A stretch of 33,172 bases of DNA from the NCBI GenBank assembly GCA_947627925.1, contig CANQXW010000011.1, positions 1 through 33,172 of the forward strand, read 5' to 3'. Positions 1-33,172 of the stretch are shown here, piece by piece. The notes below the pieces were generated by a model. It saw nothing but the letters and a program-made list of their open reading frames with translations, ran no database searches and was not told the origin of the DNA. Both the position numbers and the translations under genes were made by a program. Each line of letters opens with the position of its first letter. Positions within the stretch are counted from its first letter, which is position 1. This DNA comes from an uncultured Bacilli bacterium (GTDB lineage Bacteria; Bacillota_I; Bacilli_A; RF39; UBA660).

Positions 1-173
1 TTACGTAAATTATTAATTTCATCATCAGTTAAATCTTTAATTTTCTTTTCTGGATCGACTTTTGCATCTTTACAAATAGTTTTTGCAAGTGGACGACCAA
101 TACCATATATAGCGGTAAGTCCAATGCAAGTATGTTTTTCGTTTGGTAAATCGATATTTTTAATTCTTGCCAT
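1..173 (-). CDS. rpsM: 30S ribosomal protein S13, N-terminal part (truncated by window edge)
   Basis: Reverse strand translates to MARIKNIDLPNEKHTCIGLTAIYGIGRPLAKTICK...; S13 N-terminus; position after rpmJ. Confidence 0.95.
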   Translation of the reverse strand, partial: MARIKNIDLPNEKHTCIGLTAIYGIGRPLAKTICKDAKVDPEKKIKDLTDDEINNLR

Positions 174-183
174 CTAAATCCTC

Positions 184-297
184 CTAACCTTGTACTTGTT
201 TATGTTTAGGGTTATCACAAATAACCATAACTTTTCCATTTCTTCTAATAATTTTACATTTTTTACAAATTTTCTTTACTGATGGTCTAACTTTCAT
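184..297 (-). CDS. rpmJ: 50S ribosomal protein L36
   Basis: Manual translation [37 protein letters not shown]; too short for the ORF track. Confidence 0.97.
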
Positions 298-308
298 AAA
301 TAACTCTC

Positions 309-560
309 CTATCTTCTATTCCATGTTATAATCCCACGTGTTAAATCATAAGGCGATAATTGTACTGTAACGGTATCACCTGGTAGAATACGTATCATGT
401 TAATGCGCATTTTACCAGAAACGTAGGCTTTTACAGTATGGCCATTAGCTAGTTCTACTAAATAATCAGAACCTTTTAATACTTCAATGACCTTGCCTTC
501 TACTTCAATTTTATCATTCTTTTTTTGGTCTTTATTTTTGGATTCTGCCAATTCTCTCAC
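309..560 (-). CDS. infA: Translation initiation factor IF-1
   Basis: [70 protein letters not shown] start overlaps the map stop. Confidence 0.95.
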
Positions 561-1300
561 TCTCCTGTTAATATAACAAATCCATCTTTAGTAACTAATA
601 CTGTATGTTCAAAATGGGCACTTGGAAGGCCATCATCGGTTTTAATTGTCCAATCATCATCTTCCATGTATATATCTTCCCTACCCAAATTAAGCATTGG
701 TTCAACAGCAATTACCATGCCTGCCTTTAATCTAGTTGGATCACTAGTATAATAATTTGGAACATCCGGATCTTCATGAACACTGGTACCAACCCCATGT
801 CCTACAAGTTCTCTTACAACTCCTAAATTATTTTTCTTTGCAAAAGTTTCAATTTTGCTTCCGATGGCGCTTATTTTAACACCATCTTTGATAACACTCA
901 ACCCCTCGTATAATGATTTCTTGGTATTTTCAACCAAATCTTCTACTTCCTTAGAAGTATGTCCCACAATATACGTATTGGCTGAATCAGAATGATATCC
1001 TTTATATGAAACACCAATGTCGACGGAAACCACATCTCCTTCTTTAATTTTTCTTTTAGAAGGAATACCATGGACGACTTCGTCATTGATGGAGATACAG
1101 ATACTTGCTGGGTACCCTTCAAATCCTAAGAATGAAGGTTCACAATCATTTTCCAAAATAAACTTATGAGCAATATCATTTAAAGCTTTGGTACTAATAC
1201 CTGGCTTAATATTTTTGGCTACTTCTTGATGCGTTAAATAATTGATATGCCCAGCATGTTTCATTAATTCAATTTCTCTTTCACTTTTTATACTAATCAT
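557..1300 (-). CDS. map: Methionine aminopeptidase type I
   Basis: [16 protein letters not shown] and GMVIAVEPM motifs; gene order. Confidence 0.97.
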
Positions 1301-1934
1301 TTAAAATTTCCTTAATTCTTTCTGTAATCTTTTCATTTTCTTGCATTGCTTCAATACAATGTAATTTATTTTTTCTTTCATAATATTCTTTAATGGGTTT
1401 CGTATTCGTAATAAAAGATTCAAATCTAACTTTGAATGATTCTTCATTGTCATCACTTCTTTTAACTAACACTCTTCCACATTTATCACAAATTCCCTCT
1501 TTTTGTGGTTTAAATTTGTCATCATAAATGTTATATGTTTCCCCACAAGAACAACTTAGACGACCAAGTGCTCTTTTCATTGCTTCTTCTAAATTTATAT
1601 CCAAATAGATAACTTCATAATTAGTTATTCCTAATTCTTGAAATAAATTATCTAACATTTCGGCTTGCGATAAAGTTCTTGGATACCCATCTAAAATAAA
1701 GGGCATTTTAATATTAGTAAGACAATTTCTAATTAATCCATGAACAAGTTCATCTGAAACTAAATTACCTTTACTAATAATATTCTCAATTTCCTTACCA
1801 AGAGGAGTATCTTTTTTAATTTCTTCTCTTAACATATCTCCAGTGGAAATATGCATGTAACCAAGACTTTCTAATCTTTTGCTATGGGTTCCTTTACCAG
1901 CAGCGGGAGGAGCAATAAAAATCACACTTTTCAT
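1293..1934 (-). CDS. adk: Adenylate kinase with Cys-containing (zinc-type) LID
   Basis: PPAAGKGTHSKRLE P-loop, DGYPRT, LID cysteines CSC...CDKCG. Confidence 0.96.
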   Translation of the reverse strand: MKSVIFIAPPAAGKGTHSKRLESLGYMHISTGDMLREEIKKDTPLGKEIENIISKGNLVSDELVHGLIRNCLTNIKMPFILDGYPRTLSQAEMLDNLFQELGITNYEVIYLDINLEEAMKRALGRLSCSCGETYNIYDDKFKPQKEGICDKCGRVLVKRSDDNEESFKVRFESFITNTKPIKEYYERKNKLHCIEAMQENEKITERIKEILND

Positions 1935-1936
1935 CT

Positions 1937-3199
1937 TTATCTTAACCTTCTTCTTTTTTCTTTATAACTTCTAGCCATTAAGCTACTTTCCATTTGTTTA
2001 TAAGTTTCAATGGCAACACCAACTACAATTAATAAGCCGGTTCCCCCAATAGTAACTGTACTTGGTAAATTCGTAAATTTACTAATTAATACTGGTAAAA
2101 TAGCAATAATAGTTAGGAATAAACTTCCGACAATTGTAAGTTTACCAATTGATGAAGAGATATATTTTGAAGTCTCTTCTCCAGGTCTAATTCCCGGAAT
2201 ATATCCTCCTCTTTCATTTAAGTTCTTACTCATTTCATCCGGATTCATTATCATAAATGTATAAAAATATCCGAAGAACATAATTAATATTATATAAAGA
2301 ATCAAACCGGTATTAGATGTATAAACAATATATTTATTAATAAAGTTAATAACCGCTTCATTTTTGAATAATGCCGCAATAGTGGAAGGTATTGTTAGTA
2401 ATATTTGAGCAAATATTACGGGAATAACTCCTGCTGCATTAATCTTAATTGGTAAATAACTTTGTTGAGCACCATAAGCACTCGTTGTTCTATTAGAGTA
2501 TTGAATAGGGATTCTTCTTTCCGCAAGTTGCGTATAAATAATTCCTACTAATACTAGTAAATAAACTAAAATGAATATTATAAATAGAACAATTCCTAAA
2601 CCTAATTGATAAGAACCATTGATAAAAGCATTATAAGCTCCAACAAAGACTCTTGGCATACTTTGAATGATACCAGCCATAATGATCATTGATGAACCAT
2701 TACCAATACCTTTTTTAGTAATTTCATCGCCTAACCATAAACAGAAAGCGGTACCCGCTGTCATAACTAAAGCTGATTTAATCATATCTAAAGTACTCAT
2801 ACCATTCATGTAGAATATACATAAAGCATAGGCTTGAATAAAGGCTAAGATAATAGATAAATATCTTGTTATTTTATTCATCTTTTGTCTTCCTGTATAT
2901 CCTTCATCTTTTAATTCACTAAAGTAAGGAATAATATCCATTTGTAATAATTGCGTAATAATAGACGCCGTGATATAAGGAGAAACTCCTAAAGCAAAGA
3001 TTGAAAAGTTTTGAAGTCCACCACCACTCATTAAGTTAAATATTTCTAGGAAACCTAAATCTTGATAAATCCTTGAAGCCCAAGGAATAGTAATTGTTGT
3101 TCCTAAACAAAATATTCCTAAACAAGCAAGAGTGAAGTAGATTCTTTTTCTAACATCTTTATTTGATTTACTAAATAGTCCAGTAAACCCACTAAACAT
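1937..3199 (-). CDS. secY: Preprotein translocase subunit SecY
   Basis: Multi-TM protein with SecY motifs (ALGVSPYITASIITQLLQ, NRGGYIPGIRPG-like); gene order. Confidence 0.97.
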   Translation of the reverse strand: MFSGFTGLFSKSNKDVRKRIYFTLACLGIFCLGTTITIPWASRIYQDLGFLEIFNLMSGGGLQNFSIFALGVSPYITASIITQLLQMDIIPYFSELKDEGYTGRQKMNKITRYLSIILAFIQAYALCIFYMNGMSTLDMIKSALVMTAGTAFCLWLGDEITKKGIGNGSSMIIMAGIIQSMPRVFVGAYNAFINGSYQLGLGIVLFIIFILVYLLVLVGIIYTQLAERRIPIQYSNRTTSAYGAQQSYLPIKINAAGVIPVIFAQILLTIPSTIAALFKNEAVINFINKYIVYTSNTGLILYIILIMFFGYFYTFMIMNPDEMSKNLNERGGYIPGIRPGEETSKYISSSIGKLTIVGSLFLTIIAILPVLISKFTNLPSTVTIGGTGLLIVVGVAIETYKQMESSLMARSYKEKRRRLR

Positions 3200-3643
3200 C
3201 TAGATCACCTCAGCTTTGCCACCGGCTTCTTCGATTTTAGTTACAGCCTTACTTGAAAAACGATGAGCTTTAATTGTTAATTTATGCTCTAAATTACCTG
3301 TACCAAGTACTTTAATACCTGCTAAAGGTTTTTTAATAATTCCTCTTTCCTTTAAAATTTCTGGAGTAACAACATCCCCATCTTTGAAGAATTTATTTAA
3401 ATCACTAAGATTAATTGTTGCATAAACTGTTTCAAATCTTTTGTTATTAAATCCTCTTTTAGGGATTCTTCTATATAATGGAGATTGTCCACCTTGGAAC
3501 CATGCCGGAATACTAGCACCACTTCTAGCCTTTTGGCCTTTTTCGCCACGAGTTGAAGTTTTACCCATTCCTGAACCTGGTCCTCTACCTACTCTTTTTA
3601 TTCCTTTTGTTTCTTTTGATTTTGGTAAATTTTCTAATCTCAT
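3200..3643 (-). CDS. rplO: 50S ribosomal protein L15
   Basis: KRVGRGPGSGMGKTSTRGEKGQKARSG. Confidence 0.97.
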   Translation of the reverse strand: MRLENLPKSKETKGIKRVGRGPGSGMGKTSTRGEKGQKARSGASIPAWFQGGQSPLYRRIPKRGFNNKRFETVYATINLSDLNKFFKDGDVVTPEILKERGIIKKPLAGIKVLGTGNLEHKLTIKAHRFSSKAVTKIEEAGGKAEVI

Positions 3644-3645
3644 AA

Positions 3646-4164
3646 TTATAATTCCTCCACTTTTTTGCCACGTAATTCTGCAATGTGTTCAGGACTTCTT
3701 TGCGCTTGTAAGCCTAGTAGAGTAGCTTTCGCAACATTAATTTGGGTATTAGCCCCAAGACTTTTAGCAACAATATCTTTAACACCAGCAAGTTCTAAAA
3801 CAGCTCTTGCTGCACCACCAGCAATAATTCCGCGACCTTCTTTAGCAGGTTTAAGTAGAACAACACTACGTCCAACTTTTCCTGTTTCTTCATGTGGAAT
3901 AGTACGATTATCAATTAATGATATTTTTACCACATTTTTATTAGCAGCTTGAATGGCTTTTTTGATAGCTTCAGAAACTTCATTAGCTTTACCAGTTCCA
4001 ATACCTACTAAACCTTTTCTATTTCCGACAGCAACATCAGCTTTGAAACGAAAATGTCTACCACCTTTAGTAACCTTTGTTACTTTAGATATTGAGATAA
4101 CTTTTTCTTCTAATAAGTTTTTCTTGGCATCATTATTTTTTCTTGTAACATTTTTCTTATCCAT
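3646..4164 (-). CDS. rpsE: 30S ribosomal protein S5
   Basis: [31 protein letters not shown]. Confidence 0.97.
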
Positions 4165-4173
4165 AAAAGCCTC

Positions 4174-4530
4174 CTATATCTCTAATCCTGCTTCTCTAGC
4201 AGCTTCCGCTAGAGCGCTTACCCGACCATGATATAAATATCCACCACGATCGAATACTACTTTATTAATTTTTGCTTTTTTACATTTAGTAGCAATATCT
4301 TTTCCTACTTCTTTAGCAGCATCTATATTACCACCATTTTTAAGTTTTAATTCACGACTTGAAGATGAAACTAAAGTTGTACCTGTTACATCATCGATAA
4401 CTTGTGCATATATTTCAGAATTAGAACGGAAAACATTTAATCTTGGCATTTCTTTAGTACCACTTAAAGTTTTTCTAATTCTTTTATGTCTAATTTCTCT
4501 AGCTGCATTTCTAGATTCTTTTTTTATCAT
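4174..4530 (-). CDS. rplR: 50S ribosomal protein L18
   Basis: [45 protein letters not shown]. Confidence 0.97.
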
Positions 4531-4541
4531 ACTTTACCTCC

Positions 4542-5078
4542 TTAAGCCGCTTTCTTTCCTTCTTTACGACGAACAACTTCATCTTTATAACGAATACCTT
4601 TACCTTTATATGGTTCCGGTTCTCTTATCTTCCGAACGTTGGCCGCAAATTCAGATACTTTTTGTTTATCAATACCTTTAATAGTTATTTCTGTAGCACT
4701 CACTAGTTCAGCACTAAGTCCTTCCGGAATTACTACTTCAACTGGATGAGAAAAACCAGCGTTAACAACTATTTTATTGCCTTGAACATTGAAACGATAT
4801 CCAACACCCACAGCTTCTAATCCTTTTTCAAAACCTTTGGATACTCCAATTAACATATTGTTAATTAAAGAATTGCTTGTTCCTTGCATCATATTAGCTT
4901 CTTTGGAAGGATTTTTTTGAATAGTTTTAATACTATCTTCTTCAATTTTTACTTCGATTAAAGGATTAACATTTAATTTAAGTTCTCCTTTAGATCCCTT
5001 AATAGTTACTTCACTACCATTAACACTTGCGGTAACACCTTCAGGGATAACTAATTTTCTTTCACCTATTCTACTCAT
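4542..5078 (-). CDS. rplF: 50S ribosomal protein L6
   Basis: MSRIGERKLVIPEGV..REPEPYKGKGIRYKDEVVRRKEGKK. Confidence 0.97.
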   Translation of the reverse strand: MSRIGERKLVIPEGVTASVNGSEVTIKGSKGELKLNVNPLIEVKIEEDSIKTIQKNPSKEANMMQGTSNSLINNMLIGVSKGFEKGLEAVGVGYRFNVQGNKIVVNAGFSHPVEVVIPEGLSAELVSATEITIKGIDKQKVSEFAANVRKIREPEPYKGKGIRYKDEVVRRKEGKKAA

Positions 5079-5084
5079 AATTAC

Positions 5085-5483
5085 TTACCAAATATAGGCA
5101 AGGACTTCGCCTCCTAACTTAGCTTTTCTCGCTTCTTTATCAGTCATTAAACCTTTAGAAGTCGAAATTATAGCTATACCTAAGCCGTTAAGAACATGAG
5201 GAATTTCATCTGCTTGGGCATAAACACGTAAACCTGATTTACTAATTCTTTTTAAACCAGTAATAACTCTTTCTTTTTTACTACCATATTTCAAAGTTAA
5301 AGTTAATTTATCGCCTTGAGAACTTTTTTCATATTTAAAGTCTTCAATGTAACCTTCACGTTTTAATATTTCCGCAATTCCTAAAGTCATTTTCGTACCA
5401 ATAACTTCAACTTCTTTGTATCTCATAATATTAGCATTACGAATTCGAGTTAACATATCTGCTATTTTATCTTGTACAAACAT
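5085..5483 (-). CDS. rpsH: 30S ribosomal protein S8
   Basis: [41 protein letters not shown]. Confidence 0.97.
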
Positions 5484-5499
5484 TACTTATTCCTCCTTC

Positions 5500-5685
5500 T
5501 TACCAACTAGATTTCTTGACGCCAGGTATTTGGCCTTTATTAGCAAGTTCTCTAAAACAAATACGACATAATTTGAATTTAGATAATACTGCATGAGGAC
5601 GTCCGCAACGTTCACATCTTGTATATTCACGAGAACTAAATTTTTGCTTTCTATTATTTTTAATAATCATACTTTTCTTAGCCAT
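5500..5685 (-). CDS. rpsN: 30S ribosomal protein S14 type Z (zinc-binding)
   Basis: 61 aa with [25 protein letters not shown]. Confidence 0.97.
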
Positions 5686-5693
5686 ATTAACAC

Positions 5694-6233
5694 CTAACCT
5701 TTGAATGGCATTCCAAATGCCTTAAGTAATGCATATGCTTCTTCATTACTCTTTGCCGATGTAACAAAGATGATATCCATACCTCTAATTTTATAAACAT
5801 TATCATATTCAATTTCTGGGAAAATCAATTGTTCTTTAATACCTAGGGTATAATTTCCTTTGCCATCAAAAGCATGAGCTGAAATACCCCTAAAATCTCT
5901 AACTCTTGGAAGACTAACTTTAATTAGTTTTTCCATAAAGTTATACATATTTTCACCTCTTAATGTTACTTTAACACCAACAGGTTGTCCTTCTCTTAAT
6001 TTAAAACCAGCGATTGACTTACGAGCTTTTGTAACTACCGCTTTTTGACCAGCAATTAATTCTAGATCTTTAACAGCAGCTTCAATGAATTTAACATCAT
6101 GACATCCTTCGCCAACACCCATGTTGATAACAATTTTTTCTAGTCTTGGTACTTCCATAATGCTAGAATACTTAAATTCATCTTTTAATTCTTTTTTAAT
6201 TTTTGATTCATATAAATCTTTAAAATTACTCAT
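5694..6233 (-). CDS. rplE: 50S ribosomal protein L5
   Basis: [35 protein letters not shown]. Confidence 0.97.
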
Positions 6234-6240
6234 AACTCAC

Positions 6241-6540
6241 CTACTTACTAGCTTTCTTTGTAGATTTTTTAGTTTCTTTAACTTCTTTTTTTACTTCTTT
6301 CTTAGTTTCTTTAGAAGCCTTACTATCTACTAATTTTACATTTGATACATGAATTGGCATTTCAATATCGAAAATACCACCTTTATCATTATTTGTTCTT
6401 GGTTTTGTATGTCTTTTAGAAATATTTATCCCTTCAACAACAACTTTGTTTTGGGCTTTTAAAGTTTTTAATACTTTACCAGTTTTACCTTTATCTTCAC
6501 CAGTTAAAACTTTAACAGTGTCATTTACTTTAATTTTCAT
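6241..6540 (-). CDS. rplX: 50S ribosomal protein L24 with Lys-rich C-terminal tail
   Basis: VLTGEDKGKTGKVLK..KRHTKP; tail KASKETKKEVKKEVKETKKSTKKASK. Confidence 0.96.
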   Translation of the reverse strand: MKIKVNDTVKVLTGEDKGKTGKVLKTLKAQNKVVVEGINISKRHTKPRTNNDKGGIFDIEMPIHVSNVKLVDSKASKETKKEVKKEVKETKKSTKKASK

Positions 6541-6549
6541 ATTTCCCTC

Positions 6550-6918
6550 CTATAAAACCTCAGGAGCTAAAGAAACGATCTTCATATAATCTTTTTCTCT
6601 TAATTCTCTAGCTACTGGTCCTAATACTCTAGTACCAATTGGACTTTTATCATCCTTAATTAATACGCAAGCATTATCATCAAATTTAATATAAGAGCCA
6701 TCGGCACGACGTACACCTTCAACTGTTCTAACGATTACTGCTTTAACAACTTTTCCTTTAGGCATATTACTATTAGGAATGGCTTTTTTAACAGTACCAA
6801 CAACAACGTCACCAATGTTGCCACTTTTGACTTTACTGCCACCCATAACCTTAATAACTAATAGTTCACGAGCTCCTGTATTGTCAGCAACTTTTAATCT
6901 TGTTTCTTGCATTACCAT
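6550..6918 (-). CDS. rplN: 50S ribosomal protein L14
   Basis: [26 protein letters not shown]; true start probably the third codon of the ORF. Confidence 0.97.
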
Positions 6919-6929
6919 AAGAATACCTC

Positions 6930-7187
6930 CTAAAGAACTACAGCTTTAGAAATAACTTCTACTAATTCATACTTTTTAGTTTTTGAAATTGGTTTAGTCA
7001 TTCTAATTCTCACTGTATCTCCTACATTTGCTATATTTTTTTCATCATGTGTTGCATATTTTTTAGAATATTTAACACGTTTATTATATAAAGGATGACG
7101 TTTATAAGTTTCAACTAAAACAGTTATTGTTTTATCATTTTTGCTACTTACAACTTTACCTACTAATTCTTGAACTCTTTTAGCCAT
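6930..7187 (-). CDS. rpsQ: 30S ribosomal protein S17
   Basis: [41 protein letters not shown]. Confidence 0.97.
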
Positions 7188-7390
7188 TATTTATGCGCCT
7201 CCTCTAATTCTCTTTCTCTAAGAACAGTTTTCATTTTTGCAACATCACGTCTTAAAATTCTAAGACTACTTGGATTTTCTAAAGTTCCATTTGCTTGTTG
7301 CATTCTTTTTGTGAATAATTCTTCTTTTGTTGCGGTGATTTTTTTCTTTAAATCCGCATCAGATAATTTTCTAATATCTTTAATATCCAC
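7187..7390 (-). CDS. rpmC: 50S ribosomal protein L29
   Basis: [37 protein letters not shown]. Confidence 0.96.
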
Positions 7391-7392
7391 AA

Positions 7393-7800
7393 TTATTCAC
7401 CATCCTTTTTCACAAATTTACATTTGATTGGAAGTTTATGAGAAGCAAGTCTTAAAGCTTCTCTAGCTACTGCTTCTTCAACATCACTTATTTCAAACAT
7501 AATTTTACCTTCCTTAACTACAGCAACATAACCTTCTACGTTACCTTTTCCTTTACCTTGACGAGTTTCTAAAGGTTTTTTAGTTATAGGTAGGTGTGGG
7601 AAAATGTTAATATAAACTTTTCCACCACGTTTCATATAACGAGTCATGGCTATACGAGCCGCTTCAATTTGACGAGAAGAAACCCATGCTCCTTCTAAAG
7701 CCATTAAGCCATATTCTCCTTTAGTTAAAGTTGTATTTCCTCTAGCATGACCATCATATGTTAATCTATGCGACTTTCTATATTTAGTCCTTTTTGGCAT
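7393..7800 (-). CDS. rplP: 50S ribosomal protein L16
   Basis: [36 protein letters not shown]; start chosen at MPKR rather than the ORF-track MLMPKR. Confidence 0.97.
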
Positions 7801-8464
7801 CAACATCTGAAGTCGCCTCCTTTATAACTTTTTTCTTACTAGGTAAAATTTCATCTTTGTAAATCCATACTTTAACACCAATTTTACCATAAGTAGTATT
7901 TGCTTCACTTTGCGCATAATCAATATCCGCTCTTATAGTGTGAAGTGGCACTGTACCTTCAGTGTATCCTTCACTACGAGCCATTTCAACACCATTAAGT
8001 CTACCTGATACTAAAGTCTTAATTCCTTTAGCACCAGCTTTCATTGTATCTCTAATTGCTCTTTTTTGAGCAGCTCTAAATGGCGCTCTATTTTCAATTT
8101 GCATTGCTATATTATCGGCTACTAATTTCGCATTTAAATTAGCATTCTTTTCTTCAACTATATTAATATATACTTCTTCATTAACAAGTTTGGAAATATT
8201 TTTTCTTAATTTTTCGATATCTTCACCACCACGACCAATGATTACTCCTGGTTTAGCGGTTCTAATTGTGATATCCGCTCTATTTTTCTTTCTTTCAATA
8301 ATTACAGAAGAAATACCAGCATCTTTAAGATTTTTTAAGATATATTCTCTAATTTTAATATCTTTATTTAAATAATCGGCATAATCTTTTTTAGCATACC
8401 AACGTGAATCCCAGTCTTTATTAACACCTAAACGATATCCAACTGGATTAACCTTTTGTCCCAT
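7784..8464 (-). CDS. rpsC: 30S ribosomal protein S3
   Basis: [26 protein letters not shown]-domain [15 protein letters not shown]. Confidence 0.97.
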
Positions 8465-8817
8465 TATGCTTCACTTCCTTCCATAACATTATCTGTAACA
8501 ACAACTTTAATGTGACTAGTTCTTTTATCATGTCTATCAACATTACCACGACTAGCGAATTGGATTCTTTTTAAAGTTCGTCCTGGATTAACAAAACATT
8601 CTTTAATTACTAAATCTTCTTCTTTAGCTCCGTTATTGTTAACAGCGTTAGCTACTGCAGAATTTAAAACTTTTAAGATTAATCTGCTAGCTTTTGTATT
8701 TGTGGTTTCTAGTATATTACGAGCAGTTTCAACATCTTTACCTCTAACTAAATCCATAGTCATTCTTGCAAGACGAGGTTTAATAATTGCTCCTTTATGA
8801 ATTGCATAAGCTTCCAT
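8464..8817 (-). CDS. rplV: 50S ribosomal protein L22
   Basis: [23 protein letters not shown]. Confidence 0.97.
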
Positions 8818-9086
8818 TATTTATTACCTCCACCAGCATGACCAGTAAACTTCCGAGTTTGTGAAAATTCACCAAGTTTATGACCAACCATTTCTTCAGT
8901 TATATAAACTGGAATGAAATCTTTACCATTATGAACTGCAATTGTATGTCCTACAAATTCAGGATAAATAGTACTTCTTCTTGACCAAGTTTTAATAACT
9001 GATTTTTTATTTTCTGAATTTAAATTTTGAACCTTTTTTAATAATGATTCTTCAACATAAGGTCCTTTTTTCAAACTTCTTGCCAT
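8817..9086 (-). CDS. rpsS: 30S ribosomal protein S19
   Basis: [41 protein letters not shown]. Confidence 0.98.
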
Positions 9087-9095
9087 ATTGTCCTC

Positions 9096-9929
9096 CTATT
9101 TGCTCTTCCTACTGATGATTAATTTTTCAGAAGCTTTCTTCGATTTACGAGTTTTATGACCAAGGGCAGGTTTACCCCAAGGAGTCATAGGACTCTTACG
9201 ACCAACAGGTGCTCTTCCTTCTCCACCACCATGTGGGTGATCATTAGGGTTCATTACACTACCTCTATTGGTAGGTCTAATACCCATATGTCTTTTACGT
9301 CCAGCTTTTCCTAAATTAACTAAGTTAGCATCTTCGTTACCAACAACACCAACTGTAGCCATACAAGTACCTAAAATCTTTCTTGTTTCGCCTGATTGTA
9401 AACGAACAATTACATATTTACCATCACGGCCAAGGATTTGGGCACTTGTACCAGCGGCCCGACATAATTCGGCTCCTTTACCAGGTTTTAGTTCAATACA
9501 ATGAATCATTGTACCAACCGGAATATTTTGAATTGGTAGAGCATTACCTACTTTAATATCAGCATTCTCACCATTTTCAATAATCATATTAACTTTTAAA
9601 CCATTTGGAGCAATAATATATTTCTTTTCGCCATCGCGATAATTAATTAAAGCGATGTTAGCATTACGGTTTGGATCATATTCAATTGTTGCAACTCTTC
9701 CCGTAACACCAATTTTATTTCTCTTGTAATCAATAACCCGATACTTTTTAGTAGCGCCACCACCAATGTGACGAACTGTCATCTTACCTTGGTTATTTCT
9801 TCCTCCAGTTTTACGTACCTTCGTAACTAAAGATTTAGTAGGATTATTTTTAGTTGTAATTTCTTCATTAGCAAGTGTTGTCATTCCTCTACGACCATTA
9901 GTTGTAGGTTTATAATGTTTTATTGCCAT
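9096..9929 (-). CDS. rplB: 50S ribosomal protein L2
   Basis: [47 protein letters not shown]. Confidence 0.98.
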
Positions 9930-9941
9930 CTTTTATCCCTC

Positions 9942-10217
9942 CTATAAATCTATTTGAGAGCCGTCTTTTAGAGTAACTATTGCTTTTTTATAAGTTTTAG
10001 TCATTCCAGAATATCTACCAACTCTTCTTCTTTTTGCTTTGGTATTTAGTGTATTAACAGATTTTACACTAACCTTAAATGCATCTTCTACAGCTTTTTT
10101 GATTTCTTCTTTAGTTGCACTTTTTGCAACTTTGAAAATATAAACATTTTCACTTCTTAAAGCCATAGATTTTTCCGTAATAACTGGTGAATAAATAATA
10201 TCACTATAATGTTTCAT
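9942..10217 (-). CDS. rplW: 50S ribosomal protein L23
   Basis: IIYSPVITEKSMAL..KRRRVGRYSGMTKTYKKAIVTL. Confidence 0.97.
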   Translation of the reverse strand: MKHYSDIIYSPVITEKSMALRSENVYIFKVAKSATKEEIKKAVEDAFKVSVKSVNTLNTKAKRRRVGRYSGMTKTYKKAIVTLKDGSQIDL

Positions 10218-10840
10218 TATTTAAGCACCTCCCCTAATTTATTAACTGCTTCTTCAGTTAAAACTAAATTATCAGCATTAACAATATCATAACAATTTAA
10301 TTCTTCAGCCATTAATACTAAAACATTTCCTAAATTTCTAGAAGCCATATATAAGTCTTCATTTTCATCAACAGTAACAAATAATGTTTTACCATTAAGT
10401 TTTAATGTTTCTAATATTTTAGTAAATTCTTTAGTTTTTAAATTAGCTAATTTGATTTCGTCTAAAACAACTACTTTCTTTTCTTTAGCTTTATCAGTTA
10501 AAGCACTTTTTAAAGCTAAAACTCTTTCTTTACGATTGATTTTAAATGTATAATCGCGGTTATCAACTCCCATAGGGATTCCGCCACCACGCCATTGAGT
10601 AGCTCTAATACTACCTTGACGAGCACGACCAGTACCTTTTTGCTTCCATGGTTTTCTTCCACCACCAGATACTTCGCTTCTACTTTTAGTTTTTCTTGTT
10701 CCTTGACGCATACTATCTAGTTGTAAACGAATCATTTTCTTTAAAGCATCATTATTAACTTCAATATTCCAAATAGTATTTTCTAAAGTGATATCTTTAA
10801 CAGATTCACCTTTAATATTTTTAACACTTATCTTTGTCAT
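10217..10840 (-). CDS. rplD: 50S ribosomal protein L4
   Basis: RQGTRKTKSRSEVSGGGRKPWKQKGTGRARQGSIRATQWRGGG. Confidence 0.97.
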   Translation of the reverse strand: MTKISVKNIKGESVKDITLENTIWNIEVNNDALKKMIRLQLDSMRQGTRKTKSRSEVSGGGRKPWKQKGTGRARQGSIRATQWRGGGIPMGVDNRDYTFKINRKERVLALKSALTDKAKEKKVVVLDEIKLANLKTKEFTKILETLKLNGKTLFVTVDENEDLYMASRNLGNVLVLMAEELNCYDIVNADNLVLTEEAVNKLGEVLK

Positions 10841-10858
10841 TTTTAACCCTCCTCTAGA

Positions 10859-11707
10859 CTAATTATTAGCCTCTTCTGGATTTTCTTCTTTAGTTTCTTC
10901 TGCGGTAGGTTCAGTTGCCTCTTCAGCTGGAGCATCTTCTGTTTGTTCAGAAGCCTCAGTAGTTTCTTCTTCAGCAGGAGTATTTTCAACTTCTTCTACT
11001 GGAGCTTCTTCCTTAACCTCTTCTACACTATCAACAACAGTTTCTACTTCTTCATAAGATAAGATATCTTTAGCATCTTTCTTACGAGAATTTTTAACCG
11101 CTGTCTTAATATAAACTAAAGAATTTTTAGCACCTGGAATATTGCCACTAACTAAAATGTAGTTATCAACTGTATTTACTTCAATAATTTCTAGATTTTG
11201 AATTGTTACAGTTTCAACTCCCATATGTCCTGGAAGTTTTTTACCCTTTAATACTCTTTTTGGTAACATTGTACCTAAAGAACCTGGTCCTCTATGATAA
11301 TGAGATCCATGTCCCATTGGTCCTCTTGATTGATTGTGTCTTTTGATAACACCTTGAGTTCCTTTACCTTTTGTTGTTCCTGTTACATCAACGATTTCTC
11401 CAACTTCAAAGATTGAAGCATCAATTTTATCTCCTATATTATAAGTGGCTTCTACATCTTTAATTTCTTTTAAGAAGCGCTTAGGAGTAGTATTTGCTTT
11501 TTTAGCATGGCCTAATTCAGCCTTATTTGATTTTGACTCTTTTTTGTCAAATACGCCAAGTTGAATTGCATTGTAACCATCTTTTTCCATAGTCTTAACT
11601 TGCATTACTACATTTGGTTCACAAGCTACTACTGTGACAGGAATAAGTTTACCATCTTTGGTAAATACTTGGGTCATTCCAACTTTGCGTCCTAAGATTC
11701 CTTTCAT
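10859..11707 (-). CDS. rplC: 50S ribosomal protein L3 with long acidic C-terminal extension
   Basis: [49 protein letters not shown]; Glu/Pro/Thr-rich tail. Confidence 0.97.
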
Positions 11708-11725
11708 TTTAATTTCCTTCCTTTA

Positions 11726-12037
11726 CTAATATGTTTTTATTTCGATGTCAACACCACTTGGTAAATCTAAATGAGTTAAAGCATCAATTGTTTCCTTACT
11801 AGGTTTCTTAATATCTACGAGTCTCTTATGAGTTCTTCTTTCGAATTGTTCACGAGAGTCTTTGTATCTGTGTACCGCTCTTAATACTGTAAACTTCTCT
11901 ATTTCTGTTGGAAGTGGTACAGGACCAGATACTTCGCCACCTGTTCTTTTGACAGTTTCGACTATTTTAGAAGCCGCTACATCAAGTAAACGATGATCGT
12001 AGGCTTTTAAATTAATCCTTACTTTACTATTTGACAT
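11726..12037 (-). CDS. rpsJ: 30S ribosomal protein S10
   Basis: [48 protein letters not shown]-track N-terminal extension to 12103 looks like leader sequence. Confidence 0.97.
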
Positions 12038-12165
12038 TTCCCATGTCCTCCTTTCGCCTATATCTAGTATAGACTTGCTCCACCCGAATTCCCTGGAACC
12101 CAAGAAAGATATTTACCAACTCTTCCTAGTGTGTCAGCAACCTCGCGCATCCTCGCAGTCATACG
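12038..12165 (-). promoter_or_regulatory. 5' leader of the rpsJ operon, possibly structured
   Basis: GC-richer than flanks, includes GCGAGGATGCGCGAGGTTGCTGACACAC...GAATTCGGGTGGAGCAAG..CTATACTAGATATAG then AAAGGAGG SD. Confidence 0.45.
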
Positions 12166-12171
12166 AATAAC

Positions 12172-12201
12172 ATTATAACACAATAATTATATGAAAAGCA
12201 A
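12172..12201 (-). promoter_or_regulatory. Sigma-A-type promoter for the S10 operon
   Basis: Minus strand TTGCTT (12196-12201), 18-nt spacer, TATAAT (12172-12177). Confidence 0.7.
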
Positions 12202-12242
12202 CAGTAAATTTTACAAAAAATTCACAAAAATCTAGACATACA

Positions 12243-12276
12243 AAAAGAGTTAAACTTAAATACCAGCTTAACTCTT
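12243..12276 (-). terminator. Intrinsic terminator downstream of the 12298-13647 gene
   Basis: Minus strand AAGAGTTAAG-CTGGTATTTAAG-TTTAACTCTTTTTG: inverted repeat plus T run. Confidence 0.75.
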
Positions 12277-12297
12277 GATATTATTAAATATTTATTT

Positions 12298-13647
12298 TTA
12301 TAAGCCTAAGTTACCACTATTACCCATAATGTCCATTGCTAAACTTAATAGTCCTGGCATTTTAGTTAAATTTTCACTAATAGTATTGTAATCTTCTTCC
12401 GTTAAATCATTTAATTCCACATAATCTTTAACATCATCTATTGAAACATTATTAACTGTTTCTTTTTTTAGATTAATATTCATTGCTAATTTAGTAGAGG
12501 TATTTTCTTCTGAAAGAACAAGGCTTCCAACAATACTATTATCTTTATCTTCTTTTAAATTAAATGTTAAAACATATTCACCGCTATTTATTTCCCCATT
12601 TATATTATCACTAGCTATCTCAAGTTTTAAACTATATGAATCATTGCTTAACTCATAGCCAATAACTTCATCATTAATTTTAAGTTTTCCGATATTTTCA
12701 TCATTTAAATAAATGTTATAATAATCATTATCTAAAACAAATTCTAACTTACTTTCACTAGATGTTATTTCAACTTTTAAGACTTTAGAATTATCCATAT
12801 AAACATTAAATTCTCTTAACTCATCTTGATCTTCAAATAAATCTTGATAATCTTCTGGATCAACTTCATCGCGAGCTTCTTCTAAATTAGCTTTAACTTC
12901 TTTTTCACTAATTCCGAAAATATAACTAAAACTAGAAGTAATATATTCGTTATTTAACATTCCATCTAAGACATTGTATTCAAACTCATAAATCTCTTCA
13001 TTTTTAAAAGTTAATTTATGATTAGTAACATTTACTTCCTTATTATTATAAGTTATTGTTTCCTTAGAAGAAGAAAAATATTCTTCTTTTAAATTGTTTT
13101 TGATAATGGTGGCAATTTCTTGCATTAAATGATTATAAGTATCATCAGATACTAAAGTTATAATTTGGGAAGCATTAAAATCACTTATTTTTATCTTTTT
13201 AGGATACAACTCGCCTAAAGATACAAAAAAGTCTTGATCTTTTACTTCTGTACCCAGTTTTATTAAATTACTATTGTTATAATTTACATTATAATTAGAT
13301 CCAATATAACCTTTTGAAAAATCCATAGTATTTTCAACATCAATTTTTAATTTATTAATAATATTAGCTAAATCTTTTAAAGAACTATCATTAGTTTTTA
13401 AATCAAAAGATATATCTCCACTTATCTTAGTAGGCTTAGCATAATTATTTTGTATAATTTCAATATTATTACCAAAATGATTGGCCACATTATCAATGGC
13501 TTGATAATAAACGTTTTGACCCGCGCCTTTAAAGAAAAAGTAATATACTCCTAGACATCCTAACAAAACAATTAACACGCCAATAACACATAAAGTTACC
13601 ACTAACCCCGGATTCTTTTTAGAACCATTTTGTTCTTCACTACTCAT
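12298..13647 (-). CDS. Membrane-anchored extracytoplasmic protein of unknown function
   Basis: N-terminal single TM (NPGLVVTLCVIGVLIVLLGCLGVYYFFF) followed by a large polar domain; no recognised family. Confidence 0.85.
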   Translation of the reverse strand: MSSEEQNGSKKNPGLVVTLCVIGVLIVLLGCLGVYYFFFKGAGQNVYYQAIDNVANHFGNNIEIIQNNYAKPTKISGDISFDLKTNDSSLKDLANIINKLKIDVENTMDFSKGYIGSNYNVNYNNSNLIKLGTEVKDQDFFVSLGELYPKKIKISDFNASQIITLVSDDTYNHLMQEIATIIKNNLKEEYFSSSKETITYNNKEVNVTNHKLTFKNEEIYEFEYNVLDGMLNNEYITSSFSYIFGISEKEVKANLEEARDEVDPEDYQDLFEDQDELREFNVYMDNSKVLKVEITSSESKLEFVLDNDYYNIYLNDENIGKLKINDEVIGYELSNDSYSLKLEIASDNINGEINSGEYVLTFNLKEDKDNSIVGSLVLSEENTSTKLAMNINLKKETVNNVSIDDVKDYVELNDLTEEDYNTISENLTKMPGLLSLAMDIMGNSGNLGL

Positions 13648-13665
13648 AACTCACACTTCCTATTC

Positions 13666-14219
13666 TTAAATCATTATATCACAATATTCTTCAAATGTAA
13701 TTTTATTTTGATAAATAAAAGTGGCGACAGGTATTCCCACATAACGATAGTGCCATGGTTCATAAATATAACCCGTTACCTTTTCTTTATCTTTAGGATA
13801 TCTTAAAATAAAACCATATTTATAGGCATTATTACATAGCCATATAAATTCCTTTGTATTTTCAAAGTGATCTTTTGTAAAACAGGTATTAATATCTACA
13901 GCAAGACCCGTTTGATGTTCAGATGCCCCTGCTTTAGCTGAGTATTTACGAGCTTTTTCTTCTCCATCTTTTTGAACATAATTTTGATAGATTTTATCTT
14001 GATCTTGATAACTTCGATAAGCTGATACACTGTATAAAGCTAGACCATCATTTAAAGCCGCCAGGACCATTTGTTTAAAATAATCATAAGCCAAAGGATG
14101 CATTTTATTATGAGAACCTTTAGCATATTTTCCTTCTATCAAAACTAAAGGTGGTATATAACTAGAAGATAGTTTATGATTTTTATTTACTAAAATTAAG
14201 ATATCGTTTTTAATAATTA
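13666..14219 (-). CDS. VanY/M15B-type D-alanyl-D-alanine carboxypeptidase; start codon uncertain and probably non-canonical
   Basis: SAYRSYQDQDKIY..GASEHQTGLAVDI..EPWHYRYVG. The reading frame is open upstream of the ORF-track TTG (14142) and encodes NDILILVNKNHKLSSSYIPPLVLIEGKY. Confidence 0.85.
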
Positions 14220-14239
14220 TCCCCTCATTTAATTATACT

Positions 14240-15736
14240 TTATTTTTTCAAAAGAATTTCGGTATCTTTCATTTCTTCTGGTACCGCAATATCCATATAT
14301 TCTAATATAGTTGGAGCCACCATAGTTAAATCCCCAGTTTCTTTTAATTTAACATTCTTATCCATAATAATAAATGGCACTTTACTTAAAGTATGCGTGG
14401 TAACCGGATTTCCTTCTTCATCAATCATAATATCAGCATTGCCATGATCGGCTAAAATAATAACTTTATAAAAATTCTCTTCCGCTTTTTCAATTATTTT
14501 ATCTAAACATAAATCAACAGCCACACACGCTTTAACGGTCGCATCAAAATCTCCCGTATGGCCAACCATATCGGGATTAGCAAAATTAACTAAAATAAAA
14601 TCATAATCTTGCATCATACATTCAATTACCTTTTTTGTAACAGGTACCACGCTCATTTCCGGTTTTAAATTATATGTTGGCACTTGAGGAGATGGAATAT
14701 GAAAGGTACTACATTTATTTATCTTGCCATTATAACCGCCATCAAAGAAATAAGTCACATGAGGGAATTTTTCAGTCTCGGCAATTCTCGCTTGGGTTAA
14801 ATCAAGTTGCTCTAGGTATCTTCCTAAAGGATTAGTAATTACGGGGTCAGAAATAAAGTTTAAAGTTTTAATGTCATCATCTATTGGTAAAAAACTATAG
14901 ACCTCTAATGCATCCATTCTATAAGGATTGAACCCATCAAAATCAGGATTTACAAAAGCAGAAATAATTTGTTTTGCCCGGTCAGACCGATAATTCATCC
15001 AAATCAAAACATCACCATTTTTAATATGACTATTACGATTTACTACAATAGGTCTTATAAATTCATCCGTAATATCTTTCATATACATTTTATCAATAGT
15101 GCCCTTAATATCACTACCATCAATACCTACACTTTTAACAACTAATTCATAATACATTTTTGTCCGGTCATAATGTTTATCTCTATCCATGGCATAATAA
15201 CGGCCACAAAGAGTAGCGATATCCCCAACTTTTTTTGTTCTTATAGCCTCTTCTATCTGACTAATATACTTATAAGCATCATGAACTCCCGTATCTCTTC
15301 CATCTGTAATTAAATGAAAATGAATTTTCTTAAAACCATTTTTAACAAGAATATCAAAAAGTTTTAAAAAATCATCAATACCAGCATGAACATTACCATC
15401 ACTACAAAGACCCATTAAATGAATATCTTTATCTTTACTTAATAATAATTTTTGGAAAGTTTCATTTTCTAAAACATAACTTTTTAAAAACTCATCAACT
15501 AAAGTTTCATTTTGCTTAATTAAACGACCAGCTCCAATCGTAGAATGTCCGGTTTCACTATTGCCAAATTGGCCTTCATGTAAACCTACGGCTTCTTCAG
15601 AGGCTGCTAAAACAGAATGAGGATATTCTTTCCATATTTTATTAAAACATAACATATCGGCTTCTTTAATGGCATTTCCTCTTGCCTCTTCTCTTAAGCC
15701 AAACCCATCTAATATTATCGTTAATATCTTTTTCAT
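14240..15736 (-). CDS. gpmI: 2,3-bisphosphoglycerate-independent phosphoglycerate mutase
   Basis: MKKILTIILDGFGLREE..GNSETGHSTIGAGRLI..NFANPDMVGHTGDF..ILADHGNAD; start set at MKK. Confidence 0.96.
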   Translation of the reverse strand: MKKILTIILDGFGLREEARGNAIKEADMLCFNKIWKEYPHSVLAASEEAVGLHEGQFGNSETGHSTIGAGRLIKQNETLVDEFLKSYVLENETFQKLLLSKDKDIHLMGLCSDGNVHAGIDDFLKLFDILVKNGFKKIHFHLITDGRDTGVHDAYKYISQIEEAIRTKKVGDIATLCGRYYAMDRDKHYDRTKMYYELVVKSVGIDGSDIKGTIDKMYMKDITDEFIRPIVVNRNSHIKNGDVLIWMNYRSDRAKQIISAFVNPDFDGFNPYRMDALEVYSFLPIDDDIKTLNFISDPVITNPLGRYLEQLDLTQARIAETEKFPHVTYFFDGGYNGKINKCSTFHIPSPQVPTYNLKPEMSVVPVTKKVIECMMQDYDFILVNFANPDMVGHTGDFDATVKACVAVDLCLDKIIEKAEENFYKVIILADHGNADIMIDEEGNPVTTHTLSKVPFIIMDKNVKLKETGDLTMVAPTILEYMDIAVPEEMKDTEILLKK

Positions 15737-15796
15737 TGTTTCACCTTGCCAATAATATAACACAATCGAAAAAAAATTACAATTTCTGTAATCTTT

Positions 15797-16555
15797 TTAA
15801 TTATAAACTAAATTATTATCTACTTTTAAACGATCTGCTAAAGTTGTAATATATTCAGCATTTGTTGGTTTATCTCGATTTACGTTTAAACTATTACCAA
15901 AAATGCTTTCCATCAAATTTATATCACCCCTATTCCAACTTATCTCGATCGCATGCCGAATGGCTCTTTCTACTCTCGTTGGCGTAGTATGATATTTATG
16001 GGCAATTTGCGGATAAATATCTTTGGTAATATACGCAATAGAATTTTTTTCTTTATAAACCATTAAGACTCCATCTTTAATAAATTGATAACCTCTAATA
16101 TGAGATGGTATTCCTAAATTGTGAAGCATATCTGTAACAATAGCTTCTTGATTAAATAATTTGTTTTGACTATTAGCCTTAAAATTAACATTTAAAATTC
16201 TCTTTTCTAAACTAAGAAAATTCAATGGCTTTAACATGTAATAGTCAACTCCATAAGAATTGGCTTCCTCTAGAATATTTTCTTCTTTAAAAGAAGTAGT
16301 AATAATAATATTCTTTTTAATTTCTCTTTTTTCTAGTTCGCTTAAAATATATAAGCCATCTAGTCTTGGTAGAATTAAGTCCATGACAATTACATCTATA
16401 TTGTTATCATTATTTAAGATGTAATCTAAACCCTCTTCTCCATCATTTTTACAAGCTACTACTTTAATTACTTCATGACTACGGAAATACTTCTCGATGT
16501 CTTTAGTTAATGAAGCATTGCTATCAATAACTAAAACATTAACGTTAGTTTTCAC
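15797..16555 (-). CDS. spo0A: Sporulation master regulator Spo0A
   Basis: Receiver domain (VIVMDLILPRLDGL) plus the characteristic C-terminal domain GIPSHIRGYQF..TPTRVERAIRHAIEISWNRGDINLMESIFG..KPTNAEYITTLADRL. Confidence 0.96.
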   Translation of the reverse strand: MKTNVNVLVIDSNASLTKDIEKYFRSHEVIKVVACKNDGEEGLDYILNNDNNIDVIVMDLILPRLDGLYILSELEKREIKKNIIITTSFKEENILEEANSYGVDYYMLKPLNFLSLEKRILNVNFKANSQNKLFNQEAIVTDMLHNLGIPSHIRGYQFIKDGVLMVYKEKNSIAYITKDIYPQIAHKYHTTPTRVERAIRHAIEISWNRGDINLMESIFGNSLNVNRDKPTNAEYITTLADRLKVDNNLVYN

Positions 16556-16618
16556 TTTTTCACTCTCTTTCTTTCATTAAAATTTTTGTACTGCTTGTAA
16601 AAACATTATAAAAGATTT

Positions 16619-16690
16619 TCCGACAAAAATCCATAGGAAGTTTTGACAAGTTTTGTCAAACAATGTAAATATTTGTCGAATAATGACGAA
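16619..16690. promoter_or_regulatory. Cluster of five 0A-box-like sites upstream of spo0A
   Basis: tccgaca (16619-16625, minus TGTCGGA), ttgaca-type at 16642-16648 (minus TGTCAAA), TGTCAAA (16654-16660), TGTCGAA (16674-16680), TGACGAA (16684-16690). Confidence 0.7.
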
Positions 16691-16733
16691 AATCTTAGGA
16701 AATTTCTTAAAATTTAGATTTTAGAAATTAAAA

Positions 16734-16751
16734 AATGGCGAAAAAGCCATT
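16734..16751 (-). terminator. Intrinsic terminator of pgk
   Basis: Minus strand AATGGC-TTTTTC-GCCATTTTTT; stem overlaps the pgk stop codon. Confidence 0.75.
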
Positions 16752-17913
16752 AGTTTTGAATCTCATTTTCCATAATAAATTCTAGAGCTTTAAGTTTGCC
16801 ATCAGCCACATATTCTAAAGTAGCACCCCCACCACTAGAAACATAGGCAAATTTATCTTTGTAGTTAAATTTAGCTACTGCTGAAGCGGTATCGCCACCT
16901 CCAACAAAAACTTTGGCCTCACTCTTACTAAGAGTATCGAAAAGATTTTTCGTTCCTTTCGTATATTCTTCTCTTTCATATAGGCCAGGAGTACCGTTTA
17001 AGAAAATAACTTTAGCCGATTCTACTACTTCTTTAACTTTATCATTAATAATATTATCATAAATAATATCATTATCTTTTATATCATGAATATCAACTTC
17101 TAGATTATTATTTCCTCTTTTTACCGTAAACATGGAGCTAAAAACTATTTTAGAAGCGCTTTCTGTTATAATTTTTTTCACACTTTCTAAAACTTCTTCA
17201 TCACTACTAGCTAAACTATCCCCAATAGGATATTTCATAACTTTTAAGAAAGTATTTAAAATGCCTCCCGTTAAAATTAATTTATCACATTTTTTTAGCA
17301 TGCCTTCAATTATTTTTATTTTATCATCTACTTTAGCTCCGCCCATTATAACTACAAAAGGGTAATCATCATTATCGATTAAGGGTTTTAAGCTTTCAAT
17401 TTCTTTTTCCACTAAAAAGCCTAAAAAGGTCGGCAAATATTTAGAAATACCCGCAGTTGAAGAATGAGCACGATGTAAAGAGGCAAAAGCATCAATCACA
17501 AAAGCATCAGCAAAACTAGCCCAATATTTTGCCAGCTCTAAATCATTAGCGCTTTCTCTTTTTTCTGGTACATCAGTGTATCTCGTATTTTCCACTAAAA
17601 ATAACTTTTTAGAACTATTATTTACAACAGTTAAATCTAAAGGATTACTAATAAATTCTAAATCAAAATATTTCTTTAAATATTCATAAACTATTTTTAA
17701 ACTATTTTTAGTTTTATCTTCTTCGCCCTTTACTCTACCAAAATGACTCAATAAAATAACCCTATTATTATTCTTTAATAAATAATTAATCGTATCTAAA
17801 CTTTTAGTTATTTTACTATCGTCACATATGTTACCATCTTTAATTGGTACGTTAAAATCACATCTTAATAATACTTTCTTATTTTCAATTTTTTCTTTAC
17901 TTAAATATTTCAT
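16750..17913 (-). CDS. pgk: Phosphoglycerate kinase
   Basis: KKVLLRCDFNVPIKDG..LLSHFGRVKG..VIMGGAKVDDKI..VGGGDTASAV. Confidence 0.97.
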   Translation of the reverse strand: MKYLSKEKIENKKVLLRCDFNVPIKDGNICDDSKITKSLDTINYLLKNNNRVILLSHFGRVKGEEDKTKNSLKIVYEYLKKYFDLEFISNPLDLTVVNNSSKKLFLVENTRYTDVPEKRESANDLELAKYWASFADAFVIDAFASLHRAHSSTAGISKYLPTFLGFLVEKEIESLKPLIDNDDYPFVVIMGGAKVDDKIKIIEGMLKKCDKLILTGGILNTFLKVMKYPIGDSLASSDEEVLESVKKIITESASKIVFSSMFTVKRGNNNLEVDIHDIKDNDIIYDNIINDKVKEVVESAKVIFLNGTPGLYEREEYTKGTKNLFDTLSKSEAKVFVGGGDTASAVAKFNYKDKFAYVSSGGGATLEYVADGKLKALEFIMENEIQN

Positions 17914-17944
17914 AATTAACTCCTATTGTCTTTCTATTAATTTC

Positions 17945-17973
17945 TTGTATTATTTACGATATTGTAATATAAT
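17945..17973 (+). promoter_or_regulatory. Consensus sigma-A promoter driving a + strand antisense RNA
   Basis: TTGTAT (17945-17950), 17-nt spacer, TATAAT (17968-17973). Confidence 0.7.
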
Positions 17974-17979
17974 ATGTAT

Positions 17980-18065
17980 AGGAAGCGTGAATTCACGCCG
18001 CCTACTTATCGTAGTTGACGTTATCTAAATAATATTTCTATTATTTGGACGACGTCTTTTATTTT
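17980..18065 (+). ncRNA. Candidate antisense RNA (type I antitoxin-like), about 80-85 nt
   Basis: Starts about 7 nt after the TATAAT; contains GCGTG-AATT-CACGC and CTAC-TTATC-GTAG hairpins and ends in an intrinsic terminator; fully overlaps the 3' part of the minus-strand 38-aa ORF. Confidence 0.6.
18017..18065 (+). terminator. Intrinsic terminator of the candidate antisense RNA
   Basis: GACGTTATCTAAATAATA-TTTC-TATTATTTGGACGACGTC (one A:C mismatch, two G:U) followed by TTTTATTTT. Confidence 0.75.
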
Positions 18066-18137
18066 ATCCACTAACATAGTTAGTAGTAAAAGTAAAATAA
18101 TTAAAACTAATACTCTCGTTAGATTTCTTAATTTCAA
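18021..18137 (-). CDS. Small hydrophobic peptide, candidate type I toxin (38 aa, TTG start)
   Basis: (M)KLRNLTRVLVLIILLLLLTMLVDKIKDVVQIIEILFR*; SD AGGAGGTGAGG 9 nt upstream; absent from the ORF track because of length. Confidence 0.65.
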   Translation of the reverse strand: MKLRNLTRVLVLIILLLLLTMLVDKIKDVVQIIEILFR

Positions 18138-18213
18138 ATAGCCTCACCTCCTTAACCAGAGATTCCCCCTGAAATTTGGTTTTGGCGGCGTCTTTCACTC
18201 ATCCTATATTTTC

Positions 18214-18242
18214 ATTTAAACACAATGTTATCTACTTGTAAA
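18214..18242 (-). promoter_or_regulatory. Candidate promoter of the small-peptide mRNA
   Basis: Minus strand TTTACA (18237-18242), 17-nt spacer, TTAAAT (18214-18219). Confidence 0.4.
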
Positions 18243-18266
18243 GAAAAATATGCGGACATTATAAAA

Positions 18267-18284
18267 GAAGTTATTGCTAACTTC
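18267..18284 (-). terminator. Intrinsic terminator of gapA
   Basis: Minus strand GAAGTTA-GCAA-TAACTTC then TTTTATAA. Confidence 0.75.
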
Positions 18285-18310
18285 TAACTTATATATTTTA
18301 AACTATATTT

Positions 18311-19315
18311 TTACTTAAACATACATTTTGCCGTTCTAAGCATTTGAGCAGTATATCCTAATTCATTATCATACCAAGCTACTATTTTATAAAGTTTTTG
18401 CCCATTTACTTCCACCACATTAGTAAGAAGACCATCGACTAAAGCGCCAACTCTTTTACCAATTATATCACTAGAAACAATTGGATCTTTAGTAAATTTT
18501 AAAGCCTCACTTTGATGGGTCACAAAAGTATTATTAATTTCATCAACGGATGGACTACTTTTTAACTCTAAAGTAACATCAATTAAAGAACCATCGGGAA
18601 CGGGTACTCGGTAAGCAAGACCATCAAGTCTTCCTTCCAGTTCAGGGATAACTTTACCAATGGCTGAGGCAGCCCCCGTTGAAGCGGGAATTATATTTTG
18701 ACTAGAAGCTCTTCCACGTCTAGCATATATTCCTTTTTTATGAGTAATATCTAAAGTTACTTGATCATTCGTAAAAGCATGTACAGTACTCATGAATCCT
18801 TTTTCAATACCATAAGCATCATTAATAACTTTTAAAACGGGGGCTAAACAATTAGTCGTACAACTCGCCGCTGAAACAATGTCTTCACTACCATCAAGAA
18901 TCCCTTCATTAACCCCATAAACTACCGTTTTCATATTACCTTTACCAGGTGCCGAAATTAAAACTTTTTTAGCTCCCGCTGTAATATGCTTTCTAGCATC
19001 TTCTTCTTTCGTAAATGCTCCCGTACATTCTAAAACTAAATCAACATTTAAATCTTTCCATGGCAAATTCAAAGGTTCTCTTTCCGCATAAACTTTAATT
19101 CTTTTGGTATTAGCAATTACCAAAGTATCGCCTTCAAAAGTTATCTCAGATTCATGGAAAGACCGATGAACTGTATCATATTTAAGTAAATGACATAACT
19201 CTTCCGCATTGGAAGTATCATTGATAGCCACAATATCAAAAGCACTATCCGTAATCATTTCCCTAAAAGCAATTCTTCCAATTCTTCCAAAACCATTAAT
19301 CGCAACTCTAATCAT
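18311..19315 (-). CDS. gapA: Glyceraldehyde-3-phosphate dehydrogenase
   Basis: VAINGFGRIGR..SAASCTTNCLAPV..WYDNELGYTAQML. Confidence 0.97.
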   Translation of the reverse strand: MIRVAINGFGRIGRIAFREMITDSAFDIVAINDTSNAEELCHLLKYDTVHRSFHESEITFEGDTLVIANTKRIKVYAEREPLNLPWKDLNVDLVLECTGAFTKEEDARKHITAGAKKVLISAPGKGNMKTVVYGVNEGILDGSEDIVSAASCTTNCLAPVLKVINDAYGIEKGFMSTVHAFTNDQVTLDITHKKGIYARRGRASSQNIIPASTGAASAIGKVIPELEGRLDGLAYRVPVPDGSLIDVTLELKSSPSVDEINNTFVTHQSEALKFTKDPIVSSDIIGKRVGALVDGLLTNVVEVNGQKLYKIVAWYDNELGYTAQMLRTAKCMFK

Positions 19316-20954
19316 AATTTCCTCCTATAAATTCTCTTAATATTGAATCATCACTAACGTATTCACCTGGTATGGTATAAAATATCTTTAAAAAATTTAA
19401 TAATCTTCGCGCTTCTTCATAATAATCACTTTCGACACTAATAGATCTAAGTAAAGGTTCGACATAAACTTTTAAAACGCCAATTTCATAAGGCAAAGCT
19501 GTATTAATAATAGTATCGGCTTGATGAATGTAAGGGAAAATATATTTTTCTTCCCCATTTCGCACACTTTGCCAAGCATCAATTGTTTTATGAACATCAT
19601 AATTTCTCGTCCTATTATCTCTTATTATTCTTCTTAGTAATCTTAAATCAACAGTCGAAATATAATTATGTCTATCGATATTTAAAGGAATAAAAGGACT
19701 TAAATATATTTTGTACTTATATTTATTTTCTATACTTGGAAGTAAATCATCATTGATGGCATGTAATCCTTCAATTAAAACAATCGTATTTTCCTTTAAT
19801 TTAACATAATTATCATTAAATTCTTTTTTACCTGTTACAAAATTAAAAGATGGCAAAGAAACTGTTTCTCCATTTAATAGCTTTTGCAAAGTTGTATTAA
19901 ATAAATTTAAATCAATCGCAGTTAAACATTCAAAATCATATTTCCCATTGGCATCTTTGGGAGATTCTTCTCTTTCCAAGAAAAAATCATCAATAGAAAT
20001 TCTAATAGTTTCAAAGCCTTGGGCCATAAGATAAGATGATAATCTCTTGGTCGTTGTTGTTTTACCACTAGAAGAAGGTCCCGCAATCAAAACAAATTTT
20101 ATATCTCTATTAGAAGTTACCGCATTAGCAATTTTCGCAATATTTAAATTAAAGACTAATTCACAAGATTTCATAAAATCTTTAATTTTACCACTACCAA
20201 TAGTCTTATTAATGGAAGATACATACTTCATATTTAAAGTTTCTAACCAATTTTTCCCAATTAAGAAGGAATTAATTATATTATCATAATGAACATACTC
20301 TGGAAGTTCACCATTCGTTCTATTAGTAGGAATTATAAAGACTAATCTATTTCTTCCTAAATAAACTATCTCATATTTCGTAATACTTCCCGTTGAATAT
20401 GGCATATCAGAATAAAAATAATTATAATAACCTTTTAATTCATAAAGAGTAACTACTTTATCCGAAATACTATCAATATTTTCCGCTTTTTCTAATTGGT
20501 GATTTTTCCGATAAAATTCAACTGCCTCTTTTTTCTTAACATTTAATTTATTAAAAACAAGATTATCTGAAATTAAATTAGCCATTTCACTTTTAATCTT
20601 ACCAATTTCTTCTTGGGTTAATATTTTGTCGCCAATTATTTCTCCTAAGAAACCTTTGGGAACACTATGTTGATAAGTTATTTCAAGTGTTGGAAAAACA
20701 GTTTTTAAGGCTATTTCAAAAATAAACTCTAAACCACTTTTATATATTTTGTTTCCGGTTAAATCATTTAAATCAATAAAGGAGATATTAGCATCGCTAC
20801 TAGCTTTTTCTCGCAAATCAAAAAATTCATTATTAATTTTTACACCTAATACATTATTATTCAATTTAAACCCCTTACTAATTTCATAGTAAGTTGTATT
20901 CTTAGGGAAAGTTTTTTCATCACCATTATTTATAGTTATTTTTATTGCTTCCAT
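19308..20954 (-). CDS. Uridine kinase-like nucleoside kinase with N-terminal TGS-like region
   Basis: IAGPSSSGKTTTTKRLSSYL P-loop; IDDFFLERE; ThrRS-like N-terminal half. Confidence 0.85.
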   Translation of the reverse strand: MEAIKITINNGDEKTFPKNTTYYEISKGFKLNNNVLGVKINNEFFDLREKASSDANISFIDLNDLTGNKIYKSGLEFIFEIALKTVFPTLEITYQHSVPKGFLGEIIGDKILTQEEIGKIKSEMANLISDNLVFNKLNVKKKEAVEFYRKNHQLEKAENIDSISDKVVTLYELKGYYNYFYSDMPYSTGSITKYEIVYLGRNRLVFIIPTNRTNGELPEYVHYDNIINSFLIGKNWLETLNMKYVSSINKTIGSGKIKDFMKSCELVFNLNIAKIANAVTSNRDIKFVLIAGPSSSGKTTTTKRLSSYLMAQGFETIRISIDDFFLEREESPKDANGKYDFECLTAIDLNLFNTTLQKLLNGETVSLPSFNFVTGKKEFNDNYVKLKENTIVLIEGLHAINDDLLPSIENKYKYKIYLSPFIPLNIDRHNYISTVDLRLLRRIIRDNRTRNYDVHKTIDAWQSVRNGEEKYIFPYIHQADTIINTALPYEIGVLKVYVEPLLRSISVESDYYEEARRLLNFLKIFYTIPGEYVSDDSILREFIGGNYD

Positions 20955-21050
20955 CCTAGTCTCCCTTTACTATAAAATAGTTTAACACAAATTATAGTTT
21001 TTTTGAATAAAAACTTACTAATTTTTATATTATAATTATAGGTGAAATAA

Positions 21051-21623
21051 ATGAATATAATTCCAACAGTTATTGAAAAAAGTAGTAACAAAGAATATGC
21101 CTATGATTTATATTCCCGACTTCTAAATGATCGAATTGTTTTTATTAATGGCGAAATTAATGATAATGTGGCAAGTATTGTAGTTTCTGAATTATTATAT
21201 TTAGATAGTCAAAATCATAATGACATTTATTTATATATTAACTCTCCTGGAGGTTCAATCACTAGTGGCATGGCCATCTATGACACCATGAATTATATAA
21301 AAAGTGATGTTAAAACTATTTGTCTAGGTCTCGCCGCTTCCATGGGAGCCTTTCTCTTAGCAAATGGCACTAAAGGTAAAAGATGTAGTCTTCCTAATTC
21401 CGAAATAATGATTCATCAACCTCTAGGAGGAACCCAAGGCCAAGCTACCGATATTAAAATTGCGGCCGAAAGAATTATCAAAATTAAAGATAAATTAAAT
21501 AAAATATTAGCTAGTGTTACCAATCAAGATCTAAAAACCATCGAAAAAGATACCGAAAGAGATAATTACATGGACCCGGAGGATGCTTTAAAATATGGCT
21601 TAATTGATGAAATAATTAGTTAG
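21051..21623 (+). CDS. clpP: ATP-dependent Clp protease proteolytic subunit
   Basis: [46 protein letters not shown]. Confidence 0.97.
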
Positions 21624-21627
21624 TACT

Positions 21628-21668
21628 TTATTATACTACTATATAATGTTCCCCAAACAGTATAATAA
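21628..21668 (+). repeat. 10-bp inverted repeat downstream of clpP, possible weak terminator
   Basis: TTATTATACT (21628-21637) / AGTATAATAA (21659-21668) followed by TTTT. Confidence 0.4.
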
Positions 21669-21727
21669 TTTTAAAATAAGCTCCTTTATTTAAAGCAATT
21701 TATCAATACAGTTTAAATACAATATAT

Positions 21728-21756
21728 TGACAATTAATATTATATATGATATTTTA
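21728..21756 (+). promoter_or_regulatory. Promoter of the RelB/YafQ operon
   Basis: TTGACA (21728-21733), 17-nt spacer, TATTTT (21751-21756). Confidence 0.65.
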
Positions 21757-21793
21757 TCTTTATCAGAGAGTGTGTAATATAAAGGAGAGTATT

Positions 21794-22096
21794 ATGGAAA
21801 ATGTATCTAACGCAATTAATATGAGTTTTAGAGTAGATAAAACACTTAAGAAAAATGCAGATATATTGTTTAAAAAACTTGGTCTTAACACAAGTGTAGC
21901 TTTAAATATGTTTTTAAGCCAATGTGTAAGAGAACAAGGACTACCTTTTGTTCCCTCAATGAATACTAGTGAAAGTAATAAACCATCACGGCAACTTATT
22001 AAAGCGGCCAAAGAAGCTGATAAAATTTTATCAGGTGAAAAAAAGGCCAAAGGTTATGATAATGTTGATGAGTTTATTAATGACATGCTAAAGTGA
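21794..22096 (+). CDS. RelB/DinJ-family antitoxin
   Basis: MENVSNAINMSFRVDKTLKKNADILFKKLGLNTSVALNMFLSQCVREQGLPF; SD AAAGGAG. Confidence 0.92.
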   Translation: MENVSNAINMSFRVDKTLKKNADILFKKLGLNTSVALNMFLSQCVREQGLPFVPSMNTSESNKPSRQLIKAAKEADKILSGEKKAKGYDNVDEFINDMLK

Positions 22097-22400
22097 TTCA
22101 AACTTTAGAAAAAACAAAATATAAAATTAAGGGAACAACAGATTTTAAAAAGGGTCTCAAAAAAGTCTATAAACAGGGAAAAGATTTAGATAAACTAAAT
22201 TATGTTTTGAAATGTCTAGCAAATGATATTCCATTAGAACATAAATATTTTGACCATGCTTTAGAAGATAGTAAATATTTAAAAAATTGTCGAGAATGTC
22301 ATATTGCCCCTGATTGGATTTTATTTATAGAAAAGATCAAAAGAATTTAATTTTAATATTATTAAAGACAGGAAGTCATAGTAATATTTTTGCATTTTAA
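22093..22400 (+). pseudogene. YafQ-family mRNA interferase toxin, frameshifted near the C-terminus
   Basis: ORF 22093-22350 ends ..RECHIAPDWILFIEKIKRI*; the next frame supplies ..IYRKDQKNLILILLKTGSHSNIFAF* to 22400. Confidence 0.85.
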
Positions 22401-22421
22401 AAGGACCTCAGTCCTTTTTTT
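22400..22421 (+). terminator. Bidirectional intrinsic terminator between the yafQ remnant and divIC
   Basis: AAAGGAC-CTCA-GTCCTTTTTTT; minus strand also gives GGAC-TGAG-GTCCTTTT. Confidence 0.8.
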
Positions 22422-22710
22422 GATTCCATTTAATAATTGTATCGCCATCACTAGATAACATATATTTTTCTTTAGCATATCTAGCTAAATAAGTATCATC
22501 TTGTAATTTAGTTATTTCCGCACTTAATTTTGCTTCTTCATCTAATAAATCCGAATATTGTTTACTAAGTTCACTTTCTAATTTTCGATTGTTAAGAATT
22601 TCTTTCCAATCATTATATACAGTAGCAACTAAAAGAGATAACAAACCAATTATTGTTATAGAAATTAAAAATAGTCTTTTCTTTTCCTTTTTACTCTTTT
22701 TCGTACGCAT
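22408..22710 (-). CDS. divIC: Septum formation initiator, DivIC/FtsB-like
   Basis: Basic N-term, single TM, coiled coil, then DTYLARYAKEKYMLSSDGDTIIKW; downstream of yabPQ as in Bacillus. Confidence 0.85.
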   Translation of the reverse strand: MRTKKSKKEKKRLFLISITIIGLLSLLVATVYNDWKEILNNRKLESELSKQYSDLLDEEAKLSAEITKLQDDTYLARYAKEKYMLSSDGDTIIKWNQKKD

Positions 22711-22762
22711 ACAAAAAATCTCCTATTTTCACTCTTGATACTATCACAACAAAAAAGATTTT

Positions 22763-23065
22763 TCAATTCTTAAAAAATCTTTTGACATCAATTTTACTAA
22801 GTAACTTTTTATGAAGAATAAAGCCTACAAAAAAACCTATAAAAACCATCATAATAAAATAAATATGAAAATAGCCTTTATTTAAATGATAGATAATTAT
22901 TATATATATAATAGTCATATCTATAGTATAAATAAATGTTAATATATGTTTAAGATAAACTTTTAAACTTTCAATTAATTTAAAATTAATGATTGTTAAA
23001 AAATAGAAAAATATTCCATAAATAAAAGAAACTAAAAAGGATATTATTTGTAAATTACTTGTCAT
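22763..23065 (-). CDS. yabQ: YabQ-like spore cortex membrane protein
   Basis: Small multi-TM protein between yabP and divIC; synteny and hydrophobicity. Confidence 0.7.
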   Translation of the reverse strand: MTSNLQIISFLVSFIYGIFFYFLTIINFKLIESLKVYLKHILTFIYTIDMTIIYIIIIYHLNKGYFHIYFIMMVFIGFFVGFILHKKLLSKIDVKRFFKN

Positions 23066-23352
23066 TTAAATAATTTGGTAAGTAAACTTTCTTCTTTATT
23101 TTTTTTCATATTTTCAATATAGGCTAGACTAATTAATTTACCTTTAATTTTCACATTACCATCGTGAGTATCTAGTTTAATTATTTCTAATCCTTCCCCT
23201 TTTAATAGAATAACTCCCATATTAGATTCCATTAAAAATTCTTGATCATCAAAACTACTAATTTTATTTATCCCTGTTAAACTAATAATACTACGATCTA
23301 CTATTTTTATTTCATGACTGCCATAATTATTTCCATCTATAACACTTTCCAT
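23062..23352 (-). CDS. yabP: Sporulation protein YabP
   Basis: HEIKIVDRSIISLTGINKISSFDDQEFLMESNMGVILLKGEGLEIIKLD; start set at MESVIDGNN after SD AGGAGG. Confidence 0.88.
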   Translation of the reverse strand: MESVIDGNNYGSHEIKIVDRSIISLTGINKISSFDDQEFLMESNMGVILLKGEGLEIIKLDTHDGNVKIKGKLISLAYIENMKKNKEESLLTKLFK

Positions 23353-23367
23353 AAGTCCTCCTATAAA

Positions 23368-23394
23368 ATGGTATGCTATAGGATTAGAAAATAT
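23368..23394 (-). promoter_or_regulatory. Sigma-E-like sporulation promoter of yabP
   Basis: Minus strand ATATT (23390-23394), 14-nt spacer, CATACCAT (23368-23375). Confidence 0.55.
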
Positions 23395-23399
23395 AACCA

Positions 23400-24118
23400 A
23401 TAAAAACCACGTCTAAAAGGCGTGGTTTTAACATGGCCTATAAGGCCCTAACATCTACCAACCCGCAAATGGAGGCTGGCTTTCTCTTTGTTCAAGCCCA
23501 GTGTAATGACTACTTTAGCATACCCTTAAAAGGGTTTTCATATTCTTTTTTAGACAATTTGTCTTCCATTATATCTTCATTTTCTTGCTCTCTTATGTAT
23601 TTTCTTATTGTTGCTTCATTTAATCCTACTGTACTTACATAATATCCTGTTGCCCAAAAATTTCTATTTCCAAACTTATATTTTAAATTTGGATTCTTTT
23701 CAAATATCATTAGACTACTTTTTCCTTTCAAGTATCCCATGAAACTTGATACACTTATTCTTGGTGGTATTTCTACTAACAAATGCACATGGTCTGGCAT
23801 CATGTGTCCTTCTATTATTTCTACACCTTTCCATTTACATAAATCTTTTATGTATTTTTGAATCTCTTTTCTTAATTTATTGTATATTATTTTTCTTCTA
23901 TATTTCGGAATAAATACAATATGATACTTGCACATATACTTTGTATGTGCTAAACTTTTAGCCATGACATCTCTCCTTTCGTGCTTTTAATATGGGCTCG
24001 AACGCTCCATATTATAGCACGCGAGATGTCATGTTACTATAAGTCTTTTAATTCCACTCGTCTAACGAGTGGATTTTTGATGGCTTGCCCATAGCAAGCT
24101 ACACCCTTAAAGGTTATT
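23400..24118 (-). mobile_element. IS200/IS605-type insertion sequence, tnpA only (boundaries approximate)
   Basis: HUH tnpA flanked by hairpins 23404-23428 (AAACCACG..CGTGGTTT) and 24054-24072 (CCACTCG-TCTAA-CGAGTGG), 24083-24099 (GCTTGC..GCAAGC). Confidence 0.8.
23510..23965 (-). CDS. tnpA: IS200-family transposase TnpA (Y1 HUH)
   Basis: KYHIVFIPKYRRK..MMPDHVHLLVEIPPRISVSSFMGYLKGKSS..WATGYYVSTVG. Confidence 0.96.
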   Translation of the reverse strand: MAKSLAHTKYMCKYHIVFIPKYRRKIIYNKLRKEIQKYIKDLCKWKGVEIIEGHMMPDHVHLLVEIPPRISVSSFMGYLKGKSSLMIFEKNPNLKYKFGNRNFWATGYYVSTVGLNEATIRKYIREQENEDIMEDKLSKKEYENPFKGMLK

Positions 24119-24139
24119 AAAAAAAGAGCCTAAGCTCTT
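24119..24139 (-). terminator. Intrinsic terminator of efp
   Basis: Minus strand AAGAGC-TTAG-GCTCTTTTTTT; loop contains the efp stop codon. Confidence 0.8.
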
Positions 24140-24690
24140 CCTGCATATTTACCATCTTTAGTTGTAACTAAAATCTTTTCACCTTCATTAATAAATAAAG
24201 GAACTTTGATAACTTTACCTGTTTCAATTTTTGCATCTTTTTGGGCATTAGTAGCGGTGTTACCTTTAACAGCTTCACTAGTTTCTACTACTTCATATTC
24301 CACTTTTTCTGGTAAAGTAATACCTATTATTTCGCCTTCATAAAAATCAATGGAAATATCAATACCTTCTTTAATAAAGTCAGCATCATCGCCAAGGATC
24401 TTTCTTGGTACTTCAACTTGTTCATAAGTATCATTATTCATAAATACTAAATTATCACCACTAGCATATAAATATTGAACTTTACTCTTATCTATATGAG
24501 CTCTAGTGATTTTAATATTCGTGTTAAAAGTTTGTTCAACAATTGAACCAGTTCTTAAGTTTTTTAATTTAATTCTAACAAAAGCTGGTCCTTTACCAGG
24601 TTTTACGTGTTGAAATTCTTGAATTAAACATAGATTACCGTCAATAATAACAGTCATGCCATTTTTTATATCATTAATGTTAATATTCAT
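24130..24690 (-). CDS. efp: Elongation factor P
   Basis: ININDIKNGMTVIIDGNLCLIQEFQHVKPGKGPAFVRIKLKNLRTG. Confidence 0.97.
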   Translation of the reverse strand: MNININDIKNGMTVIIDGNLCLIQEFQHVKPGKGPAFVRIKLKNLRTGSIVEQTFNTNIKITRAHIDKSKVQYLYASGDNLVFMNNDTYEQVEVPRKILGDDADFIKEGIDISIDFYEGEIIGITLPEKVEYEVVETSEAVKGNTATNAQKDAKIETGKVIKVPLFINEGEKILVTTKDGKYAGRA

Positions 24691-24712
24691 AATTTACTCC
24701 CTTCCCTAAATT

Positions 24713-24877
24713 CTATTTTTTCTCTTTTGCTACAACAGTTTTACGACATTTAGGACAATATTTTTTAATTTCTAAACGTTCAGGATTATTCTTCTTGTTT
24801 TTACTAGTTGGACGTAATTCAGCACCACATTCTGTGCAACGCATATTAACAAAATTACGATTTTCATTTTTAGCCAT
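24713..24877 (-). CDS. rpmG: 50S ribosomal protein L33 (zinc-type)
   Basis: Manual translation [54 protein letters not shown]; not in the ORF track. Confidence 0.95.
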
Positions 24878-24918
24878 TTAAAATCCTCCTCACTTAACCA
24901 CCCTATTATATCAAACTT

Positions 24919-26856
24919 TTACGCATTTTCAAAGAGAAAGTTCATAATACTTTTCGAAATATACCTCGTAATATAAACTTTACTATAATTATATTCTCTA
25001 GAAACATAAATATTTGGAGCTAAAACCACAATGCTATATTCGGGATTATCATAAGGAGCAAAGCCCACAAAAGCAATCGATGTTGTTTTCGTATCCATCG
25101 CCCCATCATCATTAGTATCAATAAAAGTTTCACTTGTTCCTGTTTTGCCAGCCGGATTATAGGTTGCTTCAATGTAGCCTCTTGCGGTTCCACTAGTTGT
25201 TGCTAAATGCATGGCTTCTTTTAATCTTTCTAAGTATTTAGCATCTAAACTAATATGATTTATAATCGGATAATCATTTTGCCAAACTATTTCTTCTTCA
25301 TTTTGAACCATTTTTAAAAGTTTAGGACTTCTTCTATCACCAGTACTGGCTAATGTATTAACATATTGAAATAATTGCATGGGCGTATAAGTATCATATT
25401 GACCAATACTTAAATTTAAAAGTAAATCGCTAGAAGTAAGGCTACCCGTAATACCTAATACTTCATTTGGAAGATCAACTCCAGTTGCATTTCCTAGGCC
25501 ATATTCTTTAAACATTCCTCTAAATTTATTAAAGTCTTCTTCATTAGTATTCAAAATCATATTGTATTTATACTTTTGATTAGTAAGACCAATCGCAATA
25601 TTAAATTGATAATAATTACTACTTCTACTAATAGCGGTTAAATCATTAACTTTTCCTAAACTTTTATAACTACATTTAATGGGTACTTGATATAGCTTAA
25701 TGCAACCGTCAGTTACGGAAGAGCCAATATCAATAACGCCATATTTATAACCCGTACTTAAAGTAGCCATTTTGACAACTGACCCCACGGTATAAGATGT
25801 ACTAATTAAATTAGTATTAGCACTCGTAAATTCCTCTGTTTTAGGATCAATTAACTTTTGCCCACTTAAGGCAATAATTTCGCCTGTTTTGGGACTTCCC
25901 ACAATGCTATAACTTTCTTTAAAATAATCGGTATTACTTCTTTTTTTAGCATTAAGAATATTTTCTCTTAAGACTCTTTCTAATTCTAATTGGACATCAA
26001 TATCAAGAGATAATATTAAATCATTCCCCTTTTTTCCCTCTTTTACTTTCGTTAAAGTATTATCTCTATTTACTTTATATAAATCTTTTTCGCCTTTTAA
26101 ATAATCCTCATACTCTTTTTCTAAATAACTTAACCCCACTATATCATCTAAATTGTAATCTTTTTTTAAATATTCATCTTTTTCTTCTTCCGGAATATAT
26201 CCAATAGATCCAAAAATATCTTTTAAAGTATCCCCATAATTATATACTCTCTCCCAAGTAAGTTCCGTCGTAATTCCTTTAATATTTTCATCAATTAAAA
26301 GACTATATTCTTCATCACTAATTCCTTTTAGAATTAATTTTTTTTGATAAGAATAACCTTTATTCATTAAATCATAGATCGTCGCACTTTCCTTTTCTTC
26401 TTCACTTAAACTATTTAAATCTTCTTCCGTTATTCTTTCATCTTTTAATTTCTTTAAATCATCACTACTTAATTTTCTTTCTTTATATTTTTCATATTCT
26501 TCTTCTGTTATTAAATCATCCCCATTATTATGAGTAACTAAATAATATTTTTTTAAACTATTTTCATTGATCGCGATATCAATAATACTTGCTAACTTAC
26601 GCGCAATATTTAATTCATCTTTTAAAGAAATATCTTTTAACTTCGTATAAAAAACGGTTTTTATACCCGTATTATCAACCAGTATTCTTCCCTTACGGTC
26701 AATTATTCTTCCCCGAGGTGCACTAGATCCTTCTACATAGTTAATCGTTTTATTTTCCAGTTTTTTCACATAATTATCTTTTTTATAAATATTTAAATAT
26801 ATTACTCTTCCTAAGAGAAGACTAAATATTATAATTATTCCTAAATACTTTTTCAT
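24919..26856 (-). CDS. Class B penicillin-binding protein (transpeptidase)
   Basis: APRGRIIDRKGRILVDN; SVVK (SxxK), SSN (SxN), KTGTSE motifs. Confidence 0.93.
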   Translation of the reverse strand: MKKYLGIIIIFSLLLGRVIYLNIYKKDNYVKKLENKTINYVEGSSAPRGRIIDRKGRILVDNTGIKTVFYTKLKDISLKDELNIARKLASIIDIAINENSLKKYYLVTHNNGDDLITEEEYEKYKERKLSSDDLKKLKDERITEEDLNSLSEEEKESATIYDLMNKGYSYQKKLILKGISDEEYSLLIDENIKGITTELTWERVYNYGDTLKDIFGSIGYIPEEEKDEYLKKDYNLDDIVGLSYLEKEYEDYLKGEKDLYKVNRDNTLTKVKEGKKGNDLILSLDIDVQLELERVLRENILNAKKRSNTDYFKESYSIVGSPKTGEIIALSGQKLIDPKTEEFTSANTNLISTSYTVGSVVKMATLSTGYKYGVIDIGSSVTDGCIKLYQVPIKCSYKSLGKVNDLTAISRSSNYYQFNIAIGLTNQKYKYNMILNTNEEDFNKFRGMFKEYGLGNATGVDLPNEVLGITGSLTSSDLLLNLSIGQYDTYTPMQLFQYVNTLASTGDRRSPKLLKMVQNEEEIVWQNDYPIINHISLDAKYLERLKEAMHLATTSGTARGYIEATYNPAGKTGTSETFIDTNDDGAMDTKTTSIAFVGFAPYDNPEYSIVVLAPNIYVSREYNYSKVYITRYISKSIMNFLFENA

Positions 26857-26939
26857 TATTCCACCCTTATTAGTATGGAATCACCCTTAAATAGTATTCA
26901 TTTTTCCTCATTTCACATAAAATATAACAGGTGACGTTT

Positions 26940-27200
26940 ATGTTTAACATTATTGAAAGATATGTGCAAAAATTAACTAAGGAAGATATTAGAACTTTTG
27001 CCCTTAGTAAAAATATTACTTTAAGTGAGGAAGAACTCCAATTTACTTATGATTTTGTGAAAAAGAATTATCAAAACATTTTAAAAAATCCCCAATTATT
27101 TGATATCAACCGTTATAAAAGCCATTATACTGAAGAAAACTTTAGCAAAATCACTAAAGTTTTCAATGAATACAACCAAAGATATAGTTCTTATTTATAA
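26940..27200 (+). CDS. DUF2624-like protein (YqfT-like)
   Basis: Short protein convergent with nfo, resembling the B. subtilis yqfS-yqfT neighbourhood; SD AGGTGA before ATG 26940. Confidence 0.6.
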   Translation: MFNIIERYVQKLTKEDIRTFALSKNITLSEEELQFTYDFVKKNYQNILKNPQLFDINRYKSHYTEENFSKITKVFNEYNQRYSSYL

Positions 27201-28096
27201 TACTCTCTAATATCTTCAAGCAAGTGATGATTAAATTCTCCTTTTTTAATCATAGCTATTTCAAACTTATAAGGAGGATAAACCAAAGTCTTTTCATCAT
27301 CACTTTGACTAATATAAGGTGTTTCTAAAATTTTAGGAACATCTTTTAATTTTTCATGATTAATTATTTTTAAAATATTTTCAAAACCTAAAGTGCCATA
27401 ACCAATATTAGCATGGCGATCTTTATGACTTCCTAAAGGATTTTTGCTATCATTAATATGAAGACACTTTATTCTATCTAAACCGATTAAAGTATCAAAT
27501 TTATTTAAGAAAGTATCAAAATCACTCATATCATAGCCAGCATCATTTAAGTGGCAAGTATCTAGGCAAACCCCAATATTAGAACTTTTAACTCCCTCTA
27601 AAATAGTTTTAATTTCCTCAAGTGTTTTACCACACTCACTACCTTTACCCGCCATAGTCTCTAAAATAATCATACATTTACTATCATCTTTAACAATAAA
27701 ATTTAAAGCCTCAATAATATTGTTAATTCCTTCTTCTAAAGTATGCTTAACACTACTACCTGGATGCAGAACAATATATTTAATGCCTAGTTCTTCACAT
27801 CTTTTAATCTCTTGATTTAAAAAACCAATCGAAAAATTCCAAGAATCTATTTTTTCTTTATTAGCTAAATTAATGATATAAGGAGCATGACAAATAACAT
27901 TATCGATACTTAACCCTTCTTCTTTCATTTTGGTTAAAGCCTCTTTAACATATTCACTTTTTATTTTACTTCGCATTGTATTTTGGGGCGCTCCTGTATA
28001 TAACATAAAAGCATTAGCGTCATAACTTAAAGCTTCTTCTAAAGACCCAAGAAGTTGAGTTTCACCAAAATGCACATGACTCCCAATTATCATCAA
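27191..28096 (-). CDS. nfo: Endonuclease IV
   Basis: IGSHVHFG..VLHPGSS..ILETMAGKGSECG..CLDTCHLNDAGYD..HINDSKNPLGSHKDRHANIGYG. Confidence 0.95.
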   Translation of the reverse strand: MMIIGSHVHFGETQLLGSLEEALSYDANAFMLYTGAPQNTMRSKIKSEYVKEALTKMKEEGLSIDNVICHAPYIINLANKEKIDSWNFSIGFLNQEIKRCEELGIKYIVLHPGSSVKHTLEEGINNIIEALNFIVKDDSKCMIILETMAGKGSECGKTLEEIKTILEGVKSSNIGVCLDTCHLNDAGYDMSDFDTFLNKFDTLIGLDRIKCLHINDSKNPLGSHKDRHANIGYGTLGFENILKIINHEKLKDVPKILETPYISQSDDEKTLVYPPYKFEIAMIKKGEFNHHLLEDIREYYK

Positions 28097-28144
28097 ACCA
28101 CTTCCTAATTAAAATTATCTCAAAAAAAAATATTAAAATCAATT

Positions 28145-28176
28145 ACAAAAAAAATAACTAAGTCATCTTAGTTATT
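28145..28176 (-). terminator. Intrinsic terminator of the prepilin-like gene
   Basis: Minus strand AATAACTAAG-ATGA-CTTAGTTATTTTTTTT, perfect 10-bp stem overlapping the stop codon. Confidence 0.85.
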
Positions 28177-28663
28177 CAGTAGCCTCAAAATTTGCACAAC
28201 TTTCATAATTTGTACTCCATGAACCATTATTTAAAGTGGCATCACTGAAATTTCTTCCTGTTTCATTAATTAATGTAAATTCAGCATTTTTCTTTAAAAA
28301 TATAGTATAAGTACTTTGTTTATCACTTTTGTCAATTATAACCCGTCCCGTATAAGCTTCTTTATCAGCATCAAAAGCTCCAGCATCAATTAAAGTTGCA
28401 ATAGTCATACAAGCTTTTTTAGTTTCGCTATCATATTTACTTTTGATACCATCACTATCAAAAGTAAATTCACCTAAAGTATATAAATTCATAACATAAT
28501 CAGCAGCATTAACAGCATTAGCAGCTTCCACTTTAAAAGCATCTTCCCTTGCATTACCCATATAAGGTAAAATTGTTGATGTTGCTAAAACGGTAACAAT
28601 TGCTAAAACTACAATAACCGCTAAAAGTTCAATTAAGGTAAAACCATTTCTTTTTTTCATCAT
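28172..28663 (-). CDS. Type IV prepilin-like protein (ComGC-like N-terminal methylation motif)
   Basis: KKRNGFTLIELLAVIVVLAIVTVLATSTILPY. Confidence 0.88.
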   Translation of the reverse strand: MMKKRNGFTLIELLAVIVVLAIVTVLATSTILPYMGNAREDAFKVEAANAVNAADYVMNLYTLGEFTFDSDGIKSKYDSETKKACMTIATLIDAGAFDADKEAYTGRVIIDKSDKQSTYTIFLKKNAEFTLINETGRNFSDATLNNGSWSTNYESCANFEATE

Positions 28664-28673
28664 AATCTACCTT

Positions 28674-29228
28674 TTAAGAACAAGAAAATGTTTCTCCCTT
28701 TGTTTCAGCATCTAAATCTTTAATTTCTTGTTCAGCCTCACTTTTACTTTTATCGTATTTTACATCTCCATCAGCACTATGGACATATAAAGACGTATTA
28801 CGCATTTTAATTTCATAAGTATAAGCTTTACTATCTTCACTAATATTTACTTTAACATAGCCTTCATAGCCGTCACGTTTATCTGGATCACTTGCAGCAA
28901 GTTCTTTTTCATCTTTTTCCCATAATCCTAATTCAACTAATTTAGATAATGAGAAACAATAATAATCATCACTTTTCTTATACTTTGTTGTATCGCCTTC
29001 TAAATCTTCATTAGTAATTGAGCCAATTGAAATAAGACTCATTGCTCTACTAGCGGCTTCAATGGCTTCATTTGCTTCATCAGCAATAGCTTGTTTTCTA
29101 ACATCAGCAATATAAGGTAAAATTGTCGATGTTGCTAAAACAGTAACAATTGCTAAAACTACAATAACTGCTAAAAGTTCAATTAAGGTAAAACCTTTTT
29201 TATTTTTAAAAGTCTTCATAACTTTCAC
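28674..29228 (-). CDS. Type IV prepilin-like protein, paralogue of the adjacent gene
   Basis: KNKKGFTLIELLAVIVVLAIVTVLATSTILPY; diverged C-terminal part. Confidence 0.88.
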   Translation of the reverse strand: MKVMKTFKNKKGFTLIELLAVIVVLAIVTVLATSTILPYIADVRKQAIADEANEAIEAASRAMSLISIGSITNEDLEGDTTKYKKSDDYYCFSLSKLVELGLWEKDEKELAASDPDKRDGYEGYVKVNISEDSKAYTYEIKMRNTSLYVHSADGDVKYDKSKSEAEQEIKDLDAETKGETFSCS

Positions 29229-29288
29229 CTCTTATATCCTCTAAGATAATCTTACAATAATTAAGTATTAATGTCAATTATAAAGCAT

Positions 29289-30272
29289 TTAATTTTCAGC
29301 ATTATTAGACGTTTCAATATTATCAATTAAAATATTTTCACTCGCAATATTTCCTACTTTATCTTTAACACATATTAAATAATTTCCCATCTGAGATATT
29401 GTAAATTTATTATCGCTAATCCACTCTTTAACATTAGCACAACTACTTTCATTATAACCAATAAAGTAACCTAAAATACCGGAACCTCTTCCATCATTCG
29501 CAATTATCTCAATATTTTTAGTTAATGTATTTTGATAAGGATCAGTAATAGTCTTTTTGGTATCTTCTAATTTTATTGTTGGTCTTTCATTATCTATTTT
29601 AACATTTATACTTTCTTTGTATCTTTTTACTCCTTCACTAGTTTCATAAGTTATTTGAAAATTATATAAAGAATTAATTAATTCGGAATTACTCGTAATA
29701 TTTATTTTAGAAGTAGTACTAGATATTCCACTACTAGAAGACCATATACATTTATTATTAGTGCAATCAATATTTAGATTACTACTAATGGCCTCCAAGG
29801 TTATATTATCTCCCTTTAACCATTCTTTATTATCTACAACTATTTCTTCTCCCTTTTTTAAAACTAAAGTAATTTCTTTAGTCTTTTCTTCTAATTTAGT
29901 TAAATCACAACTATGATCTTCTAAAGGGTAATTTTCTTGAGTTAACTTGGCTTCATAATAATCACTTACTTTATTCATCGATACAATATAACAATTCATG
30001 ACTTCTTCATTTTCCGGATTTAAAATTAAATCATCTTCTCTATCACTAGTAAGATATCCTTCTTTAATTAAAGTATCGACATAAACTACTTCTTCTTTAG
30101 TATCAAAAGCATATTTAGAAGCCGCGACTTCAATATTCTTAACCATATTTTTATAATGATTCCTCTCAATTGTATCTGCCACATTATTAATCGTTGGAAC
30201 CGCAATTAAAATAATAGTTGAAAGTATCACTATTGAAGCTAATAACTCTAGTAATGTAAACCCTTTATTCAT
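29289..30272 (-). CDS. Prepilin-like protein with long C-terminal (possibly Ig-like) extension
   Basis: MNKGFTLLELLASIVILSTIILIAVPTINN; 327 aa with beta-rich repeats. Confidence 0.82.
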   Translation of the reverse strand: MNKGFTLLELLASIVILSTIILIAVPTINNVADTIERNHYKNMVKNIEVAASKYAFDTKEEVVYVDTLIKEGYLTSDREDDLILNPENEEVMNCYIVSMNKVSDYYEAKLTQENYPLEDHSCDLTKLEEKTKEITLVLKKGEEIVVDNKEWLKGDNITLEAISSNLNIDCTNNKCIWSSSSGISSTTSKINITSNSELINSLYNFQITYETSEGVKRYKESINVKIDNERPTIKLEDTKKTITDPYQNTLTKNIEIIANDGRGSGILGYFIGYNESSCANVKEWISDNKFTISQMGNYLICVKDKVGNIASENILIDNIETSNNAEN

Positions 30273-30302
30273 ATCTCCACCTATTATAATTTTACCATAA
30301 AT

Positions 30303-31112
30303 TTAACTAAATGCTACATCTAACATCATCATGATGACAAATCCTAACATCGTAAAAAAAGACATTAAATTTTTATGTTTATTACTTTGACTTTCTGGAA
30401 TAAGTTCACTTACAGCAACATAAATCATAGCACCCGCTGCAAATGCTAAAAAGAAAGGCAAAATATTTTCGACATATATAACTAAAAAACAGCCAATAAT
30501 TCCCGCGATAGGTTCAACTATGCCACTAAGCATCCCATAAATAAAAGATTTTAAACGACTCATATTTTCTCTTCGAAGAGGAAGACTAACCGCTGTTCCT
30601 TCCGGAAAGTTTTGAATACCTACACCAACGGCTAACATAAAAGCCGCTGCTAAAGTAGCTTCTTCAGCGCCACTCGCAATAGAACCAAAGGCCACTCCAA
30701 TTGCAAGTCCTTCAGGAATATTATGAAGAGTTATAGAAAATATTAACATTAAACTTCTTTTAATTCCTTTTATATTAGGATTTTTCTTTTTGCTTAAAAA
30801 TTTACCAAACATTATATCACTAAATATTAAAATTATACAACCAATTAAAAAGCCTAAAGATACTACTAACCAAGATACCATTCCTAAAGAATTAGCCGTA
30901 TTAATCGCCGGATTTAAAAGGGACCAAAAAGAAGCAGAAACCATTACCCCAGCAGAAAGGCCCATCATCGCATCTAAGACAACGCCATTTACTTTTTTAA
31001 AGAAAAAAACCAAGGCTGCTCCTAAAGCTGTTATACCCCAAGTCATCAGTGTTGCTAAAAGTACTTGAATATATACATTTGCATTAATATAAAAATTTAT
31101 CAATTTAAACAC
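30303..31112 (-). CDS. ZIP-family divalent metal transporter
   Basis: HNIPEGLAIGVAFGS and NFPEGTAVSLPL ZIP motifs; true start probably TTG at 31103. Confidence 0.93.
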   Translation of the reverse strand: MFKLINFYINANVYIQVLLATLMTWGITALGAALVFFFKKVNGVVLDAMMGLSAGVMVSASFWSLLNPAINTANSLGMVSWLVVSLGFLIGCIILIFSDIMFGKFLSKKKNPNIKGIKRSLMLIFSITLHNIPEGLAIGVAFGSIASGAEEATLAAAFMLAVGVGIQNFPEGTAVSLPLRRENMSRLKSFIYGMLSGIVEPIAGIIGCFLVIYVENILPFFLAFAAGAMIYVAVSELIPESQSNKHKNLMSFFTMLGFVIMMMLDVAFS

Positions 31113-31132
31113 CCTATTATAATATAGATAAA

Positions 31133-31158
31133 TTTTTGCCTAAAAGTGTAGGCAAAAA
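31133..31158. repeat. Inverted repeat upstream of the ZIP transporter
   Basis: TTTTTGCCTA-AAAGTG-TAGGCAAAAA, 10-bp perfect arms. Confidence 0.7.
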
Positions 31159-31175
31159 AGAACCATTAAGGTTCA
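31152..31175 (-). terminator. Intrinsic terminator downstream of the degraded 31190-31410 ORF
   Basis: Minus strand GAACC-TTAAT-GGTTC then TTTTTT. Confidence 0.65.
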
Positions 31176-31189
31176 ATAATTTTATTTTT

Positions 31190-31410
31190 TCACAAAATTC
31201 CCCAGTGGTAAAAATATAATGTTGTATATGTAGCAACTAAATAATTTTGAATACTTTCTGTATTAGCTAAATATAAAGCCAATTTATCAGTTCCATTAAT
31301 ATATCTGAACCCAACTTATTAGTTGTTATTACTGCAGCCATTTTCGTATTTTCTTTATATATTAGTTGAAAAATAATCAAAATTGCTGCAACAATTACGA
31401 TTATTAACAT
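31190..31410 (-). pseudogene. Possible frameshifted small membrane/secreted protein
   Basis: MLIIVIVAAILIIFQLIYKENTKMAAVITTNKLG.. in one frame, continued by FRYINGTDKLALYLANTESIQNYLVATYTTLYFYHWGIL* in another. Confidence 0.4.
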
Positions 31411-31589
31411 TATATTCTTTTTATTAAGCAGCAATGTAAGTCTTATTTTCTAGACACTATTATTAACTAAATTATTATCTATCTATAAATATTTCTTGAG
31501 TTATAAATTTTAATAATAATTAAAAAAGCAATGAAATTTTAATTCATTACCTCTTAAATGTTTAAAAAATTTAGATGTGCATCATAGTT

Positions 31590-32285
31590 TTAAGCACCTG
31601 CTTTTTTGATTGTACATGCTTTAGCGCTAACAGCTGCTGATAATTGGATATTTACATCTTTTAAATAGTTTTGAGCTACACCAGTATTTGTCAATTTTAA
31701 TGAAACTTGAACAGTTTTTGACGTATCTTCACTTGTTAGAGTAATTGTTCCGGTCTTTGAAACATTTTCGGCTCCATTGGATATTTCAGTTAAGTCAACT
31801 TCTGTACTAGATCCGGATTCAATTTTATCAGCATAAATTGTTAAAACTAAATCTCCCTTTACTAGTTGAGTAAAGTTTACTAAACCTTCAAGTGGTGTAA
31901 CTGTTACAGTATAAGGACATTCATAAGTAACACCTGCTGCTCCATCTTTTAATTCGGCAGTAGCAATTGTATGCTTTACTTCTGTATCACTATATGCTGT
32001 TGCATCATTAGTGTGTGCGTCTCCCACATTACTTACAGCATAATAAGGTTTTTTAGTTGCTACGTCATCAGTCATTTGCGCAGCTCCAACTTTTAAAAGT
32101 AATTGTTGATCTGTTCCTTTTATAGATATAGAACCTGGATTAGCTACCGTAACATTAGCAGATGTATTTGTTGGGTTACCAGAAACACTCAATGAAAAAT
32201 ATGCAAAGGTTGCTCCGACCACAGCCACAAGTAATGTCGCTACTGCTATTACTGTTAGTAACATTGTGTTCTTCTTTTCCATCAT
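31590..32285 (-). CDS. Secreted protein with SipW-dependent-type signal peptide (TasA/camelysin-like)
   Basis: MEKKNTMLLTVIAVATLLVAVVGATFAYFSLSV signal; beta-rich body. Confidence 0.75.
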   Translation of the reverse strand: MMEKKNTMLLTVIAVATLLVAVVGATFAYFSLSVSGNPTNTSANVTVANPGSISIKGTDQQLLLKVGAAQMTDDVATKKPYYAVSNVGDAHTNDATAYSDTEVKHTIATAELKDGAAGVTYECPYTVTVTPLEGLVNFTQLVKGDLVLTIYADKIESGSSTEVDLTEISNGAENVSKTGTITLTSEDTSKTVQVSLKLTNTGVAQNYLKDVNIQLSAAVSAKACTIKKAGA

Positions 32286-32334
32286 TATTTCCTCCTCTCA
32301 ATTTTGAATTTTATTTTAGATTATATTAATTTTA

Positions 32335-33030
32335 TTATCCTTCTTGATGTAATTGACAATCTCCTCCTGTCACAACTACTGTTGCATCTAAAGTTTTTCC
32401 CGCTAATTTATTTTGTCCTGTATCTCTATTTTCTAAATATAACTCGGTAGTTACTTTTTTAGTTTCTCCACTTGCTATAGTAATTGATCCATTAATCACA
32501 TCTTCATAATTCTCAGCTTTTAATGTTGATAAGTCTAATTCTTTTTTACCTTCTTCGCCAATACCATCACCTTTAATAGTTAAAACTAAATCACCAGAAA
32601 CTAAACTACCGGTTTCAGCTAAAACCGCTTTTAGATTTGTTCCTGCTGTAACTGTAACAGTATAGGCACAAGTATATTTTACGCTAGATTCTCCGTTTTG
32701 GACAGTAAACTCAGCTATTTCATAAGGCTTAACTTCATTATAAGAAAATTTTTCTCCTTCACCAGCTTCGGTATAGTCAGTATTGTCTAACGCATAATAT
32801 TTACCTTGAGCATCTGATGCCATTTGGGCAACGCCTAAATCCATTTTTAAACTAACTTTTTTGTCAGTTAAAAGGACAGTACTAGGGTTAGTGGCTTTAA
32901 CTTGAGCTTTGGTTGCTGTACTTTGATTATCTACTGTTAAACTAAAATATGCAAACGTTGCGCCTACTACTGCTACTAATAATGTTGCTACTGCTATCAC
33001 TGTCAATAACATCGTGTTCTTCTTTTCCAT
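32335..33030 (-). CDS. Secreted protein with SipW-dependent-type signal peptide, tandem paralogue
   Basis: MEKKNTMLLTVIAVATLLVAVVGATFAYFSLTV; same length (231 aa) as neighbour, diverged body. Confidence 0.75.
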   Translation of the reverse strand: MEKKNTMLLTVIAVATLLVAVVGATFAYFSLTVDNQSTATKAQVKATNPSTVLLTDKKVSLKMDLGVAQMASDAQGKYYALDNTDYTEAGEGEKFSYNEVKPYEIAEFTVQNGESSVKYTCAYTVTVTAGTNLKAVLAETGSLVSGDLVLTIKGDGIGEEGKKELDLSTLKAENYEDVINGSITIASGETKKVTTELYLENRDTGQNKLAGKTLDATVVVTGGDCQLHQEG

Positions 33031-33137
33031 CTTCCTTCCCTCCCTTCTTCCTTTTTCCCAGAAATATCTTTCTCTTCTATATTTCTTTCCTCCCCCCTCC
33101 GCGGGGCACCCTATTATTCCATCCTTCTCCCACGCAT

Positions 33138-33161
33138 CAAAAAAAGAAAGGTCTCCCTTTC
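33138..33161 (-). terminator. Intrinsic terminator of a gene beyond the window
   Basis: Minus strand GAAAGG-GAGA-CCTTTC-TTTTTTT. Confidence 0.8.
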
Positions 33162-33172
33162 CCCTTCTTTTG

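Follow-up and report, generated by a model that had tools for sequence, protein, structure and literature searches.

We found a small unit of two predicted convergent RNAs between gapA and pgk of an uncultured gut bacterium of the Bacilli, and, as judged from the sequence of the unit and those of its relatives, it is very likely a type I toxin-antitoxin unit. The 38-aa membrane peptide encoded by this unit is very probably the toxin, a judgement based on the resemblance of the unit to known systems. The window, that is, the whole stretch of 33,172 nucleotides that was analyzed, forms contig 11 of a draft genome (1.16 Mb, 88% complete). The unit lies between gapA (18311-19315, minus strand) and pgk (16750-17913, minus strand), where the intergenic gap is 397 nt. 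We computed the anatomy, conservation, covariation, 5'-3' complementarity and loop variability of the unit. A first-pass annotation of this DNA had proposed a type I layout, with convergent genes overlapping at their 3' ends as in Gram-positive systems, and our results support this proposal. Three features were absent from that annotation: the toxin promoter, the pairing between the 5' and 3' ends of the mRNA, and the hypervariability of one antisense hairpin. The features are as follows.

17945-17973, plus strand: antisense promoter TTGTAT-17-TATAAT (TTGTAT 17945-17950; TATAAT 17968-17973), with a conserved -10 box.
17980-18062, plus strand: predicted antisense RNA and antitoxin candidate, about 82 nt with three hairpins, indicated by covariation and genus-wide matches to a covariance model.
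17980-18002, minus strand: 3' arm of the mRNA end pairing, complementary to the 5' end of the antisense RNA, predicted from duplex energy and folding.
17985-17998, plus strand: antisense hairpin 1, GCGTGAATTCACGC, five pairs, each with compensatory changes.
18002-18014, plus strand: antisense hairpin 2, CTACTTATCGTAG, hypervariable among paralogues.
18017-18065, plus strand: antisense hairpin 3 with a T-run, an intrinsic terminator within the toxin ORF, seven pairs, each with compensatory changes.
18024-18137, minus strand: toxin-candidate ORF, MKLRNLTRVLVLIILLLLLTMLVDKIKDVVQIIEILFR, 38 codons with a TTG start (stop codon 18021-18023), a conserved family with a coding substitution pattern.
18142-18152, minus strand: Shine-Dalgarno (SD) sequence AGGAGGTGAGG, conserved in the family alignment.
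18164-18171, minus strand: CAGGGGG motif within the 5' UTR, conserved across the family.
18184-18205, minus strand: 5' arm of the mRNA end pairing, predicted from duplex energy and folding.
18214-18242, minus strand: toxin promoter TTTACA-17-TTAAAT (TTTACA 18242-18237; TTAAAT 18219-18214), conserved across copies.
18249-18260, minus strand: upstream element AATGTCCGCATA, 12 bp, 6 bp before the toxin -35 box, common to 12 other small-RNA units of the genome.
18263-18284, minus strand: candidate gapA terminator hairpin with a T-run, seen in the sequence and also 5' of the unit in a relative (G001).

The 38-aa ORF with its TTG start and strong SD sequence, already recognized in the first-pass annotation, is present on the minus strand (18137-18021, with the SD sequence at 18152-18142). 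The peptide has a basic N-terminus and a single hydrophobic membrane-spanning stretch, and the family consensus is MKxKTLNKFLLxIILLLLxxIL....KDV. Over 72 copies, the best 17-residue hydropathy of the core was 3.17 and the charge of the N-terminus was +2.7 on average. When the intergenic region was shuffled with its dinucleotides kept, none of 2000 shuffles had an SD-preceded ORF of 28-60 aa whose core was as hydrophobic. The earlier reading depended on the peptide frame being conserved, and this was borne out by 75 homologous ORFs with a start codon (ATG in 63, GTG in 9 and TTG in 3). Their substitutions fell on codon positions 1, 2 and 3 in proportions of 37, 15 and 48% (417 pairs; 5' two-thirds of the ORF), and the length of the peptide varied across the family by whole codons. 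A dN/dS-like ratio was 0.38 in the true frame and 0.40 in another frame, that is, this ratio is not unique to the true frame. Judged from its substitution pattern, the ORF is under coding constraint; the antisense RNA, judged from its covariation, is constrained as well.

The toxin promoter is also conserved, with TTTACA as the -35 box in 52 of 68 copies and a 17-nt spacer in 58 of 68. The mRNA is predicted to start near 18206 and to be about 227 nt long; no clear intrinsic terminator was found for it. The CAGGGGG motif (18164-18171, minus strand) is strongly conserved in the middle of the 5' UTR, on the 5' side of the SD sequence, and is perhaps a ribosome standby site.

The plus-strand promoter TTGTAT-17-TATAAT, also claimed earlier, is present at 17945-17973. 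Across 72 copies, the -10 box was TATACT or TATAAT in 69, the -35 box began with TTG in 54, and the spacer was 17 nt in 55. The predicted RNA contains the two small hairpins (17985-17998 and 18002-18014) and the long stem-loop (18017-18056) with a T-rich end that had been described before. The stem of this terminator is followed by TTTTATTTT, and the T-run occurs on the antisense strand only, so that the terminator is one-directional. The antisense RNA had been said to oppose the last third of the ORF and the 3' UTR. It is fully complementary to the 3' UTR and to the last 12 codons of the toxin candidate, about 40 nt of it lying opposite the ORF. This convergent layout with 3' overlap is present in all aligned copies. 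A consensus scanner listed neither the antisense promoter nor the terminator within its limits (9 of 12 promoter matches; short terminator loops), and the case for both thus rests on conservation.

The structure of the antisense RNA was examined from its covariation. Compensatory double changes were seen in all 12 modelled base pairs, which belong to the two alignable hairpins, 1 and 3. Of the alignment cells, 93.5% were paired; shuffles gave 82.7%, and sliding the structure along the alignment left no more than 57%. The covariation score was 0.451, as against 0.256 in shuffles, and none of 500 shuffles reached the observed score.

The toxin mRNA appears to close on itself. Its first 24 nt or so are complementary to about 24 nt ending at the start point of the antisense RNA. 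The mean energy of this 5'-3' duplex was -28.3 kcal/mol over 68 copies, compared with -10.9 when one arm was shuffled and -22.4 when the arms were swapped between loci. Since each unit pairs more strongly with its own arm than with a swapped one, both arms change together. The closure was predicted for 66 of 68 full-length mRNAs, and the folding energy of the minus-strand RNA was -80.5 kcal/mol, compared with -53.1 in shuffles (z = -5.85). A consequence of the closure pairing is that the 5' ends of the toxin mRNA and the antisense RNA look alike. In Helicobacter pylori, the 5'-3' closure of aapA mRNAs blocks translation until the 3' end is trimmed (PMC6733600).

We also considered the SD sequence in these folds. 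Its mean predicted accessibility did not fall on closure but was slightly higher in the closed form (0.35 versus 0.25), the window's own unit showing the opposite trend. When the 3' arm was removed, the freed 5' arm paired with the SD sequence in about one-fourth of the ensemble, a behavior from which the window's own unit deviates. The complementarity between the 5' arm and the SD sequence was -12.0, compared with -9.7 for shuffled and -11.2 for swapped arms, that is, little above the controls. We offer an SD switch operated by the freed 5' arm as a hypothesis derived from these folding models.

Searches with the peptide in related genomes and with a covariance model of the plus-strand RNA, both proposed in the first-pass annotation, gave a family of considerable size. 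Among 60 genomes, the window's own included, the DNA search and the peptide search each matched 19, all in the same genus and many with more than one match. The 69 loci examined gave 79 homologous ORFs, from 18 relatives and the window, and the start codon was recognizable in the 75 described above. Because the 40 rows of the peptide alignment varied too much to find related loci, a 9-row subset was used for that search. With the covariance model, about 130 antisense RNAs were detected. They are spread over 23 of the 38 genomes sampled from the genus, a single genome having as many as 14; these copy numbers are lower bounds because the genomes are drafts. No match to the RNA model was found in other genera (246 genomes of the family, 150 genera; filters stricter than within the genus). 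Outside the genus, the peptide profile had three marginal matches, each in a different genus (E from 2e-4 to 6e-4), and these were taken as chance. Tandem units were also seen, e.g., at L056, L062, L072, L112 and L115. No relative of the unit was found in phage, plasmid and viral collections.

In an independent check, 44 matches to the RNA model were examined in 40 regions that had been chosen by means of this model. About 24 of them had an intact peptide ORF at the expected position, and the others had mostly a C-terminal or truncated remnant of the peptide. Loci would be expected to decay in this way, losing the toxin and keeping the antisense RNA, if the peptide harms the cell and the RNA protects it. 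RNase III is encoded in 34 of the 38 genomes of the genus, and was not found in the window's own 88%-complete genome. We did not adopt a loss of this enzyme, since the other genomes of the genus mostly carry it; the missing gene is possibly an assembly gap.

As for the site itself, six relatives have gapA directly before pgk with a gap of 68-88 nt and without the unit (L143, L146, L149, L163, L165 and L169). Most simply, the unit was gained at this site. The gapA terminator had been regarded as the upstream boundary of the unit. The hairpin (18284-18267) does exist, but the same one stands before the unit in G001, and there the ORF found upstream of it is not gapA. No clear promoter of pgk itself was seen between the unit and that gene (17914-18020 of the window, minus strand), and pgk may thus need read-through, either of gapA transcripts or of those begun at the toxin promoter.

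The three hairpins of the antisense RNA differ in their conservation. In pairs of paralogues within a genome that were about 95% identical in hairpins 1 and 3, hairpin 2 was 62% identical, random pairs giving 55%. Hairpin 2 was shared in only one of 56 such pairs. From this sequence pattern, hairpin 2 is perhaps a tag by which paralogues are recognized and kept specific. Its identity between genomes (61%) is like that within genomes, so that diversifying selection is not separable from relaxed constraint in this comparison. In the par systems, poorly conserved interaction sites have been proposed to keep paralogues apart (PMC7472228).

The element upstream of the toxin promoter links the unit to other small RNAs of the genome. 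There are 12 exact copies of AATGTCCGCATA in the genome and none of the reversed control. At the 12 exact sites and at one site with one mismatch, the element stands exactly 6 bp before a -35 box, and what follows is always a small-RNA-like unit (the window; L170-L181, L183). These 13 units are the toxin-antitoxin unit, four units of a second family, seven hairpin RNAs of about 85 nt, and one more. The element may be where a single regulator of the toxin-antitoxin unit and the other small RNAs binds. Other upstream elements are found at the toxin promoter in many relatives.

The second family is also toxin-like (L170, L171, L177 and L178, around 1500-1840 on the strand of the element). It encodes hydrophobic peptides of 26-30 aa, e.g., MNKKDFIILFLFIIIYSLIRIIFQLV, on predicted transcripts of about 230 nt with an end pairing of -33 to -37 kcal/mol. 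The RNA of about 85 nt, GAAAAGGGCCGGTCGTGGCGCGTGTAGGGTATA..., is multicopy and partly tandem, with a strong hairpin and a T-run at its end (L172-L175, L179, L180 and L183); it had no Rfam match in the scanned loci. At L181, around 1500, a further unannotated candidate transcript, GTTAACATGGTTGTATCCC..., lies under the element, and no Rfam match was found there.

In many relatives (G003, G004, G010, G021, G022, G023, G027 and G035), TGTCGAA, the known Spo0A box, stands just upstream of the toxin -35 box; it is absent from this position in the window genome. On the far side of pgk, this small genome has a gene for Spo0A itself (TIGR02875, 225 bits; 15797-16555 of the window, minus strand), which is kept in 36 of the 38 genomes of the genus. 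Common control of the units by Spo0A is not supported, because the window genome uses AATGTCCGCATA in place of TGTCGAA although the DNA-binding helix of its Spo0A is unchanged.

The unit may work as follows. The minus-strand promoter would give the mRNA for the membrane peptide, and the consensus-like promoter on the plus strand would give the three-hairpin antisense RNA, which ends inside the toxin gene. The full-length mRNA would close its 5' end on its 3' end and so become stable, with folding as the control of its translation. The antisense RNA would recognize its own mRNA, probably through hairpin 2, pair with the 3' region and displace the 5' arm. The duplex would then be destroyed by RNase III, or translation would be blocked, or both, and no toxin would be made. 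If the supply of antisense RNA stopped, leftover mRNA would be translated and the peptide would damage the membrane. A more detailed model, which we regard as possible but doubtful, is that the antitoxin RNA mimics the 5' end of the mRNA and competes for the 3' arm, and that the 5' arm, once released, pairs with the SD sequence; the antitoxin would then flip a switch in the mRNA rather than just trigger its cleavage. In this model, hairpin 2 would separate the paralogues, and the units, the second toxin-like family and the other small RNAs would be under one regulator acting 6 bp from the -35 box.

Other explanations should be considered. The same RNA architecture could control a membrane peptide with a job other than poisoning, such as a regulator of membrane stress, a signalling peptide or a phage-exclusion peptide. 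The case for the unit is made by architecture and conservation, with toxicity drawn from resemblance; moreover, the units are chromosomal, and the sharing of the window unit's upstream element with other small-RNA units suggests regulated use. Loci that keep the antisense RNA and have lost the peptide are nevertheless common, and the characterized short hydrophobic peptides of Gram-positive bacteria with 3'-overlapping antisense RNAs are toxins (PMC4147584), so we consider this alternative improbable.

The position directly 5' of pgk, both in the window and in G001, and the lack of an obvious separate pgk promoter after the unit could suggest a cis-regulatory leader, with the 38-aa ORF as leader peptide and the folded RNA as attenuator. 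However, other copies adjoin many unrelated genes in both orientations, which excludes a leader as the general function; six relatives have the short gapA-pgk gap without the unit, and the conserved terminator is directed away from pgk. Such a leader is very hard to credit. A miniature mobile element, bounded by the paired arms as its terminal inverted repeats and with an incidental ORF, seems to us just as remote. It is true that the copies are multiple, scattered, in part tandem and often at contig ends, and that the two arms form an imperfect inverted repeat. But conservation extends past both arms through the promoters, which indicates that the arms are not the ends of an element, and the coding substitution bias of the ORF and the compensatory changes in the RNA also speak against it. 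We therefore prefer the type I toxin-antitoxin unit to these explanations.

Finally, we compared the unit with known systems. A profile search with the peptide against Pfam, NCBIfam, PADLOC and PHROGs had no match that rose above noise, the best PHROG match being an unnamed family with E = 0.02. Compared in this way with the TxpA/BsrG-type toxins, six members of the family likewise matched no curated profile of Pfam or NCBIfam above noise, and Rfam had no match to the antisense RNA or the unit. The earlier remark that the peptide was not recognizable as one of the txpA, bsrG or fst families holds, since neither the peptide nor the RNA has a name in any of these libraries. Because sequence membership was not found in the profile libraries, we place the unit in a family of its own, as a variant among the type I systems and outside the named families. 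The literature searched, which takes in few of the subscription journals, and the profile libraries describe no such type I family, and none for this uncultured lineage of Bacilli.

The unit resembles txpA/RatA and bsrG/SR4 of Bacillus subtilis in its convergent genes, its short hydrophobic toxin candidate, its independent antisense promoter, and the overlap of the antisense RNA with the 3' end of the toxin mRNA; this overlap is about 75 and 120 nt in those systems (PMC4147584) and about 80 nt in the new unit. In contrast, neither the new peptide nor the RNA has a detectable sequence relation to them, and only in the new unit does the antisense terminator fall within the toxin ORF and do the ends of the mRNA pair over about 24 nt. 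Whereas the txpA and bsrG loci lie in prophage-like elements, the new unit has no phage, viral or plasmid match.

With the par system, Fst-RNA II, the unit shares a toxin mRNA of about 230 nt, a membrane toxin (Fst, 33 aa), a convergent antisense RNA and a sequestered 5' end of the mRNA (PMC7472228). The antisense RNA, however, is about 40 nt in par and about 82 nt in the new unit. The Fst/Ldr superfamily also differs in having a PXXXG motif in the membrane helix and a conserved Trp after the helix, before the charged C-terminus, both of which the new peptide lacks in the 40-row alignment. Moreover, the new unit has no shared bidirectional terminator, its T-run being on the antisense strand only, and no direct repeats DRa/DRb, its arms being inverted repeats.

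The unit also resembles aapA/IsoA of Helicobacter and hok/sok in the long-distance 5'-3' interaction that closes the full-length toxin mRNA and in its several chromosomal copies. The sizes are similar as well: the aapA3 mRNA is 225 nt and IsoA3 is 80 nt (PMC6733600), compared with about 227 and 82 nt here. The difference is that, in the new unit, the 3' arm of the closure is itself the antisense target and the SD sequence is outside the closure; the new peptide has no profile match to any named toxin. Ibs/Sib of Escherichia coli is likewise a multicopy chromosomal type I family of short hydrophobic peptides (PMC4147584), but Sib covers the entire ORF and the ribosome binding site, whereas the new antisense RNA covers only the 3' third.

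Thus, the new family joins the 5'-3' mRNA closure of the hok/aapA type with the 3'-overlapping antisense RNA of the Gram-positive type. With about 130 copies in one genus, having near-identical scaffolds and one hypervariable hairpin each, it is a natural experiment on how many antisense pairs can coexist without crosstalk in one cell, and also on which of the two, toxin or antitoxin, decays first.

What the first reader, a model, noticed from the sequence alone, without database searches (positions are those of the whole stretch)
17995..18191. Long-distance 5'-3' complementarity in the putative toxin mRNA
Near the predicted mRNA 5' end (minus strand, 18191-18184) is ACGCCGCC; in the 3' UTR (18002-17995) is its exact complement GGCGGCGT. 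These are among the few GC-rich stretches in this AT-rich intergenic region. Such 5'-3' pairing holds type I toxin mRNAs (e.g. hok, aapA) in a translation-inactive form. The antisense RNA carries the same ACGCCGCC sequence and so could compete for, or pair with, the 3' element.
Basis: partly seen in the sequence, partly recalled or inferred. Interest (0 to 1): 0.7.

Follow-up and report, generated by a model that had tools for sequence, protein, structure and literature searches.

The report
Toxin-like mRNA with paired ends
A tiny membrane-peptide gene from rabbit-gut bacteria makes an mRNA whose two ends pair with each other; over 100 related copies kept that pairing while changing its letters, and the same 5' element can also cover the ribosome-binding site, so it looks like a switch that an antisense RNA could flip.

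Summary
The octamers are exact and at the stated coordinates. They are the core of a 5'-3' helix that covers nearly the whole 5' leader. The mRNA encodes a 38-aa hydrophobic peptide between gap and pgk. I collected about 130 relatives from one genus of uncultured rabbit-gut Bacilli. On a structure-blind alignment of 33 diverged members, RNAalifold chose exactly this octamer helix: 98.1% of cells paired, 7 of 8 pairs with compensatory double changes, 0 of 500 shuffles as good. G-U outnumbers A-C mismatches 51 to 6, which points to selection on mRNA-sense RNA, not on a DNA repeat. A convergent antisense promoter and a covarying antisense-terminator hairpin inside the ORF are also conserved, so the locus is type I toxin-antitoxin-like. 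Toxicity is untested.

The pairing is real, but models do not show it shutting the mRNA. The 5' element also complements the Shine-Dalgarno. Masking the 3' region, as the antisense would, raises the modelled cost of opening the SD from 5.2 to 7.2 kcal/mol (harder in 59 of 77 members; only slightly in the window's copy). I favour a switch in which antisense binding frees the 5' element to close the SD. The direction is inferred.

The parts
18237..18242 (-). mRNA promoter -35 TTTACA
   Evidence: Sequence; TTTACA at this place in 59 of 77 members, mostly 17-nt spacer
18214..18219 (-). mRNA promoter -10 TTAAAT; predicted start about 18207
   Evidence: TTTAAT/TTAAAT/TATAAT in 72 of 77 members, mostly 6-10 nt before the 5' arm
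18184..18204 (-). 5' arm of the long-distance helix (GGATGAGTGAAAGACGCCGCC)
   Evidence: Duplex and fold; pair counts
18184..18191 (-). E5 octamer ACGCCGCC: pairs with E3; alternatively pairs with the SD region
   Evidence: Covariation with E3; SD complementarity
18165..18169 (-). GGGGG of the conserved CAGGGGG motif in the 5' UTR, role unknown
   Evidence: Positions 36-40 of the first sequence almost invariant in A2; absent in one subfamily
18144..18153 (-). Shine-Dalgarno AAGGAGGTGA
   Evidence: conserved
18021..18137 (-). ORF, TTG start, 38-aa hydrophobic peptide MKLRNLTRVLVLIILLLLLTMLVDKIKDVVQIIEILFR
   Evidence: codon-position constraint in the N-terminal half
17995..18002 (-). E3 octamer GGCGGCGT, partner of E5
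17981..18002 (-). 3' arm; also forms the local hairpin GCGTG-AATT-CACGC (17998-17985)
   Evidence: 5 of 5 pairs with double changes
17945..17950 (+). Antisense promoter -35 TTGTAT
   Evidence: TTG-type -35 in most members
17968..17973 (+). Antisense promoter -10 TATAAT; predicted start about 17980
   Evidence: TATACT/TATAAT in 67 of 77 members
17980..18068 (+). Predicted antisense (antitoxin) RNA: 5' hairpin, then a terminator hairpin and T-rich tail (TCTTTTATTTTA)
   Evidence: Fold z = -5.7; terminator hairpin covaries
18017..18056 (+). Antisense terminator hairpin, inside and just after the 3' half of the ORF
18244..18260 (-). AATGTCCGCATATTTTT motif just upstream of the mRNA -35, possible operator
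   Evidence: 14 sites in the genome, 0 for the reversed control pattern

Best explanation
This is a type I toxin-antitoxin-like module. SHOWN by comparison: the mRNA for a 38-aa single-helix membrane peptide has 5' and 3' ends that pair with each other, and this pairing is under strong selection as RNA. A convergent antisense RNA of about 90 nt is encoded over the 3' half of the ORF and the 3' UTR. Its 5' end resembles the mRNA 5' leader, so it is a perfect partner for the mRNA 3' arm, whereas the mRNA leader is an imperfect one (G-U pairs and an internal loop). INFERRED: the 5' octamer E5 has two competing partners, the 3' element E3 and the Shine-Dalgarno. [quoted passage not shown] In the finished mRNA, E3 captures E5 and the SD becomes more accessible. 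When the antisense RNA is present it displaces E5 from E3, so E5 returns to the SD and translation stops; the long duplex is presumably also cut by RNase III. Toxicity of the peptide is assumed from its form and arrangement, not shown.
For: Helix: RNAalifold on a structure-blind MAFFT alignment predicts exactly E5:E3. 98.1% of cells pair, 7 of 8 pairs have double changes, 0 of 500 shuffles reach this, slid registers give 18-48%. Own 5'/3' partners beat cross partners, z = -10.5. In the octamer G-U exceeds A-C mismatches 51:6. Diverged relatives in another genus of the family keep end pairing (GGAAGCA with TGCTTCC) with otherwise different letters. Family: roughly 140-150 matches in the genus with the peptide profile and with the RNA model, 133 distinct ORFs compiled. 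Antisense: promoter, terminator covariation, fold z = -5.7. Switch: E5-SD pairing is stronger than with reversed controls (p = 0.004 and 0.0004). SD opening cost is 5.2 in the full-length mRNA against 7.2 kcal/mol with the antisense region masked, harder in 59 of 77 members. The effect drops from 1.92 to 0.60 kcal/mol when E5 is scrambled with E3 kept complementary (p = 0.002). Precedents: SR4 binding at the 3' end lengthens the SD stem of bsrG (PMC4147584); TimR breaks a pseudoknot that timP needs for translation (PMC11228461).
Against: No expression, toxicity or probing data exist for these uncultured bacteria. In the window's own copy the modelled effect is small (4.66 to 5.05 kcal/mol), and mean SD pairing moves the other way (0.19 to 0.34 unpaired). 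The diverged relatives in the other genus hide the SD in a local hairpin whatever the ends do. The SD is mostly paired even in the full-length models (0.33 unpaired). Folding models ignore kinetics, ribosomes and proteins. Members are related, so counts of compensatory changes are not independent events.
Confidence: 0.5

Rival explanations
1. Hok/AapA polarity: the 5'-3' helix keeps the full-length mRNA translationally inert, and trimming of the 3' end activates it; the antisense RNA then removes the activated or leaking mRNA.
For: Established for hok and aapA, where a 5'-3' interaction makes the primary transcript inactive (PMC6733600, PMC8167048). The helix here is very stable (22.5 kcal/mol to free the 3' arm). 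The nascent-stage anti-SD pairing also resembles aapA3 metastable hairpins.
Against: In models, removing or masking the 3' arm makes the SD less, not more, accessible in most members. E3 does not itself pair with the SD.
Confidence: 0.25
2. The helix is real but mainly protects the mRNA ends or shapes antisense recognition (kissing of the 3' hairpin loop, strand invasion), and repression is simply duplex formation and decay, as for TxpA/RatA.
For: The antisense is fully complementary to about 90 nt of the mRNA; the 3' hairpin and antisense 5' hairpin are conserved; a G-run motif of unknown role is conserved.
Against: Does not explain the specific E5-SD complementarity.
Confidence: 0.2
3. DNA-level inverted repeat only: a mobile cassette with terminal inverted repeats, or two binding sites for one regulator, with no RNA role for the pairing.
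For: Both ends share promoter-proximal sequence; the cassette sits in a gap-pgk junction that is only 67-91 bp in many relatives and is multicopy and tandem elsewhere.
Against: G-U over A-C asymmetry of 51:6 in mRNA sense; the letters of the two arms are repeatedly replaced while pairing is kept.
Confidence: 0.04
4. Chance complementarity in a short GC-rich stretch.
For: None beyond the shortness of the octamer in one genome.
Confidence: 0.01

Closest known systems
aapA/IsoA (Helicobacter type I toxin-antitoxin)
   Same: Multicopy family, small membrane toxin, 5'-3' long-distance interaction in the mRNA, cis-antisense RNA, nascent anti-SD structures (PMC6733600)
   Different: There the 3' end sequesters the SD region and 3' trimming activates. 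Here E3 pairs with a 5' octamer that is itself an anti-SD, and losing E3 is predicted to close the SD. The antisense here overlaps the 3' half of the mRNA
bsrG/SR4 and txpA/RatA (Bacillus)
   Same: Antisense overlaps the toxin mRNA 3' end; in bsrG, antitoxin binding at the 3' end lengthens the stem that hides the SD (PMC4147584)
   Different: No recognisable sequence similarity (Pfam, NCBIfam); here a covarying 5'-3' helix links the 3' end to the leader
fst/par of pAD1
   Same: Convergent RNAs, short hydrophobic toxin, repeats at the 5' ends of both RNAs
   Different: par has direct repeats that make the two RNAs complementary (PMC4147584, PMC8167048). Here the repeats are inverted, so both RNAs begin alike and the mRNA pairs with itself
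timP/TimR
   Same: Long-range RNA structure linked to translation and undone by the antitoxin (PMC11228461)
   Different: A pseudoknot between stem-loops SL1 and SL3 rather than a 5'-3' helix; enterobacterial; no similarity seen
hok/Sok
   Different: Long leader with a mok reading frame; Sok acts in the leader; 3' processing activates (PMC4147584)

Membership tests
Type I toxin-antitoxin (general) | Short hydrophobic, membrane-spanning peptide | tested here: met
   38 aa, positive N-terminus, about 15-residue hydrophobic core, by inspection of sequence and family alignment
Type I toxin-antitoxin (general) | Antisense RNA gene overlapping the toxin mRNA | tested here: met
   Conserved convergent promoter, 5' hairpin and terminator by sequence and covariation only; transcript itself not seen
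Type I toxin-antitoxin (general) | Peptide is toxic and the RNA neutralises it | not testable with these tools
   Needs expression in a laboratory strain
aapA/IsoA | 5'-3' long-distance interaction in the toxin mRNA | tested here: met
aapA/IsoA | The interaction itself makes the SD less accessible | tested here: not met
   Model only: SD opening cost is lower with the helix than without
hok/Sok | Antisense complementary to the 5' leader | tested here: not met
   Predicted antisense covers the ORF 3' half and 3' UTR, 17980-18068
hok/Sok | Translationally coupled leader reading frame | tested here: inconclusive
   No consistent upstream frame seen by eye among members
fst/par | Direct repeats at the 5' ends of both RNAs | tested here: not met
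   Repeats are inverted
fst/par, txpA/bsrG | Sequence similarity to the family's toxin | tested here: not met
   No such Pfam or NCBIfam family hit; HMMs are weak for peptides this short
bsrG/SR4 | Antitoxin pairing at the 3' end increases SD sequestration | tested here: inconclusive
   Predicted in 59 of 77 members, small in the window copy; needs probing

The most novel reading that the evidence does not exclude
A Gram-positive type I module in which the mRNA 5' leader imitates the antitoxin's own 5' end. That leader is an anti-SD which the mRNA's 3' end captures to permit translation. The antitoxin, being the better partner of the 3' end, displaces the leader and so switches translation off at a distance: a 5'-3' interaction with polarity opposite to hok and aapA.
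Probability: 0.4. Interest if true: 0.78.

Novelty: new variant of a known kind. Interest (0 to 1): 0.6.

Why it matters
5'-3' long-distance interactions in type I toxin mRNAs are described for hok and for aapA in Gram-negative bacteria; I found none described for Gram-positive systems in the library searched. Here 38 distinct natural octamer pairs show that one such helix is kept by compensatory change. They also suggest how a 3'-overlapping antitoxin could control a distant SD, an effect reported for bsrG/SR4. The natural variants make the switch directly testable in laboratory hosts.

Tried and rejected
Chance match: rejected by covariation. DNA-only inverted repeat: disfavoured by the G-U/A-C asymmetry. 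Membership in known families: Pfam, NCBIfam and Rfam gave nothing. Hits of the peptide profile outside the genus were mostly chance matches inside long frames and were dropped; the RNA model found real but diverged relatives in one other genus. A leader peptide starting after the G-run: no consistent frame. Pairing of E5 with the G-run region: no clear signal. Phage and plasmid searches found no match, but the low-complexity filter may hide such peptides.

Full report
What is there. The window comes from a small AT-rich genome; the closest named relatives of its gap gene are uncultured Bacilli from rabbit-gut ('Lapin') metagenomes. The finding lies between gap (18311-19315, minus) and pgk (16750-17913, minus). 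The minus strand holds a promoter, a leader, a strong Shine-Dalgarno and a TTG-started 38-aa hydrophobic peptide. No Rfam, Pfam or NCBIfam family fits.

The observation. The two octamers are exact complements at the stated places. They sit inside a longer near-complementarity: 18204-18184 against 18002-17981. The whole transcript 18207-17978 folds with z = -7.3, and both MFE and centroid contain the end-to-end helix. The 3' arm can alternatively form a local hairpin, GCGTG-AATT-CACGC.

Relatives. A peptide profile finds matches in 33 of 38 genomes of the genus, up to 16 per genome and often in tandem; an RNA model of the 3' region finds members in 24 of 38. Fetching the loci gave 133 distinct ORFs before a quality cut. 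The N-terminal half of the ORF shows coding constraint by codon position; the C-terminal half does not, as expected where the antisense terminator overlaps. The gap-pgk junction is only 67-91 bp in many relatives, so the cassette was probably gained there in this lineage. Diverged tandem relatives exist in one other genus.

Covariation. 5' arms and 3' arms were aligned separately, without using structure. Among 38 distinct octamer pairs, 238 cells are Watson-Crick, 51 G-U, 6 A-C and 9 other. Since G-U is tolerated only when read as mRNA-sense RNA, this asymmetry argues for RNA pairing over a DNA repeat. A MAFFT alignment of 33 diverged mRNAs given to RNAalifold returned the same octamer helix. 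Pair counting gave 98.1% paired cells, 35 cells changed on both sides against 9.8 in shuffles, and 18-48% paired when slid. The outer helix is weaker, 78% paired. The local 3' hairpin and the antisense terminator hairpin also covary. An alignment-free test of own against swapped partners gave z = -10.5. These counts are not phylogenetically independent, but changes recur in different lineages and letters.

The antisense RNA. On the plus strand, TTGTAT-17-TATAAT precedes 17980, and a T-rich tail (TCTTTTATTTTA) follows a hairpin ending near 18056; the RNA folds with z = -5.7. Convergent promoters are conserved in 77 members. The antisense 5' end resembles the mRNA leader, so the locus ends are inverted repeats; in par of pAD1 they are direct repeats (PMC8167048). 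Sense terminators occur about 60-100 nt past the 3' arm in 25 of 75 loci (1 in shuffles), but none was found before pgk in the window.

How it may work. E5 is also complementary to the SD region: own -10.2, reversed E5 -7.6, reversed SD -7.3 kcal/mol. In models, full-length mRNA pairs E5 with the 3' arm (0.79). With the antisense region masked, E5 moves to the SD (0.34) and the SD is less open. SD opening costs 5.20 in full length, 7.22 antisense-bound and 7.08 kcal/mol with the 3' arm masked. Scrambling E5 while keeping E5:E3 complementary removes most of the effect. This suggests a switch with antitoxin-dependent closing, similar in outcome to bsrG/SR4 (PMC4147584) and in logic to timP/TimR (PMC11228461), and opposite in polarity to hok and aapA (PMC6733600). 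For the window's own copy the modelled effect is small, and the other-genus relatives use a fixed SD hairpin, so the direction remains an inference.

Verdict. This is a new family and a new variant of a known kind.

Noticed in passing
window 18244-18260 (-) and 13 other places in the same genome: AATGTCCGCATAWTTTT lies directly before the -35 of the toxin promoter and of several other promoters; 14 sites against 0 for the reversed control. Other members carry TGTCG-type motifs in the same area (53 of 108 against 5 in shuffles). Possible operator of an unknown regulator.
   Followed up: partly
L003, L004, L008 (G000 contigs C15, C5, C10): Three pairs of sites 171-172 bp apart where that motif is followed by a sigma-70-type promoter and a GC-rich hairpin RNA (GGGCTGGTCGTGGC...GCTGCGGTCGATCCTTTTT); no Rfam match. 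An unknown multicopy small RNA.
   Followed up: partly
window 17914-17981 (-): No sense terminator between the toxin 3' arm and pgk, unlike a third of the relatives, so the toxin promoter may read into pgk.
   Followed up: no
L174, L175 (gap-pgk junction of relatives): In two relatives other members or remnants of the same family lie beside gap in other arrangements, so the junction may be a recurrent insertion place.
   Followed up: no
subfamily around L155, L157, L163, L166, L167: These members lack the CAGGGGG leader motif and have quite different leaders, yet keep strong 5'-3' complementarity.
   Followed up: partly
window 18165-18169 (-): The G-run of the CAGGGGG leader motif is nearly invariant in the main subfamily; its role is unexplained.
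   Followed up: partly
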